Part shown: positions 1 through 64,000 of the stretch, piece by piece
Layout: each line of letters begins with the position of its first letter
Position numbering within the stretch: position 1 is the stretch's first letter
Assembly: GCA_913058395.1 (NCBI GenBank)
Contig: CAJXQI010000001.1
Location: 62,001 to 126,000, forward strand
DNA: 64,000 bases
From: an uncultured Colwellia sp.
GTDB lineage: Bacteria > Pseudomonadota > Gammaproteobacteria > Enterobacterales > Alteromonadaceae
Direction: 5' to 3'
Made by a program: the position numbers and the translations under genes
Notes under the pieces: model-generated
What the model was told of the DNA's origin: nothing
What the model saw: only the letters and a program-made list of their open reading frames with translations
Database searches by the model: none

Positions 1-1
1 A

Positions 2-76
2 GTAAAGCCTGAGTGTTCTCAAGTCGGAGGCACAACAATTAGTAGTGTTATTAGCACTAGGCAAGCACCTCAATAA
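2..76 (+). CDS. 3' end of an upstream cassette ORF (partial)
   Basis: The frame beginning at base 2 is open from the window edge to a TAA at 74-76 and gives about 24 residues. The stop lies 5 bases before an attC-like site, the usual place for a gene-cassette ORF to end. Nothing can be said of its function. The other two plus-strand frames stop early, which mildly supports this frame. A stretch this short could be open by chance. Confidence 0.35.
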   Translation, partial: VKPECSQVGGTTISSVISTRQAPQ

Positions 77-81
77 GGTGT

Positions 82-174
82 GTCTAACAAGCCAAGTGAG
101 ACTTATAACAGTTTGTTAGTCTCACTTGGATTACCATTTAGCAAATCATTAAAACCCTCACTTGGACGTTAGAA
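82..174 (+). repeat. attC-like integron recombination site
   Basis: GTCTAAC (82-88) matches the RYYYAAC R'' box and GTTAGA at 168-173 matches the R' box. Between them are arms carrying CAAGTGAG on the left and CTCACTTG on the right. An inner perfect 12-bp inverted repeat (CCAAGTGAGACT at 92-103 against 118-129) gives an alternative hairpin. Length (93 bp) and imperfect dyad symmetry fit attC sites, which IntI recognises as folded single strands. It closes the partial cassette to its left. Confidence 0.7.
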
Positions 175-259
175 TATAATTGAGTATTGGTAAAATAAAA
201 GGGTTTAAGGTGAAACTAAATAAGCTATGTAACATTAACTAAATAGAAATTATGAGACA

Positions 260-298
260 GACATTACTGAGAAGCCTTCATAATAAGCTGTAATATGT
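260..298 (+). repeat. attC right-half-like repeat, copy A
   Basis: A segment of about 38 bp, starting GACATTACTGAGAAG and ending with CATAATAAGCTGT, recurs at 2248-2285 with two substitutions and a one- or two-base length change near its end. Both copies end a few bases before a cassette ORF, where an attC right half would lie. No matching left half sits directly upstream, so this may be a remnant site. The stretch 175-259 shows no gene. Confidence 0.5.
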
Positions 299-311
299 AA
301 ACGGAGTTCAA

Positions 312-626
312 ATGGATATTGAAGTAACTCGTCCAAAACAATTTCTAGATAAAGTTAGGAATTACCATTTGTATGTCGATGGTAATAAGCTTACTAAAAT
401 TAAACCTAATTCAACTCAAATTATTTCAATTCCGTCTCATACTAAATTTATTGAAGCTAAAATTGACTGGCGTTCAAGCCCAAAGTTTTATCTGGACAAT
501 TATTCTTCAAAAAAACTTATCATTAAAAATAGCGTCAGTGGCGGTTTTTTAAAGGTATTAGTATTACCTTTGTACTATGTGATTTTCGCTAGAAGCAAGT
601 ATTTAACAATTAAGAATTGCGTATAA
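312..626 (+). CDS. Small membrane-tethered cassette protein, PEGA-like
   Basis: 104 residues. The N-terminal part (RPKQFLDKVRNYHLYVDG, then a run predicted as beta strands ending KIDW) resembles a widespread group of small bacterial proteins beginning with 'RP..F.D..R.Y.iyiDg', which look like a PEGA or beta-sandwich fold; this is from memory of the pattern, not a search. Residues 77-95 (GGFLKVLVLPLYYVIFARS) form one hydrophobic segment, so the protein probably sits at the inner membrane. The start ATG follows a GGAG motif (302-305). The stop overlaps an attC left half. Function unknown. Confidence 0.6.
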   Translation: MDIEVTRPKQFLDKVRNYHLYVDGNKLTKIKPNSTQIISIPSHTKFIEAKIDWRSSPKFYLDNYSSKKLIIKNSVSGGFLKVLVLPLYYVIFARSKYLTIKNCV

Positions 627-686
627 CAGGCTATTCAAGCGGGGTTAGTTTTGCTCTGCTACACAATATCAAAGCATGGAGTGCAA
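621..686 (+). repeat. Degenerate attC site (left half only clear)
   Basis: GTATAAC followed by AGGCTATTCAAGC resembles the left arm of the better sites at 3588 and 4136 (ATATAACAAgCCaatTcAAGC). A convincing right half ending in GTTA is not present before the next ORF. The site therefore looks decayed or truncated, and the two flanking ORFs may no longer be separable cassettes. Confidence 0.4.
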
Positions 687-1226
687 ATGAAAAAAATATA
701 TATAACGATAGTCCTTTCGTCAATGGTCTTGTCTTCTTGTGGTGGCACTGGAGGAAATGCAGCTACTGAAACCTCAAAAAGTGACTTTAAAGCAAAGTTA
801 TCTAATACGTCTTGGAAAAAAGCATGTTCTCCTTATAATAAGTTTTCAAGCGACGAGTTAAAAGGTGATTGGAACGTCAAGATTAAGCTGAGTATAGATT
901 CCTCGCTAAAATCTACTTACCGAACAGAGTACTTCCACCCAACTGATACTGAATGTGGCTCAATGATGTTTGATACGTTGGATATCTCAAAATTTGCTAT
1001 TACAGGTAAAGTAATAAGTGAAGAAAGTATTGAAGCTGATGGTTTAAATGAGACTTTTACTTATAATTCTGATAATCGAAATCTTCCGCCAAATTACACG
1101 TTAATTTATATTAATAGTGAAAAATTATATTTTGGCCAGAAGTCTGCTGAAAATCTTGGGAAAACGCTTGAAACAAGGCACTCTTCTATATCTCTTGATA
1201 ATTATTTCACGCAAATTGTAAATTAA
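687..1226 (+). CDS. Putative lipoprotein, cassette-borne
   Basis: The ATG at 687 is preceded by GGAG at 679-682; an in-frame TTG at 651 would add 12 residues ahead of the signal and is unlikely. The 179-residue product has a classical lipoprotein signal: MKK, a hydrophobic stretch, then LSSC with Cys18 as the lipidation site, followed by a Gly-rich linker. Asp or Asn at +2 is absent (Gly), so outer-membrane sorting is expected. No family was recognised in the mature part. It begins and ends at attC-like half sites. Confidence 0.6.
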   Translation: MKKIYITIVLSSMVLSSCGGTGGNAATETSKSDFKAKLSNTSWKKACSPYNKFSSDELKGDWNVKIKLSIDSSLKSTYRTEYFHPTDTECGSMMFDTLDISKFAITGKVISEESIEADGLNETFTYNSDNRNLPPNYTLIYINSEKLYFGQKSAENLGKTLETRHSSISLDNYFTQIVN

Positions 1227-1604
1227 AAATCTAACAAGAACTTCAAGTGAAAGGTAAGTTGGCTGTTCTCACTTTGTTTCGAGTTTTAGTTAACTATATG
1301 ATTGATTAAATGGTGGAGAGGAAGGGCTTAATGCTTCTTCCTAACCCAGTATTCGAAGTGACCCCCTCCTAGTACTATGGGAGTAAAGTATTTTTATTTT
1401 TTCTATGTACTGTTTCTAAAGGGCTATAAAGACTTTTATAATTAATTGGTTTAAAAATTAGTTTAGATTAGGTTTTAAGTTATTTCCTGCTAAATATTTC
1501 TAATTAATAATATAAATATTTGTTTCATCTTATTGAAAAGCATTCATAATACGTCGCCGAAAACTAGTAACCGTTAAATTTGATGGTTATTTAATAATTT
1601 AAAT
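1227..1604. other. Cassette-array spacer with an attC left half
   Basis: TCTAACAAGAACTTCAAG at 1231-1248 looks like an attC left arm, but no right half follows. There is a short imperfect hairpin around AGGAAGGGC...CTTCTTCCT (about 1318-1344) and another around CTCC...GGGAG near 1367-1384. From 1390 the sequence is very AT-rich and may hold the promoter of the following gene. No ORF was seen. Confidence 0.4.
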
Positions 1605-2243
1605 ATGGATATAAGATTGAGTATGAATAAAAGTATAATTGGGCTTGTTGCTGCATTAATAACTACGCCTGTATTCGCCGACACAGGTTTTTATGGCGAA
1701 TTATTGTTAGGAAACACAAATAATGAATCGAAAAGCAAAAGTGATGATGACTCAGTACAAGTTGAGTTAGAAGATCATATTAAACTTTCTGGAAGTAGTA
1801 CCTCTTACGCATTAAGAGGCGGTTATCAATTTAATGATAATTTCGCGATAGAATTATCCCACCATGTATATGGTGATGTTACTTATAAATATACCGATAG
1901 ATATGATGACACAATAAAAAATAAAATTGATTCAAACTCAAATAATATTGCTCTTAAAGGTATATGGCCAGTTACTGATGCTATTTCTTTGAATGCGCGT
2001 TTGGGTGCAGCTAATTGGGATTTCGATGTTGTTGCTACAGACTCTGCTTACCCTGATGAAGTTGAAAAATTTAGTGAAAGTGGAACTGATGTTTATTATG
2101 GAATTGGTGCTGAATATATTTTGAATGATAAAGTTAGCCTTGGTATAGAGTATTCTACTTTATCAATGAAATGGGGTTCAGGGGATATTGATGTTAAGCA
2201 TACCGTAGATAGTTTATCGTTAGTTTTACAAATGAAATTCTAG
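1605..2243 (+). CDS. Outer-membrane beta-barrel protein (OmpA/OMP_b-brl type)
   Basis: 212 residues. A signal peptide ends around PVFA-DTGF; alternating strands follow (YALRGGYQFNDNFAIELSHH; GIGAEYILNDKVSLGIEYS) and the chain ends in Phe, the C-terminal signature used by the Bam machinery. Size and pattern fit an eight-stranded opacity/OmpA-like barrel. An inner start at 1623 (MNKSIIGLV) gives a cleaner signal peptide and is equally likely; neither has a strong ribosome site. Unlike its neighbours it lacks a good attC on its left, yet an attC-like half follows its stop directly. Confidence 0.65.
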   Translation: MDIRLSMNKSIIGLVAALITTPVFADTGFYGELLLGNTNNESKSKSDDDSVQVELEDHIKLSGSSTSYALRGGYQFNDNFAIELSHHVYGDVTYKYTDRYDDTIKNKIDSNSNNIALKGIWPVTDAISLNARLGAANWDFDVVATDSAYPDEVEKFSESGTDVYYGIGAEYILNDKVSLGIEYSTLSMKWGSGDIDVKHTVDSLSLVLQMKF

Positions 2244-2247
2244 GGGC

Positions 2248-2285
2248 GACATTACTGAGAAGTCTCCATAATAAGCTGTTATGTT
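2248..2285 (+). repeat. attC right-half-like repeat, copy B
   Basis: Near-identical to the segment at 260-298. It starts five bases after the barrel gene stop and ends in GTTATGT, an acceptable R' box. It stands immediately before the glutaredoxin cassette, so it marks that cassette's left boundary. Confidence 0.5.
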
Positions 2286-2311
2286 TTTAATCTAAGCTAG
2301 GAGTGCTGTAA

Positions 2312-2626
2312 ATGAAGAAATGGATTTTCGTTGCTGTTCTTATACTGATAATTCAAAAATGGGATGTGATTACAGCTAAACCAATCAACCCTAATGCTCA
2401 GGTTGTACTTTATGCAACTTCATGGTGTAAGTACTGCAAAAAAGCAAGGCGCTTGCTAGATGATAATGGCGTTAAATATATCGAATATGACATTGAAGCT
2501 TCGCATGAAGGACTTGAAAAATATAATAAAATAGGCGGTAAAGGAATACCTGTTTTAGTAATAGACGGTGTGGTTTTAAATGGCTATAACCCTGAAAAAA
2601 TACTTAGTTTCTTAAGAAAAACATAA
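2312..2626 (+). CDS. Membrane-anchored or exported glutaredoxin-like protein
   Basis: 104 residues. An N-terminal hydrophobic segment (residues 4-15) precedes a glutaredoxin fold: beta strand VVLYATSWC, active site C39-K-Y-C42, helix, YIEYDIE, then GKGIPVLVIDG with the conserved cis-Pro, and NGYNPEKI. The anchor would put the thiol site outside the cytoplasm or tether it to the membrane, unusual for ordinary glutaredoxins. The CxxC motif indicates thiol-disulfide exchange; partner unknown. It is a single-gene cassette between 2248-2285 and the attC at 2621. Confidence 0.75.
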   Translation: MKKWIFVAVLILIIQKWDVITAKPINPNAQVVLYATSWCKYCKKARRLLDDNGVKYIEYDIEASHEGLEKYNKIGGKGIPVLVIDGVVLNGYNPEKILSFLRKT

Positions 2627-2724
2627 CAAGCATTTCAAGCGAGGCTGCTAATAGTTTGCTCGATTTCGCTTCACAGCACATTTTAGTCATCTACAATTTG
2701 CCCTTTAACCGGGCGCTATGTTTT
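2621..2724 (+). repeat. attC-like site
   Basis: ACATAACAAGC at the stop of the glutaredoxin ORF and CCGGGCGCTATGT at the right end form the outer arms. The centre carries the CACATTTTAG / CAaTTTgCC elements also present at 3588. About 104 bp long; the R' box departs by one base (GCTATGT) from the sites at 3208 and 2279. Confidence 0.6.
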
Positions 2725-2735
2725 AAGGGAATAAT

Positions 2736-3113
2736 ATGCATAAACTGGTAGTAACACTTTTTATTTTAATACTTTTTTCTTGTTTTCAAAATGAAGCACA
2801 TTCATTTGAAAGGGATAAATATAATCGTCTTGTAGATTCTGTTGCATTTAAATCTAAAGTATCCGGCACAACTTGGGAATACAATTGGAATGGTAGTAAG
2901 TTTATTTTTGGCTTTAAGCCTGACGGTAAAATATCAAAGCTAAAAGGTTGGTCTAAAGTTCAATGGACTGTTAACCAAAGAAATGAAGTTGTTCTAAACC
3001 ATGGTTCGAAAAAGATGTTCTTGTTTTTTAATGATAAAGGTACCTTTTTTAAAACGGTAGATTGGGATGGTCAGCGAGCAACAGGTAGACGAGTTTTTAA
3101 GGATGACATTTAA
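2736..3113 (+). CDS. Exported cassette protein of unknown function
   Basis: 125 residues with a signal peptide (MHKLVVTLFILILFSCF...AHS). The hydrophobic run ends LFSC, so a lipoprotein is possible, but cleavage after AHS also fits. The mature part is rich in Trp, Lys and aromatic residues (GTTWEYNWNG, GFKPDGKI, VQWTV), suggesting a small beta-barrel of lipocalin type. This fold guess rests on pattern only. The ATG follows AAGGGA (2725-2730). Bounded by attC sites on both sides. Confidence 0.6.
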   Translation: MHKLVVTLFILILFSCFQNEAHSFERDKYNRLVDSVAFKSKVSGTTWEYNWNGSKFIFGFKPDGKISKLKGWSKVQWTVNQRNEVVLNHGSKKMFLFFNDKGTFFKTVDWDGQRATGRRVFKDDI

Positions 3114-3114
3114 A

Positions 3115-3214
3115 ACATTACAAGCTGTTAAACAAGAACAAAAAACAGTTGGTTTTGCTCCTTCGTCGCTAATGTTAACCAACTATTTTATTGCCTGCTA
3201 ATAAGGCGTTATAT
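3115..3214 (+). repeat. attC-like site
   Basis: Left box ACATTAC (3115-3121) with AAGCTG; right box GTTATAT (3208-3214) preceded by AAGGC. The interior AACAGTTGGTTTTGCT...GTTAACCAACTATTT can pair (AGTTGGTT with AACCAACT) and is shared almost base for base with the site at 4136. About 100 bp. Confidence 0.75.
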
Positions 3215-3227
3215 GTAAAGGAAAGTT

Positions 3228-3581
3228 ATGTTAAAACGAATAGTTTTAAGCTCTATATTTATAGCCTCAACATTTTCAACGAAGGCGAAAAGTGATGAAT
3301 GTAATTTTGCAGGCATCTGGGATCACTCAGCTAAACCTGCAAAACTTTTTATTGATTTATCTAAAGGTGAAATCTCAGTTTATTCTCACGACTTAAATCC
3401 TGACTCTGTTGGTTTAGTTGTCTTAAAAAGTTTGAAAATTGCTTCTACGAAGTCTTCTTGGGATGCAAAAATGTATAGTGCAGCGGAAGATTCATTTGTC
3501 GATGTTCAAATAACGCCAAAAAGCTGTAATCAATTAAGTGTTGGGTTTCAAGGCGAAGAAGTATTAGGGCTAGTTAGGTAA
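3228..3581 (+). CDS. Exported cassette protein of unknown function
   Basis: 117 residues. The signal peptide is MLKRIVLSSIFIASTFSTKAKS. The mature protein has two cysteines (DECNF, KSCNQ) that could form a disulfide, and reads as an all-beta domain (AGIWDHSAKPAKLFIDLSKGEISVYS). The ATG follows AAAGGAAAG. No family recognised. It is a one-gene cassette between the attC sites at 3115 and 3588. Confidence 0.6.
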   Translation: MLKRIVLSSIFIASTFSTKAKSDECNFAGIWDHSAKPAKLFIDLSKGEISVYSHDLNPDSVGLVVLKSLKIASTKSSWDAKMYSAAEDSFVDVQITPKSCNQLSVGFQGEEVLGLVR

Positions 3582-3587
3582 ATTTAC

Positions 3588-3686
3588 ATATAACAAGCCA
3601 ATTAAGCTGGACTAAAAACACTTTACTGTTTCGTTCCTCAACATTTTAGCCAACAATTATTTTCCTCTTAATCGGGGGATATTTTA
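3588..3686 (+). repeat. attC-like site
   Basis: Left arm ATATAACAAGCCAATTAAGC; the interior has AGCCAACAATTATTT; right arm CTTAATCGGGGGATATT. CTTAA in the right arm pairs with TTAAG in the left. The R' box is degenerate (GGATATT in place of GTTATAT). About 99 bp. Confidence 0.6.
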
Positions 3687-3696
3687 AGGAAATTCT

Positions 3697-4134
3697 GTGG
3701 AAGTATCACTTCGCCAAGTGTCAAAAGAAAATTATGAAGAAGTTTGTGAGCTCGATGTCACAAAAGAACAAGAAGACTTTGTGGCTTGTAATATGTGGTC
3801 AATAGTTGAGTCAAAGTACAATGAAGGGTATGAAACCAGAGTTATTTATATGAAAGAAGAGCCTGTAGGCTTTTTTATGTGGGTGAAAGAATCTAGCATT
3901 AAAGTTTCCATTTGGCGATTTATGGTCGATAAAAACCATCAACAAAAATCAATAGGACGTGTCGCACTTAACCTAGCCTTGGCGGAAATAAGAAAAGTAC
4001 CAGATTTACAAGAAATCGAAATTTGTTATAACCCCAAAAATCCTGTCGCTAAAGAGTTTTATGCTAGCTTTGGCTTTTCTGAAGTCGGTATGGATGAAGA
4101 CGATGAAGATATGCTGGCTGTTATTAAACTTTAA
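3697..4134 (+). CDS. GNAT-family N-acetyltransferase, cassette-borne
   Basis: 145 residues starting at GTG, with AAGGA six bases upstream. The order of elements fits GNAT enzymes: VSLRQVSKENYEEVCEL, a central strand VIYMKEEPVGFFMWV, then WRFMVDKNHQQKSIGRVALNLAL, which is motif A with an acetyl-CoA pyrophosphate loop Q-x-x-S-I-G-R, and EIEICYNPKNPVAKEFYASFGF, the motif B region typical of the family. Acetyltransferases of this sort are common integron cargo. The substrate cannot be read from the sequence. Last complete cassette before the array ends. Confidence 0.8.
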   Translation: MEVSLRQVSKENYEEVCELDVTKEQEDFVACNMWSIVESKYNEGYETRVIYMKEEPVGFFMWVKESSIKVSIWRFMVDKNHQQKSIGRVALNLALAEIRKVPDLQEIEICYNPKNPVAKEFYASFGFSEVGMDEDDEDMLAVIKL

Positions 4135-4135
4135 A

Positions 4136-4238
4136 ATATAACAAACCATTCAAGCTGGACAAAAAAAACAGTTGGTTTTGCTGCCGCGTTGCTAATTTTA
4201 ACCAACTATTTCTGGGGCGCCATTCATGGCTGATATAT
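4136..4238 (+). repeat. attC-like site, end of array
   Basis: Left arm ATATAACAAACCATTCAAGC; interior AACAGTTGGTTTTGCT...TTAACCAACTATTT as in 3115-3214; right arm GGGGCGCCATTCATGGCTG followed by ATATAT rather than a proper GTTA box. The right end looks eroded, which fits the last attC of an array. The phage-type integrase gene follows 37 bases later on the other strand. Confidence 0.6.
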
Positions 4239-4275
4239 CAACCTTACTGCATATTAAGCGTGATTAAGTGTAATC

Positions 4276-5343
4276 TCATAATAATTTCTCATGTAATTTA
4301 TGTGGAAATAATTGAGTGTAAACTTGCCACAAAATATTTAAATTCCTATGACCAGTAACTTGGGCTACTTCTTCAATGGAGTAGCCTTGCTCAAATAGCC
4401 TACTTGCTCCTTCACGTCTTAAATCGTGATACCTTAAATCTTCAATACCCAATTCATTACGTACACGTTGAAAGCCAACACTTACGCTTTGGGATTTATA
4501 AGGGAATATGAACTCACAATTTTGGGGTTGTCTAATAGCAATGTTAAATGATTCACCTAATAACGGTGCAATCATGTGATTGCCTTTCTTTTTTCTTGGG
4601 TCTTTTCTATCTCGAATCAAAATTGTTTTATGTTCTCGGTTTAAGTCCTCCCATCTTAATCCACATACTTCGCCAATTCGCATGCAAGATAAAATGCTAA
4701 AGTCTAATATGTCATTGTATGGAATTCTTACCTTTCCATTGGCTTTTTGGCCTTCTCTAATTGTGAGGGCCGCTTTTAGTTTATCTATTTCTATAAGAGT
4801 AGGCCGTCTAGTTCTTTTCTCACTTTTTCCTATTAACTTCATATCAATCAATGTAGGTAAGGCTTCGTCAAAAATTTGATAATTGGCTTCAATCTCAAAT
4901 ACTGGATAGGCTTTTTTCATGACTGCACGCAAATATGACATGTCGTGATAAATGGTTGCCGGTTTTGTTCCTGATTCAATACGTTCTTTACAGTGTCTGA
5001 TTAAATCACTGGTTTTTAGCTTGTTACTTTGTGTTTTAGCAATGTCACAGTCTCGGAGCATTTGGATTACGTAACGTTTAGTTCTACCTGTGCTACCCCA
5101 TAAGTGCTCATCTTCAATATATAGGTCTATTAAGTTACCAATCGATATTGCTTTTTTAATTCCAATTTCTTCGTTTTCAATTTCTTGGACGCGTTTTTTG
5201 CCGTAAATTCGTGCTAATTCTTTTTTACGGAATGTTTTAGATTCTCGGTGTATAATCGCATTGTTTTTTTTAACAACGATTCCACAGCGGTAACTGAAGT
5301 CACCATTAGCTTTGGCGCGTTTTGTAATTGTGAATGATGCCAT
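4276..5343 (-). CDS. Phage-type tyrosine recombinase at the dusA locus
   Basis: The likely start is the ATG at 5343 (MASFTITKRAKANG), with TAGGA eight to nine bases upstream; the frame stays open to 5418 but that ATG has no ribosome site. The product is 355 residues. N-terminal arm-binding and SAM-like core regions come first, then the catalytic domain. Numbered from the longer frame, catalytic residues are Arg247 (SCMRIGEVCGLRW), His331 and Arg334 (HDLRREGASRLF), His357 (TGHRN) and nucleophile Tyr367 (WQVYTQL), so it looks active. It lacks the extra IntI helix and is not an integron integrase. It is divergent from dusA, a recognised insertion hotspot for islands with this integrase type. Confidence 0.85.
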   Translation of the reverse strand: MASFTITKRAKANGDFSYRCGIVVKKNNAIIHRESKTFRKKELARIYGKKRVQEIENEEIGIKKAISIGNLIDLYIEDEHLWGSTGRTKRYVIQMLRDCDIAKTQSNKLKTSDLIRHCKERIESGTKPATIYHDMSYLRAVMKKAYPVFEIEANYQIFDEALPTLIDMKLIGKSEKRTRRPTLIEIDKLKAALTIREGQKANGKVRIPYNDILDFSILSCMRIGEVCGLRWEDLNREHKTILIRDRKDPRKKKGNHMIAPLLGESFNIAIRQPQNCEFIFPYKSQSVSVGFQRVRNELGIEDLRYHDLRREGASRLFEQGYSIEEVAQVTGHRNLNILWQVYTQLFPHKLHEKLL

Positions 5344-5360
5344 TAGAAATCCTACTCTTT

Positions 5361-5381
5361 TATGGTGTACATATGGTGTAC
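5361..5381. promoter_or_regulatory. Direct repeat before the integrase gene, possible operator
   Basis: TATGGTGTAC occurs twice, at 5361-5370 and 5372-5381, one base apart. It sits 18-38 bases upstream of the preferred integrase start, between the two divergent genes. Tandem 10-bp repeats one helical turn apart suit binding of a small regulator or excisionase. The role is inferred. Confidence 0.35.
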
Positions 5382-5453
5382 CATAGATCGAAATTGAAGG
5401 TAACTCAACGCAACTCATGGTAATTTATACAGTAGTTATTGTAAGGTAATAAA

Positions 5454-6479
5454 GTGTCTAGCCCAGTAAAACCAATAAATTCAACAAATTCAATAAGTCA
5501 TAAGCTTTCCATTGCACCCATGCTCGATTGGACTGATCGTCATTGTCGTTATTTTTATCGTGTAATGTCGAAGCACACTGTGTTGTATACCGAAATGGTA
5601 ACCACAGGGGCAATTCTATTTGGCAAAGGTAATTACCTTGAATATAACCAGCAAGAACATCCGGTTGTGTTGCAGTTAGGTGGTAGCGATGTAAAAGCGA
5701 TGACTGAATGTGCAAAAATTGCTGAGGAACAAGGTTATGACGAAATTAATATTAATGTTGGTTGTCCGTCTGACCGTGTGCAAAATGGTATGTTTGGCGC
5801 TTGTTTGATGGCTGAACCACAGCTCGTCGCTGATTGTGTATCGAGTATGCAAAATGCTACTAGTATTCCTACTACGGTTAAGTCTCGTATTGGTATTGAT
5901 GATTTAGACAGTTATGAGTTTTTGCATAAATTTATGACGACGGTAAGCGCCGCAGGTTGCCAGCATTTTATTATTCATGCGCGCAAGGCGTGGTTAAGTG
6001 GTTTAAGCCCTAAGCAGAACCGAGATATTCCGCCGTTGGACTATCAACGTGTTTATCAAATTAAACAAGACTTCCCAGAGACCGAAATTTCAATCAATGG
6101 CGGTATAAAAAGCTTTATTGAAGCGAATGAGCATATGCAGCACATTGATGGCGTGATGATCGGCCGTGAGGTTTATCAGAACCCATATATGCTAGTAGAG
6201 GCTGACAATGCTATTTGGCAAGCGAATGAGTCGGTTAAATCACGACAAGCGGTGATTAATGAGATGGTGCCATATATTGATTATCACGTTGCTAATGGTG
6301 GTCGTGCATGGCATGTCATAAGACACATGCTAGGTTTATGTAATGGCTTAGCGGGTGCAAAGCAGTTCCGTCGCTTTTTAAGTGAAAACTGTAGCGGTCA
6401 AGTAGTGTCAGGCGATATTCTGCAACAAGCCTTTGCAAGAGTAATACAGCTAAACCCTGATTTAAACTTAGCTGTGTAA
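5454..6479 (+). CDS. dusA: tRNA-dihydrouridine synthase A
   Basis: 341 residues, GTG start with AAGG eight bases upstream. DusA is an FMN enzyme that reduces U20/U20a in the tRNA D-loop. Visible marks: IAPMLDWTDRHCR (residues 20-32), NVGCPSDRVQ with Cys104 in the conserved GCPS motif, GACLMA, KSRIGIDD, HARKAW, then SINGGI and MIGREVYQNP for phosphate binding. The first 18 residues are poor in complexity (NSTNSIS) and differ from the usual short N-terminus, as expected if integration next to the start has remodelled the 5' end. The integrase gene on the other strand begins about 110 bases upstream. Confidence 0.95.
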   Translation: MSSPVKPINSTNSISHKLSIAPMLDWTDRHCRYFYRVMSKHTVLYTEMVTTGAILFGKGNYLEYNQQEHPVVLQLGGSDVKAMTECAKIAEEQGYDEININVGCPSDRVQNGMFGACLMAEPQLVADCVSSMQNATSIPTTVKSRIGIDDLDSYEFLHKFMTTVSAAGCQHFIIHARKAWLSGLSPKQNRDIPPLDYQRVYQIKQDFPETEISINGGIKSFIEANEHMQHIDGVMIGREVYQNPYMLVEADNAIWQANESVKSRQAVINEMVPYIDYHVANGGRAWHVIRHMLGLCNGLAGAKQFRRFLSENCSGQVVSGDILQQAFARVIQLNPDLNLAV

Positions 6480-6771
6480 TTTACGCGTGTATTTTGTTTG
6501 CATAGCTTAACCCAAGCTTTTTCATTTGTTACACCTGTAAGTTAACGCCGGTGTGCGAGATTATAAAAATCCCGATATCGGTAAATGACTTCTCGATTTC
6601 GGGACATTATTAGCATAAATGCTATTTTCTTCACTGTTCGCCTTTAAATTCACTATAAGTTAGTTAATTTAACCACATCGCTTATCTATTACGGTGTTTT
6701 TAACAAATCACATTATTTTGTAAAAATTAAATTCACTTAAAAAACAATGGACTAACAAATAGTTCGATCCT
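6480..6771. other. Intergenic region after dusA
   Basis: No gene. One imperfect hairpin (TCCCGA at 6570-6575 with TCGGGA at 6599-6604) may mark the end of the dusA transcript, although a T run follows only on the minus strand. The rest is AT-rich and leads into the sigma54 promoter at 6772. Confidence 0.4.
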
Positions 6772-6787
6772 TGGCACAACCTTTGTA
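6772..6787 (+). promoter_or_regulatory. Sigma54 promoter upstream of the small PspG-position ORF
   Basis: TGGCACAACCTTTGTA matches the -24/-12 consensus TGGCAC-N5-TTGCW with exact GG-to-G spacing; only the -12 C is T. The same variant (TTGTA) occurs at 8428-8443 before the psp operon, so both are probably read by the same enhancer-binding protein, PspF by family knowledge. The small ORF begins 73 bases downstream. Confidence 0.75.
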
Positions 6788-6859
6788 AGTGTTTATGCAA
6801 CTTAACTAGTAACAAGTTATAAATTACAGCTGTTTAAACTGCTAAAAAGGAATGATGCA

Positions 6860-6979
6860 ATGCCAAGCTTAACCATGTTATTTACCCTATTTATGTTACC
6901 CGGTGTTTGTATGCTGGCGACGTCTTTTGTTGTCGCGCGTTTAGAGCAAGGGAAAAAGTCTATATTGTCTCAAGGTTAG
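6860..6979 (+). CDS. 39-residue membrane microprotein in the pspG position
   Basis: ATG at 6860 with AAGGA nine bases upstream. The product is a single hydrophobic segment (residues 4-26: LTMLFTLFMLPGVCMLATSF) and a charged tail RLEQGKKS. In E. coli the gene after dusA is pspG, an inner-membrane phage-shock effector under sigma54 control. Here the ORF after dusA also has a sigma54 promoter, so a role in the Psp response is likely by position and promoter. E. coli PspG has about 80 residues and no clear alignment is visible, so this is either a strongly reduced version or an unrelated replacement. Confidence 0.55.
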   Translation: MPSLTMLFTLFMLPGVCMLATSFVVARLEQGKKSILSQG

Positions 6980-7212
6980 TATCGCAGATTCTGATACAAC
7001 CTTGGGTTTCACCAAACTACAAAGCCAATTGATAGGTTAATTGCTACTTAAATACTTTTGCTTTTAACTTGCTAACTCCTACTATTTTTCATTGTCAGGC
7101 TTTTTGTCTGATTTCTTGCCACTTACGTGGAAAATTCTCAAGTGTAAACGCTGTACTTTACGATTAATCTCAGCTAATTTTGCTAAATGTTAATTAGTAA
7201 ACTCCTCAGCAT

Positions 7213-8103
7213 ATGATTTATTTTCAACAGTTAATTTCTTGTACCGATTTACATGCCATTTTGGACTGTAAAGATCTTGTGGTGCTAGATGCCAGTATTC
7301 CCCCTGTAGGAAAAATGAAAGCACCTATGCATAGCTGGCCTGAGCATTGTATTGTGAAGGCTCGCCGCTTTGACCTAAACCAAGACTTTTCTGATCTTGA
7401 TAGTGACATGCCGCACACTATGCCATGTGCTGCGCACTTTGAACGTGCCGCGCAAGCCCTGGGTATTAACCAACAAAGCCAGATTGTAATTTATGATGAC
7501 CTTGGATTATTTTCGGCGGCAAGAGCTTGGTATATGTTTCGAGCGATGGGGCATAAAAATGTTGCGGTATTAGATGGTGGCTTGCCTTATTGGCTGTCGT
7601 TGAATAAGCCAGTAACTAGCGCTGGTGCTGATGGGAATACCGATGGCCTTGCAAAAGGTAATGCTAAAAGTAATGTGAAAGGCGACTTTGTTGCTAATGT
7701 GCAGGAGAATTACTTTTGTGATTGGCGCGAGGTTGAGCAGCAAATAGATGAGCAGCAAGAAGTCATTTTAGACGCTAGAGCTAATGATCGTTTCCGAGGT
7801 ATTGTTGACGAGCCGCGTGCAGGCGTGCGCAGTGGACATATTCCAAGTTCAAAAAACTTGCCTTTCGGCGAGTTATTCGATGTTTCCAATCATGGTTTGT
7901 TTAAGTCGGCAGATGAACTGACTAAAGTTTTTCAACAGTTAAATACCGCAAATAAGCCGATGGTTATGAGCTGTGGCTCAGGTGTTACGGCTTGTATCTT
8001 AGCTTTGGCAGCCGATATAAGTGGTTTAGAACATGTTCGTGTTTATGACGGCTCCTGGAGTGAGTGGGGAGCATTGCCGCATACACAAGTTGAAAAAGGC
8101 TAG
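7213..8103 (+). CDS. sseA: 3-mercaptopyruvate sulfurtransferase (rhodanese family)
   Basis: 296 residues in two rhodanese domains. The inactive N-terminal domain has LVVLDASIPP, IVIYDD, ARAWYMFRAMGH and VLDGGLPYW. The catalytic C-terminal domain has ILDARANDRFRG, RSGHIPSSKNLPF and CGSGVTA with nucleophile Cys254. A loop CGSGVT, rather than CRKGVT, marks mercaptopyruvate sulfurtransferases over thiosulfate sulfurtransferases. It moves sulfur from mercaptopyruvate to thiol acceptors in the cytoplasm. An insert of low-complexity repeats (NTDGLAKGNAKSNVKG, about 140-155) lies between the domains. It sits between the two sigma54-controlled units. Confidence 0.85.
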   Translation: MIYFQQLISCTDLHAILDCKDLVVLDASIPPVGKMKAPMHSWPEHCIVKARRFDLNQDFSDLDSDMPHTMPCAAHFERAAQALGINQQSQIVIYDDLGLFSAARAWYMFRAMGHKNVAVLDGGLPYWLSLNKPVTSAGADGNTDGLAKGNAKSNVKGDFVANVQENYFCDWREVEQQIDEQQEVILDARANDRFRGIVDEPRAGVRSGHIPSSKNLPFGELFDVSNHGLFKSADELTKVFQQLNTANKPMVMSCGSGVTACILALAADISGLEHVRVYDGSWSEWGALPHTQVEKG

Positions 8104-8427
8104 TTAAGGTTATTTAGCCACAAGCTTGCTATTCGTATTATGGCAGTTAGCGCTGCCACTTTTATTCTTGCTTTTACTCTTACTTTTTATCGGCAATTTT
8201 TATCACTACTATTTTATTTTTACGGCTAAAAACATTCATCCTCATTGTTGTTACCTGTCTTTCGAAAACCTCCAATTAAATAATCAAATATCTGTTGGTC
8301 AATTTCACTAACTAATGTGTTTATATTGACCACTTTATCGTGTGACATATTATGTCTTGAAATTCCGTGTCTCTCGTGGTTTTTTATAAATATATAAATA
8401 ACAGTTACTTAAAAAGTTTTTATCAGT
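8104..8427. other. Intergenic region before the psp operon
   Basis: No convincing gene: a 61-codon leucine-rich frame at 8126 lacks a ribosome site and looks like chance. The AT-rich stretch 8340-8425 is where PspF and IHF sites would be expected upstream of a sigma54 promoter, but no clear operator was recognised. pspF itself is not here. Confidence 0.4.
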
Positions 8428-8443
8428 TGGCACAGCACTTGTA
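8428..8443 (+). promoter_or_regulatory. Sigma54 promoter of the psp operon
   Basis: TGGCACAGCACTTGTA has the -24 TGGCAC and -12 TTG at exact sigma54 spacing and the same final TTGTA as 6772-6787. It lies 73 bases before the first gene of the psp cluster. An enhancer-binding protein of the PspF type is implied. Confidence 0.8.
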
Positions 8444-8515
8444 ATAGTAATATCAGAAATCAACAAGAAAGGTTAATCGTTAACTTTTCATGTTACTGAC
8501 ATAAGGATATCAATA

Positions 8516-8809
8516 ATGAAACTTTTACCAAGTAAACAAGCTTTAAGCACCGTTTTATTATCTTGTACGTTGCTATTTACTTTTAACGCTTCAGCAGAAG
8601 AAGCATCTTTAGAACGTAGTTTAGCAGCAACAATACAGGCACAGGGACAAAAGGCCGCACATGATTTATCAGCGGAACTATCAAATTCTATTAAGGCTGA
8701 GTTAAATCGTTTTTCACTACGCTATACAACCGTGAAGCCACAAGAAGTAGCGGTAGTGTCAAAGCAATCTAAATTACGTCAACAAAAACAACAAACTTCA
8801 GAAGAGTAA
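8516..8809 (+). CDS. Exported helical protein, first gene of the psp operon
   Basis: 97 residues. A signal peptide (SKQALSTVLLSCTLLFTFNASA) is followed by a charged helical domain (LERSLAATIQAQGQKAAHDLSAELSNSIKAEL) and a Gln/Lys-rich tail. The ATG follows AAGGAT. It lies 13 bases before pspA and behind the sigma54 promoter, so it should be induced with pspA. No standard Psp component matches; PspE is also exported but is a rhodanese, which this is not. A periplasmic partner or sensor of the Psp system is a reasonable inference. Confidence 0.65.
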   Translation: MKLLPSKQALSTVLLSCTLLFTFNASAEEASLERSLAATIQAQGQKAAHDLSAELSNSIKAELNRFSLRYTTVKPQEVAVVSKQSKLRQQKQQTSEE

Positions 8810-8822
8810 CAGGAGAAATACC

Positions 8823-9485
8823 ATGGGCATGTTTTCACGATTCACAGATATTATTAACGCGAACATTAATTCAATGTTAGACAAGGCTGAAAATCCAGAG
8901 AAGATGATCAAGTTGATCATTCAGGAAATGGAAGAAACGTTAGTTGAAGTTCGTTCAACAGCCGCTAAACATATTGCAGAAAAGAAAACGGTAATGCGCA
9001 ATATTCGCGATATGGAAAGTCGTGTTACTAATTGGCAGCAAAAAGCCGAACTTGCCTTAACCAAGGGCCGTGAAGATTTAGCAAAAGCTGCCTTAGTTGA
9101 AAAACAAAGTTGTGCCCAAAAGCTTGCCGAGTTTAATGAAGAGCTAAGCCAGTTTGACGAATATTTAACAGCAGTGCAGCAAGACGGCCAACGTTTGCAA
9201 GAAAAGCTTTCTGAAGCCAAGCGTAAACAAGAAGCTTACCGAGTTCGTCAGCAGTCTGCAGAAGTTCGTTTAAAAGTTCGCGAAAAAGCAGCGGTGCATA
9301 ATATTGATGAAGCCATTAGTAAGTTTGAGCGCTACCAGCAGAAGATTGACCGTGTTGAAGCGGAAGTTGAAGCCTACGATATGACATCAGCGAAAGACTT
9401 GAATAGCCAGTTTCGAGAGCTTGAAAACGATGAAAACATCGAACAAGAGCTTGAACAACTTAAGAAAAAAGTTGTTAACGGTTAA
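8823..9485 (+). CDS. pspA: Phage shock protein A
   Basis: 220 residues, nearly the E. coli length (222). PspA is the ESCRT-III-like membrane-stabilising effector and negative regulator of PspF. Marks: the N-terminal amphipathic helix MGMFSRFTDIINANINSM, then DKAENPEKMIKLIIQEMEETLVEVR, and a continuous coiled coil to about residue 185. AGGAG lies seven bases before the ATG. Confidence 0.93.
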   Translation: MGMFSRFTDIINANINSMLDKAENPEKMIKLIIQEMEETLVEVRSTAAKHIAEKKTVMRNIRDMESRVTNWQQKAELALTKGREDLAKAALVEKQSCAQKLAEFNEELSQFDEYLTAVQQDGQRLQEKLSEAKRKQEAYRVRQQSAEVRLKVREKAAVHNIDEAISKFERYQQKIDRVEAEVEAYDMTSAKDLNSQFRELENDENIEQELEQLKKKVVNG

Positions 9486-9505
9486 TAAAGCGTAGAGGTA
9501 TTAGT

Positions 9506-9640
9506 GTGGCATCTTCATTGTGGTTAATTGCTGGTGTTATGTTTATAACGCCGGTAGTTAGCTTCTTTATCGGCGCCGGGCTGTTAGTTTTTTTAAAGTT
9601 AATGTTCAAGAAGCCAAAGTTGGACATGAGGAGTAAATAA
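9506..9640 (+). CDS. Small PspB-position membrane protein (44 residues)
   Basis: GTG start at 9506, with a purine-rich site (GAGG) upstream; stop TAA at 9638-9640 overlaps the pspC ATG by one base, so translation is probably coupled. The product has one membrane segment (SSLWLIAGVMFITPVVSFF and the following hydrophobic residues) and a short basic tail KLMFKKPKLDMRSK. It occupies the pspB position but is much shorter than E. coli PspB (about 74 residues) and lacks the cytoplasmic coiled coil PspB uses to pull PspA off PspF. Homology to PspB is not evident from sequence. Confidence 0.6.
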   Translation: MASSLWLIAGVMFITPVVSFFIGAGLLVFLKLMFKKPKLDMRSK

Positions 9641-9861
9641 TGAGTTTTAATCGCGAATATTCAGTTAATAAAACCTTAACTAAAGACCTAGTTCATAAAA
9701 AGTTATCTGGTGTGTGTGGTGGTATTGCTAAGCATTACAATGTGCCTCGTATTGCGGTTAGAGTTGGCGCTATTGCTGCGTTGCTAGTTTTCCCTGTTGC
9801 AACTGGTGTTGCTTACTTAGTGGCTACGTTATTAATACCTAATAAAACTCGTCGCCTTTAA
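9640..9861 (+). CDS. pspC: PspC-domain membrane protein
   Basis: 73 residues consisting almost only of the PspC domain: LVHKKLSGVCGGIAKHYNVP, then VRVGAIAALLVFPVATGVAYLVATLLIP. Shorter than E. coli PspC (119); the C-terminal leucine-zipper part that contacts PspA is missing. It overlaps the preceding ORF by one base. In the family, PspC senses envelope stress and recruits PspA. Confidence 0.88.
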   Translation: MSFNREYSVNKTLTKDLVHKKLSGVCGGIAKHYNVPRIAVRVGAIAALLVFPVATGVAYLVATLLIPNKTRRL

Positions 9862-9933
9862 GGTGTTTAGGGTAGTGAAGCACTAAGTTTATAAGTAGCT
9901 TATTAAGCGCTTTTGTATGAAAAGGAGAACACT

Positions 9934-10272
9934 ATGACTTTTTTTAAGTCTTTGTTTTTAGCAATTTTTGCCACCATGTTCTTAACTTACGTGTTGGGTG
10001 TTAGCTTGATTGAATTACTTGATGTTGATATCTATATGGGCGAGAGGTTAATTGAACCTTTAAAGGCAATTAGTATCTCAGCACTAGTTGTCGTTTTATT
10101 AGTTTTGGTTGCTTTAGCGATAGCGATGAGCGTATTTGGTTCGTTAATTTTTGTTGCTATGTTGCTGCTAGGTGGCGGTGCAATGCTATTGGTAGGTGTT
10201 TTTTGGCCTATCATATTGGTAGCAATCGTTATTTGGTTGGTTACCCGAGATAAAAGAGCCGTACAATATTAA
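9934..10272 (+). CDS. Psp-operon membrane protein, PspG-like C-terminal half
   Basis: ATG at 9934 with AAGGAG at 9922-9927; an in-frame TTG at 9913 would include that site and is rejected. 112 residues with three membrane segments (about 3-22, 47-68 and 70-104). The end GGGAMLLVGVFWPIILVAI followed by VIWLVTRDK recalls PspG, which ends in GG.....LLPWLLLAIAVVWVIK; this is a by-eye likeness only. It probably ends the psp transcript, though no terminator is visible before the TPR gene at 10313. Confidence 0.6.
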   Translation: MTFFKSLFLAIFATMFLTYVLGVSLIELLDVDIYMGERLIEPLKAISISALVVVLLVLVALAIAMSVFGSLIFVAMLLLGGGAMLLVGVFWPIILVAIVIWLVTRDKRAVQY

Positions 10273-10312
10273 CCAGAGTAAATTTGAGCATAATAAAAAA
10301 ACAGGAAGTTAA

Positions 10313-11302
10313 ATGAAGAAGAAATTAATTGCACTAGCACTTTTTACCTCAATTAGTATGGCAAGTCATGCCGATATTACGTCGGTGAAAAAAGTATTTA
10401 AAGCGAACGACACGGCATTAGCTGAACAAGCATTTAGTACCCTAACGGCAGATGAAAAAGCGAGTGTTGACGGACAAATACTTGTAGGGCGTCTATTAAT
10501 TGCAAAAGATGAAACAGAAGATGCTTTTGACTATTTTGAAGATATGCTTGAGCAGCATTCAAACAATGTTGATGTGAACTATTACTTGGGCGTTAGCGCA
10601 GTGATTATGGCGCAAAAAGCCAGTATTTTTTCAAAACTTGGCTATGCGAAAGATTTCATTAAAGCGATGGAAAGAACGGTTGAATTAAGACCTGATCATC
10701 AAGACGCACTTAATACCTTAATTGGCTTTCATTTAAATGCCCCAAGCATTGCTGGTGGTGATACAGAGGAAGCCTTAGTTTATGCTAAACAGTTGCAAAA
10801 ATATGATGCGGAGCAAGGTTATAGCCAAATTGCTAACGTTTATTGGAAAACTGAAAAGCCTGAACTTGCGAAACAAACTATGGCTGAAGGTTTTGAAAAG
10901 TTCCCTGAAAGCGGCACTTTGTATTTTACCCGTGCGATGGAAAATATTGCCAGTGAAGCTTGGGATAAAGCGAGAACAGATTTAACCTTTGCTGCTCAGT
11001 TTGCCAAAGATGATGAGAAAAAAGGGCAAGCTTTGTATCAACAAGGTAAGGTTTCGGTAAAGTCAGGTGAAGAAGCCGCATTAGGTATTAATGCCTTAAC
11101 ACAGGCATTGCCTTTAGCTGAAAAGCAATACCAACCTTGGGTGAGGTATCGCTTAGCGCAGTTGTATATTGAAGAGAAAGAGTTAACAAAAGCAACTGAC
11201 TTTATTGCTCAAATAGATATTAGTGAAGATGAAGAGTTAGAAGATAAAGTTAAAAAATTAAAAAAGAAGCTTAAAAAGCAATTAAAAAAACGTGTTGGTT
11301 AA
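10313..11302 (+). CDS. Exported TPR-repeat protein
   Basis: 329 residues. The signal peptide ends at SHA-DITS. TPR-like helical pairs follow (DAFDYFEDMLEQHSNNVDVNYYLG; AMERTVELRPDHQDALN; LAKQTMAEGFEKFPESGTLYFTRA). The C-terminus is a very basic helix of Lys/Leu repeats (KVKKLKKKLKKQLKKRVG). It probably acts as a periplasmic scaffold, and the basic tail could touch membrane or nucleic acid. It starts 40 bases after the last psp gene with no terminator between, so it may be co-transcribed under stress. It ends before the terminator at 11377. Confidence 0.7.
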   Translation: MKKKLIALALFTSISMASHADITSVKKVFKANDTALAEQAFSTLTADEKASVDGQILVGRLLIAKDETEDAFDYFEDMLEQHSNNVDVNYYLGVSAVIMAQKASIFSKLGYAKDFIKAMERTVELRPDHQDALNTLIGFHLNAPSIAGGDTEEALVYAKQLQKYDAEQGYSQIANVYWKTEKPELAKQTMAEGFEKFPESGTLYFTRAMENIASEAWDKARTDLTFAAQFAKDDEKKGQALYQQGKVSVKSGEEAALGINALTQALPLAEKQYQPWVRYRLAQLYIEEKELTKATDFIAQIDISEDEELEDKVKKLKKKLKKQLKKRVG

Positions 11303-11376
11303 GTCGTTCTTAAAATAAGTTGTTGCGGTCGATTATTTGTTCCGCTCTACGGTATATTGACGGTTTTTAATGGGAG

Positions 11377-11405
11377 GCCAGCGGCTTAAGCTTCTGGCTT
11401 TTTTT
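11377..11405 (+). terminator. Rho-independent terminator
   Basis: GCCAGCGGCTTAAGCTTCTGGC folds into a stem with one internal mismatch pair, followed by seven T. It closes the TPR gene and probably the whole psp transcript. Confidence 0.8.
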
Positions 11406-11557
11406 GTACACTTATTTTATGTTTTTATTGCCTTTAATGGGCGTACAAAGAACGGCATTTTTCTCATTTGAATTAATTAAGTTATCCATTTTCTTCCAGC
11501 TTAGTTACAATGGTGTTGAAGAATCATAATATGAATAAAAGGGATGTATAACAGCTT

Positions 11558-12028
11558 ATGAGGAATGTATTTGCACCAGTACTTACACTGGTATTATTAA
11601 TTTGTAGTGTTCTTGTTAATAGTGTTTTTGCGAATGAGAGCAACGGTATGGTCGTTGAAAATAGTTATGCGCGAGAAAGTATTCCCGGCACAACAATTTC
11701 ATCTGCCTATATGACATTAAATAATGTTTCTAAAAATAATTTACGACTGATTGCCGCATCAAGTTCGGTAAGTGATCGCGTAGAAATTCACGAGCACACC
11801 ATGGAAAATGGTTTAATGAAAATGCGTCAGCGTGAATATGTAGAAATATTAGCTAAAGACAGCACAGTATTTCAGCCATCAGGTTTTCATTTGATGATTT
11901 TTGATTTAAAACAACCACTAAAAGCTAAAGAAAATATTAAGATAACGTTGCATTTCGACGACGAGTCGAGCATTGATGTGAATTATCTGGTCAAAGGTCT
12001 TAAGCAGAAGAAACATCACCATCATTAG
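11558..12028 (+). CDS. Periplasmic copper chaperone, PCu(A)C family
   Basis: 156 residues. A signal peptide ends around VFA-NESN. The PCu(A)C copper site is present: HEHTMENGLMKM followed at the usual distance by GFHLMIFDL, i.e. the H(M)x10M...HxM arrangement. The family carries Cu(I) to cytochrome oxidase CuA or related sites. The chain ends in HHHH, a natural metal-binding tail seen in some members. It is nine bases before the DUF2333 gene, so both are probably co-transcribed. Confidence 0.85.
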   Translation: MRNVFAPVLTLVLLICSVLVNSVFANESNGMVVENSYARESIPGTTISSAYMTLNNVSKNNLRLIAASSSVSDRVEIHEHTMENGLMKMRQREYVEILAKDSTVFQPSGFHLMIFDLKQPLKAKENIKITLHFDDESSIDVNYLVKGLKQKKHHHH

Positions 12029-12037
12029 GAGTAAAAT

Positions 12038-13030
12038 ATGAGTGTTAATATTTCGACAAAAGCAGTTGTGTCTGCGTTCGCTGGTATTTTTATATTTCTA
12101 TATTTCCTCGGTGTTTATTGGAGCTTTGAACCAGACCAATTAGATATTCGTGCTGAAGTAACAAAAGCGGCGACGGCTGAAAATGTAGCACCAGTGGTTG
12201 GTTATACAACGACAACGGCATTGATTCGAGTGACTGAAACATTGTTAAATAAACCGGGCGGTTATTTAGCAAATGATGCTATTCCACCATCAGTGTTATT
12301 AGACAACATTCCTGCATGGGAATTTGGCGCACTGGAAATGGTTAGGGATATGGCGTTGGTAATGCGTCAAGAGTTTAGTCGTTCACAGTCTCAGTCAGCT
12401 GAAAATAAGAATTTAAAAGTCGCACAACCACAATTTAATATTGACCACACTAGTTGGGCGATTCCAAGTGCCGAAGGACAATATCAAAAAGCTATTGATG
12501 AACTTTATGCTTACCGCACGGCGTTAACTCAGGTAAATAATCAATCAGCACAGTTTTATGCTCGTTCAGACAATTTACGTGGTTGGATTCAAGAAGCAAC
12601 AAAACGCTTAGGTAGTTATTCACAACGTTTAAGCGCCAGCGTTGGCCGTGAGCAGATTAATGTTGATCTTGCTGGTGATAGTGTTGCGCAGCAGTCTACA
12701 AACACCGCTTCTAGCATGCAAATAAAAACTAGCTGGTGGGCAATTGATAATGAGTTTTATGAAGCTCGTGGCGCTTGTTGGGCTTTATTACATTTCTTAA
12801 AAGCAATAGAAATAGATTTTAATGACGTTTTAGAAAAGAAAAATGCTAAAGTTAGTGTTCAACAGATTATTAGAGAATTAGAAGCCAGCCAAGAGCCAAT
12901 TTGGAGCCCAATGGTTTTAAATGGTGACGGTTTCGGTATGTTAGCCAATCATTCTTTAGTAATGGCAAATTATATATCACGTGCAAATGCTGCACTGATT
13001 GATTTAAACGACTTATTAAGTCAAGGGTAA
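12038..13030 (+). CDS. DUF2333 inner-membrane protein
   Basis: 330 residues with one N-terminal membrane anchor (VVSAFAGIFIFLYFLGVYWSF) and a large periplasmic domain. GYTTTTALIRVTETLLNKPGGYL and WEFGALEMVRDMALVMRQEFSRSQSQS are the pattern I associate with DUF2333, a gammaproteobacterial family of unknown function. GAG site (AGGAG) before the ATG. It is followed four bases later by the TIGR04219 barrel gene, and the pairing suggests a shared envelope role. Confidence 0.75.
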   Translation: MSVNISTKAVVSAFAGIFIFLYFLGVYWSFEPDQLDIRAEVTKAATAENVAPVVGYTTTTALIRVTETLLNKPGGYLANDAIPPSVLLDNIPAWEFGALEMVRDMALVMRQEFSRSQSQSAENKNLKVAQPQFNIDHTSWAIPSAEGQYQKAIDELYAYRTALTQVNNQSAQFYARSDNLRGWIQEATKRLGSYSQRLSASVGREQINVDLAGDSVAQQSTNTASSMQIKTSWWAIDNEFYEARGACWALLHFLKAIEIDFNDVLEKKNAKVSVQQIIRELEASQEPIWSPMVLNGDGFGMLANHSLVMANYISRANAALIDLNDLLSQG

Positions 13031-13034
13031 AAAA

Positions 13035-13802
13035 ATGAAAAAAATTGCGTTAGCGGCAGCACTTGCCACAGTTTTATCAACCAATGTACAAGCTGATGCC
13101 TTAGGCATTTATTTAGGTGGCCAAGTATGGGACAACCAAGCTTCAGGCACATTTGGTGACGGTAGCTCATTAGTTGATTTTAACTTAATAGATGAAAAGC
13201 AAAATAGCTTTTTTGTTGCTTTTGAACATCCACTACCATTAATTCCAAACGCTCGTATTGCTTCTACGTCATTAGAAACTAACGGTATGACTACTCTTGA
13301 TACTGACTTTGATTTTGATGATGAGACTTTCCTTAACGGTGCTGATGTTAATGCTGACTTCGATGTAAGCTATGTTGATTACACGTTATATTATGAATTA
13401 TTTGATAATGATTTATTATCATTTGATTTTGGTATTACTGCGCGTGATTTTGATGGTGACGTTACAGTATCAACACAGGTGACAACAAGCTCTGGCACAG
13501 TATCACAATCCGATACTATTGCGGTGACTGATGTTGTACCTATGCTATACGTTGCCACTAACGTAGGCTTACCACTAACAGGCTTAAACTTATACGCACA
13601 AGGTAACTTTTTATCATTTGATGACCATACACTTTACGACTATGAAGTTGGCGTAAGCTATGAACTTGTCGACAACATGTTAATCGATGTGAATGTTAAT
13701 GCTGGTTATCGTGCAGTTAAGTTAGAACTAGAAGACTTAAATGACTTATACACTAACATCGAATTTGACGGTGTATTTGTTGGTACAACAATACACTTCT
13801 AA
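13035..13802 (+). CDS. TIGR04219-type outer-membrane beta-barrel protein
   Basis: 255 residues. A signal peptide ends at VQA-DALG. Acidic loop-rich barrel strands follow (DALGIYLGGQVWDNQASGTF; FFVAFEHPLPLIPNARI; VSYVDYTLYYELFDNDLLSF) and the last residue is Phe. The opening lines and spacing match the TIGR04219 family common in Alteromonadales and Vibrionales. It ends the cluster; a terminator follows at 13826. Confidence 0.8.
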   Translation: MKKIALAAALATVLSTNVQADALGIYLGGQVWDNQASGTFGDGSSLVDFNLIDEKQNSFFVAFEHPLPLIPNARIASTSLETNGMTTLDTDFDFDDETFLNGADVNADFDVSYVDYTLYYELFDNDLLSFDFGITARDFDGDVTVSTQVTTSSGTVSQSDTIAVTDVVPMLYVATNVGLPLTGLNLYAQGNFLSFDDHTLYDYEVGVSYELVDNMLIDVNVNAGYRAVKLELEDLNDLYTNIEFDGVFVGTTIHF

Positions 13803-13825
13803 ACTTTAACGTTATCGTTTTGTGC

Positions 13826-13859
13826 AAAGCAGGGCTGAGTAATCAGACCTGCTTTTTTA
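13826..13859 (+). terminator. Rho-independent terminator
   Basis: AAAGCAGG pairs with CCTGCTTT around an inner CTGA-gtaa-TCAG stem, followed by a T run. It ends the PCuAC-DUF2333-TIGR04219 transcript. Confidence 0.85.
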
Positions 13860-14266
13860 TTGCCCGCGTCTTTATCTATATTTTTATAAAGCCTCAACCC
13901 TATCTAGTTCACATCATAATTAACAGGCAGCTAATGTTCATTACAAATCCTATATTCCCTTAGACAATAATTAAATGGCTATCGAAGTATTTATGCACCC
14001 AATAGTGAGCTATGCGGTACATATGAAACACAGATAGAGGCTTATATAACGTTATGGCTGATACGCTACTTAAATAGTGTTTAGGCTATGTAGGTGAAGG
14101 GAGGTGCTGATACTTGTACTCTTATTTTTAACAAAGTGAATTTAATGTCTTTCAAATTTATTATGAAAATGAATAGCGGGTATCGCATTCTAATCAATAC
14201 TCTTATCTTAAACACAACGTTTTAGTTCTGCACTGCGTGGGAGGAAGGTTGTTATTAAAATGGGCA
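13860..14266. other. Gene-free interval between convergent units
   Basis: About 400 bases without a supportable ORF on either strand and without an evident RNA structure. It lies between the terminator of the barrel gene and the terminator of the minus-strand subtilase. No repeat or mobile-element trace was recognised. Confidence 0.4.
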
Positions 14267-14301
14267 ATAAAAAAGCCATCAACATATTGTTGATGGCTTT
14301 T
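14267..14301 (-). terminator. Terminator of the subtilase gene
   Basis: AAAAGCCATCAACA pairs perfectly with TGTTGATGGCTTTT around a TAT loop. Read on the minus strand the stem is followed by a T run. It lies 34 bases beyond the stop at 14335. Confidence 0.85.
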
Positions 14302-14334
14302 GAAGTTAGGTTATGAGAAACCTAAACTATGATA

Positions 14335-17300
14335 TTACGCTTTTTTACGACGTGTAAATAACATAGGAGTTAGTAATAACATTAACCAACCGAATGAACC
14401 ACTTTCTTTCTTATTAACAATTGATACAGAAGCAACAGTTGTATCTGAGTTGCCTTTGCCATCATCAACCATTAGTTGGAAAGAGATAGTTTCATCTTTT
14501 GATACTTTTGGTGCTTCAAAGCTAATTGACTCAGCATTTGCACTAAAGCTTACAGGAGTACCTGCTAACTGTACCCAAGTATAAGTTAACGCATCACCAT
14601 TAGGATCAGATGAACTTGAAGCATCTAGTTGAACACTATCGTATTCTACAACTGAAGTGCTACCTGTAATCATTGCTGTAGGAGCACCTTCAACTTGAAT
14701 AACAACGCCTGTTTCATTTACAACTTCGGCTGTGTTTGCATCATCAGTAGTGCTTGAGATAACTACATTAGTTGGACCACCAGTAAAGTTATCAGTAATT
14801 TCAGTTGAGAACTTAAATACTGTTGGTTCAGTTGCTATTTCAGTCAATGTATAACACATGATTAGACCTGACTGAATTGATTCAACAGTACTTATTGAAC
14901 CTTCAGCGCCACCCCATACTGACTCAGCATAAATGTCTGCCTTGCCATTTGTACCAGTTGCATCTTCATAGCCAACTGTTGCACCCAAGTTAGAGCCCCA
15001 GTCATGAGTTACGTTGTCGTAAGCAAACATAAAGTTACCTGTAGCTCGCTCGATTACAACTTCAAAATCCATGATATCTGCAATATCACCAGGTGCAATA
15101 CCGTTAGCTGCTGAACCGTTAACGCCTAACCAATGCATCATGTTGTCAAATTCAATGATTGCATAAGCAGAGTTACTTGCAACAGATAAACCAGATGCAT
15201 CGCCTTTAACAATATGACCATCTCTCCACATTGGAGCAACAAGGTCATTTGCTTCAGCGCTATCTGGAAGTAGTTGGTTTATCCATGGTGCTGAACCTGC
15301 GCCACCACTAAAGTAAACAAAACCATCATCAGTTACATTGAATGATGAGAAAGATTTACCTAAGAAGTTAGTGCTAATGTTATATGAACCAACTTGGTCA
15401 TTACCTTCTACATCACCAGGCTTAACACCTAAGTCTGCTAGGTTAATATATGCGCCACCTGCACCAAAGTTTGGTAGTGCACAGCTTGCATCATCAACAT
15501 TACTAGTCATCGTATAGAATGGAGCTAGGCCGTACAAAGACTCTTGTAGTAATGTCCATGTAATGTCATTGCCATCAACTACTGCATCACCTGTAACTGA
15601 ATCTTCATCAAGTGTCATACCTGCTGGGACAGTTGCTTTAACTGTGTAAGTACGGTCACCAGGAGTTACGTTTGCAAGTACACTAACTTCATAATCAACA
15701 CGATCATTACGTTCCATATATGCATCAGCATTGCTTGAAATAGAAACATCATCCATTCCACGCATAAGATCAACTGATACAAGACCTAAGTTACCAGCAC
15801 GTTCCATGCTTGTACCTAAATCAACAGCGCCGTAATACATGTCACCAGACATACCATCGTCAAGTGACCACTTAAAACGTAAGTCAAATTCGGTTAACGC
15901 AGGAACTGTTGCATCAGCTTCAACTGACAGGTTATCACCTGTTTCACCGTCAACAATCGCAGTTGCCAATGTATAAGCATCTTCAGCGCCTTCTTCAGAG
16001 GCAGCCCAGTTTTGAACTGCAACCCAGTAGCTGCCTGCAGCAGGCATCATTAAGTCAACTTTTTCAAGCGCAGTACCTGTAGCACTTTCACCTAATTCTT
16101 CGTCTTCTTGAGGGATACCATCACCATTAGCATCTAGACCTACACGTAAGTCTAAATCAGGAGATTCTGAAGCTAAGATTTCAGCTACAAAACGTTTAGC
16201 ACCTTCAGGAATAGTATGCATAGTTACATTAATTCCGTCAGCTAAATCATCATAAGCTGCACTATTATCGCTATCTACTGCTAATGTTGCTTCTGCTTGG
16301 TCTGCTTTAGTTAAACCATAAGAACGAGCAGTAAACTCAGTAATTTCTACAGCCATAACATCTTCTAGCAAGAAGCTATCTACATTACGATTTGCATCAA
16401 AAGTAACTTTTTTAGGAATATTACCGTTTGAAGCTTGAACACTTACTGGGATACGTGCCGTTGGATGATCAGGTGAAGTCATTACTACATGACCAAATGA
16501 CCAAACATCACTCTCTGCTCCTACAGCGTCTACACTTATTGCAATAGCTTGGCTTTCACCTTCTGCAAGTGTGAACGTTGCTGGCGTAGCTGTAATAACT
16601 AAACCATCAGAAATCGTCGCACCTTCAACTGTCCAAGTACCTGCAGCTGTAGCTGTAACAGTACGAGTCCAGTCACACAAACCTACACAGTTAGCGTTAG
16701 CAACTGAAGGAATGTTTAACGTTTTAGGATCGCCGTCTATTTCAGGGTTTGCAGCAGTATAATTTGCTGCAGTTTCGTTCATGATAAGACCCGTTTGGTG
16801 TGCTAAATTAACACGAATACTACCAGAACCCATATCAAAGAAGTCAGCAGCCGTAGTGCCATCTTCTTTACGTACATCAGTTACTGCGGTTAACATTAAT
16901 GCTGAACGAATGTTATCAGGCGTCCATGTTGGATGAGCTGATTTCAATACAGCGCCAGCACCTGATGTATGAGGGGCTGACATTGAAGTACCTTGCAAAA
17001 ATGCAAAATCAGCTGGGTCTGTTCCAAGCACGTCGTGACCATACTGTTCATCTGAGTATGCCGCATAAATGGAAACACCTGGAGCTGTTACTGAAGGTGT
17101 CATAATATCAGGAACAGTTACGTTGCTACCACGAGAAGAGAAGTCAGCCATATCATCGGCTTGGCCAATTTTTAGCTCACCATCAGCAGCTGTAATTGTT
17201 GCCATATGGTCTGCACCAGACGCTAACCAAGTACGTAAAGCATTGCCATTCTCTGCATTCATATGAATGCCAGGTATTACATAAACATCGTTAGCTACAG

Positions 17301-18990
17301 ATGTGGCACCTCCATCTATATTGCCAAGTACAAAACCAGCTGCTCCACCCGCTTTAGCATTTATTGCTTTGTCTACACGAGCAATTGCACCACGATCACA
17401 AACAACTATTTCACCATCAAAAGTACCTTCAGGGAATGGTTGTAAACATTGTGCAGGATCGCCATCTGGATCATTACTATTTGGATAGTTTCCTGCCCAA
17501 ACGATACTTGCTGTAATTCCACCTGAAGCACTTTTTCCTTCCAATGTAGCTAGCTCTGTATCTCCACCTGAAAAACTGCCAATTTCTTTATCAAATGCTA
17601 CTTCACGGCCATGAGTCGATGCACCAACTACAGTATACCAAGGAGCATTTTTTGAAGTCGTTTGCGCTTCTGGACCACTATTACCTGCAGAAACAGCGGC
17701 AAAAATACCCGCTTCTTGTGCAGCTAAGAAACCTAATTCTGTTGAGCTAGCCCAAGGATTACCACCACCACTAATCGAATAGTTGATTACATCAACACCA
17801 TCAGATACAGCGTCATCTAGTGCTGCTATGATTGCTGCGCCAGGGCAGCCATTGTATGTATCAGACTCTTCTTGTCCGCGATTACCAGGGTTACAAATTT
17901 GATAAGAAACAATATTGGCATGCGGTGCAACACCTGAAATTTGTCCAAACATAAAGCCAGTTGAGTTTATACCGTCCCCTTGTTCTTCCCCGAATTCGCG
18001 GTCAACCATTGGAACATTCTTTAAAATGTTACCACCAGCGGTACTTGCAGTATGTGAGCCATGCCCGCCGTAATCTTCACCATTTTTTGCTGGAGGGTTG
18101 TCACCAAATACAGATGCGTCATCATAGTTGTCTGTAACTGATGCATATGAACGTACACCTATTAATTTGTCGTTACATAATTCAGCAAAATCACCGGCAC
18201 AATCACCAACGTAGACACCAGCGCCCCATGGGTTAGTATGGTCATAGCCATCACCACCAATATCAGCAAATGAATCATGATCGGTATTAACGCCACTATC
18301 GATTACACCGATAATTACGCCTTCACCCATATTTATTGCGCTTTGGCCTTCTCCTTCCCATACTTGAGGCGCACCAATGTGAGTAGGGCCGGTATCAGTG
18401 TTTATATGCTCCATGCGTTCTCTTTCAACAAACGCAACATCTGAAAGTGCAGACAGCTTTTCAGCTTCAGCTTGAGTTAAGCGTAAAGCCATACCATTGA
18501 AAGCATTTTTATACTTATAAACAGGATTTAAGCTATTGCCTAATTTATTGTTTGCTTTGCTTAAGAATGTTGCTTGCTTGCTTTCTAAGTAGTTGGCATA
18601 AGCAATTGACTCAGGTGCGTCTAAATCTAAGCGAAGCTCTTTTCTAATTTGCTGCGAACTTTTTTTGCTATTCGTTAATGATTTGAATAACGACTTTTTA
18701 GCTATTTGAGGGTTAGTGGCAGATAAGCCAGCAATTGAACCGTCATAAGTTGCTATAGGCTGATCTTTAAGACGAACAATATAGGTATATGTGCCGTCAG
18801 CTAAATCTTTTTCTGCACGAAACTTTTTGCCTTGTTGCTTGTTGTATGTGCCACCTTTGTTAATTGATATTGGTGCAACTGACTTTAATGGGTCAGCTGA
18901 ATATTGCGTTGGCACTGTACTGGCTGATGCCTGCATAGTTGCCATTGATAATAGCGCTGTTGATACTGCAATTGTTACTTTGTTATTCAC
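14335..18990 (-). CDS. Very large secreted subtilisin-like protease (S8) with GlyGly-CTERM-like tail
   Basis: The start is set by AGGGAGG ending seven bases before GTG at 18990; the frame is open to an ATG at 19011 that contains the ribosome site. In the 1558-residue longer numbering: signal peptide to about 30, I9 propeptide about 70-200, S8 domain with Asp238 (VIDSG), His317 (GGHGSH), Asn444 (SAGNSG) and Ser676 (GTSMSAP), and a PA domain inserted at about 490-610. Then come C-terminal beta domains including a PPC-like acidic one (about 960-1050) and a PKD/REJ-like one (about 1440-1530). It ends SGSFGWLMLLL...RRKKA: a glycine/serine motif, membrane helix and basic tail as in GlyGly-CTERM proteins, which are usually type II secretion clients cut by rhombosortase. 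Confidence 0.9.
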   Translation of the reverse strand: MNNKVTIAVSTALLSMATMQASASTVPTQYSADPLKSVAPISINKGGTYNKQQGKKFRAEKDLADGTYTYIVRLKDQPIATYDGSIAGLSATNPQIAKKSLFKSLTNSKKSSQQIRKELRLDLDAPESIAYANYLESKQATFLSKANNKLGNSLNPVYKYKNAFNGMALRLTQAEAEKLSALSDVAFVERERMEHINTDTGPTHIGAPQVWEGEGQSAINMGEGVIIGVIDSGVNTDHDSFADIGGDGYDHTNPWGAGVYVGDCAGDFAELCNDKLIGVRSYASVTDNYDDASVFGDNPPAKNGEDYGGHGSHTASTAGGNILKNVPMVDREFGEEQGDGINSTGFMFGQISGVAPHANIVSYQICNPGNRGQEESDTYNGCPGAAIIAALDDAVSDGVDVINYSISGGGNPWASSTELGFLAAQEAGIFAAVSAGNSGPEAQTTSKNAPWYTVVGASTHGREVAFDKEIGSFSGGDTELATLEGKSASGGITASIVWAGNYPNSNDPDGDPAQCLQPFPEGTFDGEIVVCDRGAIARVDKAINAKAGGAAGFVLGNIDGGATSVANDVYVIPGIHMNAENGNALRTWLASGADHMATITAADGELKIGQADDMADFSSRGSNVTVPDIMTPSVTAPGVSIYAAYSDEQYGHDVLGTDPADFAFLQGTSMSAPHTSGAGAVLKSAHPTWTPDNIRSALMLTAVTDVRKEDGTTAADFFDMGSGSIRVNLAHQTGLIMNETAANYTAANPEIDGDPKTLNIPSVANANCVGLCDWTRTVTATAAGTWTVEGATISDGLVITATPATFTLAEGESQAIAISVDAVGAESDVWSFGHVVMTSPDHPTARIPVSVQASNGNIPKKVTFDANRNVDSFLLEDVMAVEITEFTARSYGLTKADQAEATLAVDSDNSAAYDDLADGINVTMHTIPEGAKRFVAEILASESPDLDLRVGLDANGDGIPQEDEELGESATGTALEKVDLMMPAAGSYWVAVQNWAASEEGAEDAYTLATAIVDGETGDNLSVEADATVPALTEFDLRFKWSLDDGMSGDMYYGAVDLGTSMERAGNLGLVSVDLMRGMDDVSISSNADAYMERNDRVDYEVSVLANVTPGDRTYTVKATVPAGMTLDEDSVTGDAVVDGNDITWTLLQESLYGLAPFYTMTSNVDDASCALPNFGAGGAYINLADLGVKPGDVEGNDQVGSYNISTNFLGKSFSSFNVTDDGFVYFSGGAGSAPWINQLLPDSAEANDLVAPMWRDGHIVKGDASGLSVASNSAYAIIEFDNMMHWLGVNGSAANGIAPGDIADIMDFEVVIERATGNFMFAYDNVTHDWGSNLGATVGYEDATGTNGKADIYAESVWGGAEGSISTVESIQSGLIMCYTLTEIATEPTVFKFSTEITDNFTGGPTNVVISSTTDDANTAEVVNETGVVIQVEGAPTAMITGSTSVVEYDSVQLDASSSSDPNGDALTYTWVQLAGTPVSFSANAESISFEAPKVSKDETISFQLMVDDGKGNSDTTVASVSIVNKKESGSFGWLMLLLTPMLFTRRKKA

Positions 18991-19041
18991 AAAGAACCTC
19001 CCTAAATGCACAAAAATTGTGCTGATATTTATTTTTTAGTG

Positions 19042-19069
19042 AGTAAAATCGTTAATTGACGGCTTTACT
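19042..19069. promoter_or_regulatory. Inverted repeat upstream of the subtilase gene
   Basis: AGTAAA-at-CGT-taattg-ACG-gc-TTTACT gives nine pairs of dyad symmetry 52-79 bases before the start codon. Position and symmetry suit an operator. No known regulator motif was recognised. Confidence 0.3.
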
Positions 19070-19287
19070 AATTTTATAATACGAGAAACGCAAAAATGCG
19101 ACGGTTAAACATAGCACATGTAAAGATAATGTAAATATTTTGTGTGAAAAGGTTTGCGTTAATGAAAGTAAATAATTAAAAGTGGCAAATAGAGTTTACA
19201 AAAGAGTCTGATTTAGTATGAAAATTAGGCTGTCTTAACTTGTGTTAAAAGGATTCTTTGAAAAATAATAATGAGTGAAGTGTAATT

Positions 19288-19316
19288 GTAGCTTACAATT
19301 TTGGTTTGTAAGCTAC
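19288..19316 (-). terminator. Hairpin downstream of hslO
   Basis: GTAGCTTACAA and TTGTAAGCTAC form a perfect 11-bp stem with a seven-base loop, 23 bases beyond the hslO stop. It lacks a T run on the minus strand, so it may be a processing or stability hairpin rather than a true terminator. Confidence 0.45.
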
Positions 19317-19339
19317 TGATAAATTGTTTGAAGATGATT

Positions 19340-20203
19340 TTAGTGGGTTACGTCATCAATAAATTGTGTAAGTTGAGGGCGTTCAAATTTATAGGTTGTT
19401 ATACAATAATCACAAGTCATTGACACTGAGCCTTGCTCGGTAATAATGTTTTCTAATTCGCTAGGCTCTATTTGTGAAATGGCACTTAAACACTTTTCTT
19501 CTGAACAGCTACATTTATAGCTAACGTTTTGTGGCTCAAATAATATTACTTTTTCTTGATGATATAAACGGTACAACAACGCTTCACTATCGAGTGAAAA
19601 TATTTCTTCAGTTTTGATTGTGTTGGTCAGTTGGCATAAGTGCTCAAAATCAGCATGTTGCTTTTCTTTGTCTTCACCGTCAGGCATAAGTTGTACTAAG
19701 CTACCGGCGATTTGCGTAATATCGCTGTTAGTATATAGCCAAATTTTAGTCGGAATTTGTTCTGACACTTCAAAGTAATGTGCTAAGCATTCGGCTAAGG
19801 TTTCTTGCTCAAGCGCTACAACGCCTTGATAAGGTTCGCCACTACTTGGGCGAATGGTGATCACCATATTACCTTTACCGATTAGCTCTTTTAATGTTGT
19901 GGCATTGGTTTCACTGGCCATGCGTGCAATACCGCGCATTTCTTGTAGATGATTACCATTAACAGCCATATAGCCTATTGGGCCATCACCTTGCAATTGT
20001 ACGGCAATTTCACCTTCGAATTTTAAAGTTGCGGTTAAGAGGCAAGTCGCAGCAACAAGCTCACCCAACAATTGTTTTACACCAGCAGGGTAGTTATGTG
20101 GGGCAACAATATCTTGAAATGTTTGCTTTAAATTTACCAACTCACCTCTAGCATGCAAGTTATCAAATAAATAGCGATTTAATACGTCAGTTTGTCTGGT
20201 CAC
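19340..20203 (-). CDS. hslO: Redox-regulated chaperone Hsp33
   Basis: 287 residues, as in the family. Hsp33 is a cytoplasmic holdase activated by oxidation together with unfolding. The C-terminal zinc switch is intact: CSC (within YKCSCSEEKC) and CDYC about 28 residues later. The N-terminal part shows the family core (LLGELVAATCLLTATLKFEGEIAVQLQGDGPI). It starts three bases after hslR ends, so the two form an operon. Confidence 0.95.
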   Translation of the reverse strand: MTRQTDVLNRYLFDNLHARGELVNLKQTFQDIVAPHNYPAGVKQLLGELVAATCLLTATLKFEGEIAVQLQGDGPIGYMAVNGNHLQEMRGIARMASETNATTLKELIGKGNMVITIRPSSGEPYQGVVALEQETLAECLAHYFEVSEQIPTKIWLYTNSDITQIAGSLVQLMPDGEDKEKQHADFEHLCQLTNTIKTEEIFSLDSEALLYRLYHQEKVILFEPQNVSYKCSCSEEKCLSAISQIEPSELENIITEQGSVSMTCDYCITTYKFERPQLTQFIDDVTH

Positions 20204-20206
20204 TGT

Positions 20207-20620
20207 CTAGATCCTTTCTTTCAAATGTCGAATTTGTCGACGTTGTTTCTTGTCTGGTTTTGTCTCACTCGCAGGACTAAGTAAAATGCCTTGTTTACGA
20301 GCTAAGCTATTTTTTTCTCGGGTTTGAATACTTTCAGAGGTTTCTTGATAGAGTGTTTGGGCAAAAGTGGCATCCCGTCGTCTATCAGCAAGTGCAATAA
20401 CAATTACATGCTTCTCTTCAAAGCCTTGTCGCAGAGTGATGCGATCGCCTAGCACAACAGCTTTACCTGATTTACTGCGTTGGCCATTATAAAATACCTT
20501 TCCGCCATCAATCATTTGTTTTGCTATCGCACGGGTTTTATAAAAGCGCGCAGCCCATAGCCATTTATCTAAGCGCGTGGATTGTTTGTTTTCCGTACTG
20601 TTATCGCTTGATTTGACCAT
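20207..20620 (-). CDS. hslR: Heat shock protein 15, ribosome-associated S4 protein
   Basis: 137 residues (E. coli Hsp15 has 133). The S4 RNA-binding domain is near the N-terminus: TRLDKWLWAARFYKTRAIAKQMIDGGKVFYNGQ, then KAVVLGDRITLRQG. The C-terminus is basic. Hsp15 returns stalled 50S subunits that carry nascent-chain tRNA to the cycle. Paired with hslO as in most gammaproteobacteria. Confidence 0.92.
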   Translation of the reverse strand: MVKSSDNSTENKQSTRLDKWLWAARFYKTRAIAKQMIDGGKVFYNGQRSKSGKAVVLGDRITLRQGFEEKHVIVIALADRRRDATFAQTLYQETSESIQTREKNSLARKQGILLSPASETKPDKKQRRQIRHLKERI

Positions 20621-20818
20621 TGCTTTGCTTTTACTCTGTGTAGGTGTTATAAAAATGGCGAAGTTAGCATAACAGTATTGTTTACGCTAGCTAGAATACA
20701 TGTGTTTACATTTTTTAACTTATTATAGTTAAAAACTAATATGACGTCTTGTTGCTACGCCTCGGGTCAAGTATTATCAAAGTGAATTAAAATTTCCAGA
20801 CAATAAAATTATAACAAA

Positions 20819-21772
20819 ATGTCATTATCGAATAACTTATCAAATGTGTTTGAGCAGCTATCTAAACTTCCTCAGCAAAAAATTACTCAAGCGGTTATTT
20901 TTCTGTTGCTTAGTTATATCGCCTACCTATTTGCACAAATTACTTGGCTAGCAATACCGCAAGAAAAGAATGCTGCGGTATTAAAAGCTAGTGGTTCAAA
21001 ACCAACTCAAGTCTCAACATCTAAACAGTTAAATGTTAACGCAATTGAAGCTCTTAATTTATTTGGCGCATTCTCTCAACAGGAAGCCGAAAAAGTTGAA
21101 GAGTTAGTTATTGAAGATGCCCCAGAAACTCGACTGAAATTAACCTTAACTGGTGCGGTTGCCAGTAGTGATAAAGCAACTTCAGCAGCCATTATTGAAA
21201 GTGCAGGTAAGCAAGAAACCTACAGCATTGGTGAAAATATTAAAGGCACACGTGCCGTGTTGGAAAAAGTTTTTAACGACAGAGTATTATTGAAAGTTTC
21301 TGGCCGCTTAGAAACATTGATGATTGAAGGCGTAGATTTTAATAAAAACGTTCAAGCAATAAAACCAGCGAGTAAACAACAAAGAACAACTAAAAAAGCT
21401 CCATCTAAACGGTTTTCTTCACCTAACGTTGTTGACCAAAGAAATAACAAAGCACTTACCCAAAGTACTAAATCATTAAGAAAAGATTTAGATGACGATC
21501 CGGGTAAAATTACTGATTATTTAAAAATATCACCAAAGCGTGAAAATGGAAAAATTAGCGGCTACCGGCTAATGCCGGGAAAAGATCCAACTTTTTTCGA
21601 AAGTGCGGGTCTTAAGAATGGTGATGTAGCAATACAAATGAACGGTTTTGATTTAACCGAGCCAAGAGAGGCAGCTCAAGCGCTGCAATCTTTAAAAGAA
21701 GAACGAGAAGTTTCATTGTTACTTGATCGTAATAGTGAGATCACCGAAATACTTTTCAGTATCGATAATTAG
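20819..21772 (+). CDS. gspC: Type II secretion protein C
   Basis: 317 residues. One inner-membrane helix (ITQAVIFLLLSYIAYLFAQITW, about 20-42), then the periplasmic homology region (LFGAFSQ...LKLTLTGAVASSDKATSAAI) that contacts the secretin, a Lys/Arg/Gln-rich linker, and a C-terminal PDZ-like domain (GYRLMPGKDPTFFESAGLKNGDVAIQMNG). It couples the inner-membrane platform to GspD and has a role in substrate choice. No strong ribosome site precedes the ATG. First gene of the gsp operon. Confidence 0.92.
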   Translation: MSLSNNLSNVFEQLSKLPQQKITQAVIFLLLSYIAYLFAQITWLAIPQEKNAAVLKASGSKPTQVSTSKQLNVNAIEALNLFGAFSQQEAEKVEELVIEDAPETRLKLTLTGAVASSDKATSAAIIESAGKQETYSIGENIKGTRAVLEKVFNDRVLLKVSGRLETLMIEGVDFNKNVQAIKPASKQQRTTKKAPSKRFSSPNVVDQRNNKALTQSTKSLRKDLDDDPGKITDYLKISPKRENGKISGYRLMPGKDPTFFESAGLKNGDVAIQMNGFDLTEPREAAQALQSLKEEREVSLLLDRNSEITEILFSIDN

Positions 21773-21791
21773 AATAAAAAAGGAATAAGAG

Positions 21792-23891
21792 ATGCGCAAA
21801 TTATTAAGCGCTCCTTGGTATAAGCAAAGCCTTACCGGGGTTGTTACTGCAGTTATGCTAAATGGTGTTTTGCTTTCAGCAAATGTTCATGCTGCCGACT
21901 ATTCGCCTAACTTTAAAGGCACTGAAATAGCAGAGTTTATCAATATTGTTGGTAAAAATTTGAAAAAAACTATGATCGTTGATCCCAACGTTCGTGGCAA
22001 AGTTAATGTTCGCAGTTATGACTTATTAACTGAAGAGCAGTATTATCAATTTTTCTTGAACGTGCTAGAAGTGTACGGTTTTGCTGCGGTAGAAATGGAT
22101 AATAATGTTGTCAAAATCATTCGTAATAAAGACGCAAAAACTTCATCAATACCTGTTGTTGGCAACGACAATCCTGGCTCTGGCGATGAAATGGTTACTC
22201 GCGTTGTTGAAGTGAAAAACGTTACAGTACGTGAGTTAACACCACTACTTCGCCAACTATCTGACCAAGCAGGTGGAGGCAATGTTGTTAACTACGATCC
22301 TGCCAACGTAATCATGCTTACAGGTACCGCTGCGGTGGTTAATCGTTTAGTTAAAATTATTGAACGTGTGGATAAAGCCGGCGACCAAGATGTACAAATA
22401 ATTAAGCTTAAGTATGCTTCAGCTGGTGAAATGGTGCGTATTATCGAAGCAATGAATAAGTCTAGCGAAGGGAAATCGGCTGGTACGCCAACATTTTTAA
22501 TTCCTAAAATTGTTGCTGATGATCGTACTAATAGCGTAATTGTTAGCGGTGAAGCACAGGCCCGTGAACGAGTAGCAAGATTAGTTTCGCGTTTAGATAG
22601 CGAACTTGAGTCAAACGGTAATACCCGAGTTTATCACCTGAAATACGCTAAATCTGAAGACATGGTTAAAGTGTTGGAAGGGGTTAGTAAGTCAATCGAA
22701 TCTGATAGCTCAGGCACAAAAAAATCATCTAAAAGTAGCAAAACTAGAAACATTAGCATCGATGCTCATGAAGATACTAATACCCTAGTGATTACTGCTC
22801 AGCCAGATATGCTGCGCTCACTTGAAGCGGTTATTCGTCAATTAGATATTCGCCGTGCTCAAGTACTTATCGAAGCCATTATTGTTGAAGTTTTTGAAGG
22901 TGACGGTGTTAACTTAGGTGTGCAGTGGTATCACGAATCAGGCGCAATGACACAATTTACTAATGGTGTTGCACCAATTAGCTCAATTGCCGCAGCGGCT
23001 GAAGCAGCTAAATCAACCCCTGGTGATATCGTTCCTGCTGTTTATTCTTCTGAAACAGGCGAAAAGATTAGTGATGAATATCGTAAAAATGATATTGATG
23101 GCGATTACAGCTTGGCTGCTGACGTTTTAGGCTCTGTGAGCGGAACACTGTTTGGTATTGTTAAAGGTGATTGGGGCGCGGTATTACAAGCGGTTAGTTC
23201 GGATACAAACTCAAATATTTTGTCTACACCAAGTATTACAACGCTAGATAACGAAGAAGCCTACTTTATTGTTGGTCAAGAAGTGCCAATAATCACTGGC
23301 TCTGCAACAGGTAGCGGTAACACCAACCCATTTCAAACGGTAGAACGTCAAGAAATTGGTATCAAGTTAAAAGTAACACCGCAAATCAATGAAGGTAGTG
23401 GCGTACAGTTAACCATTGAGCAAGAAGTTTCTTCTGTAAGTGGTGCAACCGGCGTTGATATTTCAATTAACAAACGTGAAATTAAAACTACCGTAATGGC
23501 CGATGATGGCGCGACAGTCATTCTAGGCGGCTTGATTGACGAAGACGTGCAAGAAAGTGTGCAGAAAGTACCATTATTAGGTGACATTCCAATTCTTGGC
23601 CATTTATTTAAATCAACCAGTAATACTAAACGTAAACGTAACCTAATGGTGTTCTTACGTCCGACTATTGTTCGTAATGGCCAGTTAATGGATGATTTAA
23701 GTAAAGAGAAATACAACTATATTCGTGCCCAAGAAGTGTCAAGTCGTGAAGCTGGTTTAGAACTGATGGACGATGAAAAACTACCTATTTTGCCTGAGTG
23801 GAATGATGAATTATCACTGCCGCCGTCTTTTGAAGAGCATATGCAAAAAGTAGAAGATAAAAAAACAATGACGAAAAAAGAAGATGAGTAA
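21792..23891 (+). CDS. gspD: Type II secretion secretin
   Basis: 699 residues. A long signal peptide ends around VHA-ADYS. Next come N0 ([23 protein letters not shown]), repeated N1-N3 modules ([48 protein letters not shown]), and the secretin core ([43 protein letters not shown]). It forms the outer-membrane channel. The stop overlaps the gspE ATG (TAATG). Secretins without their pilotin are a classic trigger of the Psp response; the psp operon is 12 kb away. Confidence 0.96.
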
Positions 23892-25462
23892 TGAGTGATA
23901 TCGATTCTCAAGCTCAGGCTTTTATTGCTGCAAGCGAAGCCGATGACGAACAAAAATTAATGGAAAACGATAGCGAGATTATTGCAGACGAAAATATTCG
24001 TTTTCGCTTGCCATTTGGTTTCGCAAAGCGCCATAGCGTACTTATTCAGAAAGATGATGGTGGCTTACGTTTGGTTTGTGTTGATACGTTAAACGCTGAT
24101 ATTTTACTAGAAGTTAGGCGAGTACTAAAATCGCCGTTTGATATTGAAGTGAAAACAGCCGAAGAATTTGAGCAGCTGCTAACAATTGCTTATCAACGTG
24201 ACTCTTCTGAAGCGCAACAAATGATGGAAGATATCGGTAACGAAGTTGACTTATATTCACTTGCCGATGAAATGACAGAAACAGAAGATCTGCTCGAAAA
24301 TGAAGATGACGCACCGATCATTAAATTGATCAATGCCATGTTAAGTGAGGCGATTAAAGAAAATGCTTCTGATATTCATATCGAAACTTTTGAAGAATCA
24401 TTACAAATTCGTTTTCGTGTCGATGGTGTTTTACGTGAAGTCTTAAAACCAAACCGTAAATTAGCATCATTATTAGTTTCACGTATTAAGGTTATGGCAA
24501 AGCTTGATATTGCTGAAAAACGTATTCCACAAGATGGTCGTATTTCGTTAAAAATAGCGGGACGAGCAGTTGATGTCCGTGTATCTACTATGCCGACAGG
24601 TCATGGCGAGCGAGTAGTTTTACGTTTGTTAGATAAAAACTCTACCCGATTAGATTTACAAGATTTAGGGATGACGGATGGCAATAGAGCACGCTTTTCG
24701 GAATTAATCGAAAAGCCGCATGGTATCATTTTAGTTACAGGGCCAACAGGCTCAGGTAAAAGTACTACCTTGTATGCAGGCTTAAGCCAAATTGATAGTA
24801 AAGAACGAAATATTTTAACGGTAGAAGACCCTATTGAATACGCTATTGCAGGTATTGGTCAAACGCAGGTTAATACTAAAGTAGACATGACGTTTGCTCG
24901 AGGCTTACGTGCGATACTTCGTCAAGATCCTGATGTAGTCATGGTGGGTGAAATTCGTGATTTAGAAACCGCACAAATTGGTGTTCAAGCCAGTTTAACG
25001 GGTCACTTAGTGCTTTCAACCTTGCATACAAACACCGCTGCAGGTGCGATTACGCGAATGGAAGACATGGGCGTTGAACCTTTCTTGCTTTCGTCGAGTC
25101 TACTTGGTGTATTAGCACAACGTTTAGTACGAACCTTGTGTCCACATTGTCGTGAATGTTGTGCCCCATCAGAAGAAGAGCGACGTTTGTTGCAACTTTC
25201 TGAAGGTGACCAAGCGCCAATTTTTAAAGCTGTAGGTTGTGAAGAGTGTAATTTCAAAGGTTATAGAGGCCGAACCGGTATCCATGAGCTAATTGTTGTT
25301 GATGATAAAGTGCGAGAGCTTATTCATAACGGCAAAGGTGAGCAAGTTATCGAAAAATTCATTCGTAAAACAACACCAAGTATTCGTCGTGATGGCTTTG
25401 ATAAAGTTATGCGCGGGGAAACAACTATTGAAGAAGTCTTACGAGTAACCCGAGAAGACTAA
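23891..25462 (+). CDS. gspE: Type II secretion ATPase
   Basis: 523 residues. An N-terminal GspL-binding region, then the ATPase with Walker [10 protein letters not shown] (from Gly284), Asp boxes ([23 protein letters not shown]), the His box ([10 protein letters not shown]) and a zinc tetracysteine module (CPHCRECC ... CEEC). It powers pseudopilus assembly from the cytoplasmic face. Start overlaps gspD by one base. Confidence 0.97.
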
Positions 25463-25500
25463 TTAAGCTAATAACTAGGTTATAAATTAAATTGTAAATT

Positions 25501-26724
25501 ATGGCAGCATTTGATTATCAAGCGGTTGATAGCCGTGGCAAGAACAAAAAAGGTGTGATCGAAGGGGATACGCCTAGACATGTTCGTAGTTTGCTACGTG
25601 AACAAGGGCTTATGCCAATTGAAGTCACAGCGAGCTTACAAAAAAGTAAACAGGAAAGTAAAAAATCAAGGTTTGGTGGCGGTAAAAAAATATCGGCAAC
25701 AGAACTAGCATTGATTACTCGTCAGTTATCAACTTTAGTTGAGTCCGGTTTACCAATTGAAGAATCGTTAATGGCCGTTGGTGAGCAATGTGATAAAAAC
25801 TCATTGAAAAGCATGGTGATGGCGGTTCGAACCAAAGTTACTGAAGGTTATAGTTTGGCAGAAAGCATGGCCGAATTCCCACAAGTATTTAACCACTTGT
25901 TTCGCGCTATGGTTGCTGCAGGTGAAAAGTCAGGTCACCTAGATAAAGTATTGGATAGACTTGCCGACTATACTGAGCAACGACAGCAGCTAAGGTCACA
26001 ACTTATTCAAGCGCTGGTTTATCCTATCATTATGATGATAGTTGCCACTGGTGTTATTACTATTTTGTTGACCGCGGTAGTGCCAAAAATTGTTGGACAG
26101 TTTGAACACATGGGGGCGAACTTACCTGGTACAACTAAGTTGTTGATAGCAAGTAGTGATTTCTTACGTGATTACGGCTTGTTTATTGTGATTTTTGTTG
26201 TTGCTTTAATGTTTCTATGGGCTCAGTTACTAAAAAAAGCCAGTTTTAAGTTTGCTTATCATAAGCATTTTCTGGCGTTACCGGGCATTGGCAAAGTAGC
26301 AAAAAGTATTAATACCGCAAGATTTGCTCGTACCTTGAGTATTTTAACCGCTAGTGCCGTTCCTCTATTAGAGAGCATGAAAATTTCGGGTGAGGTTTTA
26401 GATAACCTTTTTATTAAGCAAAGCGTTAAAGAGTCAGCAGATAAGGTTAGAGAAGGAGCAAGCTTGCGAGTGTCATTAGAGCAAACAAAACTTTTCCCAC
26501 CAATGATGCTACATATGATTGCCAGTGGTGAAAAAAGTGGTCAGCTCGAGCATATGCTAGGTCGCGCCGCAGACAACCAAGATAGAGAGTTTGAAGCCAT
26601 CGTTAATATTTCATTAAAGGCGTTTGAGCCAGCATTAATGGTAGTAATGGCAGGCATCGTTTTATTCATCGTAATGGCTATATTACAGCCAATTCTTCAG
26701 TTAAATACATTAATAGGAAGTTAG
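25501..26724 (+). CDS. gspF: Type II secretion inner-membrane platform protein
   Basis: 407 residues with two T2SSF domains. The first carries ELALITRQLSTLVESGLPIEESL, the second RFARTLSILTASAVPLLESMKISGEV. Three membrane spans near 170, 225 and 380. It starts with FDYQAVDSRGKNKKGVIEGD, the usual N-terminus. It anchors GspE in the platform. Confidence 0.96.
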   Translation: MAAFDYQAVDSRGKNKKGVIEGDTPRHVRSLLREQGLMPIEVTASLQKSKQESKKSRFGGGKKISATELALITRQLSTLVESGLPIEESLMAVGEQCDKNSLKSMVMAVRTKVTEGYSLAESMAEFPQVFNHLFRAMVAAGEKSGHLDKVLDRLADYTEQRQQLRSQLIQALVYPIIMMIVATGVITILLTAVVPKIVGQFEHMGANLPGTTKLLIASSDFLRDYGLFIVIFVVALMFLWAQLLKKASFKFAYHKHFLALPGIGKVAKSINTARFARTLSILTASAVPLLESMKISGEVLDNLFIKQSVKESADKVREGASLRVSLEQTKLFPPMMLHMIASGEKSGQLEHMLGRAADNQDREFEAIVNISLKAFEPALMVVMAGIVLFIVMAILQPILQLNTLIGS

Positions 26725-26726
26725 AA

Positions 26727-27161
26727 ATGAAAGCAGTAAAAAATACTCGAGGTTTTACCCTTTTAGAAGTCATGGTCGTTATTGTGATTTTAGGTATTTT
26801 AGCCAGTATGGTAGTACCTAACTTAATGGGCAGCCAAGAACGCGCAAATATGCAAAAAGCTATTTCTGACATCAATGCTTTGGAAACATCATTAAGCATG
26901 TACAAAATGGACAACTATAAGTATCCAAGTACAGAACAAGGTTTAGAAGCGTTAGTGACTGAAACAGACATTGAACCAGCACCACGTCGCTTTCCTGAAG
27001 GTGGCTATGTTAAACGTTTACCTAACGACCCATGGGGTAGCGAATATCAATTACTAAATCCAGGCGAAAACAGCAATATGGATGTCTTCTCTATGGGACC
27101 TGATGGTGAAGCTGGCACTGATGACGACATTGGTAACTGGAATTTAGGTGATTTTCAGTAA
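26727..27161 (+). CDS. gspG: Major pseudopilin
   Basis: 144 residues. The prepilin leader ends RG before FTLLEVMVVIVILGILASMVV with Glu at +5 of the mature chain. The KMDNYKYPSTEQGLEALV segment and calcium-binding end (GPDGEAGTDDDIGNW) are typical. Two bases separate it from gspF. GspO, the peptidase that processes it, is not in the window. Confidence 0.97.
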   Translation: MKAVKNTRGFTLLEVMVVIVILGILASMVVPNLMGSQERANMQKAISDINALETSLSMYKMDNYKYPSTEQGLEALVTETDIEPAPRRFPEGGYVKRLPNDPWGSEYQLLNPGENSNMDVFSMGPDGEAGTDDDIGNWNLGDFQ

Positions 27162-27179
27162 TCAATTTTAATTGATGAC

Positions 27180-27818
27180 TTGTTAACTATGAAGACTAAA
27201 AGCGGCCATTTATTACTTAGAAAATATAGCCAGCATCAGGGATTTACGCTCATTGAAGTGATGCTGGTCATTGTTTTGATTGGCATTATGGTTTCTGCAG
27301 TGCAGTTTAGTTTTTCTAGTAGTAAACCTGAACAACTATTGCAACAAAACAGTGCCCGCTTTGCGGGCATTTTTGACGTTGCTGCTGAGTACGGCATGCT
27401 TAATAATATTGAGCTGGGCTTGTACATTGATGAAAACACTTATCAATTTCTTGGCTACGATGGCGTAACTTGGTCACCAATAGCCGATAAGCCTATTTTT
27501 GAAACTTATACCTTACCTGAGGGTGTTGAACTATCGTTGCAACTTGACGACCTACCAATTGAAGATGTTTTGCTATTTGATCCTGCATTATTAAATAACG
27601 AAGACGATGAAAGCCTTTTCGAAGAGGAAGAAGAAGAGAAAAAAATTATCCCACAGGTTTATATTCTTTCAGGGGGCGATATAACGCCGTTTAGCTTAAC
27701 GTTTGAACTTGCTGATTTTGCCTTTGATCAAGGTGAAGATGTTAGTTTTAAGGTTACCGGCATTTACACGACACCATTAACGATAGAGGGGCCGATAGAA
27801 AATGCTAACCGTCGTTAA
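27180..27818 (+). CDS. gspH: Minor pseudopilin H
   Basis: 212 residues. Leader KYSQHQG before FTLIEVMLVIVLIGIMVSAVQ. The middle has an unusual acidic run, DDESLFEEEEEEKK (about 142-155), between strands. An inner ATG at 27189 is possible as the start; neither has a strong ribosome site. It overlaps gspI by 17 bases. Confidence 0.9.
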   Translation: MLTMKTKSGHLLLRKYSQHQGFTLIEVMLVIVLIGIMVSAVQFSFSSSKPEQLLQQNSARFAGIFDVAAEYGMLNNIELGLYIDENTYQFLGYDGVTWSPIADKPIFETYTLPEGVELSLQLDDLPIEDVLLFDPALLNNEDDESLFEEEEEEKKIIPQVYILSGGDITPFSLTFELADFAFDQGEDVSFKVTGIYTTPLTIEGPIENANRR

Positions 27819-28200
27819 TTATACCCGCAAAAAATTTAAAAATGGTTTTACCTTAATTGAAGTGATGCTAGCAATGGCGGTGTTTTCAATTGCAGGCATT
27901 GCTATTTTAGGCACAGCAGATACGAATGCACGAAACTTAGGGCACTTGGAAAGTAAAATTGTTGCTAGCTGGGTTGCGTCAAATCAGTTGGTTGAAGTGA
28001 CCTTAGATACTACTTGGCCGCCGAAAAATAATAAAAAAGGTAAAGTTGAGCTTGCTGGACAAGAATGGTTTTGGCAACAAAAGGTGATTAAAACCACTGA
28101 CAAAGATCTACGAGCAATTGTGATGGAAGTACGACTGACAGAAAGAGATGAATCAGTACTTACTAGCTTAATGACTTATGTAGCTAAGAAAAATAAATGA
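27802..28200 (+). CDS. gspI: Minor pseudopilin I
   Basis: 132 residues. Leader NG before FTLIEVMLAMAVFSIAGIAILG. The GspI pattern follows: ASWVASNQLVEVTLDTTWPP and GQEWFWQQKVIKTTD. It nucleates the pseudopilus tip with GspJ and GspK. Overlaps gspH (17 bases) and gspJ (ATGA). Confidence 0.95.
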   Translation: MLTVVNYTRKKFKNGFTLIEVMLAMAVFSIAGIAILGTADTNARNLGHLESKIVASWVASNQLVEVTLDTTWPPKNNKKGKVELAGQEWFWQQKVIKTTDKDLRAIVMEVRLTERDESVLTSLMTYVAKKNK

Positions 28201-28886
28201 AAAAAATAGCAGCTACCCAATCGAGCTTTATCAAGCAGGTTAAATCGCCACAAAAAAGTAATAACCAAGGTTTTACCTTGCTAGAGGTGTTGATCGCCAT
28301 CGCTATATTTTCCGTAATTAGTATGGCAAGTTTTAGCATTTTTGAAACCGTATTAAATAGCGATACCGTTACTAAAGAACGTACAGACAGAATTAATGAG
28401 TTGCAACGTGGTTTCTTAATGATTGAACGCGACATGCTGCAAATAGCAAGGCGCAGCGTGCGATTAAATGGCGAAGCACCACAAGAAGGTTTTTTGCATA
28501 CTGACAACGAAAGCTTTTCAAGCAGTGAGCAAGCGATTGGTTTTGTTCGACATGGTTGGACTAACCCAGGGTTATTATTACCACGCAGTGATGTACAGTC
28601 CGTTGCTTATCAATTAAACGATACGGTACTTGAGCGTGTACATTTTAATTTTGTCGATGCCGTGCTAGGCGAAGAGCCAAAAGTTAGGCCATTAATATCA
28701 CAAGTAGAAAAATTAGATTTTGAGTTTTATGATGGCAAAAAATGGCAAAAAACCTTACAAGAAAATACCTTACCTATAGCCATTGCAATTGAACTAGATA
28801 CAACGGACTATGGAGTTATCCGACGCCAATTTTTGGTTGCAGGTGATAGCCAGCAAGAAAAGGATGACGGTAATGGCAAAACCTAA
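28197..28886 (+). CDS. gspJ: Minor pseudopilin J
   Basis: 229 residues. Leader KSNNQG before FTLLEVLIAIAIFSVISMASF. Family marks are ELQRGFLMIERDMLQIARRSVR and QSVAYQLNDTVLERVHF. It overlaps gspI by four bases and gspK by about 14, so translation is coupled throughout. Confidence 0.95.
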   Translation: MKKIAATQSSFIKQVKSPQKSNNQGFTLLEVLIAIAIFSVISMASFSIFETVLNSDTVTKERTDRINELQRGFLMIERDMLQIARRSVRLNGEAPQEGFLHTDNESFSSSEQAIGFVRHGWTNPGLLLPRSDVQSVAYQLNDTVLERVHFNFVDAVLGEEPKVRPLISQVEKLDFEFYDGKKWQKTLQENTLPIAIAIELDTTDYGVIRRQFLVAGDSQQEKDDGNGKT

Positions 28887-29865
28887 TCTGCAAAAAGGTG
28901 TCGCTTTAATTACGGTGATGCTAATTGTTGCTTTAATTGCCATATTAGCAACGCAAATGACAGCACGTTTGCAGTTACAAATGCAAAGAACGACAAACAT
29001 TGGTTCAAACCAGCAAGCGTATTGGTATGCCATGGGCGCAGAAGCATTTGCTAAAAGCGTATTAAGGCAGTCATTTGAAGATAACGAAGATGTTACAAGC
29101 TTAGAGCAAATGTGGGCACAGGGTGAAAACACCTTTCCGGTTGATTTTGGCGAAATAACCGGCGAAATTACCGACCTGCACAGTTGCTTTAATTTAAACG
29201 CCTTACGCTCTGACGAGGGTAGCACTGATAAGAGCACAACTAGAACAGTCGCACAAAAAGCGTTTGAAGAGTTATTAATTGCCCTGAACATTGAAGGGGT
29301 TGGAAATTTTGAAGCAGAATCGATGACAGATGCATTAACTGATTGGCTTGATTCTGATGATAGTCTTTCTCGTTCAGGCGGTGCTGAAGATAACGATTAC
29401 GCAGCAAAAGAATTTCCTTACTTGGCGGCTAACAACTACTTAGCAAGCATCAGTGAATTAAGAGTAATTGAGCATTTTAACGTTGCTGTAATAAACAAAT
29501 TAAAAGACTACGCTTGTGTATTACCAGATACTAATTTGAATAAAGTCAATATCAACACCATAGCGCAAGATCAACCTGAACTGCTTGTGGCTATGTTAGG
29601 GATAAGTCAAAATGATGCTTCACAAGTGCTGTCGAGTCGTGAAGATGAAGGCTTTCAAACAACTGAAGAATTCTTTGCTTTAAGCGAGTTAGTTAAAGCA
29701 AAAGTTACGGCAGAACAAAAAGAACAATTCGCGGTTAAAAGTGAGTATTTTAAGCTCAAAACTAATGCTAGCTTTAATGACAGCTACTTTGCGATGAAAA
29801 GCATTATGAAAGTAGAAAATAAAAATAATATTAGTGTGATCAGTCGCATCATCGGGCGTGAGTAA
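28873..29865 (+). CDS. gspK: Minor pseudopilin K
   Basis: The start ATG at 28873 has AAGGA nine bases upstream; longer in-frame starts at 28810 and 28864 are less likely. About 330 residues. Leader QKG before VALITVMLIVALIAILATQ, with Thr instead of Glu at +5, as is normal for GspK, the pseudopilus cap. Then LHSCFNLNAL and an alpha-helical insert ending VNINTIAQDQPELLVAMLG. Its last codons are duplicated in the gap before gspL. Confidence 0.95.
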   Translation: MAKPNLQKGVALITVMLIVALIAILATQMTARLQLQMQRTTNIGSNQQAYWYAMGAEAFAKSVLRQSFEDNEDVTSLEQMWAQGENTFPVDFGEITGEITDLHSCFNLNALRSDEGSTDKSTTRTVAQKAFEELLIALNIEGVGNFEAESMTDALTDWLDSDDSLSRSGGAEDNDYAAKEFPYLAANNYLASISELRVIEHFNVAVINKLKDYACVLPDTNLNKVNINTIAQDQPELLVAMLGISQNDASQVLSSREDEGFQTTEEFFALSELVKAKVTAEQKEQFAVKSEYFKLKTNASFNDSYFAMKSIMKVENKNNISVISRIIGRE

Positions 29866-29927
29866 CGTAGTGATGAATATTGTTGTTAGCGTAGAAAATG
29901 ACAGTGACAAAATGGAAAGTGAAAGTG

Positions 29928-29979
29928 AAAAATAAAAATAATATTAACGTGAACAGTCGCGTCATAGGACAAACGTAAT
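29928..29979 (+). repeat. Duplicated 3' end of gspK
   Basis: This 52-base segment is a diverged copy, 113 bases further on, of 29815-29867. The original encodes ENKNNISVISRIIGRE-stop; the copy reads KNKNNINVNSRVIGQT-stop in its own frame, and its TAA overlaps the gspL ATG. The gap of about 110 bases between gspK and gspL, unusual in an operon with overlaps elsewhere, is explained by this duplication. Confidence 0.7.
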
Positions 29980-31210
29980 GGGTGAAACATTATTTATCCG
30001 TTTAGGCAGCCAAGCTGACAGTAAAATACATTGGCTCATTAAAACAAACGGACATGAAGAAATTATTGCCAGTGGCGAATTGCCTAACGCAAACGAATTA
30101 GCGCAATTAGCCGAAAAGGCTGCGGCACGTGAAGTGGTAACCTTTGTGCCTGCATGCGATGTTGCTGTTAAAAGTGTAACGGTTCCCGGTTCTTCACAAC
30201 GAGCTATTCGTTTAGCTGCGCCATACATGCTAGAAGATGAATTGGCACAAGACGTTGAAAAGTTGTTTTTTGCCTTTAGCGAGCAAAAACAAAATGACCA
30301 AGGTCATAACTGCTTTTTAGCAGCACTTGAGCATGCACAGTTATCACTTTGGCAGCAATGGCTGGCCGATGCCGATATATTCTGCAAATTGATGATCCCA
30401 GACGCGCTAGCGTTACCTATTGATGAAGAACATTGCACTGCGGTGATGTTAGACGAACAAGTTCTTATGCGCTTGGCGCCTTGGCAAGTGATGTCATTTG
30501 AAAGTAATGCTTGGCCATATGTTGTTCCACAACTGATTAATAACAGCGATATAGATAAAAGAATTCACTCGTATTCGCCATTACCAAATAGTCCTGATGA
30601 CTTAAACGTTGAGTTTTTACCAGAAGAGTTACCATTAGCTATTTTAGCCAATCACTATTCGGCTAAGTTTAACCTGCTGCAAGGTGAATTTCAGGTTAAA
30701 GAAAAGCGCTCAACAACATCGACAAACTGGTTGTGGGTTGCCGGTATTGCAAGTTTGGCTTTAGTACTTAATTTTGCACTCAAAGGTGCAGAGTTATATC
30801 AGCTATCAAACCAACAAACAGCTATTGAACAAGAAGTTATTGCGACTTATAAAAGTGCTTTCCCAGAAACAAAAAGAGTTAAAATATCTACTATTCGTTC
30901 GCAACTAAAACGCAAGTTAGCAGAAGTCGGTAATAGTGGTGAATCAGCAGGCTTCTTACCTTTATTGATTAACTTAGAGCCAGCCTTGGCAAGTGTGCCT
31001 GAAATTAAACCACAAACGTTGAAGTTTGATGGCAAGCGCAAAGAAGTGCGTATGCAAGCCGTTGCTAAAGACTATCAATATTTTGAAAAGCTAAAAGTTG
31101 CTTTAGAAAAAACCGGACTGTCGGTAAATCTAGGAGCACAAAATAATCAGGGCGACCAAATTTCAGGGTCTTTTAGTATTACAGACAATTCATCTAAGGG
31201 ACGTTCATGA
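29978..31210 (+). CDS. gspL: Type II secretion protein L
   Basis: 410 residues. A cytoplasmic actin-like domain (residues 1 to about 235) binds GspE; one membrane helix (TNWLWVAGIASLALVLNFAL, about 249-268); a periplasmic ferredoxin-like domain (LKFDGKRKEVRMQAVAKDYQYFEKLKVAL). The ATG lies inside the stop of the duplicated gspK tail. Overlaps gspM by four bases. Confidence 0.94.
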   Translation: MGETLFIRLGSQADSKIHWLIKTNGHEEIIASGELPNANELAQLAEKAAAREVVTFVPACDVAVKSVTVPGSSQRAIRLAAPYMLEDELAQDVEKLFFAFSEQKQNDQGHNCFLAALEHAQLSLWQQWLADADIFCKLMIPDALALPIDEEHCTAVMLDEQVLMRLAPWQVMSFESNAWPYVVPQLINNSDIDKRIHSYSPLPNSPDDLNVEFLPEELPLAILANHYSAKFNLLQGEFQVKEKRSTTSTNWLWVAGIASLALVLNFALKGAELYQLSNQQTAIEQEVIATYKSAFPETKRVKISTIRSQLKRKLAEVGNSGESAGFLPLLINLEPALASVPEIKPQTLKFDGKRKEVRMQAVAKDYQYFEKLKVALEKTGLSVNLGAQNNQGDQISGSFSITDNSSKGRS

Positions 31211-31674
31211 AAACTTGGTGGCAACAGTTAAATATTCGTGAGCAACGACTTGTTGTTGTGATGTCAGCGTTGATTTCTATTTTCATTCTTTACGGCTTAA
31301 TTTGGCAACCGATGAATGAAAGTATTGAAACAAGCAAGTTGAAAATTGAGCGTCAACAAAAGTTGTTAACTTGGGTTCAAGAAAGTGCTCAGCGTTATCA
31401 ACAGGCTAAACGCAATGGCGGTAGAAGTAGCGGTGAAAGCTTATCAAGCATTGTTAATCGCACTTCACGATTAGAGAAAATTACTATCACTCGTATGCAA
31501 CCACAAGGTGATGACTTACAGGTATGGATTGATGAAATATCTTTCAATCAGTTGTTGTCATGGCTAGAAAAGCTCGCCAGCAGAGATGGCTTACAAGTGA
31601 AGAATATTGATTTAAGCAAGGCAGACCAGCAAGGTGTTGTTAGGGTTCGTCGATTACAGTTAGGAAAGAATTAA
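31207..31674 (+). CDS. gspM: Type II secretion protein M
   Basis: 155 residues. N-terminal amphipathic part NIREQRLVVVMSALISIFILYGLIW with one membrane helix, then a periplasmic ferredoxin-like domain (LEKITITRMQPQGDDLQVWID). Binds GspL. Overlaps gspL (ATGA) and gspN (TAATG). Confidence 0.93.
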   Translation: MKTWWQQLNIREQRLVVVMSALISIFILYGLIWQPMNESIETSKLKIERQQKLLTWVQESAQRYQQAKRNGGRSSGESLSSIVNRTSRLEKITITRMQPQGDDLQVWIDEISFNQLLSWLEKLASRDGLQVKNIDLSKADQQGVVRVRRLQLGKN

Positions 31675-32417
31675 TGAAAAAGAACATTGCTATCGCAGCA
31701 ATTTTTCTCGTTTTGTACAGCATTTTTGTTATTGCATTGATGCCGGCAAATTGGGTAGCAGGACAAGTTAAGTTACCTAATAATGTTGAAATTGCGGGAA
31801 TTGAAGGTAGTATTTGGAATACTAAAATATCACAAGTAGTGGTTGACGATATCATGATCAGCCAGGTACATAGCTCATTATCATTGCTCTCAGTGCTGAT
31901 GTTAGATCCGAAACTTGATATTACCTTTGGTGACGCTTTAATCAATGGTCCAGAAGGAAAGTTGGTGTTAAGTGGTTTGCTAGCGGATATAACGGTTGAA
32001 GATGCAACGGTAAGTTTGGCGGCAAATAATGTCTCAGCAAAACTTAACCTACCAATTGATGTTATCGCTCATGAACAACTGACTATTAATGTGGCACGTT
32101 TCGTTGTAGGTGCCCCAATCTGTAGTGAACTTGATGGTGATTTTCAGTGGCGTAATGCCGCAGTTACTGCCCTAGATGAAAAAGTTAAATTAGGAAAGTT
32201 AGCTGCGAAGTTGAGCTGTGATAAAGGCGAGCTAATTGCTGAGATTGACCCGAAAAATGACTTAGGTCTTAGTTATCGTGCACAAATCAAAAAAGGTGGC
32301 CGTTTTAGTGGCAGCGGTTATTTAACGCCGGGCGCGAAATTTCCTGAGCAACTTAAACCGGCATTAAGCTTTATTGGCAAAGCAGATAAAAAAGGGCGTT
32401 ATCGATTAAAGATATAA
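31674..32417 (+). CDS. gspN: Type II secretion protein N
   Basis: 247 residues. One N-terminal membrane helix (IAAIFLVLYSIFVIALMPANWV), then a beta-rich periplasmic domain (NNVEIAGIEGSIWNTKISQVVVDDI). Last gene of the gsp operon; the prepilin peptidase gspO is elsewhere. A strong hairpin follows at 32433. Confidence 0.92.
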   Translation: MKKNIAIAAIFLVLYSIFVIALMPANWVAGQVKLPNNVEIAGIEGSIWNTKISQVVVDDIMISQVHSSLSLLSVLMLDPKLDITFGDALINGPEGKLVLSGLLADITVEDATVSLAANNVSAKLNLPIDVIAHEQLTINVARFVVGAPICSELDGDFQWRNAAVTALDEKVKLGKLAAKLSCDKGELIAEIDPKNDLGLSYRAQIKKGGRFSGSGYLTPGAKFPEQLKPALSFIGKADKKGRYRLKI

Positions 32418-32432
32418 CGACCAACTAATCAT

Positions 32433-32468
32433 CAAGGTAATAAACACCATCAGTGTTTATTACCTTTA
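32433..32468. terminator. Bidirectional terminator
   Basis: AAGGTAATAAACAC pairs perfectly with GTGTTTATTACCTT across a short loop, 16 bases after gspN and 37 beyond the yrfG stop on the other strand. Serves both convergent units. The T run is short on the plus strand (TTT). Confidence 0.75.
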
Positions 32469-32504
32469 AACAGTGTTCATTCCCCACAATTACTCAGAAA
32501 CGTA

Positions 32505-33179
32505 TTAGTTCAAGCGGGTACGTTTTATCTCTTCTACAAATATACCGAAATCAGTTATCGCTGGATAATTACTAATCTCTTTATCAGCTTGTTTACTATC
32601 AGGGTTCGCTACTGCTAAAAGGTGCTTAATGCCATACTTTTTAGCTGAATCTAAAATGACTAAGCTGTCGTCAACGAATAACGTACTGTCGACATCAAAA
32701 CCGTGTTTAGCTTGCAGCTTCTGCCACAATAGTTGTGACTCTTTCGTTACGCCAAATTCATGGGTTGAATACAAGGTATCAAAATACTGGTCTAACTCAG
32801 TACGTTCAATTTTTAATGACAAACTATCAGGGTGAGCATTAGTCACTAAAACAATATCTCGTCCTGAAGCTTTTAATGCTGTGAGAAAGTTATGAGCATC
32901 ATCACGCAACCTAATCAAATGCTGTACTTCGCGCTTCAAGTCAGTGATTGATAAATTAGTATGTTTCGCCCAGTAATCTAAACAATACCAATCAATGGTA
33001 CCTTCAACAGCTTTGTAGTGTGATGATAGCTTTTCTTTTGCTTGCTCAAGACTAATATTTTCACTTTCGCTATAACGTTTGGGTAAATGATGTAGCCAAA
33101 AATGGTTATCAAAATGCAAATCCAGGATAGTTCCATCCATATCGAGTAAAACAGTTGAAATTTTTGACCAATCAAGCAT
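32505..33179 (-). CDS. yrfG: HAD-family GMP/IMP nucleotidase
   Basis: 224 residues. HAD motif I DMDGT (Asp13, Asp15), motif II (VLVTNAHPDS), motif III Lys (GVTKESQLLW) and motif IV (LFVDDSLVILDSAKKYG). The LDLHFDNHFWLHHLPKRYSE insert is typical of YrfG, which hydrolyses GMP and IMP. In many gammaproteobacteria yrfG is next to nudE, as here (divergent). Confidence 0.9.
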   Translation of the reverse strand: MLDWSKISTVLLDMDGTILDLHFDNHFWLHHLPKRYSESENISLEQAKEKLSSHYKAVEGTIDWYCLDYWAKHTNLSITDLKREVQHLIRLRDDAHNFLTALKASGRDIVLVTNAHPDSLSLKIERTELDQYFDTLYSTHEFGVTKESQLLWQKLQAKHGFDVDSTLFVDDSLVILDSAKKYGIKHLLAVANPDSKQADKEISNYPAITDFGIFVEEIKRTRLN

Positions 33180-33320
33180 AGATTTTTTCCTAGAAACACG
33201 TTTATTATAGGATTATACCCAAGAGGTTTAGCTGTGTATTCAATGTTATCGAACTATTGTTGAGCTTTAGTTTGTTGTATTGAGGCTTTGCTTCATTTTC
33301 TGTTGTGATTAAAGGGCGTT

Positions 33321-33875
33321 ATGAGCACAAAAAAACACTTGCCGAAAATTACTGCACGTAAACAGGTTGCCAAGAGTGGACTGTTTGCTATTGAGCAGAT
33401 TGATCTTAGTTTTAGTAATGGCGAAAGCAGAGAGTACGAACGAATACCTGGCAAAGGCTCAGGTGCTGTAATGATTGTCCCTATGCTTGATGATGAAACT
33501 ATGCTGCTAGTACGTGAATATTGTGCTGGTACTCATAGCTATGAGCTGGGCTTTCCAAAAGGGCTTGTTGACCCTGGCGAAGAGCCATCCGATGCGGCAA
33601 ACCGAGAGCTGAAAGAAGAAGTAGGTTATGGCGCGGAAAACCTCACCTTTATTCATCGTGTTGCCACCGCCCCAGCTTTTTTTGATGCACAAATGACCAT
33701 ATTCCTTGGTGAAAATCTTTATCCTGAAAAACTCGAAGGTGATGAGCCTGAAGAGTTAGAAGTGGTGCCATGGCGCCTGACTGACTATCAACAGTTATTG
33801 GCGGCCAATGATTTCAATGAGGCGCGCAGTATTGCCGCACTATTATTAGTAAAAGACCACTTGGGAGGTATTTAA
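33321..33875 (+). CDS. nudE: ADP compounds hydrolase, Nudix family
   Basis: 184 residues. The Nudix box is complete: G-LVDPG-E-EPSDAAN-REL-KEE-VGYG, preceded by LGFPKG. NudE hydrolyses ADP-ribose, Ap3A and NADH. The stop overlaps the cysQ start by one base, so the two are coupled. This nudE-cysQ pair is common in the group. Confidence 0.93.
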   Translation: MSTKKHLPKITARKQVAKSGLFAIEQIDLSFSNGESREYERIPGKGSGAVMIVPMLDDETMLLVREYCAGTHSYELGFPKGLVDPGEEPSDAANRELKEEVGYGAENLTFIHRVATAPAFFDAQMTIFLGENLYPEKLEGDEPEELEVVPWRLTDYQQLLAANDFNEARSIAALLLVKDHLGGI

Positions 33876-34693
33876 TGAGCCCAGAAAAACTATTAGCTAT
33901 TGCGATTGAAAGTGCGAAAAAAGCGGGAATAGAAGTCGCTAAACATTACAAGCAAGGTGATTATACCGCGGAAATAAAAGCGGATAATAGTCCAGTTACC
34001 AGTGCAGATATTGCTGCTAACGATGTCTTGATGGATCAATTGAAAATTTTGACCCCTGATATTCCTGTAATTTCAGAAGAAGTTGGAGCTCTGCCGTTAG
34101 CTGAACGTGGTAAATGGTCACGTTATTGGCTTTTAGACCCGATTGACGGCACAGGCGAATTTATCATTGGCAGTGGTGATTTTGCCGTAAATATAGCCTT
34201 GGTTGAAAATGGTTGGCCTAGTATTGGTGTAATACACGCACCAGATCATCAGCTAACTTATTATGCACAAAATAACTTAGGTGCATATAAAGAAAATAAT
34301 ATTGCTAGCCATAGAATACACGTTGCAGAATATGATGGTGAACGCCGAATTAAGGTCGCCATTAGTCGACGCCAAGATATTAATTTAATGGGACAATACT
34401 TAAGTGATGACTTTTCCTATGATCATATCGCATTAGGCAGTTGCTCTTTGAAAAACTGTTTAATTGCAGAAGGTGGTGCCGACTGTTATTTAAGGGTTGG
34501 CCCAACAGGAGAGTGGGATACTGGTGCTAGTCACTGTATTCTTGAGCAAGCCGGTGGCAGCATTATTGATAGTGAATTTAATCCATTAACCTACAATCAA
34601 CGTACAACGCTAATGCAGCCTGATTTTCTTTCACTAGGCAATAAGGCTATTCCATGGCAACATGCGATTAAACCGCACAGAGCTGTGCGTTAA
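33875..34693 (+). CDS. cysQ: 3'(2'),5'-bisphosphate nucleotidase
   Basis: 272 residues of the inositol monophosphatase fold. Metal-binding motifs: SEEVG, LLDPIDGTGEF and GEWDTGASHCILEQAGG. CysQ removes 3'-phosphoadenosine 5'-phosphate formed in sulfate assimilation. Start overlaps nudE. Confidence 0.95.
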   Translation: MSPEKLLAIAIESAKKAGIEVAKHYKQGDYTAEIKADNSPVTSADIAANDVLMDQLKILTPDIPVISEEVGALPLAERGKWSRYWLLDPIDGTGEFIIGSGDFAVNIALVENGWPSIGVIHAPDHQLTYYAQNNLGAYKENNIASHRIHVAEYDGERRIKVAISRRQDINLMGQYLSDDFSYDHIALGSCSLKNCLIAEGGADCYLRVGPTGEWDTGASHCILEQAGGSIIDSEFNPLTYNQRTTLMQPDFLSLGNKAIPWQHAIKPHRAVR

Positions 34694-34823
34694 AGCATAG
34701 TCTTAGAGACTACCTTTAATGGTTAGTTATAAACACATACATTTAACAGTGATAGGTCATATTTTTGTCGCGGTTAACAACATTAAATAGGATCTACACC
34801 AGGTCCAAACAACGGAGTGCTTA

Positions 34824-35408
34824 ATGCGCAAATCGACAGTTACTTTATTAACTATATTTTCATTAGCTATAACTAGTTTACCTAGCCTTGCAGGTTGGCA
34901 ACTTGATAATAAAAATTCTCGACTAAACTTTGTTTCAGTTAAAAAAGGCACCGTTGCTGAAAATCATCACTTTTCTGCACTTGAGGGCAGTATTAATAAA
35001 AGTGGCAAGGTTAGCATTAAAGTTGATTTAACCAGTGTAGATACCAATATTGTCATTCGAGACGAACGTATGAAAAAGTTTGTTTTTGAAACCGAAAAAT
35101 TTACTTCTGCGATGTTTGATGCACAGCTTGATAAAGACTTGTTATCAACACTTAATATTGGTGACAGTTACGTAAAAACTGTGACGGGTAACTTGAGCTT
35201 TCATGGTCAAACTCAAGTAGTTGCCATCGAAGTTAACGTGACTAAAACTAATGGCAAAACGTTGTTAGTTAATACGACAAAGCCTTTCTTTATTAAAGCT
35301 GACGCTTACGGCGTTGTTGCTGGTATCAATAAGTTAAAAGAATTAGCCGCATTACCAAGCATTGATTACGTAGTGCCAGTGAGTTTTTCGGTAATATTTA
35401 CCCATTAA
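34824..35408 (+). CDS. YceI-family periplasmic protein
   Basis: 194 residues. Signal peptide ends SLA-GWQL. The YceI lipocalin-like barrel is recognisable: WQLDNKNSRLNFVSVKKGTVAE, KVSIKVDLTSVDTNIVIRDERMK, then VTGNLSFHGQTQ. Members bind polyisoprenoid or amphiphilic lipids in the periplasm. Own terminator at 35443. Confidence 0.85.
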   Translation: MRKSTVTLLTIFSLAITSLPSLAGWQLDNKNSRLNFVSVKKGTVAENHHFSALEGSINKSGKVSIKVDLTSVDTNIVIRDERMKKFVFETEKFTSAMFDAQLDKDLLSTLNIGDSYVKTVTGNLSFHGQTQVVAIEVNVTKTNGKTLLVNTTKPFFIKADAYGVVAGINKLKELAALPSIDYVVPVSFSVIFTH

Positions 35409-35442
35409 AATGTGAAAGTTGTTGGGAATTAATCAGCTCGAA

Positions 35443-35471
35443 TAAAAAAAGCGCCTAACGGCGCTTTTTTT
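35443..35471. terminator. Bidirectional terminator
   Basis: GCGCC-TAAC-GGCGC with seven A on the left and seven T on the right. It ends the YceI gene on the plus strand and dsbD on the minus strand. Confidence 0.93.
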
Positions 35472-35500
35472 CTGTTTGTTTGACCCGTCCTAAATAAGGT

Positions 35501-37327
35501 TTATTGAGCAAACGTTTTAGTTACATGCGCAGAAAAGTCATCAGCACCCATAAAACCAGTAACACGACGTTGAGTTAACTCATTACCTGATTTGTCAAAA
35601 AATAGAATTGATGGCAATCCGAATATTTCAAAATGCGACATCAACTCAACACTATCTGTTGAACCAGTATCAGTTAAATCAATTTGTAGTAGCACAGAGT
35701 CCGCAAGAGCATTTTGTACGTTCGCTTCAAAGAAGGTATATTCTTCAAATTCTTTACAAGCCACACACCAGTCAGCATAAAGATCAACCATCACAGTTTT
35801 TCCTTCGGCGTTAGCTTTTGCAATTGCTTGATTCATTTCAGTTAAGTTTTTCACGTGTTCAAAACCATGTTGCTGAGTTTGTTGTGAAACTGAAATTTGC
35901 GCTGTTGGATAAACCAATTGATAAGCTTTGTTCGCACCCAAAAAGAAAATTAAAAATATTATGATGCTACGTAAGCCGAAACCAAATGTTTTCGCTGAGT
36001 CTTGGTTTACCGTATAAAAATAACCGGCAGTTGCTAAAACAAGCACAATCCACATTACGTCAATAACTAGAACAGGTAAGAAACGTTCAAGTAAGAAAAT
36101 TGGTACAGCAAGCAACAACAAGCCAAAAATGTTCTTAATAACATTCATCCAATTACCCGCTTTAGGCAGTAATTTACCACCTGAACTACCTAATATAAGT
36201 AGTGGTAAGCCCATACCTAAACTTAAGGCGTACAACGCTGATGCGCCTAATAGTATGTCGCCAGATTGGGAAATATATAACAGCGCACCTGTTAATGGCG
36301 CGGTAGTACATGGTGATGCCACCAAACCTGAAATAGCCCCCATGACTAAAACACCGACATATGAGCCACCTTTTTGGCTACTACTGACTTGGTTTAACTT
36401 GTTCTGCCAGCTGCTAGGTAAAGCTAAATTAAATACGCCAAACATTGATAGTGCCAAGAAGATAAATAAAACACTTAGGGCAATTAACACTACTGGATGT
36501 TGAAACATGGCTTGAAATTGCGCGCCAGCAATAGCCACTACAATACCAAGTATGGTGTAAGTTACGGCCATACCTTGCACGTAGAAAAAGGATAATGTGA
36601 AGGCTTTTTTAGTTGATAACTTATCACCCTGGCCAACAATGATTCCGGTTAAAATTGGATACATTGGAAATACACATGGGGTAAAAGATAGCAATAAACC
36701 ACCAACGAAAAACGCGGCTAAAGTTAACCAAACACTGTCACTTTTAAGCATGTCAGCTAATTGGTGTTGTTCGCTACTACTTGTTTCCGTTTCAGTTGAG
36801 CTATTGCCTGTGCTGTTTGTACTAAGGGCGCTTAATACCGCGTCATTAGCTGAAGTTGTTTTGATTACTTTAGTTAAATCTAGCGTTTTCTTAGTTGGCG
36901 GGTAACATAAACCTTTTTCTGCACAACCTTGGTAACGAATGATGATATTGGCGTTATCACTCGCTTGTGCAATGTCGATAGTAAAATCGAGTTGGCCAGT
37001 AAATATTTGCTGAACACCAAAAAATTCATCTTCGTGATGCTCGCCTTCTGGCAAATTTACCGGAACAATAGTCGCATTGTTAACGGTGAATTTAAATTGA
37101 TGGCGATAAAGGTAGTACCCGTCAGCAATATTAAAGCTAACCTGTAACTTATTTTTTTGCTGGTGAAAATCAAAAATGAATGCTTCATCAACTTTTAAAA
37201 ACTCGTCGTCATTACTAAACAATGACGCCGGAGCATTAAAAATTGAATCTTGCGCATGTACCGCTGGTACATGACTAAAAGAAAGGCAAGTAAGAATTAA
37301 CCAAAAAACAGCAACAACTTTTTTCAT
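35501..37327 (-). CDS. dsbD: Thiol:disulfide interchange protein DsbD
   Basis: 608 residues. Signal peptide ends VHA-QDSI. Periplasmic alpha domain with a cysteine pair (YQGCAEKGLCYPP); eight-span membrane domain with redox cysteines in SFTPCVFPMYPIL and ASPCTTAPL; C-terminal thioredoxin-like gamma domain with DWCVACKEFE. It passes electrons from cytoplasmic thioredoxin to periplasmic DsbC, DsbG and CcmG. cutA is just upstream on the same strand, six bases away, as in E. coli. Confidence 0.96.
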   Translation of the reverse strand: MKKVVAVFWLILTCLSFSHVPAVHAQDSIFNAPASLFSNDDEFLKVDEAFIFDFHQQKNKLQVSFNIADGYYLYRHQFKFTVNNATIVPVNLPEGEHHEDEFFGVQQIFTGQLDFTIDIAQASDNANIIIRYQGCAEKGLCYPPTKKTLDLTKVIKTTSANDAVLSALSTNSTGNSSTETETSSSEQHQLADMLKSDSVWLTLAAFFVGGLLLSFTPCVFPMYPILTGIIVGQGDKLSTKKAFTLSFFYVQGMAVTYTILGIVVAIAGAQFQAMFQHPVVLIALSVLFIFLALSMFGVFNLALPSSWQNKLNQVSSSQKGGSYVGVLVMGAISGLVASPCTTAPLTGALLYISQSGDILLGASALYALSLGMGLPLLILGSSGGKLLPKAGNWMNVIKNIFGLLLLAVPIFLLERFLPVLVIDVMWIVLVLATAGYFYTVNQDSAKTFGFGLRSIIIFLIFFLGANKAYQLVYPTAQISVSQQTQQHGFEHVKNLTEMNQAIAKANAEGKTVMVDLYADWCVACKEFEEYTFFEANVQNALADSVLLQIDLTDTGSTDSVELMSHFEIFGLPSILFFDKSGNELTQRRVTGFMGADDFSAHVTKTFAQ

Positions 37328-37332
37328 AACCG

Positions 37333-37644
37333 TTATTTTAAAGACTCATTAATCCAGTTTAAGTATTGATGATCGCCTTGCTGGATGTTCAACGCGATAA
37401 CTTCAGGAGTGTCGTACGGATGTAATTGCTTAATTCTATCATTAAGCAATTCAAAATATTCACATTTACTTTTTATGAATAGCTGTACTTCTGTCTCTCT
37501 GACTACATTTTCCTGCCACAAATATACCGAAGTAATGTTCGGTAAAATATTAACACAAGCGGCAAGCTTTTCTGTTACTAATTTATCTGCGATATCTTGT
37601 GCTATTACAGAAGTTGGGCAGGTGCATAACGTTAATTGATACAT
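37333..37644 (-). CDS. cutA: Divalent-cation tolerance protein CutA
   Basis: The ATG at 37644 has GAGG about nine bases upstream; a TTG five codons earlier overlaps that site. 103 residues. Family marks: LTLCTCPTSVIAQDIADKL, AACVNILPNITSVYLWQ, VQLFIKSK and LHPYDTPEVIAL. A small trimeric ferredoxin-like protein that binds copper. Forms an operon with dsbD. Confidence 0.95.
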   Translation of the reverse strand: MYQLTLCTCPTSVIAQDIADKLVTEKLAACVNILPNITSVYLWQENVVRETEVQLFIKSKCEYFELLNDRIKQLHPYDTPEVIALNIQQGDHQYLNWINESLK

Positions 37645-37855
37645 TATCAAAGACCTCAATAAAAAAACTTATTTTGTCGCAATCTTATATTATTGTAACA
37701 ATGTAATTGACTGTTTATTGCACTTGCTCAATAAAATGAATAACAAAAAACCAAAGTTCAATTAAGTGATGTCACGTTTTTCAGTGTGTAAATATGACCT
37801 ATGTCAGTTAATTAGCTGAACTAAGTCGGCTGAAAAGCACCTAAAATCATTGTTC

Positions 37856-37884
37856 GGTTGAAAAAGACCCGTGAACCCCCATAT
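37856..37884 (+). promoter_or_regulatory. Sigma32-type promoter before fxsA
   Basis: GGTTGAAA (-35, 37856-37863) and CCCCATAT (-10, 37877-37884) are separated by 13 bases. This matches the heat-shock consensus CTTGAA / CCCCATnT with one changed base in the -35. It lies 31 bases before the fxsA start. Confidence 0.65.
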
Positions 37885-37914
37885 AAGTTTCACTAAAGAT
37901 TATTAGGAGCGACT

Positions 37915-38424
37915 ATGTTTCGTCTTTTATTTGTACTTTTTATTATTATCCCAATAATAGAAATCTCTGTTTTAATGCAGGTTGGTGCTGTTTTAGGTGT
38001 ATGGCCAACTATTGCTATTGTTATTTTTACCGCTTGGTTGGGAGCTAAATATGTTCGCCAACAAGGGCTTTCAACCTTGAATTCAGTGCAAACCAAAATG
38101 GCACAAGGGCAAATGCCTTCCGATGAAATTGTTACTGGTTTAATGTTGTTAGTTGCGGGTGTGTTTTTGGTAACTCCAGGCTTTGTGACTGACTTTTTAG
38201 GTTTGAGTTTGTTAATTCCTGCCGTGCGTAACGGCATTGTTGGTAGTGTTAAAGCACAACTTAATACTCGTGGCGCAAATGGTCAGCACTTTCAGTTTCA
38301 TACACATAACCAAGAACAAAGCCAAAATGACTTTTCTGAACCGCAGGAAAGCCCATTTCAAGAACATATTCAATCACCTCATAAAGGCAAAACCTTAGAC
38401 GGTGAATTTGAGCGTAAAGATTAA
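37915..38424 (+). CDS. fxsA: FxsA-family membrane protein
   Basis: 169 residues. Membrane segments at about 3-24, 27-45 and 77-100 (FVLFIIIPIIEISVLMQVG; GVWPTIAIVIFTAWLGA). The PGFVTDFLGLSLLIPAVR motif is typical. The C-terminal tail is Gln/His rich. In E. coli, FxsA overproduction relieves T7 exclusion by F plasmid; the normal role is unclear. It precedes groESL, as in other gammaproteobacteria. Confidence 0.9.
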   Translation: MFRLLFVLFIIIPIIEISVLMQVGAVLGVWPTIAIVIFTAWLGAKYVRQQGLSTLNSVQTKMAQGQMPSDEIVTGLMLLVAGVFLVTPGFVTDFLGLSLLIPAVRNGIVGSVKAQLNTRGANGQHFQFHTHNQEQSQNDFSEPQESPFQEHIQSPHKGKTLDGEFERKD

Positions 38425-38431
38425 AATTCTT

Positions 38432-38469
38432 AAGATGGGGCTTGTGAAGTTTTTTTTAATCCCCATCTT
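38432..38469 (+). promoter_or_regulatory. Sigma32-type groESL promoter within an inverted repeat
   Basis: CTTGTG (38441-38446) and CCCCATCT (38461-38468) with a 14-base spacer match the heat-shock promoter consensus. The same stretch is a perfect inverted repeat: AAGATGGGG (38432-38440) with CCCCATCTT (38461-38469). In a transcript reading through from fxsA this would be a hairpin with eight U in its loop. Confidence 0.7.
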
Positions 38470-38541
38470 ACTTTTACAAGTAAATAGTAATAAAACTAAA
38501 TTCTTTATTTTTTATTAAATAGAACTTCCCAGGAGAAAGAA

Positions 38542-38832
38542 ATGAGTATTCGTCCATTACACGATCGTGTGATCATTAAGCGTAAAGCAGTTGAGTCAAA
38601 ATCTGCTGGCGGTATTGTATTGACAGGTAGCGCAGCTGAAAAATCGACACGCGGCGAAGTTATTGCTGTTGGCAACGGCCGAATTCTAGAAAACGGTGAA
38701 GTGCGCGCTTTAGACGTAAAAATTGGCGATCAAGTGATCTTCAGTGAAGGCTACGGCATGAAGACTGAAAAAATCGACGGTGAAGAAGTACTAATTTTGT
38801 CAGAAGCTGACATTTTAGCCATCGTAGAATAA
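38542..38832 (+). CDS. groES: Co-chaperonin GroES
   Basis: 96 residues, full length. [44 protein letters not shown] carries the mobile loop ([14 protein letters not shown]) that binds GroEL. AGGAG eight bases before the ATG. In an operon with groEL (78 bases apart). Confidence 0.98.
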
Positions 38833-38898
38833 TAGACATTATCTATTAACCACTCATTTTATTGTATTGACCTAAATCGATACAAAAACAGAATTTAA

Positions 38899-40563
<1,665 letters not shown>

Positions 40564-40605
40564 ATAGATTTTAAATCTTTTAGTCTAGCTCTAACCATTT
40601 AAACG

Positions 40606-40635
40606 AAAGCCCGGATAGCAATATTCGGGCTTTTT
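40606..40635 (+). terminator. groESL terminator
   Basis: AAAGCCCGg and tCGGGCTTT form the stem, followed by five T; 43 bases after the groEL stop. Confidence 0.9.
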
Positions 40636-40779
40636 GTTTGTCAGTATGTTGAAGTCCTACTTCCGTATTTTAATTTTCTGTAAATTAATGCATAACTATT
40701 AGCAATAAAGTTTATTGAGGGAACTATTGTAAATAGGTATAGTTCCATTTATCTAAGGATGGTTGGTAGATGGAACTAT

Positions 40780-43014
40780 ATGACTACAAATAAAAAAGCT
40801 GAATTATTCTATTCAGTTCTACTTTCTCTAATATTAATATCTTGTACCTCTCAGAAAAATGATTCAACTCAATCATTAATTGAAAAATCACCTCAACAGG
40901 TAGTAATAGCACACCCTGAACAAGCTTTGCTATCTGTAAAAACTAGCTCGGTTTTACCTAGTGATAAAGTGCTTACTAGTGTCCATTCAGTCCCCAAGCA
41001 ATGCTTGCAAAAAGATGTCGATAATGAAGTATTGTTTAAGCGACTACAACAAAGCTACATGGAACATCACACTCTTTATACAGGAGGTTTGCATTTTAAA
41101 ACTCTTGATAGCGTACTTGGTTCATCTCTGTTGTACTTCGCTATGAATAATCGTCGCGATACTTTTAAAGAGATTACTTCTAGCTTTAATGAAGGGGGGA
41201 GTTATTCGTTTTACTGTGGATGGAGAGATTGCCCACTGAAAATGCTTGGTAATCAAAAATCACGCTATGGTCTTCAAGATCGCTATACTATTAAACCACG
41301 TGAGGTTATGCAGTCTGCGATTCGCGTAATGGAAAATCAAGAGAAGGCATATGATCATTTAAATGTTGAAAAACGTAACTATAATGTTCACCTTCAGCAG
41401 GCTGTTTTCGATTTAGATATCTTCACGTCTCAAGGCGATCCTGTTAATTGGTGGCTTGATTCTAAATTCCCGAAAGGATTTGGGCATCTCCAATTTGCAG
41501 TATGGGAGGCTGCTAAAGAGAATGATCTAATTAATTGGCTGCAGTTTACAGCGACTGTATCTTATCGTAATCACCTACAAAACTGGGCTTTTGAAAATAA
41601 TATTGATAAGCGCTCTGACTATCAAGAATTAGCAAAGTATGCTGTGGAACGTTGGGATACAACGAATTCTTATGCTTGGTTAAGCGCATTGGCTGAAGTT
41701 GTAGAGCCAACTGACCCTCAAGCACAGATAGTTGTAAGAGAGTTTAATATATTGGCCGATAAAGTAATTGGCTGTAGTGCGTCTACTAGTGAAAGAGTGA
41801 CATTCTGGACAATGTACACGAATGTACTTCGTATAGGCTCTGCAACAGGTTTAGATTTGACAAAATGGCTAAAAGTGGAAGACATTTACTTTAAAGCCAT
41901 AAAGAACCAAGCTGTCAATCGAACGGTAGACTATCTGATTACAGCTCTTAATGTAGATGAACTGAAGAAGCTTATTTATCTCAAAGCCATTTCCTCTCAC
42001 TACGCAGGATTCACTAGAATAGATTTGGTCACAGCTGAAAGTAAAGAGGACTTTTTAGAGCCTGAATGGATTAAGAGTGTTGCTCAGGCAAATGCAGACG
42101 AGAAGTTAGCATACCTCTCAGATAACTATCTTAGATATGTATCTTTCCTTGACGTGAAAGAATTAAAACAACTCTATTTAGAGTTGGAGGTACTAGCCTC
42201 AAGAGCAACGCTTTTTAAATATGAACATCATCAGGAACGATTTAAAAAGCAGATACGACAGTTAATAAGTACAGCTTTACTGAGAGATTGGATTGCTAAC
42301 GATCTTGGCAATGATGAGCTATTAGAATTATTAGCACGAAGCGAGCCCAAATTGATAGGCAGTATTAATCAAATATTAAAAGAAAAGTCGTCAGATATAA
42401 GGCGCTTTAGAATGCTTAATTTGATACTTAAATCTCCAGGTATGACTTATAAATTGGGTGTCCCATTGTTTCGGCTTTATGATAGGCAGGCGATTAGATC
42501 TGTAGAAAGCCTTTCAAAGATAATTACTTCAAATCCTGAAGATGGTAATTGGTGGTGTTCTACCGATCTAAACATCGTCACTAACCGGTTGGCTAATGAT
42601 ATGGCTCATGGCTTTGGCTATGATGGAGCTTCACGCTGGTATTCAGGTGGAAAATGGGGAGCATCTTTTAATAATGCAGGCCAAAAGCGCGCTTCTCTTC
42701 GCCCTGATGGAGTTATAATAACGTCTTATAAACTTCATGAGAGTGTCGTGAAAAAGTTCCAAAACCAGAAGTTTATTCAAAGAAAGCTGGAAAATAAAGA
42801 GTGGCAAACTTTTGCATTATTGCCTTCTGCACCTGTATATTTCTCGCGCAAGCTAGATGAAATCTCAAGTAAAGTTAAGCTTGATAAAGCACAATTGATT
42901 GAGTTAAATAGAAGCTTGTTAACAGCTGCACACCGAACTTGTAGGAAGGATCTTGCTGTTCATGAAATCTATCGAAAGACCAAAGAACAGCTTAATGCCC
43001 TAGAAAATAAATAG
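40780..43014 (+). CDS. Large lipoprotein of unknown function
   Basis: The preferred start is the ATG at 40780 (GGA seven bases upstream); an in-frame ATG at 40759 adds seven residues before the signal. The 744-residue product has a lipoprotein signal: hydrophobic segment ending LILISC, then Thr-Ser, so outer-membrane sorting is expected. The body is mostly helical and rich in charged residues; YSFYCGWRDCPLKMLG and WWCSTDLNIVTNRL are distinctive, with several scattered Cys. I recognise no family. It stands alone between the groESL terminator and the AraC unit, about 195 bases from groEL, which suggests accessory status. Confidence 0.7.
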   Translation: MTTNKKAELFYSVLLSLILISCTSQKNDSTQSLIEKSPQQVVIAHPEQALLSVKTSSVLPSDKVLTSVHSVPKQCLQKDVDNEVLFKRLQQSYMEHHTLYTGGLHFKTLDSVLGSSLLYFAMNNRRDTFKEITSSFNEGGSYSFYCGWRDCPLKMLGNQKSRYGLQDRYTIKPREVMQSAIRVMENQEKAYDHLNVEKRNYNVHLQQAVFDLDIFTSQGDPVNWWLDSKFPKGFGHLQFAVWEAAKENDLINWLQFTATVSYRNHLQNWAFENNIDKRSDYQELAKYAVERWDTTNSYAWLSALAEVVEPTDPQAQIVVREFNILADKVIGCSASTSERVTFWTMYTNVLRIGSATGLDLTKWLKVEDIYFKAIKNQAVNRTVDYLITALNVDELKKLIYLKAISSHYAGFTRIDLVTAESKEDFLEPEWIKSVAQANADEKLAYLSDNYLRYVSFLDVKELKQLYLELEVLASRATLFKYEHHQERFKKQIRQLISTALLRDWIANDLGNDELLELLARSEPKLIGSINQILKEKSSDIRRFRMLNLILKSPGMTYKLGVPLFRLYDRQAIRSVESLSKIITSNPEDGNWWCSTDLNIVTNRLANDMAHGFGYDGASRWYSGGKWGASFNNAGQKRASLRPDGVIITSYKLHESVVKKFQNQKFIQRKLENKEWQTFALLPSAPVYFSRKLDEISSKVKLDKAQLIELNRSLLTAAHRTCRKDLAVHEIYRKTKEQLNALENK

Positions 43015-43285
43015 TGGCTTTATGTATTTAGAGCAAAGAGCACTTAGTATTGTTGTTGTTAATTTCTGTTATTCATCAATATATAATTTGAAAATTGAGC
43101 ATTTCAGCTAAATTTTAATGCGTGTTTATTACGCTAAAAGTACTTTAAATACAGTATGACGGCATATACAGAGTGATCGAAATTTTTCCCATGTAACTAA
43201 TGAAATAAAAACAGATGGTTAAGGCTAACATGGACGGCATTATGTCATTTATGCTTGATTAAATTGCCTACTTCATTATTGCTTT

Positions 43286-44491
43286 CTATTCGTGGTTGTT
43301 CGTTGCACATTGCTTTCTATATTGACTCGGGGTTTGTTGTGTTTCTTTCTTAAAAGCAGTGTAGAAGGAAGACTTTGCGTTAAATCCAACCGTCATGGCA
43401 ATATCCAATACAGTATTGCTGGTATGTTCAAGTTTTTGCTTTGCGGCTTCTACACGGTATTTATTAACATAATCAAAAAAGCTCATGCCAAGAGTTTCGT
43501 TAAGCGTTTGTGAGATATAATTAGGTGATGTGGAAATGGATTTCGCTAATTTTTGTAAAGAAAGTGAGGCATCTAAAAATAGTTTATCGTCGCGCATCGC
43601 ATGTTCTATTTTTTCAGCAATCTGTGACGCCTGTTGTTCATCTAAAGCTGAGCGTTGGTATTTGGCTTGAGGAAGGTCGGCTTGAACTAATTCTTCTTTT
43701 ATAGCTTCATGATTGTTATATAGTTCTTCAAACCCTGGTTTTTGTCTTAGCCCCCAAATAGATATACTCCAAATCATCACAAAAATTACACTGTTAGACA
43801 ACATGGCATCCCATTGGGTAGATAAAAACAAATTATCTAACACTATATTGATTGCGGCTGCTACCCATACAATACCCACAACAAAGAGCAACCAGCTTAA
43901 CCAGCGGATTTCTTTAGATTCAGTACTGGAAAATAAATCTTTTAAATGCTGGCGATAGCCACTTAATCGCCGAATGATTTTATAAAAATAAAAGCCTGAC
44001 TGAATGACCCAGCCCAATACTAAAATAAAAGTAGTGATAAGCAGCCCATAAATAAAATAACGTAGCACTATAGGTGTGCTGTCTAGAATACCTTCATTGC
44101 CTTCCACTAATAAGGCCAGTCTAATTTCTGTCGGCAAGAGTAAAGATGCGAGCGCAATGAAAGCACCGATGAAAAAAGGGATAAAATGAGGGATTGTTTG
44201 TCGACTAAAAGACCAAGGTGTTTCACAAGTAATTCCTTGTACATAAAACCAAAAGCAGGGGCCGATAAGTAAAATGGCTGGTAGCGAAAAAATAAGAAAA
44301 GCTGGCTGCAATAATGGAAAAAAAACGGCTAAGGTTGGCCGACAAATAATAACGGCGATGGCCAGCAAACAGAAGGCTAATGGTAAATAAGTTTGGCGCT
44401 CGAAAGAGCGCAAAAAAAGCAAGTTTACACTAAACATGATGACAACTAGGGTGGAAATGTTCAGCGCCAGTAACGTTGGGTTATCAATCAA
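43286..44491 (-). CDS. AraC-family regulator with membrane-spanning N-terminal half
   Basis: 401 residues. Residues 1 to about 240 hold seven hydrophobic segments (TLVVIMFSVNLLFL; LAFCLLAIAVIICRP; FLIFSLPAILLIGPCFWFYV and more). Residues about 300-395 form an AraC DNA-binding domain with both helix-turn-helix units: SLQKLAKSISTSPNYISQTL and VLDIAMTVGFNAKSSFYTAF, ending TPSQYRKQ. This is the layout of membrane sensors that bind DNA from the membrane. It is divergent from the DUF2306 gene at 44657 and probably controls it. The 271 bases downstream of it show no gene. Confidence 0.88.
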   Translation of the reverse strand: MIDNPTLLALNISTLVVIMFSVNLLFLRSFERQTYLPLAFCLLAIAVIICRPTLAVFFPLLQPAFLIFSLPAILLIGPCFWFYVQGITCETPWSFSRQTIPHFIPFFIGAFIALASLLLPTEIRLALLVEGNEGILDSTPIVLRYFIYGLLITTFILVLGWVIQSGFYFYKIIRRLSGYRQHLKDLFSSTESKEIRWLSWLLFVVGIVWVAAAINIVLDNLFLSTQWDAMLSNSVIFVMIWSISIWGLRQKPGFEELYNNHEAIKEELVQADLPQAKYQRSALDEQQASQIAEKIEHAMRDDKLFLDASLSLQKLAKSISTSPNYISQTLNETLGMSFFDYVNKYRVEAAKQKLEHTSNTVLDIAMTVGFNAKSSFYTAFKKETQQTPSQYRKQCATNNHE

Positions 44492-44656
44492 AGTAAAACC
44501 TTATAACTGCCTTGTAAACCTTATAAAACGTACGTATTCAAGTTGTTTTAAATGGCTTGTCCTACAGGAAAAGACCAACAAATAGTTCGGGTCAACATGC
44601 TCGGACGATGTTTAGAAAGGCATTCTACATAATTCACTTAACCTTAGCTAGTACGT

Positions 44657-45403
44657 ATGAGAGTGAACAAAATGTCTTTGATAAAGTCGACAATAAAAAC
44701 ATCCGAATTGAATAAATCCCCCTTTAATTGGCCAATTGTTGGCTTCTTGCTTGTTATGACTGGTATCCCCGGTGTGCCTGCTATTTTTTTACTTGCATTG
44801 GTTATTTTAGGTCCTTCAGGCGACGGCACAATTTCATCACTTATTAATGCATTGTATTTTGAAACACCCGCAGCTATTTTGGTTCATGGCAGTTCAGGCG
44901 TACTGTTTTTTCTAACCATGCCATTTCAATTTTCACCGGCATTAAGAAATAAAAATGCCAATTGGCATAAAATAGGCGGCCGTATTGCACTGTTATCGGG
45001 TTATGTAATGGCAGTGTCTGGTATTTGGATGCACCATGTCTTATCTCCTGATTCATTCGGCATACGTTACGTGTCATTAGTCATCATGAGTGTTGGGATG
45101 TGTGCAGCATTTAGCTTTGCTTTGTGGCACATAATTAAGCGTAATGCTCAAATGCATCGTAAGTGGATGATAAGAGCCGTTGCAGTAACACTTGCAGCAG
45201 TCACACCTTTATTTGTTGAAGCAATTCTTCATCTGCTGTTTGGTCAATTAGAAAGTATTTTAGCCATACTAAGCCAATTTCAGCATGACTATGGGCGCTT
45301 GGTTGGTATTGGGATCAATCTGGCTGTTGTTGAATTCATCTTTATTAAAGAAAAGTTTACACGTCAGACACATCAAAAATTAACAACTTTGACGGAAAAT
45401 TAA
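44657..45403 (+). CDS. DUF2306-type membrane protein
   Basis: 248 residues; an inner ATG at 44672 (MSLIKSTIKT) is an alternative start. About six membrane segments (GFLLVMTGIPGVPAIFLLALV, AILVHGSSGVLFFLTMPFQF, IALLSGYVMAVSGIWMHHVL, and so on). The pattern HG..G..FFL..P.QF...LR......H...GR, with NANWHKIGGRIALLSGY and AQMHRKWMIRA, is that of DUF2306, whose conserved histidines suggest heme or quinone contact; function unproven. Divergent from the membrane AraC regulator with 165 bases between. Confidence 0.75.
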   Translation: MRVNKMSLIKSTIKTSELNKSPFNWPIVGFLLVMTGIPGVPAIFLLALVILGPSGDGTISSLINALYFETPAAILVHGSSGVLFFLTMPFQFSPALRNKNANWHKIGGRIALLSGYVMAVSGIWMHHVLSPDSFGIRYVSLVIMSVGMCAAFSFALWHIIKRNAQMHRKWMIRAVAVTLAAVTPLFVEAILHLLFGQLESILAILSQFQHDYGRLVGIGINLAVVEFIFIKEKFTRQTHQKLTTLTEN

Positions 45404-45514
45404 TAACAGATTTAGCTAGGGTTTACTTGATGGTTAAGCGAAAAAGTAGTATCAATATTACTACTTGTCGCTTTGAACGAAATGGTTTATTCAGCACACA
45501 AATTCGCGTTCAAA

Positions 45515-45553
45515 CGAAAGCCTAAATCATGATATTCAGGCTTTCGCTTTTTT
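45515..45553. terminator. Bidirectional terminator
   Basis: CGAAAGCCT and AGGCTTTCG flank an AATCATGATATTC centre; T run on the plus side. It lies between the DUF2306 gene and the convergent GGDEF-EAL gene. Confidence 0.8.
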
Positions 45554-45596
45554 GACTTTTAGCAAATGACTATTGGGTAAGATACTGCGCTCGTTT

Positions 45597-48116
45597 CTAA
45601 CCTGACGGAATTAGTTGATGTGTCATAAGGCATTCAGTTGTGCCCACAGAATTTTCAGGTATCGAGTACAAATACCCTTGTATAACATCACAACCGTTAA
45701 CCGCTAAAAACTTAGCTTGTTCATTGGTTTCAACTCCTTCCCCGACTAGCGTTAAATCTAAACCTTTAGCCATGGCTATAATCGATTTTACGATTTGGCA
45801 TTGTTTAATATCGTCAGGTAGTTTAGAAATGAAGCTTGCATCAATTTTTAAGGTATCAAAGGGGAGTTGAGTTAAGTAGCTTAAAGATGAAAAGCCAGTG
45901 CCAAAATCATCAATTGAATTTTTAATACCTAATTGCCGAATATGTTGTAACGTTGCACTTGCGTGTTTGATATTTTCAATAAAACAGTTTTCGGTAACTT
46001 CAATTTCTAGTAAAGCGGGCGCTAAGCCACTTTGTTTTAGAGCAAACTCAATAGAGTCAATCAAGTTGTGTTTAAAGTGTTGAGAGGAAATATTGATGGC
46101 AATGCGTCCACAATCATAACCTTGTTGTTGCCATCGCTTTCTTTGTTGGCAGGCTTGTGTCAAAACCCATCGGTCAATTTCAACTATTAACCCTAACTCC
46201 TCTGCCATCGGTATAAAGTGAGCAGGAGAAACGCGACCAAGATCTGGGTGATTCCAACGTAATAAAGCTTCTATTCCGGTAACTTTTTGCGTAATGCTAT
46301 TTACTTGTAGTTGGTAATAAAGCTCAAACTCATTTTTTTTCAATGCACTACGAAGAAAATTTTGCGTAATTAAACGCTCCATTGAAATAGTATTCATTTC
46401 TGGAGAAAACAGTTGATATGAATTCCTTCCTTCATCTTTGGCTTCATACATAGCGGTATCAGCTTGTTTGAGTAAAACATCAGCGCCAACACCATCTTCA
46501 GGGTAAACAGAGGCACCAATTGAGCAGGTGATTTGAAGCGCTAGCGTATCAAGTTCATGAGGTTCACTTAATACCCTGACTAGACGCTCGATAACACTAA
46601 CAATATCTTTTAGTGATATCATTTCTGTCAGAAGAATAACAAACTCATCGCCGCCAAAGCGAGAAACGGTATCACCTTCTTTAATATTGCTTTGTATTCT
46701 TTGCGCGGTAGCAACTAATATTTCATCACCAACGTTATGTCCTAAGCTATCGTTAATCTGCTTGAACCGGTCGAGGTCTAAAAATAACACCGCAACTAGT
46801 TGTTCATTTCTATGCGCTGTTGATAGGGCAACCTCAAACCTATCATTAAAAAGTCGACGATTAGGTAAGCCAGTTAGTTCATCGTAAAAAGCGAGGGCGT
46901 GAATTCTTTTTTCAGCAAGTTTTCTTTGGGTAATATCACTAAATATTGCCGCGTAAAGCGGCTCTGTGGTATCACTTTCATTAATTTGCACTATGGTTAG
47001 CCATTCAGGATAAATATCACCACACTTTTTCCTATTCCAAATTTCCCCTTGCCATGTTCTATCTTCTAAAAGGCTTTGCCACATTTGTTGGTAAAACACT
47101 TTGTCGTGCTTACCTGAACTTAAAATATTAGATGATTTCCCAATGACCTCTTCTTCCGTATAGCCAGTTAAGCGAATGAAAGCGGCATTGACTGATAATA
47201 TAATGCTCTTACCATTCGTGACCATTATGCTATCAAGAGATGATTCAATAATTTTTTCTGCAAAAAGTAAGCTTCTTCTCGATTGCGCCAGTGCATTATC
47301 TCTTTCGACTAATACATTCTCCAATTTTTGAAAGTACCCAACTTCAATATCAGACAATATGTGTTGTAACGATAGAACGCCGAGAACTTTTTTTTGTGAG
47401 TTTTGTACAATCAAGTGTCGAATTTTATGTTCTTGTAGGCATAAATACCCTTGATAGAGTGTGTCTTCTTCGTTAATAGTAATTAATGGATGTACTGAAG
47501 AAGACCATGCATCACTATTGTTGTCTTTATCTGTGATGAGTCTTAATAAGTCACGTTCCGTAATAATGCCAAATTCGTTGGTTTGATGGTGAAGAATAAG
47601 TGCTGATGTGCAATGAGAGTCTGACATAGCACTGGCTACTGCGCTTACCGGTTCACTCCCTAATATGATGGGTACTTTTGGGTTGTAGTTGTCTTTAATT
47701 TTTCGTAAACGAAGGTAATGCTCTACTCCTTGCTTTTTAATGACGTCACTTTGACTGACAATACCTAGCGTCTGCTTTTCTTTATTTAGCACTAATAAAT
47801 GGCGTACCCGATGGCGATGAAATGCCATGATAATTTCTTGCAACGGCATTTTTTCATTGATTGTTATGACAGGGGCGCTCATAAACTTATGAATGGGTGA
47901 GTTATAATAATTTGTCGAGTTAAAGTTTAATTTTGTACTATCTGCTTCAGTCCAAATACCGATAATTTCTTCATTTTCTTTAATGAGAATAGAGCTAGTG
48001 TTATTTTCTCTTATTTTCATTGCCGCTTGATAAATAGTGGTCATTTTTGAACACGACAATAAACTTTTTTGTACTAAATCTTTTGCCGTTATGTTTTTTT
48101 CACCATTTGAAATCAT
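45597..48116 (-). CDS. CBS-PAS-GGDEF-EAL cyclic-di-GMP protein
   Basis: 839 residues. Two CBS pairs come first (about 12-130 and 143-260; each with 'RHLLVLN...LGIVSQSD' or 'RHLIVQN...LGVLSLQH' ends), then a PAS domain (about 283-400), GGDEF (about 405-570) with intact RFGGDEF at 486-492, and EAL (about 585-830) with EALLRW at 616-621, EIEVTEN, DDFGTGFSSL and EGVET. Both catalytic signatures look intact. The five-upstream I-site is KEGD rather than RxxD, so product inhibition through that site is unlikely. No membrane segment: a cytoplasmic c-di-GMP enzyme that may sense nucleotides through CBS and a ligand through PAS. Confidence 0.9.
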   Translation of the reverse strand: MISNGEKNITAKDLVQKSLLSCSKMTTIYQAAMKIRENNTSSILIKENEEIIGIWTEADSTKLNFNSTNYYNSPIHKFMSAPVITINEKMPLQEIIMAFHRHRVRHLLVLNKEKQTLGIVSQSDVIKKQGVEHYLRLRKIKDNYNPKVPIILGSEPVSAVASAMSDSHCTSALILHHQTNEFGIITERDLLRLITDKDNNSDAWSSSVHPLITINEEDTLYQGYLCLQEHKIRHLIVQNSQKKVLGVLSLQHILSDIEVGYFQKLENVLVERDNALAQSRRSLLFAEKIIESSLDSIMVTNGKSIILSVNAAFIRLTGYTEEEVIGKSSNILSSGKHDKVFYQQMWQSLLEDRTWQGEIWNRKKCGDIYPEWLTIVQINESDTTEPLYAAIFSDITQRKLAEKRIHALAFYDELTGLPNRRLFNDRFEVALSTAHRNEQLVAVLFLDLDRFKQINDSLGHNVGDEILVATAQRIQSNIKEGDTVSRFGGDEFVILLTEMISLKDIVSVIERLVRVLSEPHELDTLALQITCSIGASVYPEDGVGADVLLKQADTAMYEAKDEGRNSYQLFSPEMNTISMERLITQNFLRSALKKNEFELYYQLQVNSITQKVTGIEALLRWNHPDLGRVSPAHFIPMAEELGLIVEIDRWVLTQACQQRKRWQQQGYDCGRIAINISSQHFKHNLIDSIEFALKQSGLAPALLEIEVTENCFIENIKHASATLQHIRQLGIKNSIDDFGTGFSSLSYLTQLPFDTLKIDASFISKLPDDIKQCQIVKSIIAMAKGLDLTLVGEGVETNEQAKFLAVNGCDVIQGYLYSIPENSVGTTECLMTHQLIPSG

Positions 48117-48370
48117 ACTAAACTCAAGTTGGGCAGAATAATTAAAAGAGTTTTATAACATCAATTCAATTCATCACGCTGATATACATCAAATAAAGGA
48201 TGATCTGTTTTACAGTGCTTGTCAGCGTTTGAAATACGAGCCTTTGTCGAAGGTGTATCAGGGCTACATATTGTTGCAAATTAACGTGCTGATTTTATGT
48301 ACATTTATAGACTATTCAGTCAACATGGCGTTATTAACCTTACTTTGTGGCTCTCAAGGAGTTTATAAAC

Positions 48371-48931
48371 ATGCACTCAGTTAAAATATTATTTTTGTTA
48401 GCTATTTTTATTTTGTCAGGCTGTGTACAGGTGCCGGTAAATAATGAGTCTCGTGTATCGAATCTAGCCGTGACCAGCGTTTGGGATGAACCGACAAAAT
48501 TTAGTGCTGGTAGCAAATACAGTATTTCTCCTCAACATCTTGAGAAGGTGTCTAATAAAACCGGTGAAATTAAATTTGCTTACCAACGTTACGCTGAAGG
48601 TATTAAAAGTAATTTGAATAGTAACGGTTATCAAGAAGTCCAAGATGCAAATTCAGCAGCATTTCATGTCAGATTTGTTTTAGCATTATCTGAAGACTTA
48701 GATGACAAAACTATCAGTGAACAGTTTGGTATTACTCCTGGGTTACAAGATAGCCAAGGCTTAAATAAGGGCAGTATATTAATTTCTATTACTGACGCTA
48801 ATACCGGACAACGTGTATGGCATGGCGCAATACAAGGCTTTGTGCAAGAAGATGCAACAGATGATGAAAGAGAACAACGTCGTAACTATGTTATTAATAT
48901 GGTGTTAGCACAATTTCACAAATCCCATTAA
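48371..48931 (+). CDS. DUF4136-like lipoprotein
   Basis: ATG at 48371 with AAGGAG at 48355-48360; an ATG at 48347 lies before that site and is rejected. 186 residues. Lipoprotein signal ends ILSGC with Val at +2. The body (FAYQRYAEGIKSNLNSNGYQEV; AFHVRFVLAL; GSILISITDANTGQRVWHGAIQG) resembles DUF4136 lipoproteins, which share the GxxxV...DaxxxxlvWrG pattern. Function unknown. The 250 bases upstream have no gene. Confidence 0.7.
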   Translation: MHSVKILFLLAIFILSGCVQVPVNNESRVSNLAVTSVWDEPTKFSAGSKYSISPQHLEKVSNKTGEIKFAYQRYAEGIKSNLNSNGYQEVQDANSAAFHVRFVLALSEDLDDKTISEQFGITPGLQDSQGLNKGSILISITDANTGQRVWHGAIQGFVQEDATDDEREQRRNYVINMVLAQFHKSH

Positions 48932-49022
48932 CATAAAAGGTAATTGTTTTTAACAATTTCATACACACTTTTCTCTATTAATAAGGTCTACTATACTGTA
49001 AGCAGTGTAAGAGGATAACGTA

Positions 49023-49511
49023 ATGAATAAATCAATAGTGTATTTAATAATGAGTATCGCGGCGTTAGTGCCATTTACTAATGTGCAGGCTGCTGACGTT
49101 GAAGTGAAATGGACAAATCCAGACAAATATTCTGATATTGAGGCTGGTGAAGAACATCGAAAGCATTTTAAAGAAAGAACCTTTAAGTCTTTTGAAAAGC
49201 ACTTTGCAAAACTAGCGGAAACATTACCTGAAAACCAAAAGTTGGTATTTGATATTACCAATGTCGATTTGGCCGGTGATGTTAATCATGGCGGTATGAA
49301 ACGAATTCGAGTGGTGAAAAATATATTTTTTCCGAGAATCGAATTTTCTTATCAACTGTTAAATGCTGATAACTCAGTGGTTAAAAGTGAAGATGTCTCG
49401 CTAAAAGATATGGGCTTTTTAATGCACAATGGCCTTAAATATCGAAGTCAGTCATTTGGTTATGAGAAAGAAATGCTTGATGATTGGTTTAAAGATACTT
49501 TTATTAAGTAG
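49023..49511 (+). CDS. DUF3016 exported protein
   Basis: 162 residues. Signal peptide ends VQA-ADVE. VKWTNPDKYSDIEAGEEHRKHF and QKLVFDITNVDLAGDV...RIRVVKNIFFPRIEFSYQL are the DUF3016 pattern as I know it from Alteromonadales and Xanthomonadales. Periplasmic; role unknown. Terminator follows about 35 bases later. Confidence 0.8.
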   Translation: MNKSIVYLIMSIAALVPFTNVQAADVEVKWTNPDKYSDIEAGEEHRKHFKERTFKSFEKHFAKLAETLPENQKLVFDITNVDLAGDVNHGGMKRIRVVKNIFFPRIEFSYQLLNADNSVVKSEDVSLKDMGFLMHNGLKYRSQSFGYEKEMLDDWFKDTFIK

Positions 49512-49543
49512 TTCTTTACTTTAAGGTTCCGGCCATTAGAAAT

Positions 49544-49573
49544 AAAAAAAACGCAGCTTAGCTGCGTTTTTTG
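49544..49573. terminator. Bidirectional terminator
   Basis: ACGCAGC-tta-GCTGCGT stem with A run to the left and T run to the right, between the DUF3016 gene and the convergent gene at 49592. Confidence 0.9.
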
Positions 49574-49591
49574 TTGTCGAAATTTAAACGC

Positions 49592-49888
49592 TTAGTTTTG
49601 TTCAAACTTACTCAATACGTTAAATAGTTGCTCAATTTTTTTAACTATCGTGATCAACGTTTGTTGATCAGATGTTTTTTGCCAAAAAACTAAATCATTT
49701 GCCACTTCTTCAACATAAGGTTGGAAAGTGTTAGCTGAACACTTAAAGCCTGCATCAGCGGTAAATATCGCGGCAAAGCCTGCTTGTTTAGCTTCACGTA
49801 ATGTCGTTAATGTGGCATCAGCTGCCAATGACTTCTTTAAAATTATCGAAATGTTTTCGATTAATTGTTTGTGTACAGCTTCGCTCAT
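49592..49888 (-). CDS. Small helical protein of unknown function
   Basis: 98 residues, cytoplasmic by composition (no signal). Predicted helices: HKQLIENISIILKKSLA, TLTTLREAKQAGFAAIFT, PYVEEVANDLVFWQK and LITIVKKIEQLFNVLSKF. No family recognised. It lies 37 bases downstream of epmB on the same strand, so the two may be co-transcribed. Confidence 0.6.
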   Translation of the reverse strand: MSEAVHKQLIENISIILKKSLAADATLTTLREAKQAGFAAIFTADAGFKCSANTFQPYVEEVANDLVFWQKTSDQQTLITIVKKIEQLFNVLSKFEQN

Positions 49889-49925
49889 AATTACTCATAT
49901 TCGTTTGGTATGTTCAATAACGCTA

Positions 49926-50954
49926 TTATGCCAAATTGATCGGCGTTTTGTTAGCCTCTCCAGCAATTTCTCTGACAAGTTTTGGCATTAAGTAACCAGG
50001 TAAAATAGCCATTAACTGCAAAATAATTTTTTTGGCGGCTTGTTCACTTATATCAAAATGAGCAACACCTTGGACTTTATCAAACAAATGTAAGTAATAA
50101 GGCTGAATACCACTATCAAATAGCTGCTCACTCAACTCAGCAAGTGTATTTGCATCGTCGTTGATGTCTTTTAATAATACACTTTGATTAAATAATGGAA
50201 TTCTTGCCGCAATTAAAGGTTCAATTGCTTGAATAACGTCTTCATTAATTTCGTTGGCATGATTGATATGAAAAACGATAGTTGGTTTAAGTCTTGTTTT
50301 TGCTAAAGCGCTGACCAACGCTGGCGTTATACGTTGCGGGATAACAATTGGCAAACGAGTATGAATGCGTAAACGCTTCACGTGAGGAATTTGCTCAATT
50401 TCATTAATTAGCCACAGTAAATGCTCATCATTGGCCATTAATGGGTCGCCACCACTAAAAATAACTTCGTTGATTTCACTATGGTTTTGAATGTAGCTTA
50501 GTGCTTGTTGCCAACGCACTTTATTAGGGCTGTTATCCGCATAAGGAAAGTGACGACGAAAACAATAGCGGCAATTGATGGCGCAACCGGTTTTAACCAT
50601 CATTAACACTCGATGCTTATATTTGTGCAATAAACCTGGCGCAACAGTATCATGTTCTTCTAATGGGTCTTGGCTATAGCCATCAGTAATTGTAAACTCC
50701 GAATCTAGTGGCATAACTTGCTTTAGAATAGGGTCGTTTATATCGCCTTTTTTCATTCTAGATAGTAATGGGCGGGGCACTCTAACCGGAAATAATTTAC
50801 GAGCGCTGAAGTGGCGCTGGTATTCTTCTGGTGGAATTTCAAGCGATTCTAATAGTGTTTTTGGATCTGTAATAACATTTGCCAATTCTTTTTGCCAAGA
50901 AGTGTGCAATCTGTCGCTGATTTGGGTTATTATTTGCGGCATTTCTATATTCAA
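49926..50954 (-). CDS. epmB: EF-P lysine 2,3-aminomutase
   Basis: 342 residues. Radical SAM cluster motif C124-A-I-N-C128-R-Y-C131 (KTGCAINCRYCFRRHFPY), EVIFSGGDPL for SAM, and a PLP-binding lysine region near the C-terminus (GYLMPKLVREIAGE). EpmB makes (R)-beta-lysine that EpmA attaches to Lys34 of EF-P. Divergent from efp with 46 bases between, the classic arrangement. Confidence 0.96.
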   Translation of the reverse strand: MNIEMPQIITQISDRLHTSWQKELANVITDPKTLLESLEIPPEEYQRHFSARKLFPVRVPRPLLSRMKKGDINDPILKQVMPLDSEFTITDGYSQDPLEEHDTVAPGLLHKYKHRVLMMVKTGCAINCRYCFRRHFPYADNSPNKVRWQQALSYIQNHSEINEVIFSGGDPLMANDEHLLWLINEIEQIPHVKRLRIHTRLPIVIPQRITPALVSALAKTRLKPTIVFHINHANEINEDVIQAIEPLIAARIPLFNQSVLLKDINDDANTLAELSEQLFDSGIQPYYLHLFDKVQGVAHFDISEQAAKKIILQLMAILPGYLMPKLVREIAGEANKTPINLA

Positions 50955-51000
50955 TTTTTAACCTTTACGTGTACAACGTGAACGAGCGAGCATAATAATT

Positions 51001-51573
51001 ATGGCTAATTTTAGCACTAACCAGTTCAAAGCTGGACTTAAATTAATGATTGATGGTGAACCTTGTAACATTATCGATAATGAAATCGTAAAGCCAGGTA
51101 AAGGGCAAGCGTTTAACCGTATTAAAATTCGTAAGTTAATATCGGGCAAGGTATTAGAAAAAACATATAAGTCAGGTGAAAGTCTTGAAGGCGCTGACGT
51201 GATGGAAGTGGAATTAGCTTACCTTTATGCTGATGGTGAATTCTTTCACTTTATGAATAATGAAACTTTTGAACAAATCGCAGCAGAAAACAAAGCGGTA
51301 GGTGAGAATGAAAAGTGGCTAAAAGAAGGTGACATCGTCACTATCACGTTATGGAATAACTCGCCAATTTCAGTGCAGCCAGCTAACTTTGTTGAGTTAG
51401 AAATCACAGACACTGACCCAGGTTTAAAAGGTGATACTGCAGGCACTGGCGGCAAACCAGCAACACTAGTAACAGGTGCTGTAATCCGCGTACCACTATT
51501 TGTGCAAATAGGTGAAGTAGTTAAAATTGACACTCGCTCTGGTGAATATGTATCACGCGCAGGTAAGTCATAA
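51001..51573 (+). CDS. efp: Translation elongation factor P
   Basis: 190 residues. KOW-like N-domain with KPGKGQA, in which Lys34 is the beta-lysylation site; two OB domains follow, ending [16 protein letters not shown] relieves ribosome stalling at proline runs. The modifying enzyme EpmB is next door; epmA is not in the window. Start ATG immediately after a purine-poor stretch, without a clear ribosome site. Confidence 0.97.
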
Positions 51574-51604
51574 GCGTTTAAAAAGAACTGTTGCGTAGAA
51601 TATC

Positions 51605-51632
51605 AAAAAGCCCAGCAATTGCTGGGCTTTTT
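51605..51632. terminator. Bidirectional terminator
   Basis: AAAAAGCCCAGCA and TGCTGGGCTTTTT form a nearly perfect palindrome between efp (plus) and ppaC (minus). Confidence 0.93.
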
Positions 51633-51675
51633 AATTTTAATCGAAATTATCTAGATAATTTCTTCGTATAACAAC

Positions 51676-52599
51676 TTAAGCAAACGTATCTTGTAATGGT
51701 GGCACTACTTGCTTCTTACGGCTCATTACGCCGTCTAACCAAGCTTTACCGTCAGTTAATGTTATGTCGTAAGCTTTTTCAACAATGCTTGCATCATCGC
51801 TAACCACTAATAGCTCCGACCCTTCTTTCATAATGTCAGTAAGTAGCAGCATTACTGTATGGCGATTGCCTTCTTCTTTTACCGCTTGTAAGTCAGCGTG
51901 CAAATCAGCTTTCATTTCGTCAAATAGTGCAAGGTCGATAACTTCTAATTGGCCAATACCAACAATGTTATCTTTCATGTTGAAATCTTTAAAGTCACGC
52001 AATACTAATTCACGTACTGGCGTGCCTTGTACAGAAGATTTAACCGTGAACATTTCCATGCCCAAGCCTTTGTAATCTTCAATACCAGCAATTTCTGCTA
52101 ATGCTTCAACACACTTAATATCAGCAGTTGTACAAGTTGGTGACTTGAAAATTACTGTGTCAGATAAAATTGCACACATCATAGCGCCAGCAATGTCTTT
52201 TGGAATTGCTACGCCGTGAAAGTCATACATCATTTTGATGATGGTATTAGTACAACCAACAGGACGTACCCAAATTTCTAACGGCGTAGAGGTCGTAATG
52301 TCACCTAATTTATGATGATCAATAATACCTAATATTGTTGTGTCATCAATATCGTCAGGCCCTTGAATACGGTCTGAATGATCAACAACATAAATGCCGT
52401 CAGTATCAGCAAAACTTGTTTTAAGTTCTGGTTGTTCAAAACCAAATTTATCTAAAATAAATAAAGTTTCAGGTGAAAGCTCGCCTAAACGAGCCGGTTT
52501 AACGTCTTCACCAATAGTATTCTTTAAATATGAAAGTGCAATTGCTGAACAAATTGAATCTGAATCAGGAACTTTGTGTCCTACTGCATAAGCTGACAT
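51676..52599 (-). CDS. ppaC: Manganese-dependent inorganic pyrophosphatase (family II)
   Basis: 307 residues. DHH-family motifs: VGHKVPDSDSICSAIA, VVDHSDR, IIDHHKLGD, and the DHHA2 C-terminal part (GNRHTVMLLLTDIMKEGSELLVV; WLDGVMSRKKQVVPPL with the SRKKQ diphosphate-binding signature). Hydrolyses pyrophosphate in the cytoplasm. The 290 bases upstream contain short dyads (GCGCCAT ... ATGGCGC; TAACGA ... TCGTTA) but no gene. Confidence 0.95.
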   Translation of the reverse strand: MSAYAVGHKVPDSDSICSAIALSYLKNTIGEDVKPARLGELSPETLFILDKFGFEQPELKTSFADTDGIYVVDHSDRIQGPDDIDDTTILGIIDHHKLGDITTSTPLEIWVRPVGCTNTIIKMMYDFHGVAIPKDIAGAMMCAILSDTVIFKSPTCTTADIKCVEALAEIAGIEDYKGLGMEMFTVKSSVQGTPVRELVLRDFKDFNMKDNIVGIGQLEVIDLALFDEMKADLHADLQAVKEEGNRHTVMLLLTDIMKEGSELLVVSDDASIVEKAYDITLTDGKAWLDGVMSRKKQVVPPLQDTFA

Positions 52600-52889
52600 A
52601 AACTGTTATCTCCGAGCGCCATTTACCGAATAACGACTTATCGTTAGCGGTGTTATCAATAATATGGCGCGTATTCTAGCAAAAAACTGTCCTGTCCGCC
52701 TAGTTGTCATTTGCAGTCTTTTCATACAACTTTGGTATGAATAACTATGGAAACTTGATATCAATTAATAGCTGTTAGGGTAACGCTTTAAGGATTTATT
52801 TTATTACGCTAATATTGGCAGGTAATTATTATAATTTTTGTTCAAAATAACGGCTTATATTATGGATAGCCTTTTCAATTGAGGAACTT

Positions 52890-54959
52890 ATGTCGAAATT
52901 AAAATCATTAGTGGCGCTAGTGTCATTGGCGAGTGTGAGTGCACTGGCGAGTGATGTGATCACTATCGAAGATATCCCGAAAGTAAAATCAGTACGCAAC
53001 AGTGTTATTAGCCCAAGTGGCGATCACATCGCTTTTACCCGCACACTGCCACGTGAACTATATGTAGATAAAAATGGTAGCAGTTATAGTGGTTTATTTA
53101 TTACTGACACGAAAGGCAATGCTAAGCCATTCATAACCGGTAAAGTTAATGTTGGTGCTTTAGAATGGTCAGCAGATGGTGAATTTGTTTACTTTCTAGC
53201 AAAATTTAAAGGTGAAAAGTTTACTCAACTTTACCGTATTCCAGTTAATGGTGGTGAACGCCAAAAAGTAATGGGCTTAAAAGATACCTCTATTAGCCGT
53301 TATGACATTAGCCCTGATGGCAAGCAGGTGGCACTTTTAGCTATGCCTGCAAAAGATAAGTCTGAGAAAAAACTAAAAGAACTTGGCTTTAAAGCTGAAG
53401 TTTATGAAATGGACTTAAAAAATAAGCAATTATTTATTACTGATTTAGCCGTACAAGATAAAGCAGTTAAGTTAGATGCTGTAGATATTGCTGGTTATGT
53501 TAGCGATATGAATTGGGCTGCTGATAACGAGCAACTACTTGTTAAAACGCAACCAACTGCATTGATTGATGATTCATACACTAAAGCTCAATGGCATGTA
53601 ATGAATTTGGCTGATCAAAAAATCACAATGTCGATTGCTACCGAAGGTAAGTTAGGTACCGCAGAATTCTCTCATAATGGTAAACATATTGCGGTTATTG
53701 GCGCAGAAGATAAGCATGACCCTGCCACGGGGCGTTTATATTTAGCCGATGTTAAAACCGGTGAAATACAAGATTGGTTACCAAACTTTGCTGGCCATGT
53801 CTCTGATATTGAATGGTCACATAAAAGTAATAAATTAAACTTTATTGCTAATATTGGTACTGAAAGCATTGTCGCGAATATTAAACCCAATAGTCACAGC
53901 TATAAAACGCTAGTCAAAGCAGGAAAAATTATTGCTTCTGCATTATCACTGTCAAAGTCAGATAAAACACTCGCTGTTAAAGGCCATAGTGCTAAACATC
54001 CAAATGAAGCTTTTGTCGTTCGAGGCAAAAAACTGAGTAAAATTACTGACTCTAATCCATGGTTGAAAGATAAACGTTTTGCTAAGCAAGAATCTATCAC
54101 CATGAAAGCACGTGATGGTGTTGAAGTTGGTGGTATTTTAGTTTACCCGTTAGATTATAAAAAAGGTCAGCGCTACCCATTAATTATGCAAGTGCATGGT
54201 GGTCCAGAAAGCCATGAGAAAAACGGTTGGGTAACTGCTTATTCTAAACCAGGTCAAATGGGTGCTGCACGTGGTTATGCGGTATTTTATCCAAACTACC
54301 GTGGTTCAACAGGCAAAGGTGTTGAGTACTCTAAACTTGGTCAAAATGATTATGCTGGCGCAGAGTTTGATGACTTAGTTGATATGAAAAACTATTTGGT
54401 TGAAACCGGTTTAGTTGATACTAAGCGTGTCGGTATTACGGGCGGCTCTTACGGTGGTTATGCTTCTGCTTGGGCGGCAACTAAATTGACTGAACATTTT
54501 GCCGCGAGCGTGATGTTTGTTGGTATTTCAAATCAACTATCTAAGTTCGGTACGACTGATATTTCTAACGAAATGCACTTGGTACATGCGCGTTCTTACC
54601 CTTGGGACAAATGGCAGTATTATCTAGAACGTAGCCCAATTTACTGGGCACATCAGTCAAAAACGCCGTTGTTAATTATGCACGGTAAAGATGACCCACG
54701 TGTACACCCAGCACAATCAATGGAAATGTACCGTTACATGAAGGTACAAGGTAAAGATGTGCGTTTAGTGTACTACCCAGGTGAAGGTCATGGTAACCGT
54801 AAAGCCGCAGCGCAATATGATTACAGCTTACGTTTAATGCGCTGGATGGATAACTACTTAATGGACGGTAATAAAGCAATGCCAGACTACAAGTTAGATC
54901 ATAAAGCTAAACTAGATGCGAAAAAAGCTAAAACTAAAAAAGAAGATGAAAGTAAATAA
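52890..54959 (+). CDS. Exported prolyl-oligopeptidase-family (S9) peptidase
   Basis: 689 residues. The signal peptide ends at ALA-SDVI. Residues about 25-400 form a beta-propeller (VISPSGDHIAFTRTL; LEWSADGEFVYFLAK; DISPDGKQVALLA). The catalytic alpha/beta-hydrolase domain has Ser520 in GGSYGGYA, Asp602 in HGKDDPRVHP and His634 in GEGHGNRK. It probably trims peptides as a dipeptidyl or acylaminoacyl peptidase in the periplasm. The C-terminus is Lys/Asp rich. Fits the protein-degrading profile given by the S8 and zinc proteases. Confidence 0.93.
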   Translation: MSKLKSLVALVSLASVSALASDVITIEDIPKVKSVRNSVISPSGDHIAFTRTLPRELYVDKNGSSYSGLFITDTKGNAKPFITGKVNVGALEWSADGEFVYFLAKFKGEKFTQLYRIPVNGGERQKVMGLKDTSISRYDISPDGKQVALLAMPAKDKSEKKLKELGFKAEVYEMDLKNKQLFITDLAVQDKAVKLDAVDIAGYVSDMNWAADNEQLLVKTQPTALIDDSYTKAQWHVMNLADQKITMSIATEGKLGTAEFSHNGKHIAVIGAEDKHDPATGRLYLADVKTGEIQDWLPNFAGHVSDIEWSHKSNKLNFIANIGTESIVANIKPNSHSYKTLVKAGKIIASALSLSKSDKTLAVKGHSAKHPNEAFVVRGKKLSKITDSNPWLKDKRFAKQESITMKARDGVEVGGILVYPLDYKKGQRYPLIMQVHGGPESHEKNGWVTAYSKPGQMGAARGYAVFYPNYRGSTGKGVEYSKLGQNDYAGAEFDDLVDMKNYLVETGLVDTKRVGITGGSYGGYASAWAATKLTEHFAASVMFVGISNQLSKFGTTDISNEMHLVHARSYPWDKWQYYLERSPIYWAHQSKTPLLIMHGKDDPRVHPAQSMEMYRYMKVQGKDVRLVYYPGEGHGNRKAAAQYDYSLRLMRWMDNYLMDGNKAMPDYKLDHKAKLDAKKAKTKKEDESK

Positions 54960-54980
54960 ACATAACCTTTCTTAGATAAT

Positions 54981-55015
54981 AAAAGCCCAAGTTAGCAAGA
55001 AACTTGGGCTTTTTT
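54981..55015. terminator. Bidirectional terminator
   Basis: AAAAGCCCAAGTT and AACTTGGGCTTTTTT around a short loop, between the S9 peptidase and the convergent cioB. Confidence 0.93.
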
Positions 55016-55033
55016 ATATGCGTGTGACATTGA

Positions 55034-56035
55034 CTAGTAATTTAACTTAGTGGTTTTACCCCAAAATACTTTGTAAGAAAATATCGTGTAACCAATAATC
55101 ATTGGTAGAACGACAGCGGCGCCAACAAAGATAAACCACAATGATTCTCTAGCACTCGCGGCATCAAAAATAGTCATTTTAAATGGTACTATGTAAGGAT
55201 AAAAGCTATACGCTAAACCGCAAAAACACATGATAAATAGAATGATTGCTGCTAAGAATGGAAACCAACAGCCAAGGTCATTTTCCATTGGCACTTTATC
55301 TAAATACAAATGAACGGTAATAAAAGTAAAACCAAGTAGTAAGGTAATTGGAATCAAAATTAGTACCTGCATACCGCCTAACCATTTGTCCATAATCTGC
55401 TGATCAATGAGCAGATTTGTTAAACATACCGCAAGAATACCAACCGCCATTAATACGTTAGTAAGTTTTGCCCACTTTGCGGCTCTGCGTTGCAATTCGC
55501 CTTCTGTTTTCATCACCAACCAAGCAGCGCCGATAAAGCAATAACCAGCCGTGACACAAATAGCTGATAAAGCAGAAAAGCCAATACTTAACCATGAATC
55601 TTCAAATGAGGTGATATAGCGCCCCAGCATGTAACCTTGGGTTAACGTGGCTAATAGAGAGCCAAACTTAAAGGCATAATCCCATTTTTTCTTATCAATA
55701 CTCGGTGCTTTCGTTCGAAAGTCAAATGATACACCACGCAAAATAAGCCCTGCTAACATCAATGCTGTCGGCAAGTATAATGCCTGAAATATTACGGAGT
55801 GAGCCTTAGGAAAAGCGATTAACAATAAGCCTATCGCCATTACTAACCAAGTTTCATTGGCATCCCAAAAAGGGCCAATAGAATAGATCATACTGTCGCG
55901 TTGCTGCTGGTTATCTAATGGTAACAGCACGCCAACACCCAAATCATAACCATCAAGAATAGCGTAAATTAAAAACGAAAGACCCATAAGTCCAACGAAT
56001 ACCATAGGTAGCCAATCTACTGATGTAACATTCAT
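55034..56035 (-). CDS. cioB: Cytochrome bd-type oxidase subunit II (CioB)
   Basis: 333 residues with about nine membrane segments. LIYAILDGYDLGVGVLLPL and IGPFWDANETWLVMAIG are diagnostic of CydB/CioB. It carries no heme but partners subunit I. It overlaps the subunit I gene by four bases (ATGA). No CydX-like small ORF was seen between its stop and the terminator. Confidence 0.93.
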   Translation of the reverse strand: MNVTSVDWLPMVFVGLMGLSFLIYAILDGYDLGVGVLLPLDNQQQRDSMIYSIGPFWDANETWLVMAIGLLLIAFPKAHSVIFQALYLPTALMLAGLILRGVSFDFRTKAPSIDKKKWDYAFKFGSLLATLTQGYMLGRYITSFEDSWLSIGFSALSAICVTAGYCFIGAAWLVMKTEGELQRRAAKWAKLTNVLMAVGILAVCLTNLLIDQQIMDKWLGGMQVLILIPITLLLGFTFITVHLYLDKVPMENDLGCWFPFLAAIILFIMCFCGLAYSFYPYIVPFKMTIFDAASARESLWFIFVGAAVVLPMIIGYTIFSYKVFWGKTTKLNY

Positions 56036-57441
56036 TTTGCTACTCCTTCATTGGTTGTTACTTGTTCATTTACCTCAGAAAAAAGCTCTTTACCTGTTAA
56101 TGAAGTATTACTTTCTTCTAATATTACTGCCCGATTTGCCATGACAAATAAAGTACGGATATAAGCGATAAGTAAGAAGCCGTAGATCACCGCGTATAAG
56201 GTCAATGATAAGGCGATGTCTTCTGGTGGTGTGGTCGTTACCGCATCTTTAGTGCGCAATATACCCGTTACTAGGTATGGCTGTCGGCCAATTTCGGTAA
56301 CGTACCAACCCGCTAATGTTGCAAGCCAGCCAGAAAATGTCATGGCGATGCCTGTTTTTAATAACCAGGTGGGGTAACACTTTTTAATGACAAATTGGTA
56401 GGTTGCTAACCATGAAAACAATAGCATCAATACGCCGATGCCTATCATTATACGAAAGCTAAAGAACACTGGCGCAACGGGTGGGTGTTCATCCACAAAG
56501 TCATTTAAACCCTGAATTTCTCCGTTAGCATCATGCGTTAAAATTAAACTAGCGACATTCGGTACTTTCACTTCAAAGCTGTTTTCACGTTTCTCTTCAT
56601 CGGGCAGCGCAAATAATAACAATGGAATACCGCTATCTGTTTCCCATACACCTTCCATTGCCGCGACTTTCGCTGGCTGGTGTTTAAAGGTATTTAAGCC
56701 ATGTAAATCCCCTACGAATATTTGCAAAGGAATAAGTAATGCGGCTAAAACTACGGCAAAGTTCAGTGCTTGTTTTACAGACTTCTTATTATCGCCCTTA
56801 AGCAATCTATATGCTGAAATACCAGCAATTAGAAATGCTGAGGTTAAACCTGATGCCAATAACATATGCATTAAACGATAAGGCATAGAAGGATTAAAAA
56901 TGACCTCTACCCAACTAGTAACGTGGGCGACACCATTTATCATCTCAAAGCCTGCGGGCGTTTGCATCCAAGAATCGAGTGACAAAATCCAAAAGGCTGA
57001 TAACGTTGTGCCAAATGATACTAGTACCGTTGCGATGGTATGCACGCGATTAGACACTCGGTCCATGCCAAACAGCATAATAGAAAGAAATGAAGCTTCT
57101 AAAAAGAAGGCCGTCATCACTTCATAGCCTAATAATGGCCCCGCAATATTGCCAACAGTTTCCATATAGCCCGGCCAATTGGTACCGAACTGGAACGACA
57201 TGGTGATGCCACTGACCACGCCAATAGCAAAGGTTAAGGCGAATATTCGCACCCAAAACCGGTAGACGCGTAACCAACTTTCATCTTGGGTTTGGTTAAA
57301 GCGCACTTTAAAGAACAACAATATCCAGCATAAGGCGATATTGATGGTAGGAAATAAAATATGAAAACTAATGTTAGTCGCAAATTGGATGCGTGAAAGC
57401 ATGAAACTTGTGTCATTAGCGATAGCTGCTGCATCTAACAC
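56032..57441 (-). CDS. cioA: Cytochrome bd-type oxidase subunit I (CioA)
   Basis: 469 residues; the short Q-loop (DLHGLNTFKHQPAKVAAMEG then a compact linker) fits the cyanide-insensitive CioA branch rather than E. coli CydA (about 522 residues). Heme ligands are visible: His in FATNISFHILFPT, His in MPYRLMHMLLASG; the end of the Q-loop domain is WYVTEIGRQPYLVTGILRT. Quinol oxidase of the inner membrane with high oxygen affinity. A GbsR-type regulator gene lies 88 bases upstream in the same direction. Confidence 0.93.
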   Translation of the reverse strand: MLDAAAIANDTSFMLSRIQFATNISFHILFPTINIALCWILLFFKVRFNQTQDESWLRVYRFWVRIFALTFAIGVVSGITMSFQFGTNWPGYMETVGNIAGPLLGYEVMTAFFLEASFLSIMLFGMDRVSNRVHTIATVLVSFGTTLSAFWILSLDSWMQTPAGFEMINGVAHVTSWVEVIFNPSMPYRLMHMLLASGLTSAFLIAGISAYRLLKGDNKKSVKQALNFAVVLAALLIPLQIFVGDLHGLNTFKHQPAKVAAMEGVWETDSGIPLLLFALPDEEKRENSFEVKVPNVASLILTHDANGEIQGLNDFVDEHPPVAPVFFSFRIMIGIGVLMLLFSWLATYQFVIKKCYPTWLLKTGIAMTFSGWLATLAGWYVTEIGRQPYLVTGILRTKDAVTTTPPEDIALSLTLYAVIYGFLLIAYIRTLFVMANRAVILEESNTSLTGKELFSEVNEQVTTNEGVAK

Positions 57442-57529
57442 GTTATGTACTCCACTTAGCTAATGTTGGTTATGTCAGTTTGATTGAGTTACCGAGCTTA
57501 TTTAAATTATGAGGTGGCAATAACCGTAG

Positions 57530-58072
57530 CTACCTCAGTAGTAATTTGTCTTTTACGTCTAAAATTTTGCTAATGCCTTCGCCTAACTTAAGTAACGCTG
57601 AGAGCTTTTCTGATGACATGCCTTGCATTTCGTTGGTCCACAAGGTCACCATTTCCATCAAGTCATGCATTTGCTGAACACGTACTTGGGCATATTCATC
57701 AGATTCATTACTTGGCTGTTCCATCAGTGCGTCACGCAAGGTTGATAATGTTGGGTCAAGCTCACGCTTTCTGCGTTCAACCACTAAGGTACGAGTAATT
57801 TCCCAAATATCGCTTGGAGCAGAGAAGTACTCTTTTCTATCCCCTGGAATATGCTGCAGTTTGATCAGGTTCCAAGATTTTAATTCTTTTAAACCCATGC
57901 TGACGTTTGAACGTGATATTTGCAGTGCTTCACTGATTTGGTCGGCGTTTAACGGCGCTTCAGTTAATACGATAACGGCATACATTTGGCCAAGTGTGCG
58001 GTTTAACCCCCAACGCGAACCCATTTCACCAAAGTGCAATACCAATGATTGAGTCATAGGTGTAATTTTCAC
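57530..58072 (-). CDS. GbsR/MarR-family transcriptional regulator
   Basis: 180 residues. FGEMGSRWGLNRTLGQMYAVIVLTEAPLNADQISEALQISRSNVSMGLKEL is the winged-helix domain of the GbsR branch, followed by the wing (WNLIKLQHIPGDRKEYFSA) and a helical dimerisation part. It precedes cioAB and probably controls it, or is co-transcribed. Its own upstream region has an inverted repeat (58090-58113) that could be its operator. Confidence 0.88.
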   Translation of the reverse strand: MKITPMTQSLVLHFGEMGSRWGLNRTLGQMYAVIVLTEAPLNADQISEALQISRSNVSMGLKELKSWNLIKLQHIPGDRKEYFSAPSDIWEITRTLVVERRKRELDPTLSTLRDALMEQPSNESDEYAQVRVQQMHDLMEMVTLWTNEMQGMSSEKLSALLKLGEGISKILDVKDKLLLR

Positions 58073-58089
58073 TATTACAGTCCTTTCTG

Positions 58090-58113
58090 AATTTTCAGTA
58101 ATTTGTGAAAATT
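58090..58113. promoter_or_regulatory. Inverted repeat, likely GbsR-type operator
   Basis: AATTTTCA (58090-58097) and TGAAAATT (58106-58113) form a perfect 8-bp inverted repeat with an 8-base spacer, 18 bases before the regulator start. Symmetry and position suit autoregulation by a dimeric winged-helix protein. The word ATTGTAAT following it recurs near 58214. Confidence 0.5.
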
Positions 58114-58124
58114 GTAATCCATTT

Positions 58125-58138
58125 TTGATCTAAGTCAA
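58125..58138. promoter_or_regulatory. FNR/Anr-like box
   Basis: TTGAT-ctaa-GTCAA differs from the FNR consensus TTGAT-N4-ATCAA by one base. A site for an oxygen regulator upstream of a bd-type oxidase regulator is biologically sensible. Placement relative to the transcription start is unknown. Confidence 0.5.
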
Positions 58139-58166
58139 GCTTTTGTAGCCCAAAAACCGATTTATT

Positions 58167-58182
58167 TGTGATTTTTGTCACA
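58167..58182. promoter_or_regulatory. CRP-like box
   Basis: TGTGA-tttttg-TCACA is an exact match to the CRP half-site pair with the right 6-base spacing. It lies between the regulator gene and a small plus-strand ORF at 58258, so it could serve either direction. Confidence 0.6.
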
Positions 58183-58257
58183 AGACTTAATTCTTCAAGT
58201 GCAATTTATAAACAAATTGTAATGGGATTTTACTTTGGTATTTTCGAGGAGAGTAAG

Positions 58258-58299
58258 ATGAAATTACCTAAACTAATTATTTTTAACTTGTGGAAGTGA
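58258..58299 (+). pseudogene. 14-codon ORF with strong ribosome site; gene start remnant or leader
   Basis: GAGGAGAG ends five or so bases before ATG; the frame (MKLPKLIIFNLWK) stops after 13 residues. The good ribosome site and signal-like start suggest either a truncated exported-protein gene or a short leader peptide. No continuation was recognised in the other frames. The following 200 bases to 58508 have no other ORF. Confidence 0.3.
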
Positions 58300-58422
58300 A
58301 AAGAATAAATGGAATAATATCTGATAGCTTTTGCTTGCATTTAAGCGTTATGAGGTTTTTATTGTGTTGCTGCGCTGAGTGTTTGAAGTAATTCCAAGTT
58401 ATTATTTTCATAACTGTTATCA

Positions 58423-58493
58423 ATAATGATTAAGTTTGTGTTTAGTTGCGCCAAAAGCTTTATAATCCTGCTTGAAGCTAAGTTAATCATTAT
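58423..58493. promoter_or_regulatory. Pair of AT-rich inverted Fur-like half sites
   Basis: ATAATGATTAA (58423-58433) recurs inverted as TTAATCATTAT (58483-58493), 49 bases apart. The second copy extended to ATCATTATC agrees with 13 of 19 positions of the classic Fur box by my count. It precedes the gene at 58509 by 15 bases. Confidence 0.3.
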
Positions 58494-58508
58494 CGATAAG
58501 GCCACATC

Positions 58509-58928
58509 ATGAATACAAAAACATACAAGCGAGTACTTTCACTTACTGACAACTTGCTGGCGGCTGTTCAACAAAAAAATCAATCAAGATTTGATGGTTA
58601 TTATTTAGAATTAAAGCAATTGTGTGAAGAGCATGAAAATACGGATAAAGACCATCCTGTGCAATGGGAAACATTGGCTGATTTTACTGACGACTTGGCA
58701 CTGGCCGTTACTATTTATCAACAAGCGTTAGTTAAAGCTGAAGCTATTAATGATAAAGATTTCCGTTCTTCAATTGGCTTTGCTATCGGCGCTTTAAAAG
58801 TCGAGTTAGATGATAAAACCGGTGCAATTGAAGCATTAGAGCAAGCAAAAATTAGTTGTAATAAAATTGTCGATAAAGAACTAAAAGCAGAAATTCATGA
58901 TTTATTAGAAGAGTTAAAAGCTTCTTAA
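58509..58928 (+). CDS. Small TPR-like helical protein
   Basis: 139 residues, no signal. Repeated helical pairs read like tetratricopeptides (TYKRVLSLTDNLLAAVQQ; ALAVTIYQQALVKAEAINDKDF; AIEALEQAKISCNKIVDKEL). Probably a cytoplasmic interaction protein; partner unknown. ATG preceded by GATAAGG (58496-58502). Confidence 0.65.
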   Translation: MNTKTYKRVLSLTDNLLAAVQQKNQSRFDGYYLELKQLCEEHENTDKDHPVQWETLADFTDDLALAVTIYQQALVKAEAINDKDFRSSIGFAIGALKVELDDKTGAIEALEQAKISCNKIVDKELKAEIHDLLEELKAS

Positions 58929-58999
58929 ATTTTTTGCTATACGACCATTATAGAAACCATATTTATCGTCAGATAACCCAATAATAGCTGAGTAACGAA

Positions 59000-59323
59000 A
59001 TGAAACCATATACTGATATTGCCGAATTAATTGAAATATTAGAGTCAGAAATTGTATCGCTAACTGAACAAATTTCGACATTAAAACAAGAACCACAAAG
59101 CTTTAATGAACAAGTGATCCTCAAATATATTGATACGGCTAGTACAGGCAAAACAAAGGATTTTGTTAGATCTTTAGGTGTGAAATCTGAACGTGGTTCA
59201 TTGTTTTCGTCAGGTGATGTTAGCAAGCTAATAAAAGAAGGTGCAGCTGATATTTCACCAGACTTACTTGCTATAGCGCGAAAGGTGACTAGTATGAAAA
59301 ATAAGCATGGTAAGCTTCGTTAA
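59000..59323 (+). CDS. Small coiled-coil protein of unknown function
   Basis: 107 residues. Residues 3-32 (TDIAELIEILESEIVSLTEQ and on) form a coiled coil; the rest (YIDTASTGKTKDFVRSLGVKSERG, then DVSKLIKEGAADISPDLLAIARK) is helical with a basic end. No family recognised. The ATG lies after GTAACGAA without a strong ribosome site. Confidence 0.6.
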   Translation: MKPYTDIAELIEILESEIVSLTEQISTLKQEPQSFNEQVILKYIDTASTGKTKDFVRSLGVKSERGSLFSSGDVSKLIKEGAADISPDLLAIARKVTSMKNKHGKLR

Positions 59324-59427
59324 ATTAGCAAAGCAATTTGCTATTTAAATCGGCGCAACTAAATTCTGATTTTGTATGGTGATAGTGAATTAGAATTTTA
59401 TTTTTCACCGACGATAAAGAGAATATT

Positions 59428-59634
59428 ATGAGTAAAGGTATAGTTAAGTGGTTTAATGCGGATAAAGGTTTTGGGTTCATAACTCCAGAAGATGGAGGCA
59501 AAGATTTATTTGTTCATCATTCAGAAATTCAATCAGGTGGCGAATACGCTACTTTAGCAGATGGCCAAGCAGTTGAGTTTGAAGTTGGCCAAGGTCAGAA
59601 AGGACCATGTGCAAACAAAGTTGTTGCTGTTTAA
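59428..59634 (+). CDS. Cold-shock domain protein (CspA family)
   Basis: 68 residues. RNP1 (KGFGFI) and RNP2 (LFVHH) are intact: [42 protein letters not shown]. Binds single-stranded RNA and DNA as a chaperone. It has a short upstream region (no long cold-shock leader visible), so it may not be cold-inducible. An attC-like hairpin begins eight bases after its stop. Confidence 0.95.
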
Positions 59635-59641
59635 GTAATAA

Positions 59642-59698
59642 TTATAACAAGTAGGTAAGTAGATACGTTGAACGTAAATACTTACCTATGCGTTATTC
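59642..59698 (+). repeat. Solitary attC-like hairpin after the csp gene
   Basis: Outer boxes TTATAAC (59642-59648) and GTTATTC (59692-59698) resemble the R'' and R' boxes of the array at 82-4238 (ATATAACAAG ... GCGTTAT). Inside, TAGGTAAGTA pairs perfectly with TACTTACCTA over a 17-base loop. There is no T run, so it is not a normal terminator. Could be a lone attC marking csp as a cassette remnant, or a chance hairpin. Confidence 0.4.
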
Positions 59699-59872
59699 AT
59701 CGTAGTTTCACTATAAAATATCTTTTTAAGTTTCAATAAGCTTCTTTATTTAACACCTTAATAATCCAAGCTTACCCTCAATTACTTCTCTTATTTCACG
59801 ACTTCTTGGCACCACGTGCTTACTTATTCTGTAGTAAAAATTAAATGTGAATAAATAGAACCGCTTGAGTTA

Positions 59873-61411
59873 TTAACTAAAGTTGGCACTAAGCTCTTCA
59901 ATTGCTTCTGCGTTGCTATTTACTTCAATACTTTTATTGGTAACTTCACCGGCAAGTTTAGTGTTTTTTTGCGAAATGGCATCAATATTATGAATACCTT
60001 TAGTTATTTGCTCAGCAACCACACTTTGCTCTTCTGATGCTGTCGCTATTTGCGCGGTCATATCATTAACACCTTGAATATTGGCAATAATCCCTTGCAT
60101 GGCTTGTTTGATTGTTTTCGAATCAGCAGAGCATTCATCGGCACTGGTTTTATTGTCCAACATAACTTGGTTCCAACTATTTAAGGTTTTTTGTAACTCC
60201 TGTACAGATAGTTGAATTTGCTCGGTGGCACTTTGTGTTCTACTTGCCAGAGTTCTGACTTCGTCAGCAACTACGGCAAAACCTCGGCCTTGTTCGCCAG
60301 CTCTTGCTGCTTCGATAGCTGCATTAAGCGCTAGTAAATTGGTTTGATCAGCAATACCTTGAATTTCACTCATTACGGTAGATATATTATTAACATCACT
60401 TACTAAACCAGAGGCACTATTAGCAGCATCTTCAACATCATTAGCCAATTGATTAATTTTGCTTTCACTGAATTCTATTGTGCTTATATTGTTTAAACAA
60501 TCGTTTTGAACTTCTACCACTTTATCATGAGCTAATGACGTGCTCTGGCTAACTTCACTAATAGTTGCACTCATTTGTGTTATTGCGGTAGCGAATTGGC
60601 CAATATGCTCATTTTCTTCTTGAATACCGTTAAGCATTTCACTTGAAGTATGGGCAAGTTCATCGGCAAGTTTTGCTAGTTTTCTACCAGAATCACTGCT
60701 GCGTCCTAGCACTGTTTTTATGCGCGCTTTATAAAGCTCCGCTGGGTAATTGATGATACTGAGAATGCCCTTGCCTAAATAAATAAGACGAGAAGGGCTA
60801 TCAAACAATGACTTTGTTTTTGCGAGCTGATTAGGCAATAGTATTAACTCTTCTGCGAAAACAAAGGTTAAAAGTGCTAAGCAACCCAATAGTATTAATG
60901 TTGAGGTTGCGGTTCCGACTAATGTCCAATCAAGCGCAATAGCAACTAATGCAAAGGTAAAAGCGGTTAGTCGTTTGAGTCGAATATTGGCATGCAAATC
61001 TACTATGGCTTTATTGTTATTTAGTTTGTCGTACAGTGCCTGTGCTTGTACTTTTTGTTGTTCATCAGGAAAGGCACGCACTGACTGATAGCCAATAATC
61101 TCACCACTTTCAAATAACGGTGTAACATAGGCATCAACCCAGTAAAAATCACCATTTTTGCAGCGATTTTTAACCATTCCTCGCCAAGAGTCACCGCGCT
61201 TTAGTTTTTCCCATAAATCTTTAAATGCAGCTTTTGGCATATCAGGATGACGAACAATGTTGTGATGCTGTCCAACTAATTCTTCAAGACTGTATCCGGC
61301 AATTTCACAAAATTCTGCATTAGCATAAGTAATGGTGCCATTTAAATCTGTGGTTGAAACAAGTTGTTCTTGAGGAGTAAAAGTGCGCTCGAACGTAGTG
61401 ATATGACTCAT
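59873..61411 (-). CDS. PAS-domain methyl-accepting chemotaxis protein (Aer-like)
   Basis: 512 residues. N-terminal PAS domain ([31 protein letters not shown], through [24 protein letters not shown]) as in Aer receptors; two close membrane segments at about 152-190 ([38 protein letters not shown]); no periplasmic domain. The signalling hairpin [20 protein letters not shown] is complete. It probably senses redox or oxygen through PAS-bound FAD. No gene in the 240 bases downstream. Confidence 0.92.
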
Positions 61412-61610
61412 ATATTATCTTCCTTGATAAAAGAATTTGATAAAAGTTTACCTGGGCACTATACGTGACATAAGTCACATCTTACAGGCTGACAGGTACT
61501 TTTTTTGTAACAAAAACGTAATAATTACAGTTGCTAAGCTTTAATATTGTACAAATAGAGTAAAAAGCAAGCGAAGCTAGTGAATAAGGAAAAGTATAGG
61601 TGCTATAAAG

Positions 61611-61640
61611 AAAAACACCTGAATATTTTCAGGTGTTTAT
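61611..61640 (-). terminator. fbp terminator
   Basis: AAACACCTGAA and TTCAGGTGTTT form an 11-bp stem; read on the minus strand it is followed by TTTTC. It lies 42 bases beyond the fbp stop. The rest of 61412-61610 has no gene. Confidence 0.85.
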
Positions 61641-61681
61641 ATTATTAAGCTTGAGTAAGCTTATTGGTATTATTTGAGTGC

Positions 61682-62650
61682 TTACTTGTAGTAACCTAAA
61701 CAAGCTTCCACTTCATTTTTTGAACCCATAATAACTTCAACACGTTGATGAATGTCACTTGGCTCAATATCCATAATGCGGCCTTCACTGGTCATTGCTA
61801 AACCACCTGCTTGTTCAATCAAAAAGCTCATTGGGTTAGCTTCATACATTAATCGTAATTTGTATGGTTTTTCTGGGTTGCGATTATCGCTTGGGTAAGT
61901 AAACAAACCGCCACGTGTTAATACACGATGAATATCACCTACCATTGCAGCAATCCAACGCATATTGAAATTTTTACCACGAGGACCAGTATCACCTGCT
62001 AGTAAGTCACTAATGTAGTTTTGCATTGGTTCTTGCCAAAAACGTTGATTTGACATGTTAATAGCAAACTCTTGCGTGTCTTGTGGTACTTGTACGTTAC
62101 GTTCAACTAATAAGTAACCGCCATGAGTGCGGTCTAAAACGTAAAAATGCGTACCGCTACCCGTTGTCATTACTAACATGGTTGACGGGCCGTAAAGCAC
62201 GTAACCAGCACAAACCTGACGATTTCCTGATTGCTTGAACATATCAGGGTCTGAAGGTTCAGCATCTTTTGGCGCTTCATGAATTGAGAAAATAGTACCA
62301 ATTAACGAGTTAATATCGATATTTGAACTGCCGTCTAGTGGGTCAAACGAAACAATAAACTTGCCGTCTTTATCTCCACCTACTGAGGTATCTTCTTCTT
62401 CTGATGATATGGCTTTAACAAAACCAGACTCTAATAAAATATCTTTGAAAAGTTCATTAGCAACAACATCAAGTTTCTTTTGCACTTCACCTTGAATGTT
62501 TTCATCCAAAGTCGAGCCCATTAAACCACCTAAGTGAGCTTGGCTGACGCGGAATGAAATTTCTTTAGTGGCGGCTAGAATAGTTTTTATTAATGAAATT
62601 AAATCTAACGGTACATTGTCTTCACGTAAAGCTGGAGCTAGTCGTTGCAT
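61682..62650 (-). CDS. fbp: Fructose-1,6-bisphosphatase class 1
   Basis: 322 residues. Metal and substrate motifs: [54 protein letters not shown]. Gluconeogenic enzyme, useful to an amino-acid-consuming bacterium. It is transcribed away from the metalloprotease gene; 229 bases separate them. Confidence 0.97.
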
Positions 62651-62772
62651 CGGGTTACCTAATCACTTTAGAGTCGGGCTCTTATTATAAGAGTAAATTG
62701 TATATTGTATTTAATTTTCGATGTAATGATGTATCATCAAGGCATCAAAAGTTGCTTTAATTGTTGTATTCA

Positions 62773-62798
62773 GTAATCTTGAAAACTTTCAAGATTAC
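62773..62798. promoter_or_regulatory. 26-base perfect inverted repeat
   Basis: GTAATCTTGAAA, AC, TTTCAAGATTAC: 12 paired positions and a two-base centre. It stands between divergent fbp and the metalloprotease gene, so a terminator is not needed here. An operator is more likely, or a leader hairpin 80 bases before the protease start; four T follow on the plus strand. Confidence 0.5.
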
Positions 62799-62879
62799 TT
62801 TTACGTCGATTATAACAAGAATATGAGTATTTTCAGTACTTCTAATTATTTTAATTTTTACTGATAGCAAGGATATGGA

Positions 62880-64000
62880 ATGAGGTTTTTTATTAGGGTA
62901 ATAGTTTTATGTATCTGTAGTGTGTTATCCACACAAGTGCTGGCAAAAACAGAAACAACTTATGCTGATTTCATTAAAGGCAAGCAGCACCATCAAGGTT
63001 ACTTTTCTTTTTATCTTGATGATAAAACAGGGAAAGTGTTTTTAGAAATAGAAAACTTTCAACAAGAGTTTCTATTTCAAAGTGGTTTGCCGCATGGTGT
63101 TGGTTCTAATGATATTGGTTTAGACCGCGGCCAATTGGGCGATACACGATTAGTGCGTTTTGAAAAAGTAGGTGAAAAAGTATTTTTACGCCAGCTTAAT
63201 ACTTATTACCGCGCTGATACTGATAATGAACTTGAGAAACAAGCCATTGATGAAGCGTTTGCTAGCTCAATTATTTGGGGCTTTAAGGTCAGCAAAAATT
63301 CGGCAGATAACAGTAAAACCCTTATTGATTACACGCCATTTTTATTGTCAGATATTCATAACTTATCTGAACAGTTAAAGCGTAGAAAGCAGGGCAGTTA
63401 TAGTATTGATGCAACACGCAGTGGTGTTTATGCAAAACGTACAAAAGCGTTCCCAAATAATACTGAATTAGAAGCAACCGTTACTTATAAAGGCTCAAAA
63501 GCTGGTGCTCATTTACGCTCAGTCACCCCTGATGCTTCAGCCGTTACCGTGAATTTACATCATTCTTTAGTTAAGTTACCGGATGATGGTTATAAAACCC
63601 GTCAATTTCATCCTTACAGTGGTTTCTGGGAAAACTCATATGCTGACTATGCCAGCGCTATTGATGAGCCTTTAATCAAACGCAATATTCCTCGTCATCG
63701 CCTAAACAAGAAAAATCCACAAGCAAAAGTTAGTGAAGCGGTTGAGCCTATTATTTACTATTTAGATGCTGGCGTGCCTGAGCCAGTTAAAAGCGCTTTA
63801 TTAGATGGTGCTCGTTGGTGGGACCAAGCATTTTCTGCTATTGGTTATGAAAATGCCTTTCAAGTGAAAATGTTACCTAGTGATGCTGACCCAATGGATG
63901 TACGTTACAACGTAATTCAGTGGGTACATCGTGCCACACGCGGTTGGTCGTATGGCTCTTCGGTTATTGACCCTCGTACGGGGGAAATTATAAAAGGTCA
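62880..64000 (+). CDS. Zinc-dependent metalloprotease (DUF5117/DUF4953 type), 5' part
   Basis: The frame is open from ATG 62880 (AAGGA upstream) to the window edge, about 373 residues. Signal peptide MRFFIRVIVLCICSVLSTQVLAK. The N-terminal segment (ADFIKGKQHHQGYFSFYLDD, then LEIENFQQEFLFQSGLPHGVGSNDIGLDRGQLG), the central FHPYSGFWENSYADYA and IIYYLDAGVPEPVKSALLDGARWWDQAF match large exported zinc proteases of the DUF5117-DUF4953 group, whose catalytic HExxH would come after the window edge. It is truncated only by the window. Confidence 0.85.
   Translation, partial: MRFFIRVIVLCICSVLSTQVLAKTETTYADFIKGKQHHQGYFSFYLDDKTGKVFLEIENFQQEFLFQSGLPHGVGSNDIGLDRGQLGDTRLVRFEKVGEKVFLRQLNTYYRADTDNELEKQAIDEAFASSIIWGFKVSKNSADNSKTLIDYTPFLLSDIHNLSEQLKRRKQGSYSIDATRSGVYAKRTKAFPNNTELEATVTYKGSKAGAHLRSVTPDASAVTVNLHHSLVKLPDDGYKTRQFHPYSGFWENSYADYASAIDEPLIKRNIPRHRLNKKNPQAKVSEAVEPIIYYLDAGVPEPVKSALLDGARWWDQAFSAIGYENAFQVKMLPSDADPMDVRYNVIQWVHRATRGWSYGSSVIDPRTGEIIKG

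Follow-up and report, generated by a model that had tools for sequence, protein, structure and literature searches.

In the standard picture of an integron, one attI, at which cassettes are loaded, lies beside one intI. CALINs, as used by IntegronFinder, are defined by attC alone (PMC9024848). In class 1 and class 2 integrons, cassettes of the delta-attI type have a short fragment of attI1 or attI2 at the 3′ end instead of an attC (PMC12901181). The dusA-associated integrases and islands are placed at the 5′ end of dusA and alter the dusA N terminus (Farrugia et al. 2015, PMC4482086). Here, we describe a cassette array from a Colwellia-like bacterium that contains copies of attI, has no intI nearby, and adjoins an integrase at dusA.

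The window is the whole 64,000-nucleotide stretch that was analyzed (C1:62001-126000), taken from a 43-contig, 4.39-Mb draft genome of a Colwellia-like member of the Alteromonadales; the named loci nearest to it are from Colwellia. attC sites were located using a bottom-strand covariance model (R1), trained on 39 attC sites from 20 IntI-adjacent arrays in other genomes of the order, with no training sequence from the window genome. A simple R″/R′ regular expression with folding recovered site 82 only and missed the other four sites because of changes in their cores; hence, the covariance model was used. An Rfam search of the window returned zero matches, and we know of no attC family in Rfam. 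attI sites were located using a sequence-only model (R2) built from 10 dispersed elements, with no IntI-linked sites in its training set. The features of the array and its surroundings are as follows, in window coordinates unless marked C1.

C1:61530-61623 (window -470 to -377, 377 bp left of the window): orphan attI copy 1, the fullest, matched by R2; heads the first cassette ORF
1-76, plus strand (start at -334): 3′ end of the first cassette ORF (136 aa), which has the off-window attI at its head; no family
82-174, plus strand: attC 1; R1 36.9 bits, E 7.8e-7; both conserved triplets present (GTCTAAC ... GTTAGAA)
226-291, plus strand: orphan attI copy 2, 3′ part (site 260); R2 42 bits, E 2.6e-11; heads module 2
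312-626, plus strand: cassette ORF, 104 aa, no family
618-665, plus strand: truncated attC-like left half (site 621; GTATAACAGGCTATTCAAGCGGGG...), by eye from the sequence
672-1226, plus strand: cassette ORF, 184 aa, lipobox-like N terminus, no family
1229-1322, plus strand: degenerate attC (site 1231); R1 10.6 bits, E 0.54 in 8 kb with filters off
1623-2243, plus strand: outer-membrane beta-barrel ORF (OMP_b-brl / OmpA_membrane); Pfam E 7.7e-18
2182-2281, plus strand: orphan attI copy 3 (site 2248); R2 34.2 bits, E 6.9e-9; heads module 3
2312-2626, plus strand: cassette ORF, glutaredoxin with an N-terminal hydrophobic segment; Pfam E 2.5e-15
2621-2721, plus strand: attC; R1 55.6 bits, E 7.7e-12; R′ core GTT changed to GCT
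2736-3113, plus strand: cassette ORF, 125 aa, no family
3115-3214, plus strand: attC; R1 71.5 bits, E 4.1e-16; R″ core AAC changed to TAC
3228-3581, plus strand: cassette ORF, 117 aa, no family
3588-3684, plus strand: attC; R1 44.9 bits, E 5.8e-9; R′ core GTT changed to GAT
3697-4134, plus strand: cassette ORF, GNAT acetyltransferase; Pfam E 1.3e-9
4136-4238, plus strand: last attC; R1 40.1 bits, E 1.1e-7; R′ core GTT changed to GAT
4276-5418, minus strand: dusA-associated tyrosine integrase; PF00589 E 2.9e-21; R-H-R-H-Y pentad readable
5454-6479, plus strand: dusA; NF008774 514 bits; right end of the island

The covariance-model search with our own R1 placed five attC sites above threshold over 144 kb, with E values of 7.8e-7 to 4.1e-16; the next-best match in the same 144 kb had an E value of 0.92. 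All five share one orientation, with the cassettes on the plus strand, and they are the sites at 82, 2621, 3115, 3588, and 4136 that the initial annotation, made from the sequence and its ORFs, had called attC-like. The inner block that it noted in these sites is confirmed and corresponds to the inner stem that attC sites of the Alteromonadales have in common. Its four partial sites proved to be of different kinds. Site 1231 stands as a degenerate attC, and site 621 looks by eye like the left half of an attC, which R1 does not detect, even with filters off. Sites 260 and 2248 are ruled out as attC, being negative with R1 and positive with R2; each is a copy of a longer element whose end reads ...CATAATAAGCTGTTA (TAA at 260) and lies directly upstream of a cassette ORF. 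The cassette-type ORFs number eight, including the one that starts at -334, rather than the six one-gene ORFs counted earlier. Pfam assigns three of them (OmpA-like barrel, glutaredoxin, and GNAT) and leaves five without a family, where four of six had been thought to fall in none.

The array had been taken for the tail of an integron with attI and intI farther left. It is indeed an attC array with an attI on its left (C1:61530-61623), but two further attI 3′ ends are found inside it, and it does not read as a simple tail. Instead, it consists of three tandem modules, each headed by attI: from the off-window attI to the attC at 82, from the attI at 226 to the degraded sites, and from the attI at 2240 to the attC at 4136. 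The match to copy 3 overlaps the preceding ORF, its conserved 3′ core being 2240 to 2281, and its exact core ATAATAAGCTGTTA lies at C1:64268-64281. This copy comes after the ORF at 1623 to 2243, at whose end R1 detects no attC, whereas elsewhere attI follows a normal attC.

No intI accompanies these attI copies. A search of the whole 43-contig draft with the integron-integrase family TIGR02249 gave nothing over the cutoff (best stray match, 28.9 bits), which extends to the entire draft the earlier remark that no IntI was in view, and tblastn over the 3-kb stretch preceding each window attI found no intI. By contrast, all 16 other genomes of the genus have an intI recognized at E ≤ 1e-30, and 15 of these exceed the family cutoff. 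The genome is a draft in which several arrays end at contig ends, and a gap may contain an intI. Within that assembly, the window array has the make-up of a CALIN, with five clustered attC sites (by R1, not IntegronFinder's own model) and no integron integrase nearby. It also has the attI head of a complete integron (R2 matches at C1:61530, 226, and 2182), but no intI with an IntI-specific domain was found beside attI, either in the whole draft or in the 3 kb upstream.

The array looks old, since a conserved core triplet is gone in four of the five attC sites (cores read by eye) and only site 82 has both; for the same reason, it would now be largely inert. Over the whole genome, R1 found at least about 60 attC sites on more than a dozen contigs, at least 39 of which outscore the best window site (71.5 bits); these counts are lower bounds, with 150 of about 2,300 candidates scored.

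R2, trained on dispersed elements, also matches the IntI-adjacent attI, located ahead of the first cassette, in two congeners, G007 (59.5 bits) and G013 (65 bits), in each case 254 bp from intI and in the correct orientation.

C4:3565-3656: IntI-linked attI of G007, with IntI at 3910-4851
C29:211997-212088: IntI-linked attI of G013, with IntI at 210802-211743

Because R2 finds these IntI-adjacent sites, the dispersed elements are copies of a real attI region; the notion that they are a mere repeat or MITE was dropped after this match. The IntI of these two genomes, designated type C, share 94% identity with each other and 40 to 45% with the type A and type B enzymes. R2 gave no match at the remaining IntI loci, as expected of an attI that belongs to a single IntI type. 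In congeners, the attI beside IntI ends ...TCATAATAAGCTGTTA in type A and ...TCTAATAARCTGTTA in type B. Type C IntI was recognized in just 2 of the 17 genus genomes, and most type C orphans now seem to have no cognate enzyme.

All 17 genus genomes contain R2 matches (1 to 15 each, the weakest doubtful). Among 50 orphan attI copies (types A, C, and variants), 43 are followed within 2 kb by an attC in the right orientation, at a median distance of 456 bp; none is followed by one in the wrong orientation, and 7 have none. The exact core ATAATAARCTGTTA occurs 49 times versus 4 for the reversed control, some of the 49 (L308, L310, and L314) looking like chance. Type A attI is dispersed too. G015, which has an intact IntI-A, yielded seven sampled orphans that are 89 to 95% identical to its own attI region, lie on other contigs or at other loci, and have a different sequence after each; one more copy exists beyond these seven. 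G002 has four type A copies. In the closed genome G001, a single intI (type B) is accompanied by at least 10 orphans, four of type A and six of type C, none closer to intI than about 0.45 Mb. Multiple attI copies stand in tandem within single arrays at L194 and L215, and since each lies about 270 to 290 bp past the preceding attC, the attI unit may travel inside cassettes. A literature search on orphan, multiple, or dispersed attI, with most subscription journals outside its coverage, found nothing relevant.

The copied units have recognizable limits. Type C orphans at unrelated loci share up to 88% identity inside and are unrelated outside; the left limit of homology is at about -255 to -290, and the right limit is G^TTA, at which the cassettes diverge. 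Their homology to the IntI-linked attI is lost at about -185, and they have a left end of their own. Both the orphans and the IntI-linked sites have the palindromes TTACTGAGANNTCTCAGTAA and a promoter-like stretch; the orphans have neither the LexA-box-like CTGTATTTATATACAG nor intI. Type A copies retain the LexA box, and their left ends vary from -226 to -359, around the intI 5′ end (about -259), with no one fixed end. The intI 5′ end was considered as a fixed left end of the orphan units and rejected, as it fits just some of the type A copies. A terminator-like dispersed repeat adjoins some units. In a tree of type A units, copies cluster by genome with the IntI-linked attI of that genome (5 label changes versus a shuffled mean of 10.8; 0 of 20,000 shuffles as low), and this grouping supports the copying of type A attI within genomes. 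Relatives lack the type A orphan array at L297, but the region is mosaic, and no exact empty-site junction for that array was found among them.

The array ends against the integrase at 4276 to 5418, next to dusA, a setting absent from the initial annotation. The integrase is intact, its 3′ end faces the last attC, and it is called dusA-associated by its position beside dusA, which it also adjoins in most named relatives. The gene sits at the dusA 5′ end, as in described islands. A dusA N-terminal extension is common only to relatives with the island, present or former. In G012 and G013, the gene found here at window -1903 to -1342 lies 231 bp from dusA, which represents the unoccupied site; the corresponding gap of about 6.8 kb in the window genome is therefore an insertion. 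No attL or second copy of the dusA 5′ site was found in the 62 kb to the left, so no pair of flanking repeats was identified for the island, and for lack of an attL in that interval, this copy is probably immobile. The island is a relict. Integron parts occur beside this integrase family or its remnants elsewhere: upstream of the same dusA, G007 carries at least 14 attC sites, four or five copies of attI, and a remnant of the integrase; G014 has an attI and an integrase remnant; G020 has attC and/or attI beside the integrase family or its remnants; and at the Colwellia loci L063, L075, and L081, attC and attI adjoin this family, the integrase stop codon TAA at L081 overlapping the R′ box of attC.

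We consider it rather probable that these loci form a "distributed integron," in which attI has been copied away from intI and is loaded in trans. In this Colwellia-like genus, copies of a resident integron's attI region would have reached many chromosomal sites with no working intI attached; each orphan attI would then act as a docking site at which an IntI encoded elsewhere loads cassettes. Many small attI-headed arrays would result, the window holding a fossil piece with three tandem modules in a relict dusA-integrase island. From comparison of the sequences, we infer both the loading in trans and the manner of copying. Counting against this reading are the recognition of type C IntI in just two genomes, the variable left ends of the type A copies, and the intI 5′ fragments kept by a few orphans, along with the chance that an assembly gap in the window genome hides an intI. 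One integron may serve many docking sites. The broader proposal of polycentric integrons, in which the attI platform duplicates without intI, one trans-acting IntI loads all copies, and many CALINs are satellite docking sites, is about evenly balanced between holding and failing.

The main rival to loading in trans is that orphan attI arrays are the remains of complete integrons, duplicated or acquired, whose intI was later deleted, with no trans loading now. Remnants of the intI 5′ end upstream of three orphans (G001_e, L302, and L303) fit plain intI loss too, G014 has additional copies of its own integron head with intI truncated or broken, and the usual view of CALINs is that they are degraded integrons (PMC9024848). 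We nevertheless think this explanation unlikely: a search of the 3 kb upstream of the tested type C orphans recovered an intI remnant at G001_e only; the type A ends fall in the narrow zone described above rather than at random through the gene; and orphans head tandem cassettes within single arrays (L194, L215, and the window). The same upstream search encountered an unrelated recombinase-like match 1.4 kb from G013_d.

Two other explanations were considered. If the arrays were ordinary CALINs, with IntI inserting cassettes at attG sites and no attI involved, the attI-like motif would be a preferred attG. Cassette insertion outside att sites is a known activity of IntI (Loot et al. 2024, as cited in PMC12444791 and PMC11023631), and off-locus CALINs occur in about half of Xanthomonas genomes (PMC12444791). 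The motif, however, is not short, since the homology, whether to the IntI-linked attI region or between orphans, covers 230 to 380 bp and stops abruptly at both ends, and the type A units cluster by genome; we judge this account highly improbable. It is likewise very doubtful that the array is no more than cargo of a dusA-specific island moved by its own integrase, with the integron parts as passengers. The intact integrase adjoining both array and dusA, the unoccupied 231-bp site in relatives G012 and G013, and the attC and/or attI beside this family or its remnants in G007, G014, G020, L063, L075, and L081 all agree with such movement, which is true of the local context, but most orphan attI copies of the genus lie far from dusA, this copy has no attL to its left and is probably immobile, and the copies of attI are left unexplained. 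If dispersed attI copies are indeed loaded in trans, cassette capture and expression would no longer depend on a single locus, many CALINs would have a different origin, and attI would have to be sought away from intI. This reading is directly testable in G001, with one intI and ten orphans, and in G015, where seven extra copies accompany an intact cognate IntI.

The locus resembles several known systems and differs from each. Like the dusA-associated islands (PMC4482086), it has an integrase at the dusA 5′ end and an altered dusA N terminus, but it is a small relict, about 6.8 kb from dusA to the nearest conserved gene, with no attL found and an attI-headed cassette array as cargo. Like a CALIN (PMC9024848), it has two or more attC sites, one-gene cassettes, and no intI nearby, yet arrays of this kind are headed by attI with its adjoining region and occur at many places per genome. 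With the sedentary chromosomal integron of the Alteromonadales, it shares the attC family, the attI core, and the cassette boundary G^TTA, whereas the orphan loci have no intI and several attI copies are present per genome, some in tandem within one array. As in delta-attI-type cassettes (PMC12901181), attI sequence lies inside an array and may be recombined by IntI; here, however, whole attI regions head modules and are dispersed on the chromosome.

In Colwellia DT_20 and TT2012 (loci L063 and L081), the dusA-type integrase is flanked on both sides by arrays headed by attI, the cassette-loading site, giving two arrays per locus. L081 contains a second integrase fragment after this array-integrase-array arrangement, which suggests that islands are stacked there. 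An attC or attC-like site is located at L081:11059-11153 and at L072:11056-11147 (L072 being another locus); the dusA-type integrase gene ends there in a stop codon (TAAC) that overlaps the R′ box of the site, as if cassettes had been inserted precisely at the 3′ end of the integrase gene.

Congener genome G014 contains one integron head in three copies (L283, L287, and L294), with intI intact, truncated, and broken; these would be stages in the loss of intI.

A near-perfect palindrome, TTACTGAGANNTCTCAGTAA, occurs twice on the 5′ side of the type C attI core, between intI and attI in L262 and L263, and the pair is also found upstream of orphan attI copies, which lie away from intI. A third half-copy is within the core itself. 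The palindromes are possibly accessory IntI sites or regulator sites. A dispersed terminator-like repeat, TTTCAAnGAACCTGACCCCGCAGGTTTTT, is present in seven orphan attI loci (L269, L270, L272, L295, L300, L303, and L305), where it adjoins the left end of several attI units. A 5′ fragment of an attI unit, lacking the core, is located 9 kb to the left of the window (C1:52549-52612; window positions −9452 to −9389).
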